Positions 1-64,000 of a DNA stretch of 64,000 nucleotides are shown here, in pieces (position 1 is the stretch's first letter; every line of letters begins with the position of its first letter). This DNA comes from Planococcus shixiaomingii (GTDB taxonomy: Bacteria > Bacillota > Bacilli > Bacillales_A > Planococcaceae). The position numbers were made by a program, and so were the translations under genes. The notes under the pieces were generated by a model. That model did not search any database and had not been told where the DNA came from. It worked only from the letters and a program-made list of their open reading frames with translations. The DNA is taken from contig NZ_CP129236.1 of NCBI RefSeq assembly GCF_030413615.1, forward strand, positions 1,472,001 through 1,536,000, written 5' to 3'.

Positions 1-1
1 T

Positions 2-64
2 AAGCCGATTGTTTACCGGTTGATCCAGAAAAAAATGAGAAATGCTCGGGTTATCGTACAATAA
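2..64 (+). CDS. C-terminal tail of an upstream gene (partial)
   Basis: An open frame enters from the left edge and ends at TAA 62-64, giving a basic 20-residue tail ending in RNARVIVQ. The stop lies inside the hairpin of the following terminator, as is common for gene ends. In B. subtilis ytzA (fxsA), ytvI and ytwI precede citZ, and the basic tail would suit an FxsA-like membrane protein, but 20 residues are too few to name it. It could also be a chance frame. Confidence 0.4.
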   Translation, partial: KPIVYRLIQKKMRNARVIVQ

Positions 65-86
65 CCCGAGTAAACTCATCATTTTT
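35..86 (+). terminator. Intrinsic terminator upstream of citZ
   Basis: A perfect 10-bp stem (45-54 with 61-70, CTCGGGTTAT) closes a 6-nt loop. An outer ATGAG/CTCAT helix (35-39 with 75-79) and a T run at 82-86 follow. It separates the upstream gene from citZ. Confidence 0.85.
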
Positions 87-116
87 AGGAAAGTTTTAGA
101 AAAACAGGCGTTTTCA

Positions 117-145
117 TTCACAAAGCTTTCAAAATTGATTATAAT
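117..145 (+). promoter_or_regulatory. SigA-type promoter of citZ
   Basis: TTCACA (117-122) and a perfect TATAAT (140-145) are separated by 17 nt. Transcription would start near 152, about 95 nt before citZ, so the attenuator-like leader is included in the transcript. Confidence 0.7.
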
Positions 146-179
146 GGCAAGGTAAGGAATTTAGCATAGGTTCATAAAC

Positions 180-219
180 GCAGATGAGCCATCATTCTGC
201 CTTTTTTTATGGAATGATG
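180..219 (+). promoter_or_regulatory. Possible attenuator in the citZ leader
   Basis: Bases 180-187 (GCAGATGA) pair with 192-200 (one bulged T) to make a stem followed by seven T residues (202-208), which looks like an intrinsic terminator. Bases 190-197 (CATCATTC) pair perfectly with 212-219 (GAATGATG), which would break that stem. The two folds exclude each other. No known ligand class is recognised. Confidence 0.45.
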
Positions 220-246
220 AATTATACTGAAGAAGGAGCGATTTAA

Positions 247-1362
247 ATGACATCGTCAAAAGGTTTAGAAGGTGTAGTAGCAACACAATCTGCCATCAGT
301 TCCATTATTGATGACACTCTTACATACGTTGGCTACGATATCGATGATTTAGCAGTAAACGCAAGCTTTGAAGAAGTGATTTACTTATTGTGGCACCAGC
401 GTCTGCCTAAAGCAGATGAATTGGCAGAACTAAAACAGCAATTAGCTGATAATATGTCAGTTCCACAAGCAGTGCTAGATCACTTTAAAACATACGAAAT
501 TAAAAAAGTTCACCCAATGGCGGCTCTCCGCACAGCAGTTTCTATGCTTGGCTTGTTTGACGAAGAAGCAGAAGACATGGATCCGGAAGCTAACTACCGC
601 AAGGCGATCAAAATCCAAGCGAAGATTTCTACGCTTGTAACTGCATTTGCCCGCATCCGCAATGGCCAAGAGCCAGTAGCTCCAAAAACGGATTTAAACT
701 TTGCTGCAAACTTCCTTTATATGCTTTCTGGCAGCATGCCGGAAGATATCGAAGTTGAAGCTTTCAACAAAGCGCTTGTTCTTCATGCTGACCACGAATT
801 GAACGCATCTACATTCACTGCGCGTGTAGCTGTTGCGACTCTTTCTGACGTCTATTCTGGCGTTACGGCTGCAATCGGCGCATTAAAAGGCCCATTGCAC
901 GGTGGAGCAAACGAACAGGTAATGAAAATGTTGACTGAAATCGATTCTGTTGAAAATGTAGATTCTTACATCAACGGAAAATTAGCGAACAAAGAAAAAA
1001 TCATGGGCTTCGGCCACCGCGTGTACCGCAAAGGCGACCCGCGTGCAAAACACCTTCGCGAAATGTCTCAAAAACTGACAAAAATCCGCGGAGAAGAAAA
1101 ATGGTATGAAATGTCGATCAAGATTGATGAAATCGTATCTGGCCAGAAAAACCTTCCACCAAACGTGGATTTCTACTCTGCATCGGTTTACCATTCATTG
1201 AACATCGAACATGATTTGTTTACTCCGATTTTTGCAGTATCACGTACTTCCGGCTGGTTGGCTCACATCCTTGAGCAGTACGCAGACAACCGCCTAATTC
1301 GTCCGCGCGCGGAATATATCGGACCTGGCATGCAGACATACGTACCAGTTGAAGAACGCTAA
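247..1362 (+). CDS. citZ: Citrate synthase
   Basis: Condenses oxaloacetate and acetyl-CoA to citrate, the entry step of the cytoplasmic TCA cycle. The 371-residue length is normal for the short bacterial type. The active-site histidines are visible in LHGGANE (about His218) and GFGHRVY (about His257), with the ADHELNAS segment near residue 183 and the catalytic Asp region near VDFYS (about 308). The ATG start follows GAAGGAG at a good distance. It is first in the conserved citZ-icd-mdh order. A strong promoter and an attenuator-like leader lie upstream. No terminator separates it from icd, so the two are probably cotranscribed. Confidence 0.97.
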   Translation: MTSSKGLEGVVATQSAISSIIDDTLTYVGYDIDDLAVNASFEEVIYLLWHQRLPKADELAELKQQLADNMSVPQAVLDHFKTYEIKKVHPMAALRTAVSMLGLFDEEAEDMDPEANYRKAIKIQAKISTLVTAFARIRNGQEPVAPKTDLNFAANFLYMLSGSMPEDIEVEAFNKALVLHADHELNASTFTARVAVATLSDVYSGVTAAIGALKGPLHGGANEQVMKMLTEIDSVENVDSYINGKLANKEKIMGFGHRVYRKGDPRAKHLREMSQKLTKIRGEEKWYEMSIKIDEIVSGQKNLPPNVDFYSASVYHSLNIEHDLFTPIFAVSRTSGWLAHILEQYADNRLIRPRAEYIGPGMQTYVPVEER

Positions 1363-1442
1363 TACCGAATAAAAATAAAACAAATTCCATAGGACTTGCA
1401 CACGATGCAGGCCTATGAACTTGACACAGGAGGCAATTCTAA

Positions 1443-2711
1443 ATGGCTAACGGCGAAAAAATTACAGTTGAAAACGGCATATTAAACGTACCAAATAACG
1501 CAGTCATTCCTTTCATCATCGGTGACGGAACAGGACCTGACATTTGGCATGCAGCTTCTCGCGTTTTAGAAGAAGCAGTAACAAAAGCTTACAATGGCGA
1601 AAAATCAATCGTTTGGAAAGAAGTTCTTGCAGGCCAAAAAGCTTTCGACGAAACTGGCGAATGGCTTCCTGAAGAAACTCTTGAAGTAATCCGTGAGTAC
1701 TTGATCGCTATCAAAGGTCCTCTTACAACGCCAATCGGCGGCGGGATTCGTTCATTGAACGTTGCGCTACGCCAAGAACTTGACCTATACACTTGCTTAC
1801 GTCCAGTGCGTTATTTCGACGGTGTACCTTCACCAGTTAAACGTCCGGAAGATACAGACATGGTTATTTTCCGTGAAAACACAGAAGATATTTATGCAGG
1901 TATTGAGTACGCTAGCGGTTCTGAAGAAGTTGCGAAATTGCTTTCTTTCCTTCAAAACGAAATGGGCGTAAACAAAATTCGTTTCCCTGAAACTTCAGGA
2001 ATCGGCATTAAGCCAATCTCTGAAGAAGGCACAAAACGCTTAGTGCGCGCTGCTATCAACTATGCAATAGTTGAAGGCCGTGAGTCAGTAACGCTTGTCC
2101 ACAAAGGGAACATCATGAAGTTCACTGAAGGAGCTTTCAAAAACTGGGGTTATGAAGTTGCGGAACAAGAGTTTGCTGATAAAGTATTCACTTGGAACCA
2201 ATACGATGCGATTAAAGATGAGCAAGGAACAGATGCGGCTAACAAAGCGCAAGAAGAAGCATTGGCTTCTGGCAAAATCCTTATCAAAGATTCGATCGCT
2301 GATATCTTCTTACAACAAATCCTTACACGCCCAAGCGAGTTTGATGTAGTTGCTACAATGAACTTGAACGGCGATTATATTTCTGATGCGTTGGCTGCTC
2401 AAGTAGGCGGAATTGGTATCGCACCTGGTGCAAACATCAACTACCTTACTGGACATGCTATTTTCGAAGCAACTCACGGAACTGCACCAAAATATGCAGG
2501 CCTTGACAAAGTAAACCCATCTTCTGTGATCCTTTCAGGTGTATTGATGCTTGAACACCTTGGTTGGACAGAAGCTGCGAAAATGATCGTCGCTTCAATG
2601 GAGAAAACAATCTCTTCTAAAGTTGTAACTTACGACTTCGCTCGTCTAATGGACGGCGCTACAGAAGTGAAATGCTCTGAGTTTGCTGACGAATTAATTA
2701 AAAACTTTTAA
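1443..2711 (+). CDS. icd: NADP-dependent isocitrate dehydrogenase
   Basis: Oxidatively decarboxylates isocitrate to 2-oxoglutarate with production of NADPH. The 422-residue protein has the family [14 protein letters not shown] segment (about residue 140-153), the [12 protein letters not shown] substrate region (about 220) and [11 protein letters not shown] near the coenzyme site (about 345-355). ATG 1443 follows AGGAGG. The gene lies 80 nt behind citZ and ends at a strong terminator, so citZ-icd forms a unit and mdh would need its own promoter or readthrough. Confidence 0.97.
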
Positions 2712-2716
2712 GAATT

Positions 2717-2740
2717 GAGGGGGAAACCCCTCTTTTTTTT
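2717..2740 (+). terminator. Terminator after icd
   Basis: GAGGGG pairs with CCCCTC around a GAAA-type loop and is followed by an eight-T run. Confidence 0.85.
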
Positions 2741-2810
2741 ATATCCATTTGATTTCCTAATTTTTTTAGCTGCTTGAAAAGAGTAAAAAACAGGAGTTGC
2801 TTCTTTTTTT

Positions 2811-2920
2811 ATAACTTTCTTAGCGACGGCGCGTCCGCGGGCTAGGCGAAGCAAGAAGCAGGCTTTTTCCCTGGCTTCTTGCGGAAGCTATGCCCAAAGC
2901 GGTCGGAGCGGTGTGTAAAA
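2811..2920 (+). repeat. Dispersed palindromic intergenic repeat, copy A
   Basis: About 105 bp containing GGGCTAGGCGAAGC, a central hairpin (AAGAAGCAGG with CCTGGCTTCTT) and ATGCCCAAAGCGG near the right end. Related copies are at 17186-17249 (minus, internally deleted), 43888-44000 (minus) and 44198-44305 (plus). It fills most of the icd-mdh gap. No coding capacity is apparent. Confidence 0.75.
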
Positions 2921-2989
2921 GGATAATTCTTTTATTGAATTTAAATAATGAAGTTAATTTTCATTACCGAAAATCAAGGAGGAGTTTCT

Positions 2990-3928
2990 ATGACATTCAA
3001 ACGTAAAAAGATTTCTGTAATCGGTTCTGGATTTACTGGTGCAACAGCGGCGTTTATGTTAGCCCAGAAAGAATTGGGAGACGTTGTTTTAGTTGATATT
3101 CCAGAAATGGAAAATCCGGCAAAAGGGAAAGCGCTGGATATGGCGGAAGCGGGACCTATTCAAGGCTATGATGCAAAGATTATTGGAACTGCAAATTATG
3201 AGGATACAAAAGACTCTGATTTAGTGATTATCACAGCAGGCATTGCCCGGAAACCTGGCATGAGCCGTGATGACCTTGTCCAAACGAACCAAAAAATCAT
3301 GAAAGCTGTTACGAATGAAATCGTCAAAAACTCACCCGATACAACCATTATCGTATTAACAAACCCTGTTGATGCGATGACGTATACTGTTTACAAAGAA
3401 TCAGGCTTTCCTAAAGAACGTGTAATCGGACAATCTGGCGTCTTGGATTAAGCCCGCTTCCGGACCTTCGTAGCGGAAGAATTAAATCTGTCGGTCAAAG
3501 ACATCACTGGCTTCGTTTTAGGCGGACACGGCGATGATATGGTTCCTTTAGTGCGCTACTCATACGCTGGAGGAATTCCTTTAGCAACGTTGATTCCAAA
3601 AGAACGGCTTGAAGAGATCGTCGCGCGCACTCGCAAGGGCGGAGCGGAAATTGTCAATTTGCTAGGCACGGGTTCAGCATACTATGCGCCAGCCGCTTCT
3701 CTAGTTGAAATGGCAGAAGCGATCATCAAAGACCAACGCCGCCTCTTGCCGGCTATTGCTTTTCTCGAAGGTGAATACGGTTTGGATGGAATTTATCTTG
3801 GAGTGCCAACGATTTTGGGCGCTGGCGGAATTGAAAAGATTATCGAAATCGAGTTGAACGAAGAAGAAACGGCAGCATTGAAACAGTCTGCTGAGTCAGT
3901 CAAAGCGGTAATGGAAGTATTGGCATAA
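2990..3928 (+). pseudogene. mdh: Malate dehydrogenase, interrupted by an in-frame TAA
   Basis: Would oxidise malate to oxaloacetate with NAD. Reading from ATG 2990 (good AGGAGG) the frame runs 312 residues, the normal Mdh length, but codon 154 (3449-3451) is TAA where the family has Thr or Ser in GVLD-T/S-ARFR. Before the stop are the NAD-binding [11 protein letters not shown] and the mobile-loop region IARKPGMSR. After it, in the same frame, lie the substrate Arg of ARFR and catalytic His180 in GGHGDDM. The truncated product would therefore lack the catalytic base. ATG 3539 could restart only the C-terminal part and has no ribosome site. The rest of the frame is undamaged, so the stop is recent, a sequencing error, or suppressed. 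Confidence 0.9.
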
Positions 3929-3936
3929 TGAAATGA

Positions 3937-3969
3937 ATCGGGCAAAGGGAAACCATGCCCGATTTTTTT
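3937..3969 (+). terminator. Terminator after mdh
   Basis: ATCGGGCA pairs with TGCCCGAT around an 11-nt loop and is followed by seven T residues. Confidence 0.85.
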
Positions 3970-4163
3970 ATGTTTTAAATTGCATAAGCGATATCGTTGA
4001 TTGAAGGCGTTTCATCAGCGCAGTTTCAATTTGGAAAAGTGGCTTGCTCTACAGAAATGGGAGCTGAGTTTCTATATAGCCGCATTCCACAGGAGCGGAA
4101 CTTGCACTTTTCTTGCTTTAGTTGTTACTATAAAGATATTAATAGTTTGGGGAGGGAATTTAT

Positions 4164-4640
4164 TTGTTGCTTGGAAAAAAACGCAAATTGGGCCGCAGAA
4201 TTGAAGATATAAATACCGGTGAAAAGTTGCAGTTGACCGAAAAAATAGAAGATAAAGACCTGTTGCTTTATTTGGGGTTAACTAATGACAGCAACCCGCT
4301 ATATATCCAACATGATTTTGCATCACAAACGGTTTTTGAAAAACCGGTAGTGCCGACCATTATGTTGGCAGGCATTATTTCTTCTGCCATTTCCAAATAT
4401 TTGCCGGGGCCAGGCACCTATATAAAAGAGCAACGTTTGAAATTCGTCAAACCCGTGTATCATTATGCCACAATCGAATTTTTGTTAGAAGTGACTGAAG
4501 TGGATGTAAAAAACAACGAAGTAACGGTCCGCATTGAAGCGACAGATGAAAAAGGGGAGCTAGCGGTTTCAGGAACAATTATTGCCAATCCGCCACAAGT
4601 GCTAAATCAGCTGACAACGCAGGCAATGGATAATTTTTAA
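4164..4640 (+). CDS. MaoC-like hot-dog fold protein
   Basis: A 158-residue protein of the MaoC / (R)-specific enoyl-CoA hydratase family, normally hydrating or thioesterifying acyl-CoA substrates. The hydratase signature region is at about residues 38-53, but it reads NDSNPLY where active hydratases have D-x-N-P-L-H. The catalytic His position is therefore Tyr47, while Asp42 is kept. Activity as a hydratase is doubtful, and a binding or thioesterase role is possible. The start is TTG at 4164, 7 nt behind a GGGGAGGG ribosome site, with no better ATG. It stands alone between mdh and phoP, as in related Bacillales. Confidence 0.85.
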   Translation: MLLGKKRKLGRRIEDINTGEKLQLTEKIEDKDLLLYLGLTNDSNPLYIQHDFASQTVFEKPVVPTIMLAGIISSAISKYLPGPGTYIKEQRLKFVKPVYHYATIEFLLEVTEVDVKNNEVTVRIEATDEKGELAVSGTIIANPPQVLNQLTTQAMDNF

Positions 4641-4688
4641 CACGCGGTTTGGGATGGGGGTTCTAAACTGAATGTGGAGGATGTTACG

Positions 4689-5393
4689 ATGAAAAAAATA
4701 TTAATTATTGAAGACGAACACTCTATTGCGACTTTGCTTTCTTATAATTTGGTGCAAGCCGGATACGAAACGGTTGTTGCGAATGACGGAAAGCAGGGCT
4801 TTGAACTTGCATTGAGTGAAAATCCGGCTTTAATTGTACTTGACCTTATGCTTCCTACAATGGACGGCGTAGAGGTATGCAAATCACTGCGCCAGCAAAA
4901 AATAAGCACACCGATCATTATGCTGACGGCGAAAGATGACGAATTTGATAAAGTATTGGGTCTGGAGCTTGGGGCTGATGACTATATGACAAAACCATTC
5001 AGTCCACGCGAAGTTGTAGCCCGCATAAAAGCTGTCCTTAGAAGATCGGAAAGCAAACCGGCCGATCCGCAGGATTCATCGACGCCTTTAACATTTGGAG
5101 CACTAACAGTTTATCCCGACCGCTTTGAAGTCTTCATGAGCGAAGAACAAATTGAATTTACACCGAAAGAATTTGAGCTTCTCGTCTATTTGATGGAAAA
5201 TAAAAACCGGGTTTTGACGCGCGATCAATTGCTGAGTGCTGTATGGAAATACGATTTCGCAGGGGATACCCGAATTGTCGACGTCCACATCAGCCATTTG
5301 CGCGACAAAATCGAAGAAAATAGCCGCAAGCCGACATTCATTAAAACTATTCGCGGCTTGGGGTATAAATTCGAGGAGCCAAAAGCGATATGA
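4689..5393 (+). CDS. phoP: Phosphate-response regulator PhoP
   Basis: OmpR/PhoB-family transcription regulator of 234 residues. The receiver domain (1-120) has the acidic pair in IIEDE, phospho-acceptor Asp52 in LIVLDLMLPTMDG and the TKPF lysine at about 102. The winged-helix DNA-binding domain (about 135-232) ends in IRGLGYKFEEP. ATG 4689 is preferred over GTG 4674 because GGAGG at 4676-4680 lies 8 nt before it. It overlaps phoR by 4 nt, so the two are translationally coupled. Position next to mdh and polA matches B. subtilis PhoP, which controls phosphate starvation genes. Confidence 0.93.
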   Translation: MKKILIIEDEHSIATLLSYNLVQAGYETVVANDGKQGFELALSENPALIVLDLMLPTMDGVEVCKSLRQQKISTPIIMLTAKDDEFDKVLGLELGADDYMTKPFSPREVVARIKAVLRRSESKPADPQDSSTPLTFGALTVYPDRFEVFMSEEQIEFTPKEFELLVYLMENKNRVLTRDQLLSAVWKYDFAGDTRIVDVHISHLRDKIEENSRKPTFIKTIRGLGYKFEEPKAI

Positions 5394-6787
5394 AGTCATT
5401 TCGCCATCGTTTGCTGATGATGATAATAGGTTGGATCGGACTGCTATTAGCCGGACTTTTCCTTATTATTTCACAATTGTTTCCAATTTACACCCAGCTG
5501 GAAAACCCAATGACGATTTGGTGGCTACTATTGTTGTTATTTGTTATAGCTATGATTATTTCAACCGTTATCAGCTATCACATCATTAAAATTCAAGCAC
5601 AGCCGATTGAAAATGTTACAGAAACGGCTTTGGAACTGGTGAAAGGCAATTACCGGGCGCGAGCAGTTGAATCCGGTACGGTAGGAGCAGTTCAATTGAG
5701 TGCTACTATCAACGTGCTGGCTAGGAACTTGCAGGAAATTACCGCCGTCAGACAAATGGAGCAAGAACGTTTAAAAACGCTCATAGAAAACATGGGCAGT
5801 TCACTTATGATGATCAACCGCCAAGGAAGGGTTTCGCTTGTCAATAAACCTTTTTTAAAAGAACTGGAAATGTCTACTGAAGATGTTCAAGGGAAATTGT
5901 ATAAGGAATTAAATATACCGGAAGTTCTCGCCGATTTTATCGAGAAAGTCTTTATGACTGAAACAGCCGACCGGGATCAGATTGATTTTGCTATTGGCCT
6001 TCACCAAAAACATTTGGATGTTTACGGTGCTCCTGTAATGGGAGAACACGAACGCTGGCTGGGCGTAGTTATCGTTGCCCATGATATTTCGGAGCTAAAG
6101 CGGCTTGAGCAAATCCGCAAAGATTTTGTGGCAAACGTATCACACGAGCTAAGAACGCCGGTCACTTCTATTAAAGGATTTTCCGAAACTTTACTGGACG
6201 GTGCTTATGAAGATACACCGACATTGTTGTCCTTTTTAGAAATCATCAGCAAGGAAAGCAATCGGCTTGAGTTATTGATCAAAGACTTACTTGAATTGTC
6301 GAAAATTGAACATGCTGGTTTTCAAGTAAATGCACAGCCGGCTGATATGAAAGCAGTGATTGAACGGGCTGCCGACATGATTTATCCAGGAATGGAAGAA
6401 AAGTCGATTTTCTTGAAGCTTCAGCTAGAACCGGTTATGGTTCTTGGAGACCCGGACCGCCTTATCCAGGTCGTAATGAATTTACTGGCCAATGCCCTTA
6501 CATATTCTGCATCCGAAACAACAGTCGAAGTGCGGCTTTATAAAGAAAAGGATGAAGCTGTCATCCGAGTGAAAGATGAAGGAATCGGTATCGAAGCTTC
6601 GGAGATTAACCGATTATTTGAACGCTTTTACCGGGTCGACAGGGCCAGAAGCCGCAATTCTGGCGGAACCGGCCTTGGTTTATCCATCGTAAAACATTTA
6701 GTGGAAGCGCATCATGGAAAACTAAAAGTGGATAGCGAAGTTGGCGTAGGCACCACTTTTACGATCTATTTGCCTTTAGCGAGTTAA
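5390..6787 (+). CDS. phoR: Sensor histidine kinase PhoR
   Basis: Partner kinase of PhoP, 465 residues. Two membrane helices (about 7-29 and 42-64) are joined by only about a dozen residues, followed by HAMP, a PAS domain (about 125-230), HisKA with phospho-His in VSHELRTPVTS (about 250), and an ATPase domain with N box LLANALTYS, G1 DEGIGI and G2 GGTGLGLS. B. subtilis PhoR is over 100 residues longer because it has an extracytoplasmic domain, which is absent here. That suggests signal input through the membrane, the PAS domain or wall intermediates rather than an outside sensor (inference). Confidence 0.93.
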   Translation: MKSFRHRLLMMIIGWIGLLLAGLFLIISQLFPIYTQLENPMTIWWLLLLLFVIAMIISTVISYHIIKIQAQPIENVTETALELVKGNYRARAVESGTVGAVQLSATINVLARNLQEITAVRQMEQERLKTLIENMGSSLMMINRQGRVSLVNKPFLKELEMSTEDVQGKLYKELNIPEVLADFIEKVFMTETADRDQIDFAIGLHQKHLDVYGAPVMGEHERWLGVVIVAHDISELKRLEQIRKDFVANVSHELRTPVTSIKGFSETLLDGAYEDTPTLLSFLEIISKESNRLELLIKDLLELSKIEHAGFQVNAQPADMKAVIERAADMIYPGMEEKSIFLKLQLEPVMVLGDPDRLIQVVMNLLANALTYSASETTVEVRLYKEKDEAVIRVKDEGIGIEASEINRLFERFYRVDRARSRNSGGTGLGLSIVKHLVEAHHGKLKVDSEVGVGTTFTIYLPLAS

Positions 6788-6801
6788 TTTAGGAGGAAAA
6801 G

Positions 6802-8016
6802 ATGAAGAATTTACCCTTTTTGCCTATCATTGTAGGTACCGATATGAATGCTTACAATATGGCAATATCATTTCATGAAGCATATGGCATTAAACCGATT
6901 TTAGTTGGGAAAGAACCGTTGTCTTTTACTGCGTTGAGTACGATTACTGAGACGATTGAACTTCGTTCAGGATTGGCCGATTCAGAGCAGTTTGCGGATA
7001 TCCTGATCGATATTTCAAAAAAATACAAAACGACTGGAAAAACACTCTTATTGATTGGAACGAATGATTTATATGTCCGCCTGATTATCGAGAACGCTGA
7101 AACTTTGAAGGCTCATTTTGCTTTCAACTACATCGATGAAGACTTGATGAATCAGCTGCAAGTCAAAGCAAACTTTTATAAGCTCTGCAGTGAGCATGGA
7201 ATCGACACACCGACAACGTTTTTCTATGATTGCAGCACAGCAGCTCCTTTTAATGAGGAAATGATGTATCCAGTCATCGTTAAACCGAGCAATGGAATTG
7301 CATACAATCAAAATAAATTCCCGGGCCAGCAAAAAGTGTATAAAGTGGAAAACGCCGAAGAACTTCAAGAAGTGATCGGAACCATTACAACCAGCGGTTA
7401 TAACGACGAACTAATCATCCAGGATTATATCCCTGGAGATGATACGTACATGTGGGATTCGGTCATTTATGCTAGTTCAAAAGGCAAGACGCAATTGGTC
7501 ACTTATGCGCAAGTAGTGCTCCAAGAACATACAGTGACGGCTATCGGCAATTATACAGCGCTGATTACACGCTATGATGAAAATATGATGAAGAAGCTGC
7601 AGCATTTCCTTGAAGCGGTCGGCTATACAGGATTCGCCAATTTCGATTTAAAATACGATGAACGCGATGGCAAATTCAAGGTGTTTGAAGTGAATATCCG
7701 CCAAGGCCGCTCAAGCTATTATGTAACGGCACTGGGCCACAACATGGCTTCATTGTTCGTGGACGATTTGATTTACAACGTCGAAAAACCGGTTACCTAT
7801 TTGAACGAGGAATTTTTATTTACGGTAGTGCCGAAAATTGTACTCCGTAAGTTTGTGGACAATAAAGCTGTCCAACAAGATATCAACCGCCTGATCAAAA
7901 AAGGCAAATATGGCAATCCGTTGTTTTACAAAAAAGACAAGCATTTAAAGCGTAAATTCTATTTGCTTGCCCGCCAAGTCAATTATTATAAAAAATATAA
8001 AAACAATCAGTGGTAA
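6802..8016 (+). CDS. ATP-grasp carboxylate-amine ligase
   Basis: A 404-residue ATP-grasp enzyme. The N-terminal third resembles a Rossmann-like pre-ATP-grasp fold (PIIVGTDMNAY). The ATP-grasp core has the lysine-bearing YPVIVKPSNG (about 155-164), EXXIQDYIPGDD, and the metal-binding FEVNIRQGRSSYY (about 295-307). It resembles D-aspartate ligase-type enzymes that attach an acidic D-amino acid to lysine of the peptidoglycan stem. Planococcaceae walls commonly have D-Glu or D-Asp bridges, so a cross-bridge role is plausible but not shown. It lies 14 nt after phoR with its own AGGAGG and may be cotranscribed with phoPR. It is absent from this position in B. subtilis. Confidence 0.8.
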   Translation: MKNLPFLPIIVGTDMNAYNMAISFHEAYGIKPILVGKEPLSFTALSTITETIELRSGLADSEQFADILIDISKKYKTTGKTLLLIGTNDLYVRLIIENAETLKAHFAFNYIDEDLMNQLQVKANFYKLCSEHGIDTPTTFFYDCSTAAPFNEEMMYPVIVKPSNGIAYNQNKFPGQQKVYKVENAEELQEVIGTITTSGYNDELIIQDYIPGDDTYMWDSVIYASSKGKTQLVTYAQVVLQEHTVTAIGNYTALITRYDENMMKKLQHFLEAVGYTGFANFDLKYDERDGKFKVFEVNIRQGRSSYYVTALGHNMASLFVDDLIYNVEKPVTYLNEEFLFTVVPKIVLRKFVDNKAVQQDINRLIKKGKYGNPLFYKKDKHLKRKFYLLARQVNYYKKYKNNQW

Positions 8017-8095
8017 AATTTACAATTTATTAATACTAGCTTCACATTCATTTGTTAAGGTTTAATAGAACCCCCCCTTTAACCGCAAGAAAAGA

Positions 8096-8120
8096 AAAAG
8101 CCCAGGCATGGGCTTTTTCT
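8096..8120 (+). terminator. Terminator after the ATP-grasp gene
   Basis: AAAAGCCCA pairs with TGGGCTTTT over a GGCA-type loop and is followed by T residues. A seven-C homopolymer lies just upstream at 8071-8077. Confidence 0.85.
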
Positions 8121-8157
8121 TTTGCCTTAAAGCGCAAGTAAAATAAAATCTGGACAG

Positions 8158-8214
8158 GCCCTCATTTCTATTCTATTTGCCGGCATGGTAAAATAGAGGG
8201 AATGAGGGCTTTTT
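8158..8214 (+). promoter_or_regulatory. Terminator-like hairpin in the polA upstream region
   Basis: GCCCTCATT (8158-8166) pairs perfectly with AATGAGGGC (8201-8209), with further partial pairing inside, and is followed by TTTTT. It lies only 19 nt before the polA start, so it is either a leader terminator or the end of readthrough from upstream with the polA promoter within it. Confidence 0.45.
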
Positions 8215-8232
8215 AGTGAAAGGGGTAATTTT

Positions 8233-10851
8233 ATGGCGAAGAAAATTCTTTTATTGGACGGAAACAGTTTGGCATATCGCGCATTTTTTGCATTGCCATT
8301 ACTAACAAATGAGAGCGGTGTTCATACGAACGCCGTCTATGGATTTACGATGATGCTTCAAAAAATATTGGAAGAAGAACAGCCGACCCATATGGTCGTG
8401 GCGTTTGACGCGGGAAAAACGACTTTCCGCCATGCAACATTTAAAGAATACAAAGGCGGCCGCCAAAAAACGCCGCCAGAGCTGTCTGAGCAATTTCCTT
8501 ACTTAAGAAAATTGATCGAGGCATATCAGATTAAAAGCTATGAACTGCCAAATTATGAAGCGGACGATATTATCGGGACGTTGAGCCTCGAAGCAGAAAA
8601 AGCCGGAGATGAAGTAATTGTCATATCAGGGGACAAAGACTTGACGCAGCTTGCTTCGCCATCGACGACAGTTTACATCACCCGGAAAGGGATCACCGAC
8701 ATTGAAAAGTATACGGTCGACCATATCCGTGAAAAATACGGCTTGAGCCCAGAACAAATCATTGACATGAAAGGTTTGATGGGCGACGCTTCCGATAATA
8801 TTCCGGGTGTGCCGGGTGTCGGTGAGAAAACGGCGTTAAAACTATTGGCCGCTCACGGGACGGTTGAAGGGGTTTACGCGGCGATTGAAGAGCAAAAAGG
8901 CAAGATGAAAGAAAAACTTGTCGAAAACGAAGAACTGGCTTACATCAGCAAAAAGCTTGCAACGATCGAACGTCATGCTCCTATTGAGATTTCAATCGAT
9001 GAATTAGGTTATTCCGGTCCGGATCATGAAGAACTGATCAAAGTCTGGAATGAACTTGCTTTTAAATCACTGCTTGAAAAAATGGACTATACAACAGAAG
9101 AAACAGAGAAAATAGAATTAGAATTCAATGTTTTGGAAGCGATCGAACCGTCAATTTTGGAAGACGAAATGGCAGTTCACCTGGAAATGTATGACGAACA
9201 ATATCATACGTGCGATTTGCTTGGCGTGTCCTTGGCAACTGAATCCGCGACATACGTCATTTCGATGGAGCAAATCCAAAACTCTGATATGTTTAAAGCT
9301 TGGTTAAGCGATCCGTCGAAAAAGAAATACATGGCAGATTCAAAAGCGGCGACAGCGGCCCTTTACCGGTGCGGCATCGAATTGAATGGTGTCGATTTCG
9401 ATTTGATGCTCGGCGCGTATATCGTCAATCCTTCGTTGACCTATACCGATTTGGCCAGCATCGTACAGGAATACGGCTATACGGAAGTTTCTACAAACGA
9501 GCAAATTTACGGCAAAGGCGCCAAAAAAGCGGTTCCTTCAAAAGACATATTGCATGAACATTTAGCTAGAAAAGCTCGGGCAATTTGGGCAGTACGGCCG
9601 GAAGTAGTACGCAAATTACAAGAAAACGACCAATTCGATTTATACGATAAATTGGAATTGCCTCTTGCCACCATTCTAGGGGCGATGGAATCGTTCGGTG
9701 TAAAAGTTGATAAAGGCCAGCTGACTGCCATGGGCAAAGAACTGGCCGAAAAGCTGGCTGAAATCGAAAAGAACATTTATTGGATAGCCGGTGAAAAATT
9801 CAACATCAATTCGCCAAAACAATTAGGTGTGGTCCTGTTTGAGAAACTCGGTTTGCCGGCATTGAAAAAAACCAAAACCGGCTATTCAACTGCCGCGGAT
9901 GTTTTAGAGAAACTAGAAGGCCAGCACGAAATCATTTCTCAAATTTTGTTATACCGCCAACTTGGCAAGCTATTATCGACTTATATAGAAGGTTTACTGA
10001 AAGAAATTCATGAAGACGGCAAAATTCATACAAGATTCCAACAGGCACTCACAACAACAGGAAGATTAAGCTCCATCAATCCAAACCTGCAGAATATTCC
10101 GGTGCGGCTTGAAGAAGGACGGAAAATCCGCAAAGCCTTTGTTCCTTCCGAGCCGGACTGGGTGATGGTGGCAGCCGATTATTCACAGATCGAGTTGCGG
10201 GTACTTGCCCATATGTCTGGAGATGAGCGGTTGATCGAAGCATTCCGAACTGACCGGGATATCCATACCGCTACAGCGGCAGACGTTTTCCACATTCCAA
10301 TTGAAGAAGTGACCAGCGATATGCGCCGCGCAGCGAAAGCTGTCAACTTCGGCATTGTTTACGGCATTAGCGATTACGGCTTGTCTCAAAGTTTGTCGAT
10401 TACGCGTAAAGCGGCACAAGAGTTTATTGACCGTTATTTGGCCAGTTTCCCTGGGGTGAAGCGCTATATGACCGATATTGTGCAAAAAGCCCGGAAAGAC
10501 GGCTTTGTGACGACGTTGATGAACCGTCGGAGATATTTGCCGGACATCAACAGCTCCAACTTCAATTTGCGCAGTTTTGCAGAACGTACAGCGATGAATA
10601 CACCGATCCAAGGAAGTGCAGCAGATGTCATCAAGAAGGCGATGATCAATATGGCCGAAGCATTGGAGCGGGAAGGAATGCAAACGCGTATGCTGTTGCA
10701 AGTGCATGATGAATTGATTTTTGAAGCGCCGCCAAACGAACTTGAAAAACTTAAAACATTGGTTCCAGAAGCGATGGAATCGGCGATGGAGTTGGATGTA
10801 CCATTGAAAGTCGATTTTGCATTCGGGGACTCTTGGTACGATACGAAGTAA
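8233..10851 (+). CDS. polA: DNA polymerase I
   Basis: Repair and Okazaki-fragment processing polymerase of 872 residues, the usual Bacillales length. Domains in order: 5' nuclease (1 to about 290, with LLLDGNSLAYRAF and the acidic YEADDIIGT), a degenerate 3'-5' exonuclease-like domain (about 300-465) without the full set of catalytic acids, and the polymerase domain (about 470-872) with motif A DYSQIELR, the O-helix region RRAAKAVNFGIVYG and motif C VHDELIFE. ATG 8233 follows AAAGGGG. mutM starts 15 nt later, so polA-mutM-coaE is a probable operon. Confidence 0.97.
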   Translation: MAKKILLLDGNSLAYRAFFALPLLTNESGVHTNAVYGFTMMLQKILEEEQPTHMVVAFDAGKTTFRHATFKEYKGGRQKTPPELSEQFPYLRKLIEAYQIKSYELPNYEADDIIGTLSLEAEKAGDEVIVISGDKDLTQLASPSTTVYITRKGITDIEKYTVDHIREKYGLSPEQIIDMKGLMGDASDNIPGVPGVGEKTALKLLAAHGTVEGVYAAIEEQKGKMKEKLVENEELAYISKKLATIERHAPIEISIDELGYSGPDHEELIKVWNELAFKSLLEKMDYTTEETEKIELEFNVLEAIEPSILEDEMAVHLEMYDEQYHTCDLLGVSLATESATYVISMEQIQNSDMFKAWLSDPSKKKYMADSKAATAALYRCGIELNGVDFDLMLGAYIVNPSLTYTDLASIVQEYGYTEVSTNEQIYGKGAKKAVPSKDILHEHLARKARAIWAVRPEVVRKLQENDQFDLYDKLELPLATILGAMESFGVKVDKGQLTAMGKELAEKLAEIEKNIYWIAGEKFNINSPKQLGVVLFEKLGLPALKKTKTGYSTAADVLEKLEGQHEIISQILLYRQLGKLLSTYIEGLLKEIHEDGKIHTRFQQALTTTGRLSSINPNLQNIPVRLEEGRKIRKAFVPSEPDWVMVAADYSQIELRVLAHMSGDERLIEAFRTDRDIHTATAADVFHIPIEEVTSDMRRAAKAVNFGIVYGISDYGLSQSLSITRKAAQEFIDRYLASFPGVKRYMTDIVQKARKDGFVTTLMNRRRYLPDINSSNFNLRSFAERTAMNTPIQGSAADVIKKAMINMAEALEREGMQTRMLLQVHDELIFEAPPNELEKLKTLVPEAMESAMELDVPLKVDFAFGDSWYDTK

Positions 10852-10866
10852 GAGGAGGTATATGCA

Positions 10867-11739
10867 ATGCCAGAACTTCCAGAAGTGGAAGGCGTGGTCC
10901 GGCAAATACGTCCGGCAGCCATCGGCAAGAAAATCCAGGATGTCTACGTTTCAGAAACCATTCGCGTATCGAAACGGAATGGCAAAGAAGCCATCATCAA
11001 ACGACTGGAAGCCGATGGGTTTATTGAAAGCCTGATTGGGGCTCAAATCATAAGCGTAGAACGCCGAAGCAAGTATATTTATTTTACATTGAAAACGGCG
11101 ACAGATGAATTTCTGCTCGTTAATCATTTGGGGATGTCGGGGGCTTGGTTTTATGTAGACCAGCTCCTGGCAATAACTGAAGAGAAATTCCGTCGCCACG
11201 TTCACGTGGTGTTGACACTTAGTGACGGTAATTTGTTGGCTTACTCGGATATCCGGCGTTTCGGGGAAATGCGCGTCTTAAAGGACGAAGCGGATTATCC
11301 CCCGCTTCTGCTGATGGCGCCTGAGCCATTTGAAGAAAATGCACTTGAACACTTTCTATCATTGGCAGAAAGCCCGAAATACCGGGGAAAACCGATTAAA
11401 GAAGTGATCATGGATGGACAAGTGGTTTCTGGTTGCGGCAATATTTATGCGACTGAGGCGCTTTATAAGATGAAAGTGCATCCGAATCGAGCGGCTGGCA
11501 GAATCAGCAGGCTGCGGAAAATCGAATTATTTGAAACGATTGTGGCAATTTTGCTGGAAAGCATCGAAGCTGGAGGCAGTACCATTTCCGATTACCGAAA
11601 CGTTAACGGAGCATCGGGAAGCATGCAGAACCGTTTTGGAATGTATGGAAAAAAACAGTGCGTTGGATGCGGCAGCACGACGAAGACGTTGAAAATTGGC
11701 GGCAGAACGTCAGTTTACTGCCCTACGTGCCAAAAGTGA
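10867..11739 (+). CDS. mutM: Formamidopyrimidine-DNA glycosylase
   Basis: Removes 8-oxoguanine and other oxidised purines and nicks the strand. The 290-residue enzyme starts with PELPEVE, whose N-terminal Pro is the nucleophile and whose Glu assists. A conserved Lys lies in RRSKYIYF, and the DNA-intercalating and Arg region is SDIRRFG. The C-terminal zinc finger CVGC...CPTC (about 267-288) is complete. It is slightly longer than the B. subtilis enzyme because of a small insertion in the first 60 residues. ATG 10867 follows AGAGGAGG. Confidence 0.96.
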   Translation: MPELPEVEGVVRQIRPAAIGKKIQDVYVSETIRVSKRNGKEAIIKRLEADGFIESLIGAQIISVERRSKYIYFTLKTATDEFLLVNHLGMSGAWFYVDQLLAITEEKFRRHVHVVLTLSDGNLLAYSDIRRFGEMRVLKDEADYPPLLLMAPEPFEENALEHFLSLAESPKYRGKPIKEVIMDGQVVSGCGNIYATEALYKMKVHPNRAAGRISRLRKIELFETIVAILLESIEAGGSTISDYRNVNGASGSMQNRFGMYGKKQCVGCGSTTKTLKIGGRTSVYCPTCQK

Positions 11740-11747
11740 GGTCTAAA

Positions 11748-12353
11748 ATGATTATTGGGTTAACAGGCAGTATAGCGAGTGGGAAAAGCACCGTATCAAA
11801 AATGTTGGCCGATTTAGGCTATCCAATTGTTGACGCGGATTTAGTGGCGCGCGTTGTCGTAGAACCGGGAACAGAGACGCTCAAAGAAATTGAAGCCATT
11901 TTCGGCAATGAAGTGATTTTGCCCGACGGCACGCTGAACCGCGCGAAACTTGGCGAAGTCATTTTTAACGATCCAGCAAGCCGCCAGAAATTAAATAACG
12001 TAATTCATCCCGCTATCCGCAAAGAAATGTTGCGGCAACGGGATGCTTTTTTAGCCCAAGGGCACAAAACGGTCATCTTGGATATTCCATTGCTGTTCGA
12101 AAGCAAACTGTTGAATTTTGCCGATAAAATATTGGTGGTCAGCGTTACGGAAGAAAATCAATTGGTCCGGTTAATGGAACGCAACGGTTTATCGGAACAA
12201 GAGGCACTGGCCCGCATTGGATCTCAATTGCCGATGGCTGTTAAAGAAGCGGGAGCAGACGCGGTCATCTTTAATAATGGGACACTAAAGGAAACGAAAC
12301 AGCAATTGTTGCACATATTAAGTGCTTGGGAACTAGATAAGAGAAAAGATTAA
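11748..12353 (+). CDS. coaE: Dephospho-CoA kinase
   Basis: Last step of coenzyme A synthesis, phosphorylating the ribose 3' hydroxyl. It is a 201-residue P-loop kinase with GLTGSIASGKST at residues 4-15, the ADLVARVVVEPG substrate segment and LDIPLLFES. ATG 11748 is chosen because the P loop must be at the extreme N terminus; the frame is open further upstream inside mutM but without family similarity. It follows mutM by 8 nt. In B. subtilis the sporulation gene ytaF lies between these two and is absent here. Confidence 0.95.
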   Translation: MIIGLTGSIASGKSTVSKMLADLGYPIVDADLVARVVVEPGTETLKEIEAIFGNEVILPDGTLNRAKLGEVIFNDPASRQKLNNVIHPAIRKEMLRQRDAFLAQGHKTVILDIPLLFESKLLNFADKILVVSVTEENQLVRLMERNGLSEQEALARIGSQLPMAVKEAGADAVIFNNGTLKETKQQLLHILSAWELDKRKD

Positions 12354-12391
12354 TGGCATGTTTTGTTATTAATGTTCCTTAATCCGGATAA

Positions 12392-12402
12392 TGTGTTATA
12401 CT
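12392..12402 (+). promoter_or_regulatory. gapB -10 region with CcpN-like box
   Basis: TGTGTTATACT fits the CcpN operator consensus TRTGHYATAYW at every position (consensus from memory of B. subtilis work) and contains a TATACT -10 hexamer (12397-12402). CcpN represses gapB on glucose in B. subtilis, so this is the expected place. The -35 is weak. Confidence 0.5.
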
Positions 12403-12453
12403 ATATATCAATTAGGGATTTTAAGTATAACTTATTTGATGGGGGACGTATAA

Positions 12454-13470
12454 ATGACTATTTCGATTGCGATTAATGGATTTGGGCGTATTGGCAGAAT
12501 GGTTTTTAGACAAGCTATTCTTATGGACGATATTACAATTAAAGCGGTTAACGCAACCTACCCGCCAGAAACTTTGGCTCATTTGATTAAGTATGACACA
12601 AATCATGGCATATTCGATGGCGACGTTTCTTTCGACGACGATGCATTGATCGTCAATGGGAAAAGAGTTCAGATTGTCAGTGAGCGCGATCCTCTGGAAT
12701 TGCCTTGGAGAGAATTGGGCATTGATATCGTTATCGAAGCAACTGGGAAATTCAATTCAAGAGATTTGGCAGCGCTTCATTTAGAAGCTGGAGCAAAAAA
12801 AGTTATTTTATCTGCACCCGGCAAAAACGCGGATATCACAATTGTTGTCGGAGTCAATGATGATAAATTGGATATCGAAAAGCACCATGTCATTTCAAAT
12901 GCCAGCTGTACGACAAACTGCTTGGCGCCAGTTGCTAAAGTGTTGAGCGATTCTTTCGGAATTGTCAATGGTTTAATGACTACCGTACATTCTTATACAA
13001 ATGACCAAAAAAACCTGGATAACCCGCACAAAGACTTGCGCCGGGCAAGAGCGGCCGGCCAATCCATCATTCCTACTTCGACAGGTGCTGCGAAAGCGTT
13101 ATCATTGGTTCTTCCAGAACTTGAAGGCAAACTTCACGGCATGGCGCTTCGAGTGCCGACACCAAATGTCTCGTTAGTTGACCTTGTCGTGGATCTCCAG
13201 AGAGACGTGACGCCGGAAGAAGTCAATGAAGCGTTCATCAAAGCTTCAGAAGAAGGCATGGAAGGCATTCTTGCATTAACGATGGAACCGCTTGTATCGG
13301 TCGATTTTAATACCAATCCAAAATCTGCGATCATTGATGGCTTATCGACAATGGTCATTGACAACCGAAAAGTAAAAGTTCTTGCATGGTATGATAACGA
13401 GTGGGGCTACTCAGCCCGCGTCATCGATTTAACTAAAAAAGTGGCTAACGCGCTCGTATCTCTCGTATAA
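12454..13470 (+). CDS. gapB: Glyceraldehyde-3-phosphate dehydrogenase, gluconeogenic type
   Basis: Interconverts glyceraldehyde-3-phosphate and 1,3-bisphosphoglycerate. The 338-residue protein has the N-terminal INGFGRIGRMVFRQ Rossmann motif and the catalytic ASCTTNCLAP (Cys near residue 152). Context next to coaE and speD, together with the CcpN-like box, marks it as GapB, the NADP-preferring gluconeogenic enzyme, rather than the glycolytic GapA. ATG 12454 follows GGGGGACG. A strong terminator ends the transcript. Confidence 0.93.
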   Translation: MTISIAINGFGRIGRMVFRQAILMDDITIKAVNATYPPETLAHLIKYDTNHGIFDGDVSFDDDALIVNGKRVQIVSERDPLELPWRELGIDIVIEATGKFNSRDLAALHLEAGAKKVILSAPGKNADITIVVGVNDDKLDIEKHHVISNASCTTNCLAPVAKVLSDSFGIVNGLMTTVHSYTNDQKNLDNPHKDLRRARAAGQSIIPTSTGAAKALSLVLPELEGKLHGMALRVPTPNVSLVDLVVDLQRDVTPEEVNEAFIKASEEGMEGILALTMEPLVSVDFNTNPKSAIIDGLSTMVIDNRKVKVLAWYDNEWGYSARVIDLTKKVANALVSLV

Positions 13471-13485
13471 AATAAAAAAACTTTA

Positions 13486-13518
13486 CCGCCTCTCAAGCTT
13501 ACGGAGAGGCGGTTTTTT
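13486..13518 (+). terminator. Terminator after gapB
   Basis: CCGCCTCTC pairs with GAGAGGCGG over a 9-nt loop and is followed by six T residues. Confidence 0.9.
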
Positions 13519-13570
13519 CATCTTTTATAAACTTTTTTAATAAATTGCGGCTTAATTGCAGTTAAATTTG

Positions 13571-13599
13571 TTGCATTTAATAGCAATACATCATATACT
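13571..13599 (+). promoter_or_regulatory. SigA promoter of speD
   Basis: TTGCAT (13571-13576) and TATACT (13594-13599) are separated by 17 nt. The start near 13606 leaves a leader of about 187 nt. Confidence 0.7.
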
Positions 13600-13605
13600 A
13601 ACAAT

Positions 13606-13792
13606 CGTAGTTAAAAAACAACTACAGCTCTTCTAAGTTTTCTGCAGCTTTTCACGGAAGCGAAGGAAGAATCTTTATTCACATGACTGCTTAAAGGGTT
13701 AGGACCTCTTTGGACTAACTTTCCCCCGTGGTAGTCAACTTTGAATATTTTGAGCACGAAAACAAAATGATATCAAAGGGGGAAAACGAACC
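13606..13792 (+). promoter_or_regulatory. Long structured speD leader, possible translational riboswitch
   Basis: Three helices are visible: GTAGTT/AACTAC (about 13607-13625), an outer helix 13685-13690 with 13731-13736 (one G-U), and inside it a hairpin 13698-13702 with 13715-13719 (GTTAG/CTAAC). The junction segment TTTCCCCC (13720-13727) is perfectly complementary to GGGGGAAA (13778-13785), which is the speD ribosome-binding site. Pairing would hide the site or form a pseudoknot. No known riboswitch class is recognised. Confidence 0.5.
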
Positions 13793-14176
13793 ATGGAAAC
13801 AATGGGACGTCACGTAATTGCAGAACTTTGGCAGTGTGATTTTGACAAATTAAACGATATGGATTATATCGAACAAACTTTTGTTGATGCAGCACTAAAA
13901 TCCGGAGCGGAAGTCCGCGAGGTTGCTTTTCACAAATTTGCACCACAAGGCGTAAGCGGAGTGGTAATCATTTCTGAATCGCACTTAACAATTCACAGTT
14001 TTCCGGAGCACGGCTATGCAAGTGTTGATGTTTATACTTGCGGCGATCTTGATCCGACTATTGCAGCCGACTATATCGCTAAAGCACTTGGCTCGAAAAG
14101 CAGCGAAGTTACAGAACTTCCGCGTGGAATGGGTCCAGTAAGTGTTGGAAAATCCAAAGTTTCAGTAACAGCATAA
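13793..14176 (+). CDS. speD: S-adenosylmethionine decarboxylase proenzyme
   Basis: Makes decarboxylated SAM, the aminopropyl donor for spermidine. The 127-residue proenzyme is of the short class 1B type. It self-cleaves at Glu62-Ser63 in [15 protein letters not shown], turning Ser63 into the pyruvoyl cofactor; His68 and Cys83 (YTCGD) fit the family processing and catalytic residues. ATG 13793 lies 10 nt behind GGGGG. It is monocistronic between two terminators, with a long structured leader that may sense a polyamine-pathway metabolite (inference). Confidence 0.95.
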
Positions 14177-14197
14177 TCCGTTTACATGAAAAACACT

Positions 14198-14226
14198 AAA
14201 GCAGAGGATAAATTCCTCTGCTTTTT
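14198..14226 (+). terminator. Terminator after speD
   Basis: AAAGCAGAGGA pairs with TCCTCTGCTTT and continues into a T run. Confidence 0.9.
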
Positions 14227-14289
14227 CTATTGTAAGGAAAGATTTTTGGTATAATAGAAAGAAGAGAGTTTGTTTAGGGAGATGTCAAT

Positions 14290-14766
14290 ATGAAGTGTCC
14301 GGCTTGCCAACATAATGGAACGCGCGTCGTGGATTCACGGCCAGTAGATGAAAACAAATCAATCAGAAGGCGCAGAGAATGCGAAGCGTGCGGTTATCGC
14401 TATACGACATTTGAAAAAGTGGAAGAAATGCCGTTGATCGTAGTTAAAAAAGATGGCTCCCGCGAAGAATTCAGCCGAGAAAAAGTATTGCGGGGACTTA
14501 TCCGAGCGTGCGAAAAACGTCCGGTTCCTCTTGAAGTGCTAGAAGAACTGGTATTCACGATTGAAAAAGATTTGCGCCGCATCGGCAATGCCGAAGTGAA
14601 GTCAGAGGAAGTGGGCGAGATGGTGATGGAAGGGCTAGCGGCAATAGATGAAGTCGCATATGTCCGTTTCGCTTCTGTTTACCGCCAATTCAAAGACATC
14701 ACGGTATTTATTGAAGAATTGAAGGATTTACTGAAAAGAAATCCAGAAGAAAAGAAATCCGAGTAG
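14290..14766 (+). CDS. nrdR: Transcriptional repressor NrdR
   Basis: Nucleotide-sensing repressor of ribonucleotide reductase genes, 158 residues. The N-terminal zinc ribbon has CPAC (residues 3-6) and CEAC (31-34) ahead of GYRYTTFE. The ATP-cone domain starts at about residue 49 with [22 protein letters not shown]. The ATG follows GGGAGATG. A TATAAT lies at 14250-14255 with no good -35. It begins the nrdR-dnaB-dnaI cluster, as in B. subtilis. Confidence 0.95.
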
Positions 14767-14777
14767 GGCGGTGACTT

Positions 14778-16145
14778 ATGACTGCACTTTATAAAGAGCT
14801 TCAGCCTGCGGATTCGTATAAAATACGATTGCCATACCCCTTTTCAAATTATGATCGGCAATTATTGACGCTTTTGTACCAGCCGATGATCGGGGCGGAA
14901 GCAATCGCTTTTTATTTGACCCTTTGGGCAGAAGGCGAAGCGGCAAAAGAAGAAACCACCCACTATACATTAATGAATTTATTGGGCTTGCCCATTGCCA
15001 AGATTTTTGAAGCGCGCATTCAACTGGAAGCGATTGGTTTGTTGAAAACGTATCGAAAAGACGAGGAACATCGATCATTTATTTACGAGCTTTGTCCACC
15101 TCTTGATCCAAAAACGTTTTTTGCGGATCCGTTATTATCGATGTTCTTATTCAGCAAAATTGGAGAAACGGCTTATCGCCGCGCCAGGGACCGGTTTTTG
15201 ATCCAGTCGGAAGATATGGCCGGATTTCAGGAAGTGTCGCGGACATTCACTGATATTTACCAGCCAGTCCATGCAAAAGCGGGATACCCCGCCGAACAGC
15301 CGAAATTGCATGAGCGTAAACGGATCGGATATGATCCGGATACCGAGTTTGATTTTGATTTGCTGCGCCAAGGTTTATCCGAGCAATTGGTGCCGAAGCG
15401 CGTATTGACTGCAACCATTAAAGCAACGATTGCCAAACTGGCGTTTTTATACAGCTGGGGGCCGCTCGAAATGCAGAAGGTCATCTTGCTGGCAATTGAC
15501 GATGACTATACCTTGTCTGTTGAAGGCATCAAACGTGCAGCATCGGAATATTATAAACTGACTGTGGCTACAACAGCGCCGACGCTTGCCCAAGTACATA
15601 AGACGGAACCGGAGTTGAAAGCAACGGAACCTCCGAAAACTAAGCAAGATGAATTGCTGCTGTATTTGGAATCGGCAACACCGGTTGAAGTGCTGCGCGA
15701 CATTGCCAATGGCAACGAACCTTTGCCGGCAGATGTTCAACTGGCCAATCAGCTCGTCATGCAGCATGGCATGGAACCGCCCGTCGTCAACGTGCTGCTG
15801 CAATATGTTTTGTTGCGGACAGATATGAAGCTGACCAAAGCGTATGTAGAAAAGATTGCCTCGCATTGGCTCCGAAAAAAAGTTACGACGGCCAAAGAAG
15901 CGATGGAACTTGCACGCATTGAACATGCCCAGTACATGAAATGGAAGTCAGAAGGATCTCCGGCAGCAGCTTCAAAATCTTCTTCATCCAACAGAAAACC
16001 GGTTCGAGAAGAAAAACTGCCGGAATGGTTTTATCAAAAAGACGAAGTGCCAGCTGCAAAATCACAGCCGGCAAATGATAAACTCGAAGTGGAAAAACAA
16101 AAACTTCTCGCAAAACTTGCGTTGAGGAAAGGTAAAGGTGAATAA
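14778..16145 (+). CDS. dnaB: Replication initiation and membrane attachment protein DnaB
   Basis: Gram-positive helicase co-loader (not the helicase itself), acting with DnaD and DnaI at oriC and on restart. It is 455 residues, close to the B. subtilis 472. The N-terminal winged-helix region (about 1-130) and the C-terminal DDBH2 region (about 290-400, ASHWLRKKVTTAKEAMELA) are visible. The tail from about 400 is charged and low in complexity. ATG 14778 follows GGCGGTGA 11 nt behind nrdR. Its stop abuts the dnaI start. Confidence 0.92.
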   Translation: MTALYKELQPADSYKIRLPYPFSNYDRQLLTLLYQPMIGAEAIAFYLTLWAEGEAAKEETTHYTLMNLLGLPIAKIFEARIQLEAIGLLKTYRKDEEHRSFIYELCPPLDPKTFFADPLLSMFLFSKIGETAYRRARDRFLIQSEDMAGFQEVSRTFTDIYQPVHAKAGYPAEQPKLHERKRIGYDPDTEFDFDLLRQGLSEQLVPKRVLTATIKATIAKLAFLYSWGPLEMQKVILLAIDDDYTLSVEGIKRAASEYYKLTVATTAPTLAQVHKTEPELKATEPPKTKQDELLLYLESATPVEVLRDIANGNEPLPADVQLANQLVMQHGMEPPVVNVLLQYVLLRTDMKLTKAYVEKIASHWLRKKVTTAKEAMELARIEHAQYMKWKSEGSPAAASKSSSSNRKPVREEKLPEWFYQKDEVPAAKSQPANDKLEVEKQKLLAKLALRKGKGE

Positions 16146-17081
16146 ATGGAGCCGATCCGTGAAACGATGAAACGCGTGGTGAACGCCCCAGCTTTTTCCG
16201 AGCGCTATAGCGAAATGCGCAAAGAAGTGCTTGAACACCCAGGCGTTCAACAATTTTTGGAAGAACATTCTGCGGAAATCGACAAAGGTATTGTCGACAG
16301 AAGCATGGGGAAACTATATGAATATATTGATCAGTCGCATGACTGCAATAAATGCCCAAGTCTTGGAGAGTGCATTAATCACCTTAAAGGATTTGAACCG
16401 AATCTGGTGCTGGAACGGGAAACAATCGGTATTGCTTACACAAAATGCCGATTGAAAACCAATGCTGACAATAAGCGCCAGGCGTCTTCGATGATTCACA
16501 GCATGTATATGCCAAAAGAAGTGATGCAAGCGACCCTTTCTGGTTTTGAACTTGATGATAGCCGCATGGAGGCATTCCGTGCAGTTGACGCCTTTTTGGA
16601 CGAGGCAACCGGACCGGACCATCTACCTGAAAAAGGGCTTTTCCTTTACGGCAAGTTTGGCATTGGAAAATCTTATTTATTGAGTGCCATAGCAAATGAA
16701 CTGGCCGAAATGCGTGTCAAGTCGGTTCTGGTGTTTGTTCCCGAGTTCATGCGTGAAATGAAACAAGCAATTGGCGATCAAACGTTGCAGGAAAAAGTGG
16801 ATTATGTCAAAAAAGCGGATGTGCTGATGCTTGATGATATCGGTGCAGAAGCGATGTCCAGTTGGACGCGCGATGAAGTGCTGGGCACAATCCTGCATTA
16901 CCGCATGGCGGAAAAATTGCCGACATTCATGACGTCGAACTTCAGTTATTCCGAGCTGCAGCACCATTTGACGTATTCGCAGCGCGGCGAAAAAGAAGAC
17001 TTGAAAGCGGCTCGCGTGATGGAGCGAATCCGCGCGCTGACCATCCCTGTGAAAATGGACGGACGCAATCGGAGAACTTGA
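16146..17081 (+). CDS. dnaI: Primosomal helicase loader DnaI
   Basis: AAA+ ATPase that loads the replicative helicase. The 311-residue protein has an N-terminal zinc-binding domain with CNKCPSLGEC (about 59-68) and a later Cys near residue 101, and a C-terminal AAA+ domain with Walker A GKFGIGKSY (about 174-182), Walker B VLMLDDIGAE (about 227-236) and sensor segment FMTSNFSYSEL. ATG 16146 immediately follows the dnaB stop, with AGGAAAGGTGA overlapping the dnaB end. Confidence 0.95.
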   Translation: MEPIRETMKRVVNAPAFSERYSEMRKEVLEHPGVQQFLEEHSAEIDKGIVDRSMGKLYEYIDQSHDCNKCPSLGECINHLKGFEPNLVLERETIGIAYTKCRLKTNADNKRQASSMIHSMYMPKEVMQATLSGFELDDSRMEAFRAVDAFLDEATGPDHLPEKGLFLYGKFGIGKSYLLSAIANELAEMRVKSVLVFVPEFMREMKQAIGDQTLQEKVDYVKKADVLMLDDIGAEAMSSWTRDEVLGTILHYRMAEKLPTFMTSNFSYSELQHHLTYSQRGEKEDLKAARVMERIRALTIPVKMDGRNRRT

Positions 17082-17469
17082 ATAGCGAAGGTTAAGAGCG
17101 AAGTAAAGCTGTACTAGCTATGAAATCCAAACACGAATTCGCTAAATTAAATATACTTATATAAGTGGAACAAAAGGAAATAGTTTTTACAACTCGCTCC
17201 GGTTGCTTCGCCTAGCCCGTAGACGCACCGTCGCTGAGAAAGTTTTATAAAAGAAGCATTTTCTGTTTCTGCTCTTCTCATTTAAGATAAGAAGCAAAAA
17301 CGCGGAGAGTCCCGCGGAGCTGTTTGCGGAAGTTCAACAGTTGAAAACAATTAGTTCAACCTAAACAACATGGAGAAAGATTTATAATTTCCTAATCTGC
17401 AAGAAGAAGGTTGCGTTTTGTATTTATTCGAAGTATAGTAAAAACAATCGAAATATGATTTGAAATGCT
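17082..17469 (+). other. Non-coding stretch between dnaI and the thrS leader
   Basis: About 390 bp with no convincing gene. It holds a minus-strand, internally deleted copy of the dispersed palindromic repeat (17186-17249) and AT-rich sequence. B. subtilis carries ytxC and ytxB here; neither is seen. Confidence 0.6.
17186..17249 (-). repeat. Dispersed palindromic intergenic repeat, copy B (internally deleted)
   Basis: Read on the minus strand it matches copy A through CTTTCTCAGCGACGG and GGGCTAGGCGAAGCA. It then jumps directly to CCGGAGCGAG and TTGTAAAA, lacking the central hairpin of about 45 bp. Similarity to copy A also extends upstream through GCTTCTTTTATAA. Confidence 0.7.
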
Positions 17470-17711
17470 TTGACAAGGACAATGGCGAATTTGTACGACT
17501 TTTAGAGAGAGAAGCCCAGGCTGCAAGCTTCTTAGTACGGCAAACCGCTTACCACCTTCGAGCAGCAGCTGTGAACTTTTGGAGTAGCAGCTGACGGTAC
17601 CGGCCCGTTAGCCGATGCAGAGCTTCGTTTTGAATGGATTTTTTCCATTCCGAATAGAAGAAGGGTGGAACCACGAACAGAGCTTCGTCCCTTTGGGATG
17701 AGGCTTTTTTT
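17470..17711 (+). promoter_or_regulatory. T-box leader of thrS
   Basis: Begins with a TTGACA -35 (17470-17475). The conserved T-box core AGGGTGGAACCACG is at 17662-17675 and the terminator (AGCTTCGTCCC with GGGATGAGGCT plus T run) is at 17681-17711. A threonine ACC codon occurs in the stem I region near 17550. Uncharged tRNA-Thr would favour the antiterminator and expression of thrS. Confidence 0.9.
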
Positions 17712-17712
17712 A

Positions 17713-17840
17713 TTTGTCTAAAAAACGGAAATACCCGTTAGGGCAAATAAGCGGACGTGCCTGCTCGGCTCTGCAGTTCGACAAAAGCAAAGGCGCCTTG
17801 GAAGCTCTTTTATCAGGGCTAGGCTCTTTAGCTAGACAAA
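17713..17840 (+). repeat. Possible MITE-like element between T-box and thrS
   Basis: A 128-bp segment is bounded by inverted 8-bp ends TTTGTCTA (17713-17720) and TAGACAAA (17833-17840). It sits exactly between the T-box terminator and the thrS ribosome site, where related genomes have little sequence. Similar ends are remembered from common Bacillales intergenic repeats, but no second copy is in this window. Confidence 0.4.
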
Positions 17841-17855
17841 AAAGGAGAGATTGCA

Positions 17856-19784
17856 ATGTCAGACATGATTCAATTAACATTTCCAGATGGAGCGGTGAAA
17901 GAGTTCGAGCGCGGCACAACTACAGAAGACGTCGCTCAATCAATCAGCCCGGGGCTGCGCAAAAAAGCATTAGCCGGTAAAGTTGGCGAAAACTTGGTCG
18001 ACTTGAAAGCGCCGATTGCTGAAGATGGAGAAATTGCCATCGTCACTCCTGAATCGGATGAAGCGTTGGAAATTCTGCGCCACTCAACTGCGCACTTATT
18101 GGCGCAAGCGGTAAAACGCCTTTATCCGGATGCCAAACTTGGTGTTGGGCCGGTTATTGAAAACGGCTTTTACTACGATATCGATACAGAAACATCAATT
18201 ACAGCAGAAGATTTGCCAGTAATTGAAAAAGAAATGAAAAAAATCATCAATGAGAATTTGGAAATTGTCCGTATTGATGTATCCCGTGCAGAAGCGCAGG
18301 AGCGTTTTGCTGCAATTGAAGATCCGTATAAATTGGAACTTCTTGAAGCGATTCCTGAAGATGAGCAAGTTTCGATTTACGAACAAGGTGAATTTTTCGA
18401 TTTGTGCCGAGGCATTCACGTGCCATCGACTGGGAAACTGAAAGAATTCAAATTACTAAGTGTAGCAGGAGCGTATTGGAGAGGCGACAGCGACAACAAA
18501 ATGCTGCAGCGCATTTACGGTACTGCATTCTTTAAAAAAGAAGAGCTGAAAGCGCATCTTGATTTCTTGGAAGAAGCGAAAGAACGCGACCACCGCAAAA
18601 TCGGGAAAGAATTGAATTTGTTCATGAACTCCCAAAAAGTCGGCCAAGGATTGCCGATGTGGCTGCCAAAAGGCGCTACTATCCGCCGCATCATCGAACG
18701 GTACATCGTCGATAAAGAAGAACGCCTTGGCTACGACCATGTCTACACTCCGGTAATGGGAAGCGTTGACTTGTACAAAACAAGCGGCCACTGGGACCAT
18801 TACCAGGACGATATGTTCCCGGTTATGCAACTGGATAATGAAGACATGGTACTGCGTCCGATGAACTGCCCGCACCATATGATGATTTTCAAACAAGGCA
18901 TCCATTCTTACCGCCAAATGCCGGTCCGTATCGCAGAACTTGGATTGATGCACCGCTATGAAATGTCAGGCGCATTATCCGGCCTGCAGCGAGTTCGCGG
19001 AATGACGTTGAACGATGCTCATATATTTGTCCGTCCAGACCAAATCAAAGACGAATTCAAACGCGTCGTGAACCTTGTTATTGATGTCTACAAAGATTTT
19101 GACATTAAAGATTATTCATTCCGTTTGTCGTACCGCGACCCAGCCGACAAAGAAAAATACTTTGACGACGATGCTATGTGGAACCGTGCGCAATCGATGC
19201 TAAAAGAAGCAATGGACGATTTAGGAATCGATTACGTGGAAGTGGAAGGGGAAGCGGCATTTTATGGCCCGAAACTCGATGTTCAAGTCAAAACTGCGCT
19301 TGGCAAAGAAGAAACGTTGTCGACTGTCCAGCTTGATTTCCTTCTGCCGGAGCGCTTCGATCTTTCGTATATCGGGGAAGACGGCAAGCAGCACCGCCCA
19401 GTGGTTATTCACCGCGGAGTCGTCTCGACAATGGAACGCTTTGTTGCATTCTTGATCGAGGAATACAAAGGTGCATTCCCTACTTGGCTGGCACCGGTGC
19501 AAATCGAAGTGATTCCAGTATCACTGGATGCCCACAGCGAATACGCAAGAAACTTACAGGAAAAAATGCAAGATCAAAAATTGCGGGTCGATATCGATGA
19601 ACGCGATGAAAAACTCGGCTATAAAATCCGTGAAGCACAAATGCAAAAAATACCGTATATGCTCGTCATTGGCGATCAGGAACTGGAAAACGGCTCTGTC
19701 AACGTCCGCAAATACGGCGAACAGAAATCTGAAAGCATGCCATTTGATGACTTCTTAAAGATGGTTCAAAGCGAACTTCGATAA
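17856..19784 (+). CDS. thrS: Threonyl-tRNA synthetase
   Basis: Charges tRNA-Thr. The 642-residue length is standard. Domains: TGS (about 1-64), editing domain with [12 protein letters not shown] (about 75), class II catalytic core with motif 2 around [19 protein letters not shown] and zinc ligands in MNCPHHM (about 337) and later His residues, and the anticodon-binding domain (about 540-642). The ATG follows AAGGAGAG. Regulated by the T-box upstream. Confidence 0.97.
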
Positions 19785-19789
19785 GATGG

Positions 19790-19818
19790 TTGACAAGGTC
19801 AATCAGGGGTGCTATTAT
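19790..19818 (+). promoter_or_regulatory. SigA promoter of the infC operon
   Basis: Perfect TTGACA (19790-19795) and TATTAT (19813-19818) with 17-nt spacing, starting 6 nt after the thrS stop. Confidence 0.85.
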
Positions 19819-19825
19819 AAGTAAG

Positions 19826-20010
19826 GTTATTGAATACTTATATGTGCAAAGCAGGAGCACCCGCTTCTCACCTGATTGACGAATTGTTGGCAGGTATACA
19901 CGATGATTGACTTTTACACGCTTTTGCGTGCTGTCATACTATGCGGGTGGACCTCTGTGGTCCACCCGTTTTTGTTTTGGATCGGACCTGTAAGCCGGCA
20001 ACATTCGTCG
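19826..20010 (+). promoter_or_regulatory. L20 leader of infC-rpmI-rplT
   Basis: Leader with long-range pairing between AATCAGGGGTGC and GCACC...CCTGATT, ending in a strong terminator (GCGGGTGGACC with GGTCCACCCG plus TTTTT, about 19944-19976). Position and shape match the Bacillota ribosomal protein L20 leader, by which RplT represses its own operon. Confidence 0.85.
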
Positions 20011-20056
20011 GTTCCGCATTTAAGATATTCGCGACACTATCCGGAGGTGGATTAAT

Positions 20057-20575
20057 ATTAGCAAAGACATTAATGTAAACGAAGGTATTCGTGCACGTGA
20101 GTTACGGGTTATTGATCAAAACGGTGAACAGCTCGGAATTAAAACGCGTATCGAAGCACTTGAAATTGCGTCTCGTGTCAACTTGGATCTTGTACTTGTG
20201 GCTCCTCAAGCTAAGCCACCGGTCGCACGTATCATGGACCACGGCAAATTTAAGTTTGAGCAGCAAAAGAAAGATCGCGAAATTCGTAAAAATCAAAAAG
20301 TCATCGTATTGAAAGAGGTTCGTTTGAGCCCAACGATTGATGCTCATGATTTTGATACGAAGCTTCGCAATGCTATCAAGTTCCTTGAAAAAGGCGACAA
20401 AGTAAAAGCTTCAATTCGTTTTAAAGGCCGTGCAATCACGCACAAAGAAATTGGACAGCGCGTCCTCGAACGCTTTGCAGAAGCGTGCGCGGAAGTAGCG
20501 ACAGTTGAACAGCGCCCTAAAATGGATGGCCGCAGCATGTTCTTGATGCTTGCACCGAAGAACGAAAAAGAATAA
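20057..20575 (+). CDS. infC: Translation initiation factor IF-3
   Basis: Binds the 30S subunit and controls start-codon selection. The start is AUU at 20057, 9 nt behind GGAGGTGG, giving a protein of 172 residues beginning (fM)[19 protein letters not shown], in line with homologues. Taking the first ATG (20183) would remove a third of the N-terminal domain. The rare AUU start is a known self-regulatory feature of infC. The C-terminal domain runs from about residue 85 to 170. First gene of the operon with rpmI and rplT. Confidence 0.95.
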
Positions 20576-20604
20576 CAGAACAATTTGTTTAGGAGGAATT
20601 CCAA

Positions 20605-20805
20605 ATGCCGAAAATGAAAAGCCACAGTGGCGCGTCAAAACGCTTCAAAAAAACAGGTACTGGTAAAGTGAGACGTAACCGTTCTCATACTAGCCACTTA
20701 TTCGCTAACAAATCTACAAAACAAAAACGCCACCTGCGTAAAGGGAAACTTGTTTCTGCAGGCGACTTGAAACGCATCAAATCTTTAATCTACAACATGA
20801 AATAA
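20605..20805 (+). CDS. rpmI: 50S ribosomal protein L35
   Basis: A 66-residue basic protein starting [15 protein letters not shown], the family signature, and ending in [11 protein letters not shown]. The start follows AGGAGGAA. Cotranscribed with infC and rplT under L20 control. Confidence 0.98.
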
Positions 20806-20856
20806 TCCAACTAACAAAAATCGAATTTTTTATATTCCAGCAGGAGGTAATGTATT

Positions 20857-21216
20857 ATGCCACGCGTAAAAGGTGGAACAGTGACGCGCCAGCGTCGTAA
20901 AAAGGTCATTAAATTAGCAAAAGGTTATTATGGTGCGAAGCACATCCTTTTCAAAGTAGCTAACCAACAAGTGATGAAGTCAGGTAACTATGCTTACCGT
21001 GACCGTCGCAACAAGAAACGTGATTTCCGCAGATTGTGGATCACTCGTATCAACGCAGCAGCTCGTTTGAATGATATTTCTTACAGCCGCTTAATGCACG
21101 GATTGAAACTTGCGGGCATCGACATCAACCGCAAAATGCTAGCTGAAATCGCTGTATCGGATGCTGTTGCATTCACAGCTTTGGCAGACGCTGCTAAACA
21201 AGCATCTGCAAAATAA
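20857..21216 (+). CDS. rplT: 50S ribosomal protein L20
   Basis: A 119-residue assembly protein with the long basic N-terminal helix ([22 protein letters not shown]) and globular C-terminal part with [21 protein letters not shown]. It binds the leader of its own operon and represses it. The start follows CAGGAGG and a terminator follows the gene. Confidence 0.98.
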
Positions 21217-21226
21217 TTGCAAAAAC

Positions 21227-21257
21227 AAAAGGCTGACGAATTTTCGTCAGCCTTTTT
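21227..21257 (+). terminator. Terminator after rplT
   Basis: AAGGCTGACGAA pairs with TTCGTCAGCCTT and runs into TTTTT. Confidence 0.95.
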
Positions 21258-21334
21258 CTATCCTGCTATAATATTAAAGGTAGATAAGAGGTTTTCCAGG
21301 CGATTAGAAAATCTCAATTATGGAGGCGAAGCTC

Positions 21335-21613
21335 ATGTTTCTGATTATATTAGGCTATTTCACTTTGCTATCGGTCCTGGCCTTTGTCATGATGCGCATC
21401 GATAAAGCGCAAGCACGCAAACGCGGCCAGCGCATTCCCGAAAAAAACTTATGGACAGCGGCCATTTTTGGCGGCGGCATCGGTGCTTATCTTGGCATGA
21501 TGATGTTCCGCCATAAAACAAAACACACCAATTTCCGCGTCGGCTTTTTGCTGCTCGCGGCCATTGATGTGGCAATTATTTTATGGAGTTATCAGGCGTT
21601 CAACGGAGGATGA
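21335..21613 (+). CDS. ysdA: DUF1294 membrane protein
   Basis: A 92-residue protein with an N-terminal membrane helix (about 2-19) and two further hydrophobic stretches (about 44-60 and 73-90), plus the DUF1294 features DKAQARKRGQRIPE and GGGIGAYLGMMMFRHKTKH. Function unknown. ATG 21335 is chosen over 21320 because GGAGG lies 8 nt ahead of it. Position behind rplT matches B. subtilis ysdA. Its stop overlaps a hairpin shared with the converging ysdB. Confidence 0.88.
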   Translation: MFLIILGYFTLLSVLAFVMMRIDKAQARKRGQRIPEKNLWTAAIFGGGIGAYLGMMMFRHKTKHTNFRVGFLLLAAIDVAIILWSYQAFNGG

Positions 21614-21629
21614 AAATCATCCTCCCGTT
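21605..21629. terminator. Bidirectional terminator overlapping both stop codons
   Basis: GGAGGATGA (21605-21613) pairs perfectly with TCATCCTCC (21617-21625) around AAA. The left arm includes the ysdA stop and the right arm the ysdB stop. TTTT follows on the plus strand. Confidence 0.7.
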
Positions 21630-22000
21630 TTCATTAGCTGCTCAATCGGGTTTTTCCAATTGATGTCTGCTTGAGGATAGTTCTTCGCGATTTCCTGTTC
21701 TAAAAAAAGAAAATCATCTTTTGAGAACTCTGTTAACTTTTTCGATTCATGTGTCCAGGCAAAAATGGACATGACGGTAGAGCTTTTTTCGGTTCCGACA
21801 TATTTTTCTCCTTCAAAAAGTACACCGCGATAAGCGATGAAAAAGTTTTTTCGAGGGTTTCGAACATCGTCATAAAAGTAATAAGTGTTGGCCTTAATCG
21901 CCGCATCAAGTTTTCGTCTCGGATCGATAAGGTATGAGACGAATCGGTAGATCAAATAAATGATGAGTGCTAATACAAGGATGCGGATGAGAAATGCCAT
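21617..22000 (-). CDS. ysdB: Sigma-w pathway protein YsdB
   Basis: A 127-residue protein with one N-terminal membrane helix (about 3-25) followed by a cytoplasmic or wall-facing domain beginning DPRRKLDAAIKANTYYFYDD. B. subtilis ysdB lies in the same place and orientation and influences sigma-W activity. The biochemical role is unknown. It converges on ysdA with only 3 nt between the stops. The start ATG at 22000 is preceded on the minus strand by GGAGGG. Confidence 0.88.
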   Translation of the reverse strand: MAFLIRILVLALIIYLIYRFVSYLIDPRRKLDAAIKANTYYFYDDVRNPRKNFFIAYRGVLFEGEKYVGTEKSSTVMSIFAWTHESKKLTEFSKDDFLFLEQEIAKNYPQADINWKNPIEQLMKTGG

Positions 22001-22083
22001 GGAAAATGCCCTCCTATTGCTTCAGAATCTACTGTATAATACGAACGAAAGCAACATTGGTTTCAAAATTAAGGAGGTATTGC

Positions 22084-22569
22084 ATGAAACTGCAAAATTT
22101 ATTTGCCATGCAGGAAGACTTGGACCGGTTTATTCAAACAAACCGTGAAGTGAAAGAAGATGTCTTCCGCAAAAAAGGCTTGGCGTTATTAGTAGAACTT
22201 GCTGAACTTGCCAATGAAACGCGCTGTTTTAAGTTTTGGAGCACGAAAGGCATGTCAGAGCGATCTGTAATCTTGGAGGAATATGTCGACTCGATTCATT
22301 TTTTATTATCGCTCGGCATTGAAAAAGGATTGGACCATTTGGAAATGTGGCCAGAAGCGGCAGAAGAGAGTGATCTTACCGAACTCTTTTTGGGAACATT
22401 TAAAGCGGTGCAACAGTTTTTGGCGGAGCCGTCCATGGCGAATTACAAGGAAGCGTGGAGCTGGTATGGGGGAATCGCTTTGGCGATGGAATACGGGTAT
22501 GATGAAGTGCTGGACGCCTACATTCAAAAAAATCAAACCAACTACGACCGTCAAAATAAAGGCTACTAA
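22084..22569 (+). CDS. Dimeric all-alpha dUTP diphosphatase
   Basis: A 161-residue protein of the MazG/dUTPase-2 superfamily, hydrolysing dUTP (and possibly dCTP or dUDP) to keep uracil out of DNA. Metal-binding helices are LLVELAELANETRCFKFW (about 37-54, ExxxE pattern) and ILEEYVDSIHFLLSLG (about 63-78, ExxxD). ATG 22084 follows AAGGAGG; the upstream open frame has no family similarity. Not at this place in B. subtilis, but common here in Planococcaceae-type gene order (from memory). Confidence 0.85.
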   Translation: MKLQNLFAMQEDLDRFIQTNREVKEDVFRKKGLALLVELAELANETRCFKFWSTKGMSERSVILEEYVDSIHFLLSLGIEKGLDHLEMWPEAAEESDLTELFLGTFKAVQQFLAEPSMANYKEAWSWYGGIALAMEYGYDEVLDAYIQKNQTNYDRQNKGY

Positions 22570-22648
22570 TTGATAGAAAGAATTTTTTGATAATAGAAAA
22601 GGTTTCATTTATAATGGACAAGTACGAACTATTTAGGAGGTCGAACTA

Positions 22649-23737
22649 ATGTCGAATTTGGATGAAACACTCGTAATGCTAAAAGAATTGACTGATGCGA
22701 ATGGCATTGCAGCAAACGAACGTCAACCTCGAGAAGTCATGAAAAAATACATAGAACCGTATGCTGATTCTGTGGAAACAGATGGCCTTGGGAGCTTAAT
22801 CGCTAGAAAAGAAGGATTAGCAGGCGGACCGAAAATTATGGTTGCCGGACATTTGGATGAAATCGGTTTTATGATTTCGCAAATCGATGATAAAGGCTTT
22901 TTGAAATTCCAAACAGTCGGCGGCTGGTGGTCACAGGTGATGCTCGCACAGCGCGTGACAATCACGACTCGCAGCGGCAAAGAAGTGATCGGTGTGATCG
23001 GTTCAAAACCGCCGCATATTTTGTCAGCGGAAGCACGCAACAAACCAGTCGACATTAAAGACATGTTCATTGATATCGGTGCCTCTTCACGCGAAGAAGC
23101 GAAAGAGTGGGGAGTTACGCCTGGCGACATGGTGACGCCTTATTTCGAATTCAATGTTATGAACAACGATAAGTTGCTAATGGCGAAAGCGTGGGACAAC
23201 CGCATCGGCTGCGCCATCGCAATCGACGTGCTAAAAGGCTTGAAAGGCCAGGATCACCCGAACGTTGTATACGGCGTTGGAGCCGTCCAGGAAGAAGTTG
23301 GCTTGCGCGGCGCGAAAACAGCTGCAGCTGTTATCCAGCCGGACATCGGTTTTGCAGTTGACGTCGGCATCGCTGGAGATACTCCTGGCGTAACTGCCCA
23401 AGAATCTAACAGCAAAATGGGCGACGGACCGCAAATCTTGTTGTTCGATGCTTCCATGGTATCGCACCGTGGCTTGCGTGAACTTGTTCTCGACACTGCA
23501 GAAGAAAACGGCATCCCGTATCAATTTGAAACGATTGCAGGCGGCGGAACAGATGCTGGTTCCATCCATTTGACGGCAAACGGCGTGCCATCACTTGCCA
23601 TCGGAGTCGCAACTCGCTATATTCACTCGCACGCTGGCATCCTGCACCGTGATGACTATGAAAACGCAGTGAAACTAATCATCGAAGTGATCAAGAAGCT
23701 GGACAAAGACACAGTGGCACGGATTACGTACGAATAA
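22649..23737 (+). CDS. ysdC: M42-family metallo-aminopeptidase
   Basis: A 362-residue zinc peptidase of the glutamyl/endoglucanase-like M42 family. Metal ligands are visible in AGHLDEIGF (about His67, Asp69), AWDNRIGC (about Asp179), the catalytic [10 protein letters not shown] (about Glu212-213) and the late HSHAGI (about His322). Cytoplasmic peptide degradation is the family role. ATG 22649 follows AGGAGGTCG. Position matches B. subtilis ysdC. Ends at a strong terminator. Confidence 0.93.
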
Positions 23738-23742
23738 AAACA

Positions 23743-23772
23743 AAAACCTCCGCTTAGGCGGAGGTTTTTTTT
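23743..23772 (+). terminator. Terminator after ysdC
   Basis: ACCTCCGC and GCGGAGGT form a short-loop stem followed by a T run. Confidence 0.9.
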
Positions 23773-23785
23773 GCGAAAAAGGGTG

Positions 23786-23902
23786 AGTGATCATAGAAGG
23801 GGGTGAAGTGATCATAGACAACGAAAGAGCGATCATAGAACCGCTTAAGTGATCATAGAAGTAGGATTAGTGATCATAGAACTCTAATTAGTGATCATAG
23901 GA
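23786..23902. repeat. Tandem array of AGTGATCATAGAA units, about 21-bp period
   Basis: Six units start at 23786, 23807, 23828, 23848, 23869 and 23890. Each has the palindrome TGATCA (CGATCA in unit 3) followed by TAGAA or a close variant. The 8-bp linkers differ in sequence. The 20-21-bp spacing equals two turns of B-DNA. Confidence 0.9.
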
Positions 23903-23987
23903 AGAAAACTCCTGAGACTACTCAAAAATGTAAAGCCTCTTCTAATTCGAAATGATATAATCTTTTTAACCTTGAAAGGAGGAAGCG

Positions 23988-24938
23988 ATGAGTAAAAATA
24001 ATTTATCGAGAACAGAAGCGCTAGAAGCGGCCATCCGCAGAATGCCTGCACATTTACCAGAACGAGGTTTTCTGGAGAAAGAATTGTATAATATTACAGC
24101 AGGTATTCGAGGGGAACAAAGACTGCAAAAGAAGTTTATAGAATTTTATAGCCAGGAAAAATATGAAATTATCTGGAACATCAGTCTTTCTTTAGGCAAA
24201 TGGCCAATTCAAATGGATGGGTTGCTGATAACAAGCCGAGTAGCCATAGTTATCGAATCTAAAAACATTAGCGGCGAGTTGCATTTTAATAACGACACAG
24301 GAGAATTTTATCGGCTTGATTCACTTTACGGAAAAACGGTGATGGACAACCCTGCGATACAAATCGAAAAAAACATCCGCTTTATGAAATCTTGGCTTCG
24401 CGAACATGCCATTGAATTGCCGGTAGACGGCCTCCTCATTTTTACAGCAAAGCAATCTGAATTAAAATCACTTCCTCAAAACGTTCGCACATGCAGAACT
24501 CATCAAATGATTGAAAGGCTCTTTGAGATCATAAATGACTATCCCACCCCTACGTACACAAAAATCTCACTTCTGACTATTCGTAAATTAATCGAAAGCA
24601 AACAAACTCCTTATAAACAAAAACCTCTGACAGTGCAGTATTCAATTCAGCCACATCTTTTTAATACAGGAATTTATTGTGCACAATGCCGCACGCCAAC
24701 TATAAAACGGCACCGTCGCACATGGCGATGTGAAGATTGTGGTCTTGAAGATAAAGAAGCTCCGTATCAAACGGTGCTCGAACATTTTGCTTTCTTTGGA
24801 AAGCCGGTATCGAATAAAGAAGTAAGAACTTTTACAGGGATTGACGACCGCCACGTCATCAAAAGGCTTCTTACAGAACTCGATTTATATAGAGAGGGAG
24901 TGAAAAGACATAGAAGATACTTCCTGAAAAAAGACTAA
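23988..24938 (+). CDS. NERD-domain (nuclease-related) protein
   Basis: A 316-residue protein. The NERD domain (about 40-165) has QMDGLLITSRVAIVIESKN, with the D-x(n)-E-x-K restriction-fold pattern (Asp77, Glu89, Lys91 approximately), so it may be a nuclease. A four-cysteine zinc-ribbon (CAQC...CEDC) lies near residues 227-252, followed by a helical DNA-binding-like tail (VSNKEVRTFTGIDDRHVIKRLL). The start follows AAAGGAGGAAGCG. The gene stands alone, flanked on both sides by the TGATCATAG repeats. The cellular role is unknown; a defence or repair link is only a guess. Confidence 0.8.
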   Translation: MSKNNLSRTEALEAAIRRMPAHLPERGFLEKELYNITAGIRGEQRLQKKFIEFYSQEKYEIIWNISLSLGKWPIQMDGLLITSRVAIVIESKNISGELHFNNDTGEFYRLDSLYGKTVMDNPAIQIEKNIRFMKSWLREHAIELPVDGLLIFTAKQSELKSLPQNVRTCRTHQMIERLFEIINDYPTPTYTKISLLTIRKLIESKQTPYKQKPLTVQYSIQPHLFNTGIYCAQCRTPTIKRHRRTWRCEDCGLEDKEAPYQTVLEHFAFFGKPVSNKEVRTFTGIDDRHVIKRLLTELDLYREGVKRHRRYFLKKD

Positions 24939-24955
24939 CGCAGCTCTTTTTCTCG

Positions 24956-24989
24956 AATGATTATAGAAATACTGCAAGTGATCATAGAA
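24956..24989. repeat. Two further AGTGATCATAGAA-type units
   Basis: Units start at 24956 (AATGATTATAGAA) and 24977 (AGTGATCATAGAA), again 21 bp apart. They lie on the far side of the NERD gene, which is thus bracketed by the array. Confidence 0.8.
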
Positions 24990-25021
24990 CTGAATTAAGT
25001 AATAGTAGTACTAAAAACAAG

Positions 25022-25048
25022 CCCTCCGCCAAAAAACGGAGGGTTTTT
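25022..25048 (+). terminator. Terminator downstream of the NERD gene
   Basis: CCCTCCG pairs with CGGAGGG over an 8-nt loop and is followed by TTTTT. Confidence 0.85.
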
Positions 25049-25076
25049 CATTAGAAAATTATGTTATGCGTACTTG

Positions 25077-25090
25077 ACTTAATGTTAAGT
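25077..25090. promoter_or_regulatory. Palindrome upstream of the HTH gene
   Basis: ACTTAA-TG-TTAAGT has two perfect 6-bp arms and overlaps a TTGACT that could act as -35. It is a candidate autoregulatory operator for the small HTH protein. The -10 is not clear. Confidence 0.4.
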
Positions 25091-25145
25091 ATACATTACA
25101 TTGTGTTATATAGACGTTACATTAATAAGAGAGAGGGCGAGGCGA

Positions 25146-25361
25146 GTGCTCCGGAACCGAGTAAAAGAATTGAGGGCGCGGCACAGCTATACGCAAAGTG
25201 ATTTAGGTAAGCGTGTGGATGTCACCAGGCAGACGATTGCGTTTATTGAAAAAGGGGAGTTTTCGCCGTCGATTACGTTGGCGTTAAAGCTGGCGCAAGC
25301 GCTTCAAACAAAAGTGGATGAATTATTTTGGCTGGAAGGGGAGGACGAAAATGAAAAATGA
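25146..25361 (+). CDS. Small XRE-family HTH regulator
   Basis: A 71-residue Cro/C1-type helix-turn-helix protein, almost all of it the DNA-binding domain (VKELRARHSYTQSDLGKRVDVTRQTIAFIEKGEFSPS). GTG 25146 is chosen because family members start just before this segment; the frame is open further upstream from TTG 25101 without similarity. The ribosome site is weak (GAGGGCGAGG). It overlaps the next gene by 11 nt, so the pair is coupled, a common arrangement of small regulators with membrane proteins. It probably represses its own cassette. Confidence 0.85.
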   Translation: MLRNRVKELRARHSYTQSDLGKRVDVTRQTIAFIEKGEFSPSITLALKLAQALQTKVDELFWLEGEDENEK

Positions 25362-25839
25362 TATTCGCTTAAACTATCCGCTTTGGATGATGGCATTTGT
25401 CGCGCTGATTGGAGCATTTGCTTATGGTATCCATTCACCGACAATGACAAAAACCGAAACAAGTTTAATGCTCGAGATTGGGGGACTTGAAGGGTTTGTA
25501 CTCCTGGCTTCTTTACTGCTGTATACAATCTTATTGACGGTCTTTTTAGTAAAAGTTACAAAACACAACAAAGAAAACCCGAAACAAAAACTTGCTATTT
25601 GGTCGATCCGGCCGCCGGAGTATTTGGAGCAAGATGAAGGCATGACGCACATTACACGCGTCGCGGTACAGAAAGTTTATACATTTTATACATGGTCTTT
25701 GCCTCTGCTCGCTGCTGTGGTCATTCTTTTTCCTTTGACGCGTCTAATGATCATCTATGGGATTCTTGCTTTGGCTTTTATTCAATATCTTATTTATTAC
25801 TTGGAAATTCGCAAGCATTTTAAGGAGGAAACTGAATGA
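25351..25839 (+). CDS. Four-helix membrane protein of unknown function
   Basis: A 162-residue protein with four hydrophobic segments (about 8-27, 44-65, 107-126 and 131-150) and a charged cytoplasmic loop between helices 2 and 3. The family is not recognised with certainty; similar proteins often follow YgzD-like HTH genes. ATG 25351 follows GGAAGGGGAGG inside the preceding gene and its end overlaps the next start, so the three genes form one unit. Confidence 0.8.
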   Translation: MKNDIRLNYPLWMMAFVALIGAFAYGIHSPTMTKTETSLMLEIGGLEGFVLLASLLLYTILLTVFLVKVTKHNKENPKQKLAIWSIRPPEYLEQDEGMTHITRVAVQKVYTFYTWSLPLLAAVVILFPLTRLMIIYGILALAFIQYLIYYLEIRKHFKEETE

Positions 25840-26285
25840 TTTACGAATATTTCTTAGTGTTTTTAGGAGCTGCCATTCCATGGCTTGAAATCGCGTTGGT
25901 TATTCCGCTGGGCATTGTGGCGGGATTGTCTCCTTTTTGGGTCATGGTCATGGCCTTTGTCGGCAATATGTTGACGGTGTTTGCGTTGATTATCGGCTTT
26001 GATAAATTCAAGGACTGGTACACAAAGCGCCAGGAGGCGAAAGGAAAGACGGTAAATAAAAAAAGTGAACGCGCCAAACGGATTTGGAACAAATGGGGCC
26101 TACCGGGTCTAGCGCTTCTTGGGCCAATCCTAATCGGTACGCATATTGCGGCATTTATCGGTATGACACTTGGCGCAACAAAAAAGAACACAACCATTTG
26201 GCTAACCATCAGTATCGGTCTATGGACACTCTTTTTCGGCATTGCGACAGCGCTCGGATTCGACTTTTTCACGAGAGCGGTATAA
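25836..26285 (+). CDS. Small multidrug-export family protein
   Basis: A 149-residue membrane protein of the COG2426 family, named small multidrug export though a transport role is poorly documented. Membrane segments are at about 3-25, 29-50, 84-113 and 119-140, with the conserved PWLEIALVIPLGI near the N terminus and GLPGLALLGPILIGTHIAAFIG in the middle. It starts 4 nt inside the preceding gene behind AAGGAGGAA, so it is translated with the HTH/membrane pair. Confidence 0.82.
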   Translation: MIYEYFLVFLGAAIPWLEIALVIPLGIVAGLSPFWVMVMAFVGNMLTVFALIIGFDKFKDWYTKRQEAKGKTVNKKSERAKRIWNKWGLPGLALLGPILIGTHIAAFIGMTLGATKKNTTIWLTISIGLWTLFFGIATALGFDFFTRAV

Positions 26286-26370
26286 GCTCCGGCGTTCAGC
26301 CCTTCGAGGTACGTGCTTTCTATGTAAGGTGGAAAACGCTGTACCTTTCAAGCCCTCCAGCGCTTTTCTA
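26286..26370. repeat. Hairpin-rich intergenic segment
   Basis: AGGTAC (26310-26315) and GTACCT (26340-26345) are inverted around TATGTAAGGTGGAAAACG. The flanks read GCTCCGGCG and CTCCAGCGC. It resembles Bacillales intergenic repeats from memory, but only one copy is in this window. No terminator T run is present. Confidence 0.35.
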
Positions 26371-26416
26371 AATGTGCTATACTGAAGCTATTCTGAAATA
26401 AAGGCGTGAACCCCAC

Positions 26417-27184
26417 ATGAAAAGAATTGAATCGGTGCAGAACTCACTCGTCAAGCATTGGAAAAAGCTAAGTACTACCCGAAAAGAGCGTGATAAGTTT
26501 TCGGAATTTCTAGTTGAAGGCTTCCATTTGACGGAAGAGGCTTTAAAAAAGAAAGAATTGATCAAATCGCTGATTGTCCGTGAAGGCGTCGAAATTCCTG
26601 CAGCGTGGGACATAGAAGATGTTCCTCATTATTCGGTAACGGCCGCAGTCGCGAAAGAGATTTCCGAAACGGAACATACGCAAGGCATTTTCGCTCACTG
26701 CGCACAGCCGGAATTCACCGAAGAAGACGAGCAGACGTGGAGCACATTATTGTTGATCGACGCGGTGCAAGACCCGGGCAATATCGGCACCATTATCCGG
26801 ACTGCCGCTGCAAGCGGAATCGATGCGGTGATTCTTGGCAAAGGCAGTGCAGATCCTTTCAATCCAAAGACCGTCCGCTCAGCACAAGGATCACATTTCC
26901 AAATTCCTGTCGTCAAAGGGGATTTGCAAGAGTGGGTGGCCAGTTTGAAAAAACGCGGCATCCCAGTGTTTGGAACGGCTTTACAAAATGCAACCCCGGT
27001 ACATGAAGTAGAAAGCCAAGAACAGTTCGCTTTGATCGTTGGCAATGAAGGAAGCGGCGTTGATTCTCTTCTATTAAAAGAGACGGATCAGAATTTAGTC
27101 GTACCGTTATTCGGGCCAGCGGAGTCGTTGAACGTTGCAGTGGCAACCGGCATTTTGCTTTATGGGCTTGTTTCAAAAAGCTAA
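26417..27184 (+). CDS. ysgA: TrmH/SpoU-family RNA 2'-O-methyltransferase
   Basis: A 255-residue SPOUT methyltransferase acting on rRNA or tRNA. The N-terminal substrate-binding domain (about 1-95) contains KHWKKLSTTRKERDKFSEFLVEG. The knotted catalytic domain has motif 1 VQDPGNIGTIIRTA (about 118-131), motif 2 LIVGNEGSGV (about 207-216) and motif 3 LNVAVATGILLY (about 237-248). The exact nucleotide is unknown. Position before pheS matches B. subtilis ysgA. Confidence 0.92.
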   Translation: MKRIESVQNSLVKHWKKLSTTRKERDKFSEFLVEGFHLTEEALKKKELIKSLIVREGVEIPAAWDIEDVPHYSVTAAVAKEISETEHTQGIFAHCAQPEFTEEDEQTWSTLLLIDAVQDPGNIGTIIRTAAASGIDAVILGKGSADPFNPKTVRSAQGSHFQIPVVKGDLQEWVASLKKRGIPVFGTALQNATPVHEVESQEQFALIVGNEGSGVDSLLLKETDQNLVVPLFGPAESLNVAVATGILLYGLVSKS

Positions 27185-27224
27185 AGTTGAATTCACCGGC
27201 AATGTTTCGTATAATTGATAAGTA

Positions 27225-27517
27225 ATTAAGAAAAGCGATTGCGCAAAAAAGGCGCAGGAGAATACTAATAAACAAAAACGATGACCGGGAAAAGTACGTG
27301 ACGCCCTTGCATCTTAGGAAGTCTGCACCTCGACTGAAAGTGCGGATATGCAAACGTTTCGGAAGTTCACCCCGCGAGTTGCCCGACGGGACCAGCAGAT
27401 ATGCTGTAAAGATGGGCCGGTGAAGAGCCGTTAAGTAAATGAGTGATTGCGCATGCGCAATAACTAGGGTGGTACCGCGAATAATGCCTCGTCCCTTTTC
27501 AGGGATGGGGCTTTTTT
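27225..27517 (+). promoter_or_regulatory. T-box leader of pheST
   Basis: The stem I AGTA motif is near 27292, the T-box core GGGTGGTACCGCGA at 27467-27480, and the terminator (CTCGTCCC with GGGATGGGG plus T run) at 27487-27517. A TTC codon occurs near 27358. It would raise pheST expression when tRNA-Phe is uncharged. Confidence 0.92.
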
Positions 27518-27538
27518 ACGTTCAAAGGAGGAGAAATA

Positions 27539-28576
27539 ATGGAAGAGCAATTGCAAGGATTGAAAACCGAAGCGCTGGAGAAAATCGCATCAGCGACAAA
27601 TGTTAAAGAACTTAATGATGTACGTGTCGCTTATCTTGGGAAAAAAGGACCGATTACGGATTTGTTAAAAGGCATGGGAAAATTGCCTGCTGAAGAACGT
27701 CCGAAGATGGGTGCGCTCGTTAATGTCATACGCGAAGATGTGACAACGTCTCTTGAGGAGCGTATGGCCATTCTTGAGGAAGCGGCAATCAACGAAAAAT
27801 TGCAAAGCGAAACGATTGATATTACGCTGCCAGGACGTCCTGTAAAAACGGGGAATCCGCATCCGTTGACCCGTGTTGTTGAGGAAATCGAGGATTTATT
27901 CATCTCAATGGGCTACGAAATCGCGGAAGGGCCGGAAGTCGAAAAAGACTACTATAACTTTGAAGCGCTGAACTTGCCGAAAGGGCATCCGGCACGTGAT
28001 ATGCAGGATTCCTTCTATATAACAGAAGACATCTTGCTGCGCACGCACACGTCGCCTGTACAAGCACGGACGATGGAAGCGAAAGGCGGAGAGCCGATCA
28101 AAATCATCTGCCCAGGGAAAGTATACCGCCGCGACAACGACGACGCGACGCATTCGCACCAGTTCACGCAAATAGAAGGACTGGTCATCGGAGAAGATAT
28201 CCGCATGAGCGACCTGAAAGGGACGCTTTCGGTGTTCGCCAAGAAAATGTTCGGTGATGACCGTGAAATTCGTCTGCGCCCTAGCTTCTTCCCGTTCACG
28301 GAGCCTTCTGTTGAAATGGACATTTCGTGCTTTAAGTGCGGCGGGTCTGGCTGCAACGTCTGCAAAAAAACGGGCTGGATTGAAATTCTGGGGGCTGGCA
28401 TGGTTCATCCGAACGTGCTTGAAATGGCCGGCTATGACTCTAAACGCTTGACTGGATTTGCGTTTGGCATGGGTCCGGAGCGAATTGCAATGCTGAAATA
28501 CGGCGTTGAAGATATTCGCCACTTCTATACGAACGATGTCCGCTTTTTATCCCAATTCCAACGCACTGAAGTTTAA
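27539..28576 (+). CDS. pheS: Phenylalanyl-tRNA synthetase alpha subunit
   Basis: Catalytic subunit of the alpha2beta2 enzyme, 345 residues. The N-terminal coiled coil (about 1-85) is followed by the class II core with [12 protein letters not shown], motif 2 around [21 protein letters not shown] (about 197-217) and motif 3 [15 protein letters not shown] (about 309-323). The ATG follows AAAGGAGGAG. pheT follows after 13 nt. Controlled by the T-box. Confidence 0.97.
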
Positions 28577-28589
28577 GGAGGAAACTAGA

Positions 28590-30989
28590 ATGCTCGTATC
28601 TTTAAAATGGTTAAAAGACTATGTAAATACACAAGACCTTCCGGCACAAGAGCTGGCTGAAAAAATTACCCGTTCAGGCATCGAGGTGGATGCGGTAATC
28701 GATCGGTCACATGGCATGACAAATGTCGTAGTCGGTTATGTAGAAACGTGCGAAAAGCATCCGGAAGCGGATAAATTGTCGATTTGCCAAGTGAATGTCG
28801 GCGAAGAAACAACACAAATCATTTGCGGCGCTCCAAATATCGCAGCTGGCCAAAAAGTGATCGTGGCCCGTCCTGGTGCAGAATTGCCGGGCGACATCAA
28901 AATCAAAAAAGCGAAACTTCGCGGACAAGAATCGAATGGCATGATCTGCTCGCTTCAAGAGCTTGGCATTGAAAGCAAACTCGTACCAAAAGCTTATGCA
29001 GAAGGCATTTATGTATTGCCGGAAGATGCTGAAGTCGGAACGGACGTCATCTTGAATTTTAATTTGGATGATACGGTATTAGAGCTAGGGCTTACACCGA
29101 ACCGTGCAGACGCTATGAGCATGCTCGGTGTGGCTTATGAAGTAGGCGCGATCTTGACTGAAGAAGTCCAGTTGCCTGAAATTTCCTATCCGGAAGCTGT
29201 GGAAAAAGCGGAATCCATGCTGACACTTCATGTGGACGCTCCGGAAGCAAATCCGCTATATGTCGCAAAAGTGATCCGCAACATCAAAGTCCAAGAATCG
29301 CCGATGTGGCTCCAGCAGCGACTGATGGCTGCAGGTGTGCGACCGCTTAATAACGTTGTGGATGTTACCAATTATATTTTGATGGAATATGGCCAGCCGC
29401 TTCACGCGTTTGACTATGATTCGCTTGGAACAGGAAATATCACGGTTCGCCACGCTAAAGATGGCGAGAAAATTACAACTCTTGATGATCAGGAACGGAC
29501 ATTGTCTGCGCATAACTTGGTCATTACAAATGGAGAAAAGCCGGTTGCACTAGCGGGAGTAATGGGGGCAGCTAATTCTGAAGTGAGCGATTCGACTACG
29601 ACGGTTGTCCTGGAATCCGCATATTTCGCATCCGGTTCTGTCCGTCAAACATCGAAAGACCATGGACTTCGCAGCGATGCAAGTTCACGCTTTGAAAAGG
29701 GCGTCGATCCAAACCGGGTTGTTCCGGCAGCAGAGCGTGCAGCAGGCTTGCTTGCGGAACTCGCTGGCGGGGAAGTGCTGGCAGGGTCCGTCATTTTTGA
29801 CGAACTTGACCGCGCAGAAAAAATCGTTACCGTGTCTCCGGACTTTATTAATCAACGGCTAGGCATGAAAATCCGCTTTGAAGACATGCTGGATATTTTA
29901 AGCCGCCTGAAATTCAAAACAGAAGCGGTAAACGGCCAATTGGTCATTTCCGTGCCGACGCGCCGCCAAGATATCCAAATCGAAGAAGATGTCGTGGAAG
30001 AAATCGCACGCCTTTACGGCTATGATGAAATTCCAGCCACGCTTCCAGAAATGGAAACAACGCCAGGCGGCTTGACGCCATACCAGTCAAAACGCCGTAT
30101 TGTCCGTGCTCTATTAGAAGGAGCAGGATTGCTTCAAGCGACGACGTATTCACTGACTTCCGAAAAATCAGCGAAGCAATTCGCCTTGACGGAAACCGAA
30201 ACAACGAAATTATTGATGCCGATGAGTGAAGAACGCAGCATCCTTCGCCAAAGCCTGCTTCCGCATTTATTGGATTCGGTATCGTACAACACAGCAAGAA
30301 GAAGCGATTCGGTGGCGCTGTATGAAACCGGATCGGTATTCTTGAAAACCGACGACGAATTGCTGAATGAAGAAGAGCATTTGGCAGTGGCGATGACGGG
30401 CCTATGGCTTGATCACAGCTGGCAAGGCGAACGCAAAGAAGTCGATTTCTACGTGCTAAAAGGCATCGTGGAAAGCTTAGCGGAGAAATTGAACGTGGAG
30501 CTGACGTTTGAACGCGGAGGGATGGATGGCCTTCATCCAGGAAGAACGGCTTTCATCATGCACGATGGCAAACGCATTGGTATAATCGGCCAGCTTCATC
30601 CTACTGAACAAAAAGCGCGCGACCTAAAAACCACCATCGTTATGGAAATGAATTTAGTAGAGTTGCTGGAGAAAAATTCGGAAGCGCTCGTTTACACACC
30701 AGTGCCTCGCTACCCATCCATTTCACGGGACATCGCACTTGTACTGTCAAAAATCGTTGAAGCGGGAACTGTGGAAAACGTGATTCGCGCTGCTGGTGGA
30801 AAATTGCTGAAAGATGTCCAGGTCTTTGACTTGTATGAAGGCGACAAAATGGAACCGGGTAAGAAATCAGTAGCCTTCTCCTTGACGTATTTCGATCCGG
30901 AGAAGACGTTGACTGACGAAGAAGTAACGGCAGTACATGAGAAAATACTGCGTGCTCTAGCGGAAGTTGGCGCGGAGTTAAGAAGTTAA
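28590..30989 (+). CDS. pheT: Phenylalanyl-tRNA synthetase beta subunit
   Basis: A 799-residue subunit with an OB/tRNA-binding domain (about 40-150), B3/4 editing domain (about 210-390, removing Tyr mischarged on tRNA-Phe), B5 (about 405-475), a pseudo-catalytic core, and the C-terminal ferredoxin-like anticodon-binding domain (about 705-799, starting PRYPSISRDIALVL). ATG 28590 follows AAGGAGGAA; the open frame extending back into pheS is not used. Ends at a terminator. Confidence 0.97.
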   Translation: MLVSLKWLKDYVNTQDLPAQELAEKITRSGIEVDAVIDRSHGMTNVVVGYVETCEKHPEADKLSICQVNVGEETTQIICGAPNIAAGQKVIVARPGAELPGDIKIKKAKLRGQESNGMICSLQELGIESKLVPKAYAEGIYVLPEDAEVGTDVILNFNLDDTVLELGLTPNRADAMSMLGVAYEVGAILTEEVQLPEISYPEAVEKAESMLTLHVDAPEANPLYVAKVIRNIKVQESPMWLQQRLMAAGVRPLNNVVDVTNYILMEYGQPLHAFDYDSLGTGNITVRHAKDGEKITTLDDQERTLSAHNLVITNGEKPVALAGVMGAANSEVSDSTTTVVLESAYFASGSVRQTSKDHGLRSDASSRFEKGVDPNRVVPAAERAAGLLAELAGGEVLAGSVIFDELDRAEKIVTVSPDFINQRLGMKIRFEDMLDILSRLKFKTEAVNGQLVISVPTRRQDIQIEEDVVEEIARLYGYDEIPATLPEMETTPGGLTPYQSKRRIVRALLEGAGLLQATTYSLTSEKSAKQFALTETETTKLLMPMSEERSILRQSLLPHLLDSVSYNTARRSDSVALYETGSVFLKTDDELLNEEEHLAVAMTGLWLDHSWQGERKEVDFYVLKGIVESLAEKLNVELTFERGGMDGLHPGRTAFIMHDGKRIGIIGQLHPTEQKARDLKTTIVMEMNLVELLEKNSEALVYTPVPRYPSISRDIALVLSKIVEAGTVENVIRAAGGKLLKDVQVFDLYEGDKMEPGKKSVAFSLTYFDPEKTLTDEEVTAVHEKILRALAEVGAELRS

Positions 30990-31011
30990 CTAATAGGTAA
31001 TTAGATTTAAA

Positions 31012-31043
31012 GAAAAGCGGAATCTAAAAGATTCTGCTTTTTT
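31012..31043 (+). terminator. Terminator after pheT
   Basis: AGCGGAATC pairs with GATTCTGCT (one G-T) over a TAAAA loop and is followed by six T residues. Confidence 0.85.
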
Positions 31044-31214
31044 CTTTGCTTAAATTTACATATAAGTATATTGAATGGTTAATTAGATGGCGGTAAAAAG
31101 AACTACTTAAATCTCTTTTTTATGGTAAAGTTAAGTCATAAGTTTTCGTATGGATAAAAGGTGAAATTTAGATCCAGATGCTGAAGTTTAAATTAAAAGG
31201 GGAGAACTATATAA

Positions 31215-31631
31215 ATGAAAGGGAAATTTCGAAGTGAATATGGTATGACTTTAGTGGAGTTATTGGCAGCCATTGTACTTCTTGGAATAGTGCTGGTAGC
31301 ATTCATGTCATTCTTTACGCAATCTGCAAAATTTACAGCTCATAATCACGAAACTTTGACTGCAATTCAAGTTGCAGAAGAAGTAGTGGCTGATGTTCGA
31401 GGCATAAAAAAATTAGAAGACTTAAAAAAACTCAACAATACACTTCAAAACAGAAAAATTATCGACGATATAAATTATCTGCCTTACATAGTGATAATAG
31501 AAGAAAAAGATGCACCAACTTCAGTAAATTTAAAATTGAAAAAAGCAGTAATTACTGTTAAATCAGCTCCTGGAGCCGGAATTAACGAACCTGAGTTTAT
31601 TACAGAAATGTATTTTAAGGTGGCGCCATGA
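31215..31631 (+). CDS. Type IV pilin-like / pseudopilin protein 1
   Basis: A 138-residue protein with a prepilin leader: a short basic start, then cleavage expected after Gly10 in EYG-MTLVELLAAIVLLGIVLVAF, with Glu at +5 of the mature form. The hydrophobic helix spans about 12-34 and the rest is a small soluble domain (PulG/GspI-like). Part of an AT-rich three-gene unit with the next two genes, overlapping gene 2 by 4 nt. No pilus ATPase or prepilin peptidase lies nearby, so it must use machinery encoded elsewhere. Confidence 0.82.
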   Translation: MKGKFRSEYGMTLVELLAAIVLLGIVLVAFMSFFTQSAKFTAHNHETLTAIQVAEEVVADVRGIKKLEDLKKLNNTLQNRKIIDDINYLPYIVIIEEKDAPTSVNLKLKKAVITVKSAPGAGINEPEFITEMYFKVAP

Positions 31632-32035
31632 AGAATCAAAGAGGAATTACATTGGTAGAGCTCTTAGCTACACTTGCCATTGCAGGAATTATTACAGTTT
31701 TGATTGTCTCTGTTTTATCAACTGGAACAAATGCAACGCATCGAACTACGATGAAACAACACTTACAACAAGAGGCAAATTATATAGTTGAAGTAATTAG
31801 AAGCGAATACTTAAAAATTGATAATCCGGAAATTCAGCTTGAAGTAGAAGGCACTGGTAATCAGCAAAAGTTGAAAATGGGTTCAGAAATAATATCCCAA
31901 GGTTATACTTACAGCTTAATTTCTCCTGCAGCTGGATCTATTAATCCCGAAGAAGATACCATCTTTCAGCTTGAACTGTCAGCTCCAGGCACTAAACCTT
32001 ATACGATTAAAACTAAGTTCAGTAAATTAAGGTAA
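31628..32035 (+). CDS. Type IV pilin-like / pseudopilin protein 2
   Basis: A 135-residue prepilin with leader MKNQRG cleaved before ITLVELLATLAIAGIITVLIVSVL, Glu at +5, then a short soluble domain rich in polar residues. It resembles GspJ or ComGF-type minor pilins in size, but the soluble part is not recognisable. It starts inside the end of the preceding gene (ATGA overlap). AT-rich relative to flanking genes, as are its neighbours. Confidence 0.82.
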   Translation: MKNQRGITLVELLATLAIAGIITVLIVSVLSTGTNATHRTTMKQHLQQEANYIVEVIRSEYLKIDNPEIQLEVEGTGNQQKLKMGSEIISQGYTYSLISPAAGSINPEEDTIFQLELSAPGTKPYTIKTKFSKLR

Positions 32036-32046
32036 GGAGATTTCAG

Positions 32047-33111
32047 ATGACAAATAGGCTAAATGAAAAAGGCTATGCTTTATTGATGGTGATAATGTTA
32101 GTACTTTTGTTTACGACATTGGGCATGGGGATGTTGGCGATGAATATTAATGCATCAAAGCAATTTAATCTCAAAGAAGAACAAGTACAAGCAAGGCATC
32201 AGGCAGAGATGGGGGTGTTGCACTATGGAATTATCTTAGAAGATAAAATAAAAAGTTCATCCACTTCCTCTTTAAGTTGCAACGATATTGATGCAGTGCT
32301 GGGAACAGCGAAAAAACTTACGGTCGGCAATTATATAATCGAACCTGCCAATGTCTTAGGCTCTTCTTGCGAAGAAATAGAAAATAGCAAGTTGTTGGAG
32401 ATAACGATAAAAAGTAAAGGTATCATTAACGGAGATACTGAAAAAGAAGTGAAGGCAACTTTTTACGCTACAAATCAGGGGGTTTCTTCAACTGCTCCGC
32501 CTGCCGGTATTGTTGTTTCTCCCCCAACTTTGCCCTCTAGTCCAGATACCGAAGTTAAAACAATTCTGGCAATGAAAAAGGATCATGAAAATTTTCTGGG
32601 AAATTTAATTATAAAAGATAAATTGGATATCGGAGGCGGAAATTCTGATATTCTAAAAGTTAATAAAGACTTATACATTTCTGGAAATATAGATATTCAA
32701 AATCATGCCTGCATAAGTGCTGGAGGGAACTTTACGGCACTGAAATCTTTTAATTGGGGGAACAGTAAGACCTCATTATTGGTCAGAAAAGATGCATATT
32801 TACCATCAGCCATAGGGAATTGGCAAAAAAATCAGGTAAATGCGTATATCTTTGGAGATTTATATTTGCCTCAAACTTATAACTATTCTGTAGGAAAAGA
32901 AGCTGATAGAAATCTATTTATTGGAGGAAAGGTCTATCAATTAAATAGTCAAGGTAAATATGTTGTAATACCCAATCCATTTAAAATTCTATCGGGACAA
33001 AAAGTTAAAGATGCTAATAATTTGCCATGTACAGTACCTGCCGCAATAGAAGTAACCGCAGGTACTCCAAAATGGGTACTGCAAGATGAAAAAATTGTAA
33101 ATTACCAATAA
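32047..33111 (+). CDS. PilX/GspK-like minor pilin with large C-terminal domain
   Basis: A 354-residue protein. The N-terminal helix (about 9-31, GYALLMVIMLVLLFTTLGMGML) follows NEKG, the PilX/GspK style without the +5 Glu. Residues about 30-145 look like a PilX-type domain (QARHQAEMGVLHYGI). From about 185 the sequence is a series of short beta-like turns (LIIKDKLDIGGG, LYISGNIDIQNHACISAGGNF, AYIFGDLYLP), as in bactofilin or beta-solenoid folds (inference). It could sit at the tip of a pilus formed with the two preceding pilins. ATG follows AAGGAG. Confidence 0.78.
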   Translation: MTNRLNEKGYALLMVIMLVLLFTTLGMGMLAMNINASKQFNLKEEQVQARHQAEMGVLHYGIILEDKIKSSSTSSLSCNDIDAVLGTAKKLTVGNYIIEPANVLGSSCEEIENSKLLEITIKSKGIINGDTEKEVKATFYATNQGVSSTAPPAGIVVSPPTLPSSPDTEVKTILAMKKDHENFLGNLIIKDKLDIGGGNSDILKVNKDLYISGNIDIQNHACISAGGNFTALKSFNWGNSKTSLLVRKDAYLPSAIGNWQKNQVNAYIFGDLYLPQTYNYSVGKEADRNLFIGGKVYQLNSQGKYVVIPNPFKILSGQKVKDANNLPCTVPAAIEVTAGTPKWVLQDEKIVNYQ

Positions 33112-33252
33112 GCTTAAATGCAAATAAATAGTTGGCTTAAAAATTACGATGCTAATGGTGGGAAAACCAGTAAGGAGTAATTTTTCTTTATTGGTCCTCT
33201 TTTAAAACCATATTTCATACTACTCTCAGTTTAGTTAATATAAGAAAATTCA

Positions 33253-34185
33253 TTAACTTCTTCTTTTAGCAGCCAGCTCCTGAGCTTTCTTCGTATTCGC
33301 AAAATGGAATTTCGTTAATGACTTCAAATACTCGGCCCCGTGTTTCAACAAGATCTTCGCAGCCGCTTCGTCGACGATTTTTCCTGCGCCTTTTGGCAAC
33401 GTGACGCCTGCACTAGCGCTCATGCGGTCCATCTCTTCCAAAAAAGCGACGCGAGCAATAATCGAAGCGCAAGCGACCGAAACGTGTAAGCCTTCTGCTT
33501 TTGTGGAGAACAGAACATTTTCTTGTATGATCGCTTTTTCATTTTTGATGTGGTTGTAATAGACGCCGCGTTCAGCGAATTGATCGATCAGAATGGCGTC
33601 CGGCTTTTGGGGAGCCATTTTTCGCAACACAAGCTTTAGTGCCTGATTGTGCAGTAACGCTTTTATCTTTCCTTGCGACCAACCTTTTCCCTGAACTTCA
33701 TTATATTTCTCGTTTTTAAGCGTAAGAACGCTATGGACAAAGGTTTCTTTTAAGTCCGGTGCGATTTTTCGCATATAATCGTCGGTCAGCAATTTGGAAT
33801 CTTTGACGCCCAGTTCATGAGCAAGCAGCACTTTATCTTCTGGAACAAAGCAAGCGGCAACCGTAATGGGTCCAAAAAAATCGCCTGTGCCGGTTTCATC
33901 AGAACCGAGAACCGAGCGGGTGGCGAAATCGGAAGGAAGAACATCGCCTTTTGTTGATACGGTTTTTTCTGCCGCTTTGTCGATGGCTCCCCATTTTCCC
34001 GCTTCACGCTGGGCTCCTGGTCCTTGGAACATCACTTTTCCGGATGTATAAATGGTCAGGACGACGTCGGATAATTTAGCGGTAAAACGGATGTATGGAG
34101 CTTTCGCGGTTACTTGGTTGTTTTGATAGTGATTAATAATTTGCAGAAGACTTTCCTCTGGTAATTTTAGAACGACATTTGACAT
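33253..34185 (-). CDS. rnhC: Ribonuclease HIII
   Basis: Cleaves RNA in RNA-DNA hybrids. The 310-residue protein has an N-terminal TBP-like hybrid-binding domain (about 1-85, VVLKLPEESLLQIINHY) and the RNase H fold with GSDETGTGDFFGP (about 94-106, metal-binding Asp and Glu) and further acidic residues in IDQFAERG. ATG 34185 is chosen because GAGGAG lies just ahead on the minus strand; GTG 34212 has no such site. Divergent from zapA, as in B. subtilis. Confidence 0.93.
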   Translation of the reverse strand: MSNVVLKLPEESLLQIINHYQNNQVTAKAPYIRFTAKLSDVVLTIYTSGKVMFQGPGAQREAGKWGAIDKAAEKTVSTKGDVLPSDFATRSVLGSDETGTGDFFGPITVAACFVPEDKVLLAHELGVKDSKLLTDDYMRKIAPDLKETFVHSVLTLKNEKYNEVQGKGWSQGKIKALLHNQALKLVLRKMAPQKPDAILIDQFAERGVYYNHIKNEKAIIQENVLFSTKAEGLHVSVACASIIARVAFLEEMDRMSASAGVTLPKGAGKIVDEAAAKILLKHGAEYLKSLTKFHFANTKKAQELAAKRRS

Positions 34186-34268
34186 AGGTAAGTCTCCTCT
34201 CTTATGATTCACAAGCAGCTTGTGTTCATGGTATGATTATGTATAGAATTCTAAAGGGGGATGGAGCA

Positions 34269-34529
34269 TTGTCGGACCAGCAAAAAATTCGCACATCAGT
34301 TGAAATATACGGCCATACTTATAAAATGGTAGGCAGCGAAACTTCTGGGCATATGCGCCTGGTGGCGTCGATGGTTGATGAGAAAATGCGTGAATTTCAT
34401 GCGATGAATCCATCCCTTGACAGTTCGAAGCTTGCAGTTTTAACGGCTGTTAATGCTACAAATGATTATCTTAAACTAAAAGAACAAGTAGAACAATTGG
34501 AGTTTGAACTCCGAAAACTGAAGGGTTGA
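34269..34529 (+). CDS. zapA: Cell division protein ZapA
   Basis: Z-ring stabiliser binding FtsZ, 86 residues. The beta-rich head is [26 protein letters not shown], followed by a helix and a C-terminal coiled coil (about 60-85, [19 protein letters not shown]). The TTG start at 34269 fits the homologues ([10 protein letters not shown]) and lies behind GGGGGATGGA; ATG 34239 further upstream would add an unrelated stretch. It is followed by cvpA with a few bases between. Confidence 0.88.
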
Positions 34530-34534
34530 CGTAC

Positions 34535-35071
34535 ATGCTTGATATACTATTATTGATTTTATTGCTTGGCGGCCTTATTGTCGGAGCCAAGAGGGGCCTT
34601 GTGGTCCAGCTGATCCACATGGTCGGGTTTATCATAGCGCTGGTTGTTGCGTATTTATATTATAAACCACTCGCCGAATATTTTGTGCTGTGGATTCCGT
34701 ATCCAGCTGTCAGCGAAGATTCCCGCTTTACCATTGCCATCGAGCAACTGGACTTGGACCAAACGTTTTATCAGCTTTTTGCATTCGCTTTGATTTTTTT
34801 CGCAGTAAAATTCGCCTTGCAAATACTGGCGTCGATGTTCGATTTCCTGAAGTATTTGCCAGTACTCGGTTTTCTCAGCAAAATCCTTGGAGCCATCCTT
34901 GGCTTGATCGAAGTGTACATACTGTTATTTATTTTCATCTACGTGTTGGCTTTGCTTCCAATGGATGTAATCCAAACGCAACTGGCGAATTCCACAATCG
35001 CGCAAACGATGCTGGAACATACACCTTATTTCTCCGAGAAAGTAAAAGAATGGTGGTATATTTATATGTAA
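34535..35071 (+). CDS. CvpA-family membrane protein
   Basis: A 178-residue membrane protein of the colicin V production family, B. subtilis YshB position. Four hydrophobic segments (about 2-19, 25-44, 75-100 and 115-145) with the family GLIVGAKRGLV near the N terminus. Its role is unclear. ATG 34535 lies 9 nt behind GAAGGG; TTG 34526 has no room for a ribosome site. Confidence 0.88.
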   Translation: MLDILLLILLLGGLIVGAKRGLVVQLIHMVGFIIALVVAYLYYKPLAEYFVLWIPYPAVSEDSRFTIAIEQLDLDQTFYQLFAFALIFFAVKFALQILASMFDFLKYLPVLGFLSKILGAILGLIEVYILLFIFIYVLALLPMDVIQTQLANSTIAQTMLEHTPYFSEKVKEWWYIYM

Positions 35072-35131
35072 GTAGGAACTTCTCTCTTACCGAGGGAAGT
35101 TTTTTTCAAGTCTAAAACTGGAGGTTTCTTT

Positions 35132-36835
35132 ATGAATAAAAAAATAATCATCAGAACGCTTGAGAAAATCGCTTTATATATGGAACTAAAAGGAGAAAAT
35201 CCGTTTAAAGTGTCAGCTTTCCGAAAAGCTGCACAAGCACTTGAACTTGATCAGCGCAGTCTGGATGAAATTGAAGATGTCACTAAGCTGAAAGGCATTG
35301 GAAAAGGCACGGGCGACGTCATCTTGGAATTGATAGCAGAAGGCAAATCCACTGTTCTGGAAGAACTGCAAAATGAAGTGCCGAAGGGTCTTTTGCCGTT
35401 GATGAAAATCCAAGGAATGGGCGGCAAGAAAATTGCGAAATTGTATAAAGAGCTCGGCATTGATTCAGCAGAAGCTTTAATGCAGGCCTGTCTCGCCCAC
35501 GATATTCAAAAATTGCCCGGCTTCGGTCCGAAGTCGGAAGAGAAAATACTGAAAGAATTGACGGATTTCGACTCGAAACCAGGACGCCATCCAATTTGGC
35601 GGACTGAAGAAGCGGTGGCGTTTATCGAAGACGCTTTATCAAATATTGAAGCGATCGATAAATTTTCTGTTGCTGGCAGTTACCGCCGGACTAAAGAGAC
35701 AAGCAAAGACTTGGACTTCATCATCGCGACAGCGGATCCGTTAGGTGTCAAAGAGCAGTTGCTTGCGGCGCTGCCGATCGAAGAAACCATTGCTTCTGGC
35801 GACACGAAAGTTTCTGTCACAGTTGAATTCCAGGAAATGATTGATGTTGATTTCCGGTTGGTGGCTCCCCAAGAGTTCACTACAGCGCTGCATCATTTCA
35901 CAGGTTCAAAAGACCATAACGTCAAAATGCGGCAGCTTGCAAAATCGCAAAACAAGAAAATCAGCGAATACGGCGTGGAACAAGAAGACGGATCGGTTAA
36001 GACGTTCGAAACAGAAGCCGAGTTTTATGGCCATTTCGATTTGCCGTTCATTCCGCCGACGGTGCGTGAAGACGGCAGGGAAATCGACCGCTTGGATGAA
36101 CTTCCACAACTTATCGAGTTGCAGGACATTAAAGGTGATCTTCATATGCATACAACTTGGTCGGACGGCGCCCACTCGCTCACCGAAATGGTGGAAGCTT
36201 GCAGGAGACGGGGATATGGCTATATGGTCATCACCGACCATTCGCAGTATTTGAAAGTGGCGAACGGTTTGACCCCTGAAAAACTGCTGAAACAAAACGC
36301 CGAAATTCGCGAATTGAACCTAAAATACGACGACATCGAAGTGATGTCCGGAACCGAAATGGATATTTTGCCGGACGGTACGCTGGATTTTGACGATGAA
36401 GTGCTTGAACAACTTGATTTTGTCATCGCCAGTATTCATTCTAGTTTCCAGCAGCCTCAAGAACAAATCATGGCCCGCATATTGACGGCGATGAAAAATC
36501 CGCATGTCGATATGATTGCGCATCCGACAGGACGCATTGTCGGACAGCGCAGCGGGTATGATCCGGATATGGAGCAATTGCTGGACTGGGCGAAAGAATA
36601 TGGTAAAATCGTAGAATTGAACGCTAGCCCGTACCGTCTGGATTTGGCTGTTGAGCATTTAGAGATGGCGCAGGAAAAAGGGGTGCCGGTGGCGATCAAC
36701 ACGGATGCCCATGCGATTGAGCAACTGGAAGTCATGAATACAGGGGTCAAGCATGCCCAAAAAGCTTGGCTGAAAAAAGACCATGTGGTCAACGCATGGC
36801 CGCTCGAGAAATTGCAACAATACCTGAAAAAGTAG
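35132..36835 (+). CDS. polX: DNA polymerase/3'-5' exonuclease PolX
   Basis: Family X repair polymerase, 567 residues, B. subtilis-like length. Helix-hairpin-helix repeats (about 50-150, LKGIGKGTGDVILE and LPGFGPKSEEKIL), nucleotidyltransferase core with GSYRRTKETSKDLDFI (about 188-203), and a C-terminal PHP phosphoesterase domain starting GDLHMHTTWSDGAHSL (about 336-351), with later metal ligands in TDHSQYL, GTEMDIL, IASIHSS, HPTGR and NTDAHAI. It acts in base excision repair. ATG behind CTGGAGG. Confidence 0.95.
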   Translation: MNKKIIIRTLEKIALYMELKGENPFKVSAFRKAAQALELDQRSLDEIEDVTKLKGIGKGTGDVILELIAEGKSTVLEELQNEVPKGLLPLMKIQGMGGKKIAKLYKELGIDSAEALMQACLAHDIQKLPGFGPKSEEKILKELTDFDSKPGRHPIWRTEEAVAFIEDALSNIEAIDKFSVAGSYRRTKETSKDLDFIIATADPLGVKEQLLAALPIEETIASGDTKVSVTVEFQEMIDVDFRLVAPQEFTTALHHFTGSKDHNVKMRQLAKSQNKKISEYGVEQEDGSVKTFETEAEFYGHFDLPFIPPTVREDGREIDRLDELPQLIELQDIKGDLHMHTTWSDGAHSLTEMVEACRRRGYGYMVITDHSQYLKVANGLTPEKLLKQNAEIRELNLKYDDIEVMSGTEMDILPDGTLDFDDEVLEQLDFVIASIHSSFQQPQEQIMARILTAMKNPHVDMIAHPTGRIVGQRSGYDPDMEQLLDWAKEYGKIVELNASPYRLDLAVEHLEMAQEKGVPVAINTDAHAIEQLEVMNTGVKHAQKAWLKKDHVVNAWPLEKLQQYLKK

Positions 36836-36847
36836 GAGGTGCCTCCT

Positions 36848-39208
36848 TTGATCGCAGAACGTGCGTTAAGGACGCTTGAATATTATAAAATCCGCGATGA
36901 AGTTGCACGTTTCTGTACTTCTTCGCTCGGAAAATCACACGTTGAAGGTCTAATGCCATCAACTGATATAAATGAAGTGCAAATTCTGCTGGATCAAATG
37001 GATGAAGCAGCGAACGTGCTACGGGTCAAAAACAACGTGCCGATGGGCGGGATTTTTGATATCCGCATGCACGCGAAACGCGCCCAAATTGGCGGCATGT
37101 TAAGCCCGACGGAATTGATGGAAGTGTCATCGACCATACGGGCCAGCCGGATTTTGCGTCAGTTCTTTGAAGGCATCGAGGAAGAAGGCGGAATCGACAT
37201 TCCTCACTTTCTTGAGAAAAAAGAGTCGATGCCGATTTTAACGTCACTCGAACATGACATCAATATGTGCATCGATGACAATGGCCGTGTGTTGGACAGT
37301 GCGAGCCCAGCACTCCGAACCATCCGCCAGCAGCTTCGTTCTCAGGAAAGCCGGGTGCGCGAACGCTTGGAAAGCTTGATTCGGGGGAAAAACGCCTCTA
37401 AAATGCTGTCGGATTCCATTGTCACAATACGCAATGACCGTTTTGTAATTCCGGTCAAACAGGAATACCGCAGCCATTACGGCGGAATTGTCCATGATTC
37501 GTCTTCTTCAGGACAGACTTTGTTTATCGAACCGGATGCAGTTGTCCAGGCAAACAATGAAGTTCGCCGGTTGAAGGTGAACGAAAAAGAAGAAATCGAC
37601 CGCATTCTGCAAATGCTGTCGGCTCAAGTGCAGGAAGTGGCGCATGAACTGTTTGTGTTGGTGGAAGTGCTTGGCGAAATTGATTTGATTTTAGCGAAAG
37701 CAAAATACGGCGCAGCCAATAAATGCTCGAAACCGAAAATGAACTCAGAAGGCTATATCAATTTGCGCAAAGCGCGCCATCCGCTCATTCCGATTGACGA
37801 AGTGGTGGCGAATGATATTGAATTCGGCGGTGATATTACGGCAATCGTCATTACCGGTCCAAATACCGGCGGGAAGACAGTAACGCTTAAAACACTTGGC
37901 CTTTGTACGCTGATGGCGCAGGCTGGCTTGCCTGTTCCTGCGCTTGATGGATCGGAACTTGCAGTATTTGACCAAGTGTTTGCGGACATTGGCGATGAAC
38001 AATCGATCGAGCAAAGCTTGAGTACGTTTTCTTCTCATATGGTCAACATTGTTGATATTTTGACGAAGTTCGATGAAAATTCGCTCGTCATTTTTGATGA
38101 GCTGGGTGCCGGGACAGACCCGCAAGAAGGAGCGGCATTGGCCATTTCGCTATTGGATGAAGTTCACGGCAGAGGTGCCCGGGTTATGGCTACAACGCAT
38201 TACCCGGAGTTAAAAGCGTATGGTTTTAACCGCCCAGGCGTTGCCAATGCCAGCGTAGAGTTTGATGTGGAGACGCTTAGTCCGACGTATCGTCTTCTGA
38301 TCGGTGTTCCTGGCCGAAGCAATGCGTTTGAAATATCCAAGCGCCTCGGTTTGCCGGAACATATCATTAGCCATGCGAAAAGCTTTACGGGAACTGACCG
38401 CCGCGAAGTCGACTCGATGATTGAGTCTCTTGAAAAAAGCCGGAGAGAATCCGAGCGCGACGCAGAGCGGTCAAGCGAAGTGCTTGAGGAATCGGAACGC
38501 TTGAAAAAAGAATTGGAAGATCAATTAAAGCAATATGAAAATGAAAAAGAACGTTTAGCAGAAAAGGCGAAAGAAAAAGCGCGAAAAATCGTGGAGCAGG
38601 CGACTAAGGAAGCGGAAGCCGTCATGTCTGACTTGCGCAAAATGCAAATGGATCAGGCTTCGTCTGTCAAAGAGCATCAGTTGATCGATGCGAAAAAACG
38701 CTTAGAAGCCGCGATGCCTGAAAACCGGGTCTTGAAGAAAGCGGCGAAAGCCAACCAAGCCCATACATTAAAACCTAATGATGAAGTGAAAGTGATTTCA
38801 TTCGGCCAAAAAGGGACATTGATTGAGAAAGTGTCTGACAACGAATGGACCGTCCAAATCGGCATTTTGAAAATGAAGTTGCCGGAATCTGACTTGTCTT
38901 ATACAAAACCTGAAAAACAAAAAGAAACTCGCACGATGGCGACGCTGAAAAACCGTGATTCCCATGTGAAACTGGAACTCGATCTTCGCGGGGAACGCTA
39001 CGAGGATGCGCTTGTCCGTGTTGAAAAGTATATTGATGACGCTTTATTATCAAACTATCATCAAGTATCGATCATTCACGGCAAAGGCACAGGAGCGCTT
39101 CGCCAAGGCGTGCAGCAATACTTGAAGAAACACCCGCGCGTGAAAAGCTACCGGTTCGGTGAAGCGGGCGAAGGCGGCTCAGGCGTGACTGTTGCCGAAT
39201 TAAAGTGA
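36848..39208 (+). CDS. mutS2: Endonuclease MutS2
   Basis: A 786-residue MutS-family ATPase without mismatch-recognition domain. In other bacteria MutS2 limits recombination or rescues collided ribosomes. Core and clamp regions span about 1-320, Walker A GPNTGGKT at about 335, Walker [13 protein letters not shown] at about 415, a long coiled coil at about 515-625, and a C-terminal Smr nuclease domain (about 710-786) with [20 protein letters not shown] and [17 protein letters not shown] 36848 lies 8 nt behind AGGAGG; GTG 36839 is inside that site. Confidence 0.95.
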
Positions 39209-39231
39209 TTTTTCAAAAGGGAGAATAAAAC

Positions 39232-39645
39232 ATGTCGGAAACTGGATTTTGGACCCATCCGCTTGTCGAAACAGCCGGCTATTTTAGTGTAGTTGTATTG
39301 TGCCTGATTGTTTCGATGGTGATTTTTGAAGTTATTACCAAGTACAAAAACTGGGAAGAAATCAAAAAAGGGAATGTAGCGGTCGCTATGGCGACAGGCG
39401 GTAAAATTTTTGGCGTCACGAATATTTTCCGTTTTTCAATCGACCAGCATAACTCCTTGCTGCAAATGATCGGGTGGGGCCTTTATGGCTTTACGCTGCT
39501 TATCTTTGCCTACATTCTGTTTGAGTTTCTGACCCCGAAATTCAATGTCGATGATGAAATCGAGAAGGACAATCGCTCGGTTGGATTTATTTCTTTGACT
39601 ATTTCAGTTGGCTTATCATACGTCATCGGAGCCAGTATTTCTTAG
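39232..39645 (+). CDS. yshE: DUF350 membrane protein
   Basis: A 137-residue protein with four hydrophobic segments (about 13-37, 54-71, 78-100 and 115-136) and the family motif GNVAVAMATGGKIFGV at a membrane edge. It corresponds to B. subtilis yshE, downstream of mutS2. Function unknown. ATG follows AAAGGGAG. Confidence 0.85.
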   Translation: MSETGFWTHPLVETAGYFSVVVLCLIVSMVIFEVITKYKNWEEIKKGNVAVAMATGGKIFGVTNIFRFSIDQHNSLLQMIGWGLYGFTLLIFAYILFEFLTPKFNVDDEIEKDNRSVGFISLTISVGLSYVIGASIS

Positions 39646-39657
39646 GAGTTGGGTAAA

Positions 39658-39735
39658 ATGGAAAACCTGATTAAAATATTATTTGTTTGTTGTGCATTGT
39701 TCATACTTATCGGGATCATATTTTTAATTCTTTAA
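39658..39735 (+). CDS. Predicted 25-residue membrane microprotein
   Basis: ATG 39658 behind TAGGAGTTGGG starts a 25-codon frame. It gives a short polar head (MENLIK) and a continuous hydrophobic helix (ILFVCCALFILIGIIFLIL) ending at TAA 39735. It lies 12 nt after yshE and just before a terminator, so it is the last cistron of that transcript. It is too short for family assignment. The good ribosome site, the tight spacing and the membrane-helix composition support it. Confidence 0.5.
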   Translation: MENLIKILFVCCALFILIGIIFLIL

Positions 39736-39737
39736 AG

Positions 39738-39769
39738 GCAGCAACCAGACAAAATCTGGTTGCTTTTTT
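39738..39769 (+). terminator. Terminator after the yshE transcript
   Basis: AGCAACCAGA pairs with TCTGGTTGCT over CAAAA and is followed by T residues. Confidence 0.9.
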
Positions 39770-39785
39770 AAAAAATAAAAATAGA

Positions 39786-39814
39786 TTGTAAGCGGTATCA
39801 ATATTCTTTATAAT
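39786..39814 (+). promoter_or_regulatory. lcfA promoter with overlapping cre site
   Basis: TTGTAA (39786-39791), 17 nt, TATAAT (39809-39814). TGTAAGCGGTATCA (39787-39800) matches the CcpA cre consensus TGWAANCGNTNWCA at every position and covers the -35. This predicts carbon catabolite repression of the fatty-acid degradation operon, as known for the FadR regulon in B. subtilis. Confidence 0.8.
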
Positions 39815-39861
39815 AAAAATAGGAATATTCGCACTAATTAGATCTGATAGGGGGAATAAAA

Positions 39862-41553
39862 TTGATACAAAAGCCTTGGCTCGCTCATTATCCGCCAGAA
39901 GTGCCGCATACACTTTCTTATCCCAGCATTCCGGTACAGGAATATTTAACGCAAGCCTATGAACAATTTCCTGAAAAGATTGCCATTCACTTTATGGGGA
40001 AAGATCTTTCTTATAAAGAATTGTATGAGTCTGCTTTGAAATTCGGGAATTATTTGCAGAAACTGGGCATTCAAAAAGGGGACCGCGTATCGATCATGCT
40101 GCCGAACTGCCCTCAAGCAGTTATCAGTTTTTACGGCATATTGTATGCTGGCGGTGTGGTGGTCATGACAAATCCGCTGTACACCGAACGGGAAATATCT
40201 TATCAGATGAAAGATTCAGGTGCGCGCGCGATTGTTACGCTGGATATTTTGTTTCCGAGAGTTTCCAACGTCGTTCAAGAAGCGGGCCTAGAAAACCTCA
40301 TCATTACAAGCATAAAAGATTACTTGCCGTTCCCGAAAAACATCGTCTATCCTTTCATTCAAAAAAGGCAGCACGGCGTTGCAGTCAAAGTTGAGCATCG
40401 CGGCATCTATCACCTGTTTACGGAAATCATGAAGAACGCTTCCTTAAATGTGGAAAAACCCGCTTTTGATTTTGAAGAAGATTTGGCATTGCTTCAATAT
40501 ACAGGCGGCACAACCGGTTCGCCTAAAGGAGTTATGCTGACGCATAAAAACTTGATATCCAACGCCACAATGTGTGACAGTTGGCTTTACAAGTGCAAAA
40601 AAGGCGAAGAAACAATAATGGGCATCATTCCGTTATTTCATGTATACGGATTGACGACCGTCCTTATTCTTTCCGTTATGCAAGGAAATCGAATGGTTTT
40701 GCTGCCGAAATTCGACGCCGAAACGGCACTGAAAACGATCAATAAACAAAAGCCGACTTTATTCCCAGGCGCACCGACGCTTTATATCGGATTGATGAGC
40801 CATCCGGATATCGCGAAATACGATCTGTCTTCCATCGAAGCCTGCTTGAGCGGTTCTGCACCGCTGCCGTTGGAAGTTCAAGAGAAATTTGAAGCAATTA
40901 CAGGAGGCAAGTTAGTTGAAGGTTATGGTTTGACCGAGACTTCGCCGGTGACCCATTCGAACCTTGTATGGGGTGAACGGACAAAAGGATCGATCGGCTT
41001 CCCGTACCCGGACACAGATTGCAAAATCTTCCGAAGTGGCACGACTGAGCCGTTAAAACATGGTGAAATCGGCGAAATCGCCATCAAAGGGCCGCAAGTG
41101 ATGAAAGGCTACTGGAACCGTCCGGAAGAAACGGCCGCAACCATTGTAGATGGCTGGCTGCTGACAGGGGATTTAGGCTATATGGACGAAGATGGCCATT
41201 TTTATATCGTAGACCGGAAAAAAGACATGATTATTGCTGGAGGGTTCAATATTTACCCGCGTGAAATCGAAGAAGTGCTTTATGAACATGAAGCTGTCCA
41301 GGAATGCGTCGTAGCAGGCATACCTGATCCGTATCGCGGAGAAACAGTAAAGGCTTACATTGTGCAAAAAGAAGGGTATAATGTTTCAGAAGAAGAATTC
41401 GACAGCTATTGCCGGGAACATTTGGCGGCATTCAAAGTCCCGCGCATTTACGAATTCCGTAAAGAACTGCCGAAGACCGCAGTTGGCAAAATCTTGCGCC
41501 GCAAATTGGTGGACGAGGAAATCGCAAAACAAAGCGAAGCCATCCCATCTTAA
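39862..41553 (+). CDS. lcfA: Long-chain fatty-acid-CoA ligase
   Basis: Activates fatty acids to acyl-CoA for beta-oxidation. The 563-residue ANL-family enzyme has the AMP-binding loop YTGGTTGSPKGVMLTH (about 213-228), VEGYGLTETSP (about 352-362), TGDLGYMDEDG (about 435-445) and the C-terminal catalytic lysine in PKTAVGKILRR (about 541-551). TTG 39862 follows GGGGGAATAAAA. It leads the fad block and has its own promoter and cre site. Confidence 0.95.
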   Translation: MIQKPWLAHYPPEVPHTLSYPSIPVQEYLTQAYEQFPEKIAIHFMGKDLSYKELYESALKFGNYLQKLGIQKGDRVSIMLPNCPQAVISFYGILYAGGVVVMTNPLYTEREISYQMKDSGARAIVTLDILFPRVSNVVQEAGLENLIITSIKDYLPFPKNIVYPFIQKRQHGVAVKVEHRGIYHLFTEIMKNASLNVEKPAFDFEEDLALLQYTGGTTGSPKGVMLTHKNLISNATMCDSWLYKCKKGEETIMGIIPLFHVYGLTTVLILSVMQGNRMVLLPKFDAETALKTINKQKPTLFPGAPTLYIGLMSHPDIAKYDLSSIEACLSGSAPLPLEVQEKFEAITGGKLVEGYGLTETSPVTHSNLVWGERTKGSIGFPYPDTDCKIFRSGTTEPLKHGEIGEIAIKGPQVMKGYWNRPEETAATIVDGWLLTGDLGYMDEDGHFYIVDRKKDMIIAGGFNIYPREIEEVLYEHEAVQECVVAGIPDPYRGETVKAYIVQKEGYNVSEEEFDSYCREHLAAFKVPRIYEFRKELPKTAVGKILRRKLVDEEIAKQSEAIPS

Positions 41554-41607
41554 TAAGTAAATCGGTAAGCTGAATTTGTATTCGGAAAATTGGGTATACG
41601 ATTAAGC

Positions 41608-41634
41608 TTGACACTATAAGGGTTAAACTATAAT
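41608..41634 (+). promoter_or_regulatory. fadR promoter
   Basis: Perfect TTGACA (41608-41613) and TATAAT (41629-41634), but only 15 nt apart. The -10 runs into the left arm of the following operator. Confidence 0.65.
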
Positions 41635-41673
41635 ATGAAAATATGAATGAATCGCCATTCATATTTTCATATT
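41632..41673. promoter_or_regulatory. FadR-type operator: 18-bp perfect inverted repeat
   Basis: AATATGAAAATATGAATG (41632-41649) is exactly inverted at 41656-41673, with a 6-nt centre. The core TGAATGA...CATTCA matches the B. subtilis FadR box. T residues continue to 41678, so the transcript hairpin could also end lcfA transcription. Confidence 0.8.
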
Positions 41674-41691
41674 TTTTTGGGTGGTGAAGAG

Positions 41692-42276
41692 ATGGTTAAA
41701 AAGGATAAACCGAAATACAAGCAAATCGTGGACGCAGCGGTGATTGTTATTGCTGAAAACGGCTACCATCAGGCTCAAGTCTCAAAAATAGCTAAGCAAG
41801 CAGGAGTAGCTGACGGCACCATTTATTTGTATTTTAAAAATAAAGAAGACATTCTTATTTCAGTTTTCCAAGAAAAGATGGGGATGTTCGTCAGTAAACT
41901 GGAAGAAATTCTTTCGCGAGATATTAAAGCATCAGAAAAGCTCGGTTTAATGATCGAAAGCCATTTCAGTTTACTGGCTAACGATGTCCACCTTGCCATC
42001 GTCACACAACTGGAACTTCGGCAGTCAAATACCGAAATCCGTGTGAGAATAAATGGCGTGTTACGGGAATATTTAATTTTAATGGATAAAATTTTAGTTT
42101 CGGGAATGGAAAATGGGGAATTCGATAAAACAATGGATATCCGTTTAGCAAGACAGATGGTTTTCGGTACAATGGATGAGACGATCACCACTTGGGTCAT
42201 GAATGACCACAAGTATGATTTAGTCGAGTTGGCACCAAAAGTCCATCGTTTATTGATGAAAGGCATGCGCACATAA
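41692..42276 (+). CDS. fadR: TetR-family fatty-acid degradation repressor
   Basis: A 194-residue repressor released by long-chain acyl-CoA. The N-terminal helix-turn-helix (about 10-55) contains IVDAAVIVIAENGYHQAQVSKIAKQAGVADGTIYLYFKNKEDI; the rest is the helical ligand and dimer domain. ATG 41692 follows GGTGGTGAAGAG, just behind the operator. B. subtilis FadR (YsiA) has the same place between lcfA and fadB. Confidence 0.92.
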   Translation: MVKKDKPKYKQIVDAAVIVIAENGYHQAQVSKIAKQAGVADGTIYLYFKNKEDILISVFQEKMGMFVSKLEEILSRDIKASEKLGLMIESHFSLLANDVHLAIVTQLELRQSNTEIRVRINGVLREYLILMDKILVSGMENGEFDKTMDIRLARQMVFGTMDETITTWVMNDHKYDLVELAPKVHRLLMKGMRT

Positions 42277-42292
42277 GAAAGGGGCTTATTGA

Positions 42293-43066
42293 ATGGAATT
42301 CATTACATGGACCAAGGAAGACGGAGTTGCAGTCGCGACAATCAACCGTCCTCCGGCAAACGCTTTATCGCGTTCGCTGATTTTGGAAGTAGACGAATTG
42401 CTCAATCAAGTAGAACATGATGAAGAGGTGCGAGTTATCGTTTTGCATGGAGAAGGACGGTTCTTCTCAGCAGGCGCCGACATCAAAGAATTCACGTCTG
42501 TCTCGTCAGGCGAGGAATTTTCAAAACTGTCTGCCAGCGGACAAAAAGTTTTTGAACGAGTTGAAACGTTCCATAAGCCAGTCATAGCAGCCATCCACGG
42601 AGCGGCACTTGGCGGCGGCCTGGAACTGGCAATGAGCTGCCATATGCGCTTTGTAACAGAAAATGCTAAACTAGGATTGCCGGAACTTCAGCTTGGCCTG
42701 ATTCCGGGATTCGCAGGAACACAACGATTGCCGAGGTTTGTCGGTGTAGCTAAAGCAGCTGAAATGCTGTTGACGAGCGATCCGATTTCCGGAACCGAAG
42801 CTGCACAGTATGGGCTGGCTAACCGCGCATACGCCGAAGAAGAATTACTTTCGCAAACGCTTTCAATTGCAAAGAAAATTGCGAAGAAGAGCCCGGTATC
42901 TGTGAAAGCGGCAATCGATATGCTCCAATACGCGAAACATGCTTCTTATTTTGAAGGGGTCGATGCAGAAGCACAATCGTTTGGCACTGTCTTCGTTTCA
43001 GAAGACGCAAAAGAAGGCATCCAGGCATTCCTGGAAAAACGCGAAGCACAATTTAAAGGGAAATAA
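42293..43066 (+). CDS. fadB: Enoyl-CoA hydratase
   Basis: Hydrates trans-2-enoyl-CoA in beta-oxidation; 257 residues, crotonase fold. The oxyanion-hole segments are [10 protein letters not shown] (about 61-70) and [16 protein letters not shown] (about 101-116), and the catalytic glutamates fall near [22 protein letters not shown] (about 125-146). ATG behind AAAGGGGC, 16 nt after fadR, so cotranscribed and under FadR control. Confidence 0.93.
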
Positions 43067-43086
43067 TACTTGGGAGGTTTCTGTTC

Positions 43087-43860
43087 ATGAACATTTTTGT
43101 ATTGGTAAAACGTACGTTTGACACAGAAGAAAAATTGGTTATTTCAAATGGTAAAATCCAGGAAGACGGCGCGGAATTCATCATCAACCCATACGATGAA
43201 TACGCGATTGAAGAAGCGATTACAGTCCGCGACGCACACGGCGGCGAAGTGACAGTTGTTACAATTGGCGGCGAAGAAGCGGAAAAACAACTGCGCACAG
43301 CACTGGCAATGGGCGCAGATAAAGCAGTCTTGATCAATACCGAAGATGATTTGGAAGAAATGGATCAGTATACAACTGCGTACATACTGGCTGAATATTT
43401 GAAAGACAAAGAAGCGGATTTGATTTTGGCAGGAAACGTAGCAATCGATGGTGGATCTGGCCAAGTCGGACCTCGTGTAGCTGATCTTTTAGGCATCAAT
43501 TACGTAACTACTATCACTAGCCTTGAAATCGATGGAACTAACGTTAAAATCGTCCGCGATATTGAAGGGGATGCAGAAGAGCTTGAAACGTCATTGCCGC
43601 TGCTGGTTACTGCACAGCAAGGTTTAAACGAGCCGCGCTACCCATCACTTCCAGGGATCATGAAAGCGAAGAAAAAACCGCTTGAACAATTGGAACTGGA
43701 CGACTTGGACATTGAAGAAGACGATGTAGAGCCGAAAACAGAAACGCTTGAAATTTACATGCCTCCGAAAAAAGCGGCTGGCCGTGTATTACAAGGCGAT
43801 CTCTCCACTCAAGTATCTGAATTAGTTGGCTTGTTGCGCAACGAAGCGAAAGTAATATAA
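43087..43860 (+). CDS. etfB: Electron transfer flavoprotein beta subunit
   Basis: With EtfA passes electrons from acyl-CoA dehydrogenase onward. The 257-residue protein has the AMP-binding adenosine-specific fold with VTIGGEEAEKQLRTALAMGADKAVLI (about 58-83), AGNVAIDGGSGQVGPRVADLL (about 118-138), and a recognition loop GLNEPRYPSLPGIMKAKKKP (about 179-198). ATG behind GGGAGG. etfA, normally adjacent, is pushed 513 bp away by repeats. Confidence 0.95.
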   Translation: MNIFVLVKRTFDTEEKLVISNGKIQEDGAEFIINPYDEYAIEEAITVRDAHGGEVTVVTIGGEEAEKQLRTALAMGADKAVLINTEDDLEEMDQYTTAYILAEYLKDKEADLILAGNVAIDGGSGQVGPRVADLLGINYVTTITSLEIDGTNVKIVRDIEGDAEELETSLPLLVTAQQGLNEPRYPSLPGIMKAKKKPLEQLELDDLDIEEDDVEPKTETLEIYMPPKKAAGRVLQGDLSTQVSELVGLLRNEAKVI

Positions 43861-43887
43861 ATTATTAAGTTGAACTATAGATATAAC

Positions 43888-44000
43888 TTTTATACACCGC
43901 TTCGGCCGCTCTGAGGATGGCTCCCGCAAGAAGCCAGGCACAGAACGCCTGTCTTCTTGCGTCGCTCACCTCGTGGACGCGCCGGCGCTGGTAGCTGAAT
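43888..44000 (-). repeat. Dispersed palindromic intergenic repeat, copy C
   Basis: On the minus strand it aligns with copy A from AGCGCCGGCGCGTC through GCCTGGCTTCTTGCGGGAGCC to GAAGCGGTGTATAAAA. The central hairpin is strong, CAGGC with GCCTG flanked by GCAAGAAG and CTTCTTGC. It lies between etfB and etfA, opposite in direction to copy D. Confidence 0.75.
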
Positions 44001-44197
44001 AAACAATAAGTGGTTATATACGGTGTTGATTTTTTATTAAAGATACGGAACAAAATAGCTGCGCTTTTTCATATCTCGAAGCTAGCGCAGCGATGCAGAG
44101 ACAGGTGCACCTATTTTCTCCGCTGTTTTGCTTCATATCTGTTAGTCAACTAGCGTAAAGAACCATTTAAAACATAATATCTCTTTTGGTAGTAAGA

Positions 44198-44305
44198 AAT
44201 TTCTCAGCTTCGACGCGTCTATGGGCTAGGCAAAGCCAGAAGACGGAGATTTTTTCCGGCTCTTGGCGGGAGCCATGCCCAAAGCGTCCGAAGCGACTTT
44301 TAAAA
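44198..44305 (+). repeat. Dispersed palindromic intergenic repeat, copy D
   Basis: Aligns with copy A over its whole length: TTTCTCAGC, ACGCGTC, GGGCTAGGCAAAGC, TTTTTCCGGCTCTTG, GGGAGCCATGCCCAAAGCG and GAAGCGACTTTTAAAA. It lies about 200 bp from copy C in inverted orientation. Confidence 0.75.
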
Positions 44306-44373
44306 AATCTATTTCTTTAATTTAACGTATATAGCCATTAAATTTTCACATCTACTTAGGGGGTAAACGGACT

Positions 44374-45339
44374 ATGTCAAAAAAAGTATTAGTGTTGGCT
44401 GAAACGCGCGAAGGCGCTTTGCGCAACGTATCATTTGAAGCAATTGCCGCTGCGAAACAAATTTCCGGCGGAGGAGAAGTGGTTGCAGTTTTGCTTGGGG
44501 ATTCTGTCAGCGAGTTTGGCGCGGAATTAGTCAATTACGGAGCAGACCGAGTTATCACTGTTGAACACCCGCACTTAAAATCATACACTTCTGATGGATA
44601 CGGCCAGGCGTTCATGGCGGTTATCGAACAGGAAAATCCGGAAGCGCTGGTCTTTGGCCACACAGCTGTCGGAAAAGACCTTTCACCTAAAATTGCATCT
44701 AAGCTGCAAGCCGGCTTAGTTTCGGATGTAACGGCTATCGAAGGAGAAGGCGACGATGCAGTATTTGTTCGCCCTATTTATTCCGGTAAAGCGTTCGAGA
44801 AAAAGACTATCAAAGAAGGAATTGCATTTGTGACAGTCCGACCGAACAACATTGCACCATTAGCTCGCGAAGAGCGTTCTGGCGAAGTAAGTTCACTTTC
44901 TGTCGACATCACAAACCTTCGTACTATCATTCAGAATGTAGTCCGCAAATCAGCAGAAGGCGTCGATCTTTCAGAAGCGAAAGTCATCATTGCCGGCGGC
45001 CGCGGAGTTAAGAGCGCAGACGGTTTTGCGCCATTGCAGGAGCTTGCGAATCTTTTAGGCGGAGCAGTTGGTGCGTCGCGTGGAGCTTGCGACGCGGATT
45101 ACGTCGATTATTCTTTGCAAATCGGACAAACAGGCAAAGTTGTTACACCTGATTTGTATATTGCGGCTGGTATTTCTGGAGCTATCCAGCATTTGGCGGG
45201 TATGTCCAACTCGAAAGTTATCGTTGCCATCAACAAAGATCCGGAAGCAAATATTTTCAAAGTAGCGGATTACGGCATTGTGGGCGACTTGTTTGAAGTT
45301 ATTCCAATGTTGACGGAAGAATTCCGAAAAGTAATGTAA
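44374..45339 (+). CDS. etfA: Electron transfer flavoprotein alpha subunit
   Basis: FAD-carrying partner of EtfB, 321 residues. The N-terminal Rossmann-like domain (about 1-185) is followed by the FAD-binding C-terminal domain with [12 protein letters not shown] (about 208-219), [11 protein letters not shown] (about 230-240), [23 protein letters not shown] (about 251-273) and [23 protein letters not shown] 44374 follows GGGGG. Separated from etfB by a repeat pair, so it may need an internal promoter. Confidence 0.95.
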
Positions 45340-45351
45340 TGGAACAGCAGG

Positions 45352-45382
45352 AGCGGCCTTCTATTATGGAAGGCCGCTTTTA
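45352..45382 (+). terminator. Terminator after etfA
   Basis: AGCGGCCTTC pairs with GAAGGCCGCT and is followed by TTTTA. Confidence 0.9.
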
Positions 45383-45500
45383 TTCGTTTAACATAACGAA
45401 TTCCGGGTATTCTAAAACTAGGCAAATAAATAGCTCCTGAAATAGTCACATGCTATACTTGGTTTATAGTTATTGTTTACAAAATAAGGAGGAATTATTA

Positions 45501-45815
45501 ATGGCAATCGTACACGGCACAGATCAAAACTTTTCACAAGAAATCGCAGAAGGATTAGTACTAGTCGACTTTTGGGCGACTTGGTGCGGACCTTGTAAAA
45601 TGATCGCTCCAGTACTAGAAGAATTGGACGCTGAAATGAGCGACAAAGTGAAAATTGTCAAAGTGGATGTTGATGAAAACCAAGAAACAGCTGGAAACTA
45701 CGGCATCATGTCAATTCCGACTCTATTGTTGATGAAAGATGGAGAAACAGTTGATAAAGTAGTAGGTTTCAGACCAAAAGAAGCATTAGCTGAATTGGTT
45801 AACCAACACGCATAA
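45501..45815 (+). CDS. trxA: Thioredoxin
   Basis: Main cytoplasmic disulfide reductant, 104 residues. The active site [14 protein letters not shown] has Cys at about 29 and 32; cis-Pro lies in [12 protein letters not shown] (about 73). ATG 45501 follows AAGGAGGA; the upstream open frame is not similar to thioredoxins. A TATACT lies at 45454-45459 without a clear -35. Own terminator follows. Confidence 0.97.
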
Positions 45816-45823
45816 TACATTTT

Positions 45824-45856
45824 AAACCGGGTCCAGAGATGGCGCCCGGTTTTTTA
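45824..45856 (+). terminator. Terminator after trxA
   Basis: AAACCGGG pairs with CCCGGTTT over a long loop and is followed by T residues, ending just before uvrC. Confidence 0.85.
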
Positions 45857-45871
45857 ATAGGGTGAGAGAGT

Positions 45872-47665
45872 ATGATAAACGAATTGCTGCAACATAAACT
45901 GGCGATTCTTCCTGATCAGCCGGGATGCTATTTGATGAAAGACCGCCAAAATACAATCATTTACGTCGGCAAGGCAAAAGTGCTGAAAAACCGCGTGCGC
46001 TCCTATTTCACCGGAAGCCATGATGCGAAAACCCACCGCCTTGTCAATGAAATCGTTGATTTTGAATACATTGTGACCAATTCGGATAAGGAAGCCCTTA
46101 TTCTGGAATTGAACTTGATCAAAAAACACGATCCCAAATACAATATCATGCTGAAAGACGGCAAAACCTACCCGTACTTGAAAATTACGGGAGAGCGCCA
46201 TCCAAAGCTTATTACTACCCGCCAAGTGAAAAAGGACAAAGGCAAGTATTTCGGCCCTTATCCAAACGCCTTTGCGGCGAGTGAGACGAAAAAACTGCTG
46301 GACCGGTTGTATCCGCTCCGGAAATGCCATACGATGCCGGACCGTGCGTGCCTTTATTATCACATGGGGCAATGTCTGGCGCCGTGCATCAAACCGGTTG
46401 AACCCCAAACCTATCAAGAGATGATTGACGGCATTACGAAATTCTTGAATGGCGGTTTCCGAGAAGTGAAGCAGCAATTGGTTGAAAAGATGTCGGAAGC
46501 TGCAGAAAACCTGGAATTCGAACGCGCAAAAGAATACCGCGATCAAATTTCGCACATTGAAAGCGTTATGGAAAAGCAGAAGATGGCGATGAACGATTTC
46601 ACGAACCGGGATGTTTTTGCCTATGCAGTCGATAAAGGCTGGATGTGCGTCCAAGTGTTTTTCGTGCGGCAAGGTAAATTGATTGAGCGGGATGTCTCGC
46701 TCTTCCCGCTTTACCGCGACCCGCAAGAAGAGTTTCAAACGTTCTTGGGCCAGTTTTACGAGCAGTCGAACCATGTAAAGCCGAACGAGATTTTATTGCC
46801 GGAAGGCGAGGATGCGGAACTGATCAAGGAATGGCTCGAAATCCGGACGCTTGTGCCGCAGCGGGGCAAGAAAAAAGACTTGGTGGAATTGGCGAAGAAA
46901 AACGCTGAAATTGCCATCAGGGAGAAATTCCAATTGCTTGAACGGCAAGAAACGAAAACCATCGGGGCTTGTGAGGAACTTGGCGAAGCGCTGAACATTG
47001 AAACGCCCCTGCGCATAGAAGCGTTTGACAACTCCCATATCCAAGGAGCAGATGCCGTATCCGCGATGATCACGTTCATCGACGGCAAACCGTCCAAAAA
47101 AGATTACCGCAAATACAAAACGCGCAACGCGTCCAAGCCGGATGATTATGCCGCGATGCGCGAAGTTATTCGCCGGCGCTATACCCGCGTGTTAAAAGAC
47201 AATTTGCCGTTGCCTGATTTGATCATCATTGACGGAGGAAAAGGCCAAATCGAGTCTGCACGTGAAATTTTGGAAGATGAGCTCGGGCTGTCGATTCCGA
47301 TTGCCGGGCTTGCCAAAGACGCTAAGCACCAAACGTCGCAGCTTCTATACGGTTCACCGATCGAAATGGTGCCGCTCAAACGGACAAGCGAAGCGTTTTA
47401 TTTATTGCAGCGCATCCAGGATGAAGTGCACCGTTTTGTTATCACGTTCCACCGCCAGTTGAGAGGCAAGAACGCCATCACTTCGGCGCTTGATAACCTG
47501 GAAGGTGTCGGGCCGAAACGCAAACAGCAATTGCTCAAGCATTTCGGTTCGGTGAAGAAAATAAAAGAAGCGTCCATTGATGAATTGAAAGAAGCCGGAA
47601 TGCCCGTAGGCTTAGCTGCCACTATTCGCAAGCATTTCACTGAAGAGCCATTGTCAACGGAATAA
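45872..47665 (+). CDS. uvrC: Excinuclease ABC subunit C
   Basis: Makes both incisions of nucleotide excision repair, 597 residues. GIY-YIG nuclease domain (about 14-95, with [13 protein letters not shown]), UVR domain (about 203-238), RNase H-like C-terminal nuclease (about 380-540, [18 protein letters not shown] and [14 protein letters not shown]), and helix-hairpin-helix domain (about 555-590, [17 protein letters not shown]). ATG behind TAGGGTGAGAG. Position after trxA matches B. subtilis. Confidence 0.97.
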
Positions 47666-47694
47666 GAGTATGTTATCGTAAAACTTAATTAAAT

Positions 47695-47945
47695 CACTTG
47701 TAACGAGTGGTGATAGAGGTGCGGACGTCAAAAGTACCCATTCAGAGATGTACAGAATCTGTGAAGAATGGGGAAAGGGGCGGTCGCCGAAGTGTGCGTG
47801 AACTGTAATTCCGCATGCTGGTCCTGCATTTAAGAAGTGCAGGGCTGTCAGAGTAATACTCTGGAGGGCTATCTCACATGGACGTTTTTCGTACATGATA
47901 AAAGAGGTAGTTTGCTGCATCCGCAGCGGGCTGCCTCTTTTTGTG
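47695..47945 (+). promoter_or_regulatory. Lysine riboswitch (L box) of lysC
   Basis: Conserved L-box segments are seen in order: AGAGGTGCGGA (about 47713), GGGGCGGTCGCCGAAG (about 47776), CTGGTCCTGCATTT and GTGCAGGGCTGTCAGAGTA, and CTCTGGAGGGCTATCTC (to about 47877). The terminator AAAGAGGTAG with CTGCCTCTTT follows at about 47899-47942. Lysine binding should stop transcription before lysC. Confidence 0.95.
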
Positions 47946-47978
47946 TTGAGAGCCACATAAACTGTGGGAGTGGATAAA

Positions 47979-49193
47979 ATGGACACTGTAGTGATGAAGT
48001 TCGGCGGCACATCGGTTGCGACACCGGAAAAGATTCTCGAAGTTGCGAAACGCGCCATTCAAGAAAAAGAAAAAGGCAATCGTGTGGTCATTGTTGTTTC
48101 AGCCATGGGGAAAACGACGGATGCCCTTGTGGCGTTAGCCAATGAAATTTCGGTTGAACCGCCTAAGCGGGAAATGGATATGCTGCTGGCGACAGGCGAA
48201 CAAGTGACAATTTCGTTGCTCGCGATGGCATTTAAAGCGCTCGGCCATGAAGCACTATCCTTTACCGGTTGGCAAGCGGGCATCGAAACGGAATCTGTGC
48301 CGCGCAATGCCCGCATTGAGCAAATCCATACAGAGCGCTTGGAGCGGGTGTTGGAAAACGGGTATTTCTGTGTCGTCGCCGGCTTTCAAGGCGTCGATAA
48401 AGTAGGAAACATCACGACACTGGGCCGCGGCGGCTCCGATACGACAGCTGTGGCGCTCGCTGCCGCACTTAAAGCAGCCAAATGCGAAATTTATACAGAT
48501 GTCGACGGAGTCTATACGTCTGATCCGCGCTATGTAACCGGCGCAAGGAAATTGGAACAGATTTCTTATGATGAAATGCTGGAGCTTGCCAACTTAGGCG
48601 CTGGCGTCCTGCATCCACGAGCAGTTGAATTCGCAAAAAACAACAATGTCCCGTTATCGGTGAGAGCGAGTTATTCGGACGAACCGGGCACAATCATACA
48701 AGAGGTGATCACAGTGGAGAAAAATCTTATTGTCAGAGGCGTGGCATTCGAGCGTGGAGTTGCCCGGGTAACCGCCAGCTACGAAAAACCATTTAACAGT
48801 GCGCTTGCGAAACTCTTCATGAAACTGGCTGAACATCATATTGATGTCGATATTATCGTCCAAAGCATTTCAGAAGATGTTCCAACCTCCGTATCGTTTT
48901 CCATCAAAGAAGACAGCCTGGAAGAAACGAAACGCGTGCTGGAAACGTATCGGGATGAAATCGGCTTTGAAACGGTAAATTATGAAGTCGGTTTGGCGAA
49001 AGTTTCCATTGTCGGCTCCGGCATGGTCTCCAATCCTGGTGTTGCTGCCCGTATGTTCGACATTCTTCACCTTCAGGACATTCCGGTCAAAATGGTCAGC
49101 ACCTCTGAAATCAAAGTATCCGTTGTCGTGCCGGCAAGCGACATGGAGAAATCCGCAAACGCTTTGCACGATGCGTATGGTTTGTCATATTAA
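47979..49193 (+). CDS. lysC: Aspartokinase, lysine-regulated, with probable internal beta start
   Basis: First step of the aspartate pathway, phosphorylating aspartate; 404 residues. The kinase domain (about 1-245) has VVMKFGGTSVATPEKI, GRGGSDTTAVALAAAL and TDVDGVYTSDPR; two ACT domains follow (about 260-400). ATG 47979 follows GGGAGTGG. As in B. subtilis aspartokinase II, a second in-frame start is likely: GTG 48714 behind GAGGTGAT would yield a 159-residue beta subunit of only the ACT part. Expression is under the lysine riboswitch. Confidence 0.95.
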   Translation: MDTVVMKFGGTSVATPEKILEVAKRAIQEKEKGNRVVIVVSAMGKTTDALVALANEISVEPPKREMDMLLATGEQVTISLLAMAFKALGHEALSFTGWQAGIETESVPRNARIEQIHTERLERVLENGYFCVVAGFQGVDKVGNITTLGRGGSDTTAVALAAALKAAKCEIYTDVDGVYTSDPRYVTGARKLEQISYDEMLELANLGAGVLHPRAVEFAKNNNVPLSVRASYSDEPGTIIQEVITVEKNLIVRGVAFERGVARVTASYEKPFNSALAKLFMKLAEHHIDVDIIVQSISEDVPTSVSFSIKEDSLEETKRVLETYRDEIGFETVNYEVGLAKVSIVGSGMVSNPGVAARMFDILHLQDIPVKMVSTSEIKVSVVVPASDMEKSANALHDAYGLSY

Positions 49194-49197
49194 ATGG

Positions 49198-49229
49198 AGA
49201 TCCGACAGTTGTCGGGTCTTTTTTTTATT
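49198..49229 (+). terminator. Terminator after lysC
   Basis: GATCCGACAG pairs with TGTCGGGTC (one mismatch region) and is followed by eight T residues. Confidence 0.8.
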
Positions 49230-49241
49230 TTGGGGCGGGAG

Positions 49242-49310
49242 CGCAAGTGGGAAAGTGGAGTAGCGCAAGTAAAGCTCAAGCATCGCAAGTAAATCATCGG
49301 GAACGCAAGT
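49242..49310. repeat. CGCAAGT repeat array, 20-22-bp period
   Basis: CGCAAGT (mostly extended to GCGCAAGTAAA) starts at 49242, 49264, 49284 and 49304. The linkers are unrelated to each other. One single unit also occurs at 8133. Unlike the TGATCATAG array in sequence but alike in period. Confidence 0.8.
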
Positions 49311-49389
49311 AAAACAAGAACCAACAAATTACAAGGTGATATGTGTCCCTATTTTTAACCTGAGGCCCTATTCGGCTTGTCATTTTAAA

Positions 49390-49416
49390 TAAAAAAGACC
49401 CAACAAAAGTTGGGTC
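49390..49416 (-). terminator. Terminator of yslB
   Basis: GACCCAAC and GTTGGGTC form a stem with a 4-nt loop; on the minus strand it is followed by TTTTTT. Confidence 0.85.
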
Positions 49417-49496
49417 CCCGGATTTAAAATAGAGCAACTTGCACATGCAAAATGAATACAAAATCAGCTCATCTTATTTTCCACATTTGTCATAGT

Positions 49497-49898
49497 TTAG
49501 ACACGTTCGCGAAGGTCTGTTTTCAGCGTAATGCGGATTAAATTCTTTTTCTGATATACTTCTTCATACGCTTCTGTTAAGCACCCATCGATTTTTTGTT
49601 TCTGCTGGGCAAGGAATCCGGCCTCTAATTTGAAGCAGCGATTTTCCATTTTTGCAGGTTTGAGGGAGAAAACCGTCTCATCTTTTGATGCTTTTTCTAG
49701 GGTCAATTCGCCGAAATGGGCTTGCTGGAAAAAGTCTGGCGCTTCATCCAGCGTGTAAAGCGGGAATTTCCGCGCCAGTGATTTGCCGGCCCAGTAGAGG
49801 ATCTCCGTTTCATGAGCTCCTAAAATATCCGCTAATACATGGTCTCTAATTAGTTCATATCCAAAATCATTTTGCGCATTTGTTTCTGAAACAGACAT
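49497..49898 (-). CDS. yslB: DUF2507 protein YslB
   Basis: A 133-residue protein of the V4R-like / DUF2507 family with FGYELIRDHVLADILGAHETEILYWAGKSLARKFPL near the N terminus. Function unknown. ATG 49898 matches homologue starts; the open frame extends further but without similarity. Divergent from sdhC, as in B. subtilis yslB between lysC and sdhC. Confidence 0.88.
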   Translation of the reverse strand: MSVSETNAQNDFGYELIRDHVLADILGAHETEILYWAGKSLARKFPLYTLDEAPDFFQQAHFGELTLEKASKDETVFSLKPAKMENRCFKLEAGFLAQQKQKIDGCLTEAYEEVYQKKNLIRITLKTDLRERV

Positions 49899-50103
49899 AC
49901 TAAACCTACTTTCAATATAATAAAATACCACTAAGAATGTTTTCTGGAAAAGCCTTGGTTGCCTTGACGCTCCTTTTTGTGAAGAGTACAATAAATATGT
50001 CATATTATTGTATCATGATGTTAGTTGCAGTCAATGGATGCTTTCGTAACCTATCGATTGCTCTTTTTGCTGCCTATTAATTGGGTTGAGGGGGGTAAAA
50101 CAT

Positions 50104-50718
50104 TTGGAAAACAATCGTGAATTTTTACTGCGCAGACTACACTCTTTACTTGGGATCATCCCGATCGGTCTTTTCTTGACGCAGCATTTAATCGTCAACC
50201 ACTTTGCAACGCAAGGTGAATCTGCATTTAATACTGCATCGCACTTCATGGCGAGCTTGCCATTCGTTATTTTCTTGGAGATTTTCGTTATCTATTTACC
50301 GTTGGTGTATCATGCATTCTACGGCTTATACATAGCGTTTACTTCCAAGCACAACGTGGGGCATTACAGCTATTTGAGAAACCGTTTACTTGTTTTGCAG
50401 CGCTATACAGGGATTTTCCTGGTAATCTTTATCGCATGGCACGTATTCGAAACACGTTTCCAAGTAGCAGTGGGTAACGCAGCAGAAGCTGATTTCAATA
50501 TGATGGCAAATATTCTGTCTAATCCGCTTATGTTGGCATTCTACATCGTAGGTGTTCTGTCCGCCACTTTCCACTTGGCGAACGGATTATGGTCTTTCCT
50601 AGTAACATGGGGAATTACACAGTCTGAAGCATCACAGCGTTATTCTACTTACTTCACGCTTCTAGTATTTGTTGTACTATCGATTATTGGTATCAGAGCA
50701 TTGTTCGCGTTCGTTTAA
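50104..50718 (+). CDS. sdhC: Succinate dehydrogenase cytochrome b558 subunit
   Basis: Membrane anchor and quinone-reducing subunit of complex II, 204 residues with five membrane helices (about 15-32, 55-80, 95-115, 135-160 and 178-200) and axial haem histidines in LRRLHSLLGIIPIG, LVYHAFYGLYIA, IAWHVFE and FHLANG. TTG 50104 follows GAGGGGGG. First gene of sdhCAB. Confidence 0.95.
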   Translation: MENNREFLLRRLHSLLGIIPIGLFLTQHLIVNHFATQGESAFNTASHFMASLPFVIFLEIFVIYLPLVYHAFYGLYIAFTSKHNVGHYSYLRNRLLVLQRYTGIFLVIFIAWHVFETRFQVAVGNAAEADFNMMANILSNPLMLAFYIVGVLSATFHLANGLWSFLVTWGITQSEASQRYSTYFTLLVFVVLSIIGIRALFAFV

Positions 50719-50763
50719 GGACGCTTCCATTACTGGTGAACTAAAAGAGGAGTGAATACCAAA

Positions 50764-52512
50764 ATGGCGAAAGGCAAACTTATTATTGTCGGCGGAGGCC
50801 TGGCTGGTTTGATGGCAGCGATTAAAGCTGCAGAAGCTGGCTCGACCGTTGAACTATTTTCGATCGTTCCTGTAAAACGGTCCCACTCGGTTTGTGCACA
50901 GGGCGGGATTAACGGAGCGGTTAATACAAAAGGTGAAGGGGATTCTCCCGCAATTCACTTTGATGACACTGTTTACGGCGGAGATTTCTTAGCAAACCAA
51001 AAACCGGTTCAAGCAATGGCCGATGCAGCACCAGCGATTATTCGCTTGCTTGACCGTATGGGTGTAATGTTCAACCGTACCCCAGAAGGTTTGCTGGATT
51101 TCCGCCGTTTCGGCGGAACGATGCACCACAGAACGGCATTTGCCGGCGCGACGACGGGCCAGCAATTGCTATACGCACTTGACGAGCAAGTTCGCCGCCA
51201 AGAAGCGAACGGTTTGGTTACAAAATACGAAGGCTGGGAATTCCTTGGCCTTGTCCTTGATGAAAACGGCGTAAGCCGCGGCATCACTGCCCAAAACATG
51301 ACGACAATGGAAATCAAAGCGTTCCGCGGCGATGCAGTCATCATGGCGACTGGCGGCCCTGGGATCATTTTCGGGAAATCGACAAACTCTGTTATCAACA
51401 CAGGGTCTGCAGCTTCGATCGTTTATCAGCAAGGCGCATATTACGCAAACGGCGAATTTATTCAAATTCACCCGACTGCGATTCCAGGAGACGACAAACT
51501 TCGCTTGATGTCTGAATCGGCACGCGGAGAAGGCGGACGTATTTGGACTTACAAAGACGGCAAGCCTTGGTACTTCCTTGAAGAAAAATATCCGGCATAC
51601 GGAAACCTGGTTCCACGTGATATTGCAACTCGTGAAATCTTCGATGTCTGCGTTAACCAGAAGCTGGGCATCAACGGCGAAAACATGGTGTATTTGGATC
51701 TTTCCCATAAAGACCCGAAAGAATTGGACATCAAACTTGGCGGAATCATTGAAATCTATGAGAAATTCACAGGCGATGACCCACGCAAAGTTCCAATGAA
51801 GATCTTCCCAGCAGTCCACTATTCAATGGGCGGACTATGGGTTGATGATCACCAAATGACGAGCATTCCAGGCGTATTGGCTGCAGGAGAATGCGATTAT
51901 TCGCAGCATGGCGCAAACCGCCTTGGCGCGAACTCGCTTCTATCTGCGATTTACGGCGGAATGGTTGCAGGACCGAACGCGATTGAATATATTCAAGGTT
52001 TGGATACACTTGCTGAAGATCTTTCTTCTGACATTTTCGATGCAGCAGTTGCTGAAGAGCAACGCAAATGGGATGAAATCCTGGCGCTTGACGGCACTGA
52101 AAACGCCTATGTTCTCCATAAAGAACTTGGCGAATGGATGACGGATAACGTTACTGTAGTGCGCTACAACGACAGACTGCAGAAAACAGATGAAAAGATC
52201 CAGGAATTGTTACAACGTTTTGACAATATCAGCATGACAGACACACAACTTTGGAGTAATCAGGGCGCAATGTTCGCGCGTCAATTGAAAAACATGTTAC
52301 ATTTAGCAAGAGTAATCACAATCGGTGCGTTAATGCGCAACGAGAGCCGTGGCGCTCATTATAAACCGGATTTCCCAGAGCGTAATGATGCAGAATTCTT
52401 GAAAACGACAATGGCTAAATTCAATGGATACGAAGCACCAATCTTCCATTATGAAGAAGTCGATGTATCTTTGATTCCACCACGGAAACGTGACTACTCA
52501 GCGAAAGCCTAA
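50764..52512 (+). CDS. sdhA: Succinate dehydrogenase flavoprotein subunit
   Basis: Oxidises succinate to fumarate with covalently bound FAD; 582 residues. FAD site IIVGGGLAGLMAAIKAAE (about 6-23), FAD-linking His in RSHSVCAQGGINGAVN (about 40-55), substrate-binding ESARGEGGRIW (about 246-256) and MGGLWVDD. ATG 50764 behind AGAGGAG. Cotranscribed with sdhC and sdhB. Confidence 0.97.
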   Translation: MAKGKLIIVGGGLAGLMAAIKAAEAGSTVELFSIVPVKRSHSVCAQGGINGAVNTKGEGDSPAIHFDDTVYGGDFLANQKPVQAMADAAPAIIRLLDRMGVMFNRTPEGLLDFRRFGGTMHHRTAFAGATTGQQLLYALDEQVRRQEANGLVTKYEGWEFLGLVLDENGVSRGITAQNMTTMEIKAFRGDAVIMATGGPGIIFGKSTNSVINTGSAASIVYQQGAYYANGEFIQIHPTAIPGDDKLRLMSESARGEGGRIWTYKDGKPWYFLEEKYPAYGNLVPRDIATREIFDVCVNQKLGINGENMVYLDLSHKDPKELDIKLGGIIEIYEKFTGDDPRKVPMKIFPAVHYSMGGLWVDDHQMTSIPGVLAAGECDYSQHGANRLGANSLLSAIYGGMVAGPNAIEYIQGLDTLAEDLSSDIFDAAVAEEQRKWDEILALDGTENAYVLHKELGEWMTDNVTVVRYNDRLQKTDEKIQELLQRFDNISMTDTQLWSNQGAMFARQLKNMLHLARVITIGALMRNESRGAHYKPDFPERNDAEFLKTTMAKFNGYEAPIFHYEEVDVSLIPPRKRDYSAKA

Positions 52513-52530
52513 GAAGGGAGCTATTTTACC

Positions 52531-53301
52531 ATGGGTGAAGCAGCAAAAACGGTTATATTTGAAGTCGAACGCAGAAACTCTACGAACGAAGATTCGTATT
52601 GGGAAAAGTTCGAATTGCCATATCGCGCCAACATGAATGTCATCTCGGCATTGATGGAAATCCGTCGTAACCCTGTCAACATGGAAGGGAAAAAGACAAC
52701 TCCTATCACTTGGGACATGAACTGTCTGGAAGAAGTTTGTGGAGCTTGTTCAATGATTATCAACGGCAAAGCCCGCCAATCTTGTACGGCCTTGGTTGAC
52801 CAACTTGAACAGCCGATCCGCCTTCAGCCGATGAAAACATTCCCTGTAGTCCGCGACTTGATCGTCGACCGCAGCCGTATGTTTGAATCGTTGAAGAAAG
52901 TTAAAGCGTGGGTGCCGATCGACGGGACGCATGACCTTGGAGAAGGACCACGTATGCCTGAACGCAAACGCCAATGGGCTTACGAATTGTCTAAATGTAT
53001 GACTTGCGGCGTATGCTTAGAAGCATGCCCGAACGTTAACGATAAATCCGATTTCATCGGACCTGCACCACTTTCACAAGTTCGTCTTTTCAATGCGCAT
53101 CCAACAGGTTCTATGAACCGTGATGAGCGTTTGAACGCCATTATGGGTGACGGCGGCCTTGGAAGCTGCAGTAACTCTCAAAACTGTGTTGAATCTTGCC
53201 CTAAAGGAATTCCTTTGACAACTTCAATCGCAGCGTTGAACCGTGAAACGACTGTTCAAATGTTCCGCAACTTCTTCGGAAGCGACAGAATGGTTGACTA
53301 G
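52531..53301 (+). CDS. sdhB: Succinate dehydrogenase iron-sulfur subunit
   Basis: Electron-transfer subunit of complex II, 256 residues. [2Fe-2S] ligands in CLEEVCGACSM and the later Cys of ARQSC (about 65-85), then the 4Fe-4S and 3Fe-4S motifs CMTCGVCLEACPN (about 156-168) and CSNSQNCVESCPKG (about 213-226). ATG behind GAAGGGAG. Ends at a strong terminator. Confidence 0.97.
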   Translation: MGEAAKTVIFEVERRNSTNEDSYWEKFELPYRANMNVISALMEIRRNPVNMEGKKTTPITWDMNCLEEVCGACSMIINGKARQSCTALVDQLEQPIRLQPMKTFPVVRDLIVDRSRMFESLKKVKAWVPIDGTHDLGEGPRMPERKRQWAYELSKCMTCGVCLEACPNVNDKSDFIGPAPLSQVRLFNAHPTGSMNRDERLNAIMGDGGLGSCSNSQNCVESCPKGIPLTTSIAALNRETTVQMFRNFFGSDRMVD

Positions 53302-53307
53302 ATTCCA

Positions 53308-53340
53308 CTAAAAACCCCCGCTTTTGCGGGGGTTTTTATT
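53308..53340 (+). terminator. Terminator after sdhCAB
   Basis: AAAACCCCCGC pairs with GCGGGGGTTTT around TTTT. Confidence 0.95.
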
Positions 53341-53425
53341 TTGCCGTTACCCAAGTTGATTACGGACCTTTTGGCATATTTTTGTTATACTAACAAAACA
53401 TACTCGTATTTTGGGAGGAAGCTGC

Positions 53426-53893
53426 ATGAAAGCGAATTATATTGAGGATTTCGAGGCCTGGAAAAAAGGCTTTGCCTTTTCGGTGCCGGTTCACGTACGT
53501 TTTTCTGAAACTGACATGTTCGGCCACGTAAATAACACAGTGCCCATTACATATTTTGAATTTGCGCGGATTGAATACATGAAACACCTTGGGCTCATGC
53601 AAAACTGGCTGGTAAGCGAAAACAAATTATTTCCGGTTGTCGCGGACATTCAAGTCGATTATACTCAACAAGTATATTTTGATGAAAAGCTGGATGTCTT
53701 CGTAAAAGTGGAGAGTGTAGGCAATTCCTCAATGGACGTCCATTACTGGGTGACCAATGAAAAAGGGGAAACTTGTTTTACCGGAAGAGGCGTAATGGTC
53801 CAAATTTCAAAAGAAACGGGCAAAGGCCATCCGTGGACCCATGAAGAAAAAGAGCGTTTAAAAAATAACGACGTTGTGGCAGCGGAACTATAA
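53426..53893 (+). CDS. ysmA: Acyl-CoA thioesterase, YsmA-like
   Basis: A 155-residue 4-hydroxybenzoyl-CoA thioesterase-type hot-dog protein with VPVHVRFSETDMFGHVNNTVPITYFEFARIEY (about 21-52), where the Asp of SETDMFGHVNN is the family catalytic position. The acyl substrate is unknown. ATG 53426 follows GGGAGGAAG. Position after sdhB matches ysmA; the gerE gene that follows in B. subtilis is missing. Confidence 0.9.
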   Translation: MKANYIEDFEAWKKGFAFSVPVHVRFSETDMFGHVNNTVPITYFEFARIEYMKHLGLMQNWLVSENKLFPVVADIQVDYTQQVYFDEKLDVFVKVESVGNSSMDVHYWVTNEKGETCFTGRGVMVQISKETGKGHPWTHEEKERLKNNDVVAAEL

Positions 53894-53966
53894 TGAATTC
53901 TTGCCATATCGACAAAAAACCTTCACTATAGAAGTAAGATCCGTTCTTAAGGAGTGATAAAACTTA

Positions 53967-54419
53967 ATGGCTAATGACACGAAAGACAATATCCATGACC
54001 CGGAAAGGGTAGCGTTTATGGAAAAAGAACTGCGTTATATTTCCGGCATCATTAAACAAAAAGGCCGGGAAATTTTGAATGCCTACACGATTACACCACC
54101 GCAGTTTGTTGCTTTGCAATGGCTTTTTGAACACGGAGATATGACAATCGGTGACCTGTCCAACAAAATGTATTTGGCGTTCAGCACAACGACAGATCTT
54201 GTCGACCGTATGGAAAAAAACAATTTGGTTATGCGTATCCGGGAAGAACAGGATCGCCGCGTTGTCCGCATCAAGCTGTTGCAGGAAGGCGAACGCATTA
54301 TTGAAGAAGTGATTCAAAAAAGGCAGGATTATCTTGAAACGGTTCTTGCTGATTTTTCACCAGGAGAAGTCGAGCAATTTTCATCTTTACTTGAAAAATT
54401 GCATACAAACATGAAATAG
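53967..54419 (+). CDS. ysmB: MarR-family regulator, YsmB-like
   Basis: A 150-residue winged-helix protein; the DNA-binding part is about 45-110 (FVALQWLFEHGDMTIGDLSNKMYLAFSTTTDLVDRMEKNNLVMRIREEQDRRVVRIKL) with flanking dimerisation helices. Ligand and targets unknown. ATG follows AAGGAGTG. racE follows 17 nt later. Confidence 0.9.
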   Translation: MANDTKDNIHDPERVAFMEKELRYISGIIKQKGREILNAYTITPPQFVALQWLFEHGDMTIGDLSNKMYLAFSTTTDLVDRMEKNNLVMRIREEQDRRVVRIKLLQEGERIIEEVIQKRQDYLETVLADFSPGEVEQFSSLLEKLHTNMK

Positions 54420-54436
54420 GATTGAGGAGATTATCG

Positions 54437-55240
54437 GTGAACGCGCCAATTGGTGTTATTGATTCAGGAGTAGGCGGTTTAACCGTCGCAAAAGAAATTA
54501 TGAAGCTATTGCCAAATGAACAAATCTATTATGTCGGCGACAATGCCAGATGCCCTTACGGACCCCGTCCGATAGCAGAAGTTCGGAAGTACACGTGGCA
54601 AATGGCGACTGCCTTAATGCAAAAAAATATCAAACTACTTGTCATTGCCTGCAATACGGCAACAGCTGCAGCTCTTAACTCGCTACAGAAAAACTTGCCG
54701 ATTCCTGTAATCGGAGTGATTTTTCCCGGCGCACGAGCTGCAGTAACGTCATCTTCCTCAAAAGAGATCGCGGTTCTCGGCACATTGGGGACTGTAAAAA
54801 GCGGAGCATACGAAAAAGCGATAAAATCGCTCGTTTCTTCTTCGCATGTAGTCCAGCTGGCTTGCCCGAAATTTGTGCCGCTTGTGGAAAGTGATGAATA
54901 CGAAGGCGAGTTTGCCCGTGAGATGGTTAAAGAAACGCTTTCCGAACTAGAAGGCGAGTCGTTTGATACGGCGATTCTTGGCTGTACGCATTACCCGCTG
55001 CTTCAAGGGTTTATCGAAGAAGCATTCGGAGAAGGTGTGAAAGTCCTTTCTTCAGCAGAGGAAACCGCTAAAGATGTCGAAAGGCATTTAGAGTATATAA
55101 ACCAGCGGGCTACACGGACAAAGCCGCCTGTTCATCATTTTTACACGTCCGGGTCAACGCCGATTTTTACAACCATCATCAATAAATGGCTTGGAATAGA
55201 AAATCCACAGATCCATTCCATCACCTTTTCAAAAGCCTGA
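54437..55240 (+). CDS. racE: Glutamate racemase
   Basis: Makes D-glutamate for peptidoglycan, 267 residues. The two catalytic cysteines are in IACNTATAA (about 74) and LGCTHYPLL (about 185), and the substrate loop is [13 protein letters not shown] (about 8-20). GTG 54437 follows TTGAGGAG; the upstream extension to 54422 would overlap that site. B. subtilis gerM, which follows racE there, is absent. Confidence 0.95.
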
Positions 55241-55316
55241 CAGCCAAGCTGTCAGGCTTTTGTCGTTCATGGCTAAATATGGTACGCTATTTGAGCATAC
55301 ACAAGGAGGATTTTCC

Positions 55317-56066
55317 ATGACACGTATAGACGAAAGAAATGTAAACCAACTGCGTCCAGTAGAGATGGACGTTGATTATTTGATTCATCCGGAAGGCTCG
55401 GTATTGATCACCGTCGGCCAAACGAAAGTTATTTGTACAGCCACCATCGAAGATAAAGTTCCTGGCTTTTTAAGAGGGCAAGGCAAAGGGTGGATAACGG
55501 CAGAATATTCCATGTTGCCGCGTGCAACAAACAGCCGCAACCAGCGCGAAGCATCCCGCGGTAAAATCGGCGGGCGGACGATGGAAATCCAGCGGTTGAT
55601 TGGCCGGGCGCTGCGCGCAGTCGTCGATTTGGAAAAATTAGGCGAACGGACATTGTGGATTGATTGCGACGTTATCCAAGCGGACGGCGGTACACGCACT
55701 GCATCCATTACAGGAGCATTCGTAGCAATGACAATGGCAATCAGCAAGCTGAACTTGACGGCTTTTCCGGTTACAGACTATTTAGCTGCAACAAGTGTCG
55801 GCATTGTGCCGGGAATCGGTGCTGTTCTTGACTTGAACTACGTGGAAGATTCATCTGCGGAAGTGGATATGAATCTGGTCATGACGGGATCCGGCAATTT
55901 TGTCGAACTGCAAGGCACAGGAGAAGAGTCTACATTTACACGCGCTCAACTGAATGAGCTGTTGGACCTTGGAGAAGCAGGCATTCAGCAATTGATTGCG
56001 ATGCAAAAACAAGTGCTGGGAAATGCAGCCAAGCGCATCGGCGAAGAGGTGGAATCGAATCTATGA
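55317..56066 (+). CDS. rph: Ribonuclease PH
   Basis: Phosphorolytic 3'-5' exoribonuclease trimming tRNA ends, 249 residues. RNase PH fold with [19 protein letters not shown] at the start, the RNA-binding [32 protein letters not shown] stretch (about 73-104) and catalytic [16 protein letters not shown] (about 118-133). ATG 55317 behind AAGGAGG. Overlaps rdgB by 4 nt. Confidence 0.96.
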
Positions 56067-56668
56067 AACGTGTGATCATTGCGACCCAAAACAAAGGGAA
56101 AGCAAAAGACTTTGAAACGTTGCTGACGCCGCTTGGTTACGAAGTGCTGACGCTTCGCGATGTGGCCGAAGACATGGATGTGGAAGAGACGGGCGTTACG
56201 TTCGAAGAAAATGCGATTATTAAGGCAGAGGCGGTCGCTGAGGCTCTTCAAACACCGGTGATAGCCGACGACAGCGGTTTGGAGATCGACGCGTTAGGCG
56301 GCGAACCAGGCGTTTATTCGGCGCGCTATGCCGGCGGCGAAAAAAGTGATGAAGCCAACATCGACAAAGTGCTCGCCAAACTGGATGGCGTGATGGAAGA
56401 CGAGCGCACGGCTCGTTTCCGCTGCGTCTTGGCAGTCGCTGCCCCAAACCAAGAAACTATCACGGTATCCGGGACGTGCGAAGGCAATATTCTTTCTGAG
56501 CGCAGGGGGGAAAACGGCTTTGGCTACGATCCGATTTTCTATGTGCCGACGCTTGGCAAAACGCTTGCTGAACTTTCGCCAGAAGAAAAAGCGGCAGTTT
56601 CCCACCGCGGAAACGCAATCCGCAACCTGAAAGGCGCTTTGCCGGAATGGCTGGATAATGCGGAATAA
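56063..56668 (+). CDS. rdgB: XTP/dITP diphosphatase
   Basis: House-cleaning pyrophosphatase removing ITP and XTP from the nucleotide pool, 201 residues. [17 protein letters not shown] (about 4-20) binds the nucleotide; [27 protein letters not shown] (about 65-91) carries the metal-binding acids; [11 protein letters not shown] (about 152-162) completes the site. Starts inside the rph end, so translationally coupled. Corresponds to B. subtilis ysnA. Confidence 0.96.
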
Positions 56669-56768
56669 AAGAATGGAAAAACTTTCTTTAATTATTTTTT
56701 TGAAATAGCGTTGACTTTTCTTAAAATGATTTCTATAATAAGAATTGTCTTTCGTTAAAGAAAGTATC

Positions 56769-56842
<74 letters not shown>

Positions 56843-56865
56843 TAAACAAAACGTACATAATAAAA

Positions 56866-56896
56866 ACTCCTGGCCATAGCGGTCAGGAGTTTTTTG
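56866..56896 (+). terminator. Terminator after tRNA-Arg
   Basis: AAAACTCCTG pairs with CAGGAGTTTT over a GCCATAGCGGT-type loop and is followed by T residues. Confidence 0.85.
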
Positions 56897-57073
56897 CTTT
56901 CTAAAGTTGTATTGCCGTTAATTGGAAAAGAAATAAGAGGATATATTATTATTATTATTCACCCGGCCTTTGCTGCTAACTTATAAGGAAACGCACCCTT
57001 CAATCAAATAACGTGAAAAACCCGGAATTATCCTCTATCATTAAGAAGTGAAGAAGAACTTGGAGGGATACTT

Positions 57074-57712
57074 ATGCATATTGAAATGTGGACCGACTTT
57101 GCTTGACCGTTTTGCTATATTGGCAAACGGCGTCTGGAAGACGCCATTCAACAGATCGACCATCCCATTGAAGTGACTTATCGGAGCTTTGAATTGGATC
57201 CGACAATGGGACGGGATATAAAAGACAATATGTACGAAATGCTTGCCAAGAAATACGGCATGACGATCGAACAAGCAAAAGCGAATACGCAGAACATGGT
57301 GCAAATGGCGAAAGAGTCAGGTTTGGATTATCAAATGGATACGTTGATTTTGACAAACACCTTTGATGCCCACCGCTTGGCGCTGTTTGCTAAACCACAT
57401 GGGCTAATGAAAGAAATGACCGAACGGATTTTGCGTGCCTATTTCACCGAATCCAAACATATCGGAGACCACGAAACGTTGACCCAGTTGGCAGTGGAAG
57501 TTGGTCTGGATAAGGATGCGGTTGCTAAAATGCTGGCAAGCGACGAGATGGCTGACGCCGTACGGGCAGAAGAAAAAACAGGCGCGCAATACGGGGTTAC
57601 AGGTGTCCCGTATTATCTGATCGACAAGAAATATGCTTTAACAGGCGCACAGCCGACAGAAGTGTTTGTTCAGGCGCTGAAACAAGTTATTGCAGAGGAT
57701 GGCAATAACTAA
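57074..57712 (+). CDS. FrnE/DsbA-family thiol oxidoreductase with in-frame TGA at the catalytic Cys
   Basis: A thioredoxin-fold oxidoreductase of the DsbA FrnE type (B. subtilis YwbO-like), 212 codons from ATG 57074 (behind TTGGAGGG) to TAA 57712. It begins MHIEMWTDFA; codon 11 (57104-57106) is TGA, followed in frame by PFCYIGKRRLE. Homologues have CPFC here, so the TGA replaces the first, nucleophilic cysteine and nothing else is damaged. The rest shows the helical insert and the cis-Pro loop GVTGVPYYLIDKKYALTGAQP (about 176-196). If TGA is read as selenocysteine the active site is U-P-F-C; if not, translation stops after 10 residues. Cytoplasmic, no signal peptide. First gene behind tRNA-Arg, monocistronic with a strong terminator. 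Confidence 0.85.
57129..57145 (+). promoter_or_regulatory. SECIS-like hairpin downstream of the in-frame TGA
   Basis: GGCGTCT (57129-57135) pairs perfectly with AGACGCC (57139-57145), leaving a GGA loop. The loop begins 30 nt after the TGA. A G at the loop start, a 4-16-bp stem and 16-37-nt spacing are the published bacterial SECIS features as remembered. A competing hairpin, CCGTTT (57107-57112) with AAACGG (57125-57130), has a bulged T. Confidence 0.45.
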
Positions 57713-57790
57713 AATTCTACCAGCAAGGTAAAGTACCGCGATGCGAAGCTTTGAGCTTGGTCTTCGTATAATTAAATAAGGCTCAACTTC

Positions 57791-57822
57791 CCACCCGATC
57801 AAATTGATCGGGTGGTTTTTTA
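57791..57822 (+). terminator. Terminator after the FrnE-like gene
   Basis: CCACCCGATC pairs perfectly with GATCGGGTGG and is followed by six T residues. Confidence 0.95.
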
Positions 57823-57992
57823 TGTTCAATAGATATAGTAAGAAATTTTTGGGTATAGCAATATTAAGAAGCTTTCTTGAATTCTTTTCTCCATTCAAGA
57901 CCAGCTTAAAAACAAATTTTAATTTTGAAGCCGAATAAAAAACGGAATAGACTGTATGTCAAATCTTTTTTTATAATAAGGAGAAGGATACT

Positions 57993-58298
57993 ATGGCTAT
58001 TTATTATTTTAAGTTTGAAGCAACTCCGAATCCTGACAATCCAGAAAGAGAACAGTACGAGGGAGCAATTGTAAACTGTTGGGTTGATGGTACGAGCATG
58101 AAACCGGCCCTTACTGAAGCGGCTAAATACGTTAAAAACGAAGGCTGGAAAATAGAAAAGATGGACGACTCTTTTAAAGTTGAGCGGGAGCGGTATGAAG
58201 GGAACCCGGAGTTATCGGAATCACTCGAATGCTTTGATCAAGCTTTAAGGGAAGGAGTTTCTGCGCTTTTTTATGTGTGGCCTGATAAAGAGCTGTAA
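57993..58298 (+). CDS. Hypothetical protein, 101 residues
   Basis: Not recognised. It is an acidic soluble protein beginning MAIYYFKFEATPNPDN, with an alternation suggesting a small alpha/beta fold and paired segments WVDGTSMKPALTEAAKYVKNEGW and FDQALREGVSALFYVWPDKE. No signal peptide or membrane segment. The ribosome site AAGGAGAAGG is strong and codon use is like neighbours, so it is probably real. It stands alone between non-coding stretches in the accessory region. Confidence 0.75.
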   Translation: MAIYYFKFEATPNPDNPEREQYEGAIVNCWVDGTSMKPALTEAAKYVKNEGWKIEKMDDSFKVERERYEGNPELSESLECFDQALREGVSALFYVWPDKEL

Positions 58299-58496
58299 AG
58301 CATGATTTGAGCACTTCTAGCAGAAATAAAAAATAAAACCGAGTAATTAGCTATGAATTACTTTGAAGAACCAGAAAGTACGTGGTATATTAAAAGTCTT
58401 AAGGCTAAATACTAATTAATCGAAAAATTATTCGCGCTAGAAAACGAGTCGTATAGTTCCCCAATTTTTTATTCAAACAAAGGAAAGAGGAAATTT

Positions 58497-59054
58497 ATGA
58501 TTCCCATGCAATTCATTAGCCAATACGTCAAGCATCCACGGTCAGTGGGAGCAGTGCTGCCGAGTTCGCCGCAGCTTACCCAACAGATGGTAGCTTCCAT
58601 CAACTTCGACATCGCGCAGTGCATTGTTGAGTATGGCCCAGGTACAGGGGTGTTTACAGATCAGCTTATTCAGAAGAAACAAGAAAATACGTTGCTTCTA
58701 GTGTTTGAAAACAATGAAAAATTCCATCGGATCCTCCAGGAAAAATACGAGGGCATAAAAAATGTTCATATTATCTATGACTCAGCTGAACATGTAAGCC
58801 GCTATTTACGAAAATATGGATTTACTAACGCCGATTACATTGTTTCAGGTTTGCCGTTTGCCAGCTTGCCAAAAGAAGTATCCGAGCAGATCCTGACAGA
58901 GACAAGAAAAGTGTTGGGCACAGAAGGTGAATTCATTACCTTCCAGTACACAAAATTTAAGCAGAAATATTTCAAAACGTTTTTCAGCGACATTGAAATT
59001 AATAAAGTCATCTTAAATATGCCTCCTGCCTTTGTTTTTAAGTGCACGAGGTAA
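58497..59054 (+). CDS. SAM-dependent methyltransferase, phospholipid N-methyltransferase-like
   Basis: A 185-residue class I methyltransferase. Motif I VEYGPGTGVFTDQL (about 44-57) binds SAM, and the motif IV region is DYIVSGLPFASLP (about 118-130). The N-terminal FISQYVKHPRSVGAVLPSSPQLTQQM is typical of the COG3963 phospholipid N-methyltransferase / rRNA adenine dimethylase-like group. The substrate is not certain and a lipid or small molecule is likely. ATG 58497 behind AAAGAGGAAA. It converges on the following lipoprotein gene with a shared terminator. Confidence 0.82.
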   Translation: MIPMQFISQYVKHPRSVGAVLPSSPQLTQQMVASINFDIAQCIVEYGPGTGVFTDQLIQKKQENTLLLVFENNEKFHRILQEKYEGIKNVHIIYDSAEHVSRYLRKYGFTNADYIVSGLPFASLPKEVSEQILTETRKVLGTEGEFITFQYTKFKQKYFKTFFSDIEINKVILNMPPAFVFKCTR

Positions 59055-59057
59055 GAC

Positions 59058-59097
59058 AAAAAAACGATCCGAAGCTCAGAGCTTCGGATCGTTTTTT
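59058..59097. terminator. Bidirectional terminator between the methyltransferase and lipoprotein genes
   Basis: AAAACGATCCGAAGCT and AGCTTCGGATCGTTTT form a long, nearly perfect stem with A and T runs on both sides. Confidence 0.9.
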
Positions 59098-59102
59098 GTT
59101 CA

Positions 59103-59783
59103 TCAATAAGGCAAAATTTCAATCTCTATTTCCAAAGGCTCTGAAAGTGCCTTGTTGCTTTCTTTGGAAACGGGAGGTTCCATTACTATGCGGACAGAAG
59201 AAAGTTCGCTGTCCATATCTTCAAGCGCCCAAGCGACATCAACCGCTTTGGAAGCACCGGCAGGGAAGTTGCCGTCAATTGTCCAGGTCCAGTATTTCAA
59301 CGGTTTTACGGTTTCTCCGTTATTGGTGATGAGCGTAGCTTCGTCAGGATCAAAGCTAATTTCCTTATCCGAATAGTTATCGATAGCTATAAAAGCACTA
59401 ACGATACGGACTTCGTCTTTTCCGCCGAAAACGACTCTCTTTTGGCCTTCGCCGGGCCTGTAATCAATAACCGTCATAGTTTTTACGGTAACACCCATTG
59501 GTCCCGCTTCAACTGGAATATAAGGGGATTCGGAAAAATCCAAGCCAATATCTTCATTATAGCCATAGCTCGTCAATTTAAAGTCGCCTGAAGCCGCCTT
59601 GAGCCATTCTCCGGGAGCGGCAGTGCTGAAGTCTGTTTCTGAAACTAGCTCTTCATCGGTCGTTTCCAGTTCACTAGCTGGTTCTTCTATAATGTCGACT
59701 TCTTCTTTTGTATCCTCGGACATGCCGCAACCTGCTAATAAAATAGCAAGTGATAATATTGCGATTAATGGTTTTATTGTCAT
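59103..59783 (-). CDS. Predicted lipoprotein of unknown function
   Basis: A 226-residue exported protein with signal peptide and lipobox LLAGC (Cys19), an acidic linker (about 20-60), and a soluble domain (about 70-220) of beta-strand character resembling DUF4352-like extracytoplasmic folds (AFIAIDNYSDKEISFDPDEATLITNNGE). No enzyme motif is visible. It would be anchored outside the membrane. Minus-strand start preceded by AAAAGGAG. Confidence 0.82.
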   Translation of the reverse strand: MTIKPLIAILSLAILLAGCGMSEDTKEEVDIIEEPASELETTDEELVSETDFSTAAPGEWLKAASGDFKLTSYGYNEDIGLDFSESPYIPVEAGPMGVTVKTMTVIDYRPGEGQKRVVFGGKDEVRIVSAFIAIDNYSDKEISFDPDEATLITNNGETVKPLKYWTWTIDGNFPAGASKAVDVAWALEDMDSELSSVRIVMEPPVSKESNKALSEPLEIEIEILPY

Positions 59784-59931
59784 GAAATATCTCCTTTTTT
59801 AACCATTGTATAAGAAAAAGCGACTATAATAAAGCTGTTTTTCAATAAGTTTTAAGGGTATATAAAAATATATGATTTTTCTTGAAAACTTTTAAAGGCC
59901 CAGTATGAAAGGGGAAGAGGAGGAGTACTAA

Positions 59932-60312
59932 ATGAAAAAAGCAAGTTTATTATTGACAGCAACATTGTTGTTGGTGGCTTGCGGAGGCGAACAATCGGCA
60001 GAGGTTGAGCAAGATACGGAAGATGTTATGAAACAAGAAGCTATTGAAATCGACTTTGTGGCTGCCAATGATGATTCGATCCCGGCAGGAACAATTGTCA
60101 AAGCACAGGGAATCGCGACGCCGATCACCGGCACGGAAATCGGAGATGAATTCCTATTGACTCCCAAAGAAGCTGAAGGCGAAGAATCGTACGTAGTCAG
60201 CAACAACAGCAAAGTGGAAATTCAGGACGGCCAGGAAATCTCTGTCTACGGATCATATGACGGCAAGACCGATTCGGGGGCTCCGAAAATCACCGCTACG
60301 ATCATCGAGTGA
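59932..60312 (+). CDS. Small predicted lipoprotein
   Basis: A 126-residue protein with signal peptide and lipobox LLVAC (about Cys17), a short acidic linker, and a small beta-rich domain (about 38-126) that looks like an OB-type fold (PAGTIVKAQGIATPITGTEIGDEFLLTP and GQEISVYGSYDGKT). Function unknown. ATG follows GGGGAAGAGGAGG. It is divergent from the other lipoprotein gene. Confidence 0.82.
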   Translation: MKKASLLLTATLLLVACGGEQSAEVEQDTEDVMKQEAIEIDFVAANDDSIPAGTIVKAQGIATPITGTEIGDEFLLTPKEAEGEESYVVSNNSKVEIQDGQEISVYGSYDGKTDSGAPKITATIIE

Positions 60313-60340
60313 TAATTGAAAGTTAACCTTTTGCTGTCTT

Positions 60341-60460
60341 TTGGCCGGCTTTAATTGGTTGTGGGCATTTGCCGTTCTGCTAATTATATTGCCCGGCTTC
60401 TTCTTCAGCCTGTTCCCGCCTAAGATGAAACTATCCAGTAAAAATGAAGGGCTGCAGTAA
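60341..60460 (+). pseudogene. Possible remnant of a membrane-protein gene
   Basis: A 39-codon frame from TTG 60341 to TAA 60460 encodes a hydrophobic stretch (WLWAFAVLLIILPGFFFSLF) and a polar tail (PPKMKLSSKNEGLQ), like the C-terminal end of a membrane protein. There is no ribosome site and a stop lies a few codons upstream. It could be a decayed fragment or chance. Confidence 0.3.
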
Positions 60461-60540
60461 AACGTTGAGAAAAAAATCGGCTATTATTTTCCCGTAAAAA
60501 TTTGATATGATATGATAGTTTGTACAAATGAGGTGGGTAG

Positions 60541-61521
60541 ATGCGGAAAAAATACAGAGATTTAAAGCGCAAAGGCAATGTGATTGTTTTTCCGACGACG
60601 ATCAATCGCCTGCTGACAGACGGCATGAATTATTTAAAAAACGAAAATTATGAAGAAGCCAGAGACAAACTGTATCAAGTGCTTTCTTATGAACCGGAGA
60701 ATGCGGCGGCACTTGGAGCGTATGCGTACAGTTTATTTGAGCTTGGGGATTATGAAGAAGCGCTCGATGTTTGCCGGGAGCTTTTGAAAGTAGGACCCAT
60801 CCATTATTTGGAGACGATGGAATTATACATAAGCATTTTGATGCAAGTCCGGGAATATAAAGAAGCGGAGCAAATGATTGAAATTTTAATAGAAGAAAAA
60901 GTGCTTCCCGAAGAGCGGTTGGAACAGTTCCGGCAGCTCCGCGATTTGAACGAACGGATTGTCTCCAATGCTCCGATTGAAAAAGTAGCGGCTTCGTCCT
61001 ATGCCTTGGATCACTTTTTGACTCTGGCTCCTGTCGACCAAGAGCGGCTGATCATGAATTTGCCGCTGGCATCCTATAAGCCGATGAAAAATTATTTGAT
61101 CAAGATTGTCGAACATCCCAATGTAGACTTGTTAACGAAAACATACATATTGTTTATGCTCCACCAAGAAAAAGTAGCGGGAACAGTGCATATACAAAAA
61201 TTTCACTTTGAAGGATCGTTTTCCATTGCTGCCTTGCCTGACCCGATCAATAACAAACGGCTGAATAAGGTGAAGCAGCATTTGGAGAATGCGTTGCTGC
61301 AAGATCCGACACGGCTGGAGATGGTGCTGGAAGTGTTTGAACGGCATATTTACTTGCTGTATCCGTTTCAATGGGAGGACTACGAGCCGCTTGAAGTGGC
61401 GGAAGCGTATTTAAGTTACCTGGAATTGCTGTTCACTGGAGAAGAGACTTTTTCAGGCGATGAAAACTTGACAAACCTCATCATAACGGCTGAACAATGG
61501 TTTGAATGGCGGAATGGGTAG
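60541..61521 (+). CDS. Tetratricopeptide-repeat protein
   Basis: A 326-residue soluble protein. Clear TPR units span about 25-125 (LKNENYEEARDKLYQVLSYEPENAAALGAYAYSLFELGDYEEALDVC, then further helices), followed by a helical region (about 130-326) without motif. TPRs mediate protein contacts; no partner is evident. Similar TPR genes sit just before tig in related Bacillales. ATG behind GAGGTGGG. Confidence 0.85.
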   Translation: MRKKYRDLKRKGNVIVFPTTINRLLTDGMNYLKNENYEEARDKLYQVLSYEPENAAALGAYAYSLFELGDYEEALDVCRELLKVGPIHYLETMELYISILMQVREYKEAEQMIEILIEEKVLPEERLEQFRQLRDLNERIVSNAPIEKVAASSYALDHFLTLAPVDQERLIMNLPLASYKPMKNYLIKIVEHPNVDLLTKTYILFMLHQEKVAGTVHIQKFHFEGSFSIAALPDPINNKRLNKVKQHLENALLQDPTRLEMVLEVFERHIYLLYPFQWEDYEPLEVAEAYLSYLELLFTGEETFSGDENLTNLIITAEQWFEWRNG

Positions 61522-61527
61522 AAATAG

Positions 61528-61555
61528 TTGAACATGGCGACATCTGTGATATAAT
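61528..61555 (+). promoter_or_regulatory. SigA promoter of tig
   Basis: TTGAAC (61528-61533), 16 nt, TATAAT (61550-61555), shortly after the TPR gene stop. Confidence 0.75.
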
Positions 61556-61622
61556 ATGGAAGTTGTCAAAAACCGTAAAAATTGTGGTATGACTCTGTAG
61601 AAAATGTTTGGAGGGCTTATAT

Positions 61623-62942
61623 ATGTCAGCAAAATGGGAAAAGCAAGAAGGTAACACAGGAACTTTAACAGTTGAAGTGCCTGCAGAAGAAGTGAATGCA
61701 GGACTAGACAAAGCTTTTAAAAAAGTTGTAAAAGAAATTAACGTACCAGGTTTCCGCAAAGGGAAAATGCCTCGCCAAATGTTCGAAAAACGTTTTGGTG
61801 TAGAATCTCTTTACCAAGATGCTTTGGATTTCATCTTGCCAGACGCTTATGCGAACGCTGTTGAAGAAGCAGGAATCAACCCAGTTGACCGTCCTGAAAT
61901 CGACATCGAAACATTAGAAAAAGGCCAACCGCTTGTATTCACAGCTAAAGTTACGGTTAAACCGGAAGTTCAGCTTGGCGAATACAAAGGACTTGAAGTA
62001 TCGAAACCTGATACTGACGTAACTGACGAAGAAATTGAAAACTTGTTGAAAGAAAACCAAGACCGTTTTGCTGAACTTGTAGTAAAAGAAGACGATGCAA
62101 TTGTCCAAGGCGACACTGCTGTAATCGACTTTGAAGGTTTTGTAGACGGAGAAGCGTTTGAAGGCGGACAAGGAAGCGACTATTCTCTTGAAATCGGCTC
62201 TAACTCTTTCATCCCTGGCTTTGAAGAGCAATTGGTCGGCGTAAAAGCTGGAGAAGAAAAAGACGTTGAAGTCACTTTCCCAGAAGAATACCACGCTGCT
62301 GAACTTGCTGGAAAAGCTGCAACGTTCAAAGTGAAAGTAAATGAAGTGAAAGGCAAAGAACTTCCTGAAATGGACGATGACTTTGCAAAAGAAATCGATC
62401 CAGAAGTATCAAGCCTTGACGAACTTCGCACAAAAATGAAAGAAAACTTAGTTGCAGAAAAAGCGACAGCTTCTGAAACAGCTCTTCGTGACGAGCTAGT
62501 TCAAAAAGCAGCTGCTAACGCAACTATCGATCTTCCACATGCAATGATCCATACTGAAATGGACCGCATGATGCAAGACTTTGAACAACGTTTGACTCAG
62601 CAAGGCATGAACCTTGACCTTTACTACCAATTCTCAGGCCAAGACGAAGAAGCTCTTCGCGGCCAAATGCATGGTGATGCTGAAACTCGCGTCCGCATTT
62701 CATTGACGCTTGAAGCGATCGCTGCTGCTGAGAACATTGAAGTAACTTCTGAAGACATCAACAAAGAACTTGAGAAAATGGCTGGACAATTCAACATGGA
62801 CGTTGAAGCGATCAAAACCGCTCTAGGCGGAACTGAAATGCTTGAAAACGACATCCGTATGCAAAACACAGTTGAGTTCTTAGTTCAAAACGCTAAATTC
62901 GTTGAGAACACAGACGCAGCTGCAGACGCAGACGCTGAATAA
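61623..62942 (+). CDS. tig: Trigger factor
   Basis: Ribosome-bound chaperone and prolyl isomerase, 439 residues. The ribosome-docking loop is [17 protein letters not shown] (about 43-59), the FKBP domain spans about 160-245 ([25 protein letters not shown] and [25 protein letters not shown]), and the helical chaperone domain follows to the acidic tail [12 protein letters not shown] 61623 follows GGAGGGC; the extension to 61608 would cover that site. Confidence 0.97.
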
Positions 62943-62968
62943 TAAAACCACATAAGCAACATCAGTAG

Positions 62969-62997
62969 AACAAGGCGTGGAGACTCGCCTTGTTTTA
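62969..62997 (+). terminator. Terminator after tig
   Basis: AACAAGGCG pairs with CGCCTTGTT over an 8-nt loop and is followed by TT. Confidence 0.85.
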
Positions 62998-63063
62998 CTC
63001 TACATAGAAAAAAGTGCATAGCAGAAGCATAATAGCCTGAATCTTATTAGTTGCTGAAATTAA

Positions 63064-63082
63064 TATAATCTTGTAAGATTAT
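63064..63082. promoter_or_regulatory. clpX -10 overlapping an inverted repeat
   Basis: TATAAT (63064-63069) overlaps ATAATCTT-GT-AAGATTAT (63065-63082), whose 8-bp arms are perfect. No standard -35 is seen 17 nt upstream. It may be an operator or chance in AT-rich DNA. Confidence 0.4.
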
Positions 63083-63104
63083 GGCTTGAATAGGGGTGAA
63101 TACA

Positions 63105-64000
63105 TTGTTCAAATTCAATGACGAAAAAGACCATTTAAAATGTTCTTTCTGTGGTAAACCACAAGAACAGGTTCGTAAACTGGTTGCAGGGCCAGGTGTT
63201 TATATTTGTGACGAATGTATTGAGCTGTGTACGGAAATCGTAGAAGAAGAGCTTGGTACAGAAGAAGAAGTGGAATTCAAAGAAGTTCCAAAGCCAAAAG
63301 AAATCCTAAACATTCTTAATGGATATGTGATCGGGCAGGAAAAAGCGAAAAAGTCGCTGGCTGTTGCGGTATACAACCACTATAAACGCGTTAACTCAAA
63401 CAGCAAAATTGACGACGTCGAGTTGTCAAAATCCAATATTGTTTTAATCGGACCAACAGGAAGCGGTAAAACATTGCTTGCCCAAACATTGGCTCGTATT
63501 TTGAACGTGCCTTTCGCGATTGCAGATGCTACTTCATTAACTGAAGCAGGATATGTTGGGGAAGACGTTGAAAACATTCTATTGAAATTGATCCAAGCAG
63601 CGGACTATGATGTGGAACGTGCGGAAAAAGGCATCATCTATATCGATGAAATCGATAAAGTGGCCCGTAAATCCGAAAACCCATCGATTACGCGCGATGT
63701 TTCAGGTGAAGGCGTTCAACAAGCTTTGTTGAAAATTTTGGAAGGTACTACTGCAAGTGTGCCACCGCAGGGCGGACGCAAGCATCCACACCAAGAGTTT
63801 ATCCAAATTGATACAACAAACGTTTTGTTCATCGTCGGTGGAGCTTTTGATGGTGTAGATCAAATCATCAAACGCCGCCTCGGCAACAAAATCATCGGTT
63901 TTGGAGCAGATCCGAACAAAGAAGAACTGGATGAGAAATCATTGCTTAGCCAATTGATTCCTGAAGATTTGCTGAAATTCGGATTAATCCCTGAATTTAT
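63105..64000 (+). CDS. clpX: ATP-dependent Clp protease ATPase subunit ClpX (5' part)
   Basis: AAA+ unfoldase feeding ClpP. The frame runs from TTG 63105 (behind AGGGGTGA) off the right edge, about 298 codons of an expected 420 or so. The N-terminal zinc-binding domain has CSFC (about 13-16) and CDEC (about 35-38). The AAA+ domain has Walker A GPTGSGKT (about 116-123), Walker [10 protein letters not shown] (about 178-186) and the pore-loop GYVGEDV (about 150). Position after tig matches B. subtilis. Confidence 0.97.

Follow-up and report, generated by a model that had tools for sequence, protein, structure and literature searches.

The window analysed here (64,000 nucleotides of contig NZ_CP129236.1 of Planococcus shixiaomingii) contains a frnE-type gene predicted to code for an oxidoreductase of the DsbA/FrnE family (Table 1). 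Its frame starts with ATG at 57074, ends with a TAA whose last base is 57712 and contains a single internal stop, the TGA at codon 11; the translation begins MHIEMWTDFA*PFCYIGKRRLE, where the asterisk stands for that TGA. An earlier note on this DNA had described a 212-codon frame broken only at this codon (DFA-*-PFCYIGKR), and this description was confirmed. Downstream of the gene, a terminator-like inverted repeat suggests where the frnE transcript would end. No conserved gene neighbourhood was found around the gene, since the only family common to all 16 compared loci was the frnE-type gene itself.

Table 1. Position of the frnE-type gene, its proposed signals and related features. Positions are those of the window unless a contig is named.
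Feature	Position	Strand	Evidence or remark
mdh (malate dehydrogenase), in-frame TAA	3449-3451 (gene from near 2989)	+	QSGVLD*ARFRTF
Shine-Dalgarno-like GGAGGG	57062..57067	+	6 nt ahead of the ATG; read from sequence
frnE-type gene, DsbA/FrnE-family oxidoreductase, predicted UPFC active site	57074..57712	+	212 codons + TAA, one TGA read through
TGA, codon 11, proposed selenocysteine codon	57104..57106	+	TGA in the DNA of 72/73 close orthologues, TGT in one
Weaker proximal hairpin (tentative), between TGA and main hairpin	57111..57127	+	MFE fold
TGC, codon 14, resolving cysteine of UxxC	57113..57115	+	invariant in 12 family orthologues and 26 aligned Sec/Cys homologues
ATT, codon 16, start (MGK...) used by most database entries	57119..57121	+	past the TGA, without CxxC
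SECIS-type hairpin, 7 bp stem, triloop GGA at 57136-57138	57129..57145	+	predicted fold and conservation
Proline codon 179, Val-Pro loop	57608..57610	+	V178-P179 invariant in 26 homologues
Terminator-like inverted repeat CCACCCGATC / GATCGGGTGG, then T6	57791..57821	+	by eye from sequence
Sec cluster: selA, selB (-), tRNA-Sec, ORF, selD (+)	contig C1 of the window's genome (G000), 3743082-3748883		outside the window; L001, L009, L017, L058; ~6 kb

With the TGA treated as a residue, the window protein matched the Pfam family DSBA (PF01323) with an E value of 1.3e-44 and 152.7 bits (cut-off 25.6). It combines this domain with a TGA, the proposed Sec codon, at the first position of the CxxC motif (TGA-P-F-C); the family of UxxC DsbA-like selenoproteins is defined by this domain with Sec at that position. 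The closest PDB relatives by sequence were FrnE of Deinococcus radiodurans (E 3.8e-48), a protein that we take to correspond to COG2761, and SCO1869 of Streptomyces coelicolor. The same two were the best matches by fold: an AlphaFold2 model of the window protein (pLDDT 95.5) was superposed by Foldseek on 5cnw with a TM score of 0.95 and 42% identity in the structural alignment, and both fold and sequence were those of FrnE. Codon 11 aligned with the first Cys of the FrnE motif CPWC, and V178-P179 is presumably the cis-Pro loop of the thioredoxin fold. Among the 12 orthologues from the window's bacterial family, dN/dS was 0.08 over codons 1-10 and 0.07 over codons 12-195; this purifying selection ahead of and behind the TGA excludes a dead gene. 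The orthologue at locus L029 (genome G130) stops early (197 aa, with a TGA after TEY), perhaps through a frameshift near the 3' end.

Conservation of the TGA was analysed in three samples of genomes. In 250 genomes of the window's family, 12 close orthologues were found (81-100% identity, the window's own included), and all of them carried TGA at codon 11. A selA gene was present in 27 of these 250 genomes, among them all 12 with the TGA orthologue (Fisher p 2e-13, a figure that ignores kinship). In a scan of named species, considering the best 80 of 592 relatives, the 15 top loci had TGA at codon 11, their genera including Neobacillus, Fictibacillus, Cytobacillus, Bacillus, Alkalihalobacillus, Evansella and others; the other 65, more distant loci (L097-L161) all had CPFC and therefore Cys, in agreement with the claim of the earlier note that the TGA occupies the position of the redox Cys of homologues. 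All 15 named TGA genomes had selA, versus two of the 15 genomes tested out of those with the 65 Cys loci. In the Neobacillus terrae family (193 genomes), 99 genomes had a close homologue (E at most 1e-75), which contained one TGA in 98 of them and none in genome G285; selA was present in G285 and in 97 of the 98 TGA genomes, and overall in 172 of the 193. Stop counts in the family scans refer to close orthologues among the matches listed. The position of the TGA was read for 54 of these 98 genomes (49 from loci of the family scan and five from loci of the named species) and was codon 11 each time; for the remaining 44, the evidence is one TGA inside the match. Six matches of genus g4 that had been scored as containing one TGA (G003, G022, G040, G056, G067 and G086) were rejected, since their TGA was the terminal stop and their CPFC was intact.

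After pooling and removal of overlaps, 115 of 116 TGA genomes had selA. The sole exception, G450, is a 3.6 Mb assembly that is perhaps incomplete; the converse exception is G285, which has selA although its gene carries Cys (TGT). In total, 73 close orthologues were read as DNA, 72 with TGA at codon 11 and that of G285 with TGT; four duplicate rows (L190, L193, L214 and L216) and one Cys row (L218) had been dropped ahead of counting. A search of plasmids returned 94 matching records, all below 60% identity and none belonging to the TGA group. These results suggested that Sec-FrnE is predicted to be widespread, as it appears in Planococcus, Neobacillus, Fictibacillus, Cytobacillus and relatives, and truncated database entries suggest its presence also in Mesobacillus, Niallia and Rossellomorea.

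The genome of the window contains the machinery for selenocysteine: a tRNA-Sec with anticodon TCA (62.6 bits, cut-off 47), selA, selB over the full profile, and selD with one in-frame TGA, the SelA, SelB, SelD and tRNA-Sec matches each lying above the curated cut-off of their family. The tRNA-Sec score also exceeded the cut-off in five of 14 control genomes, so this match carries weight only in combination with the anticodon and the sel genes. An ORF located inside the Sec cluster resembles, by eye, a glycosyltransferase. In the sample of the window's family, selD had an in-frame TGA in all 27 selA genomes, 15 of which have selA and the UGA-containing selD but lack a frnE-type TGA gene, indicating that the sel genes do not exist for the selenocysteine form of FrnE (U-FrnE) alone. 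FdhA was tried as another selenoprotein client and rejected, as none of its 20 matches in 17 of the 27 selA genomes had an internal stop. The earlier note had proposed searching for sel genes and aligning orthologues, and had named as refutation a genome without sel genes together with TGC or TGT in all close relatives; the opposite was found on both counts. Its reservation that selenoproteins are rare in Bacillales did not hold in the two families sampled, given the frequency of selA in them (27/250 in the window's family and 172/193 in the Neobacillus terrae family).

The SECIS-type hairpin was found exactly where the earlier note had placed it, with a perfect 7-bp stem (GGCGTCT / AGACGCC) that starts 22 nt past the TGA; there are 29 nt between the TGA and the loop, and the predicted energy is -9.9 kcal/mol. 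According to the available part of PMC13188914, bacterial SECIS (bSECIS) elements have a loop of 3-9 nt on a stem of 4-16 bp, a G in the first two loop positions, a spacing of 16-37 nt and an MFE of at most -7.5 kcal/mol; the frnE hairpin agrees with all four of these published constraints. In order to estimate how often such a structure arises by chance, all TGA trinucleotides of the window, on either strand, were counted: 20 of 2,363 were followed by at least seven contiguous Watson-Crick pairs obeying the SECIS rules for spacing and loop, and 137 of 2,363 when G-U pairs were allowed (27 in a looser separate count). With a chance of about 1%, or 6% with G-U pairs, the hairpin alone is weak evidence. 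Fold z-scores of five TGA rows ranged from -0.5 to -3.6, and thermodynamics alone would not have settled the SECIS question. The weight of the predicted element lies in its conservation over 72 sequences with changes that keep the pairs.

Among the 72 TGA rows, 56 had the full stem and 71 had at least six of the seven pairs. The 16 rows without the full stem lacked pairing at one or two positions: in 12 this concerned the apical U-U, and four had lost pair 1. Pair 1 was G-C, G-U or A-U in 68 of the 72 rows, and pair 4 in all 72. None of 65 Cys homologues had the full stem (six of seven pairs in 5/65), and the TGT gene of G285 had four of the seven pairs. The loop GGA was present in all 72 TGA rows, but also in 25 of the 65 Cys homologues. 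Over 26 distinct sequences, 99.5% of cells were paired and two pairs had changes on both sides. In a shuffle test, which ignores kinship, the paired-cell fraction, the covariation score and the count of cells altered on both sides were matched by none of 500 shuffles, whereas two of the five covariation measures (pairs changed on both sides and further pair types) were reached by 299 of 500. When codon 20 was CAT (His), codon 23 was GAT in 13 of 13 cases, and when codon 20 was CGT, it was GAC in 55 of 59; at codons 26-195 of the same genes, GAC accounted for 263 of 771 Asp codons. Changes in the putative stem thus couple amino acid substitutions to silent ones. A tree-aware count left three to four independent contrasts per pair, which puts significance out of reach; for pair 4, three of three contrasts had the right direction in most samplings, and for pair 1 about three of four, with one against. 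Synonymous variation pointed to the same region: same-residue codon differences in TGA orthologues were 0.17-0.28 over codons 12-24 versus 0.46-0.56 over codons 25-190, and Cys homologues showed no dip over codons 12-24 (0.53-0.66).

Part of this region lies ahead of the main stem. Codons 12-18 (57107-57127) show strong synonymous conservation in TGA orthologues (0.17), not in Cys homologues (0.53), and no covariation. In the tentative proximal hairpin that they hold, pairing extends to 71-72 of the 72 TGA rows for columns 10-13/19-22 and to 49 for column 9-23; none of the hairpin's pairs showed a compensatory change in those rows. As the main SECIS element it was rejected, one pair being broken in 23 of 72 rows and covariation being absent. 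A layout in which a short proximal hairpin abuts a distal one appears in the predicted folds of both frnE and selD, and behind the selD TGA it was found in 25 of the 27 selA genomes of the window's family. A speculative extension, to which we give about one chance in four of being right as a whole, is that SelB of Bacillales reads such a tandem signal and that U-FrnE ranks among the main clients on whose account part of the Planococcus group retains its Sec system, FdhA matches there being free of internal stops.

Other explanations for the interrupted frame were considered. The gene could code for a Cys protein and have acquired a recent nonsense change (TGC or TGT to TGA), or its sequence could contain an error; either would be compatible with the existence, in the same genome, of a CPFC paralogue without a stop (C1:468152-468787, 42% identity) that could replace a dead gene, and with the interruption of a second gene in the window. 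The in-frame stop of mdh, to which the earlier note had drawn attention, is real, but its codon is TAA, which cannot be a Sec codon; homologues presumably have Thr at that position. Against such a lesion in frnE stand the sharing of the codon-11 TGA by 72 of 73 close orthologues from many genera, the low dN/dS on both flanks and the conserved hairpin. Conservation of the TGA across independently sequenced genomes refutes this explanation, whose residual probability is negligible.

Public annotation implies that translation really begins with the codon-16 ATT and gives a protein with no CxxC. Most entries follow it: a database search scored 7,998 candidates sharing most words, and among the best 120 proteins, 97 began downstream of the TGA (93 at codon 16, MGK, and four further), one began otherwise, 15 had Trp at the TGA position and seven had Cys. 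This start is nevertheless very improbable, since 11 of the 12 family orthologues (counting the window's) have GGAGG ahead of the upstream ATG and the remaining one has AGAGGG, purifying selection acts on codons 1-10, codon 16 reads ATC or ATA in three of 27 aligned orthologues, and the product would lose CPFC, which is invariant in 26 homologues. The 15 entries with Trp might speak for reading of UGA as Trp or another residue without Sec machinery, the hairpin merely promoting readthrough, but they probably arose because the gene caller took TGA as Trp. The presence of selA in nearly all TGA genomes, the correspondence of the position to the catalytic Cys of homologues, and the Cys (TGT) of the sole close non-TGA orthologue read as DNA make this third possibility scarcely credible.

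The selenoprotein candidate of the earlier note was thus supported by the Sec machinery, the conservation of the TGA and the conserved hairpin with its compensatory changes. We estimate at about 0.95 the probability that 57074-57712 encodes a selenoprotein, a FrnE-type oxidoreductase in which the UGA of codon 11 would be read as Sec within a U-P-F-C site. In the proposed pathway, SelA and SelD would produce Sec-tRNA(Sec), and SelB would bind the hairpin located 22 nt past the UGA and deliver Sec at codon 11. The product would be a dithiol-disulfide oxidoreductase of the FrnE type, probably cytoplasmic, in which Sec11 may act as the attacking selenolate and Cys14 may resolve the selenenylsulfide. 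A C-terminal CX4C tail is present in 54 of the 60 TGA orthologues from outside the window's family and in none of the 12 inside. Where present, the tail may re-reduce the active site; the window-family orthologues would need another reductant. According to the available part of PMC8945050, the tail of the D. radiodurans protein (drFrnE) extends to the active site and has a proposed role in its regeneration, a drFrnE mutant is sensitive to cadmium and diamide, and there are FrnE proteins that lack the CX4C tail. Its absence from the window protein is thus not decisive for the FrnE subfamily, and by analogy with the tail and mutant data U-FrnE may function in cytoplasmic thiol repair or thiol stress.

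A quick tree was built from 102 proteins after masking of the Sec/Cys column. The 72 TGA rows grouped with six Cys rows as a single clade (SH-aLRT 99); at least six changes of state are needed, and many inner branches were weak. The simplest reading of this sequence-based history, given low support inside the clade, is a single gain of Sec followed by several reversions to Cys. Some of the seven Cys entries of the database could be conversions of U; only the Cys gene of G285 was read as DNA. Sec may have arisen here separately from the published DsbA-like selenoproteins (e.g. NIP15863.1). A corrected annotation gives a disulfide oxidoreductase with a Sec form, a natural Cys form (G285) and a Cys paralogue in the same genome, and direct comparison of the Sec and Cys forms could ask what selenium buys a thiol enzyme.

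Within the same genomes, the selenoprotein most like U-FrnE in its signal is SelD: in both genes, a stem capped by a G-first triloop lies behind the in-frame TGA. They differ in that selD has, in the MFE fold, a stem of 6-8 bp with loop GUU at a spacing of 33 nt, and frnE has loop GGA at 29 nt. As a protein, the closest known system is FrnE of D. radiodurans (DR_0659; PDB 5cnw, 5xwh), which shares with the window protein 42% identity, a TM score of 0.95 and the position of the active site, and whose CX4C tail recurs in 54 of the 60 TGA orthologues from other families than the window's. DR_0659 has Cys22 in CPWC (numbering of PMC8945050, available part), whereas the window protein has a proposed Sec and no CX4C tail.

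The other known system is the family of UxxC DsbA-like selenoproteins, which have likewise Sec first in UxxC and belong to the same Pfam family, PF01323. Such proteins have been predicted since 2005, when nine Sargasso Sea sequences of COG2761 with UGA and SECIS were described (PMC1088965, available part), and the accessible portions of later surveys count 45 proteins from 41 organisms (PMC5029168) or catalogue the family (PMC9312934), also as 'DsbA-like protein form 1', PF01323 UxxC (PMC13188914). The hosts reported there differ from those found here: in the available excerpts they are marine metagenomes, Anaeromyxobacter, Desulfovibrio and Desulfotomaculum (PMC1794560) and Asgard archaea (PMC13188914), as against Planococcus, Neobacillus and their kin. 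The same excerpt of PMC1794560 counts three selenoproteins for Bacillales, without names. A survey of the literature by title and abstract opening returned no description of Sec-FrnE in these bacteria; supplementary tables may already list some Bacillales. Since UxxC DsbA-like selenoproteins have already been predicted, the window protein would represent a new, widespread and misannotated case of that family.
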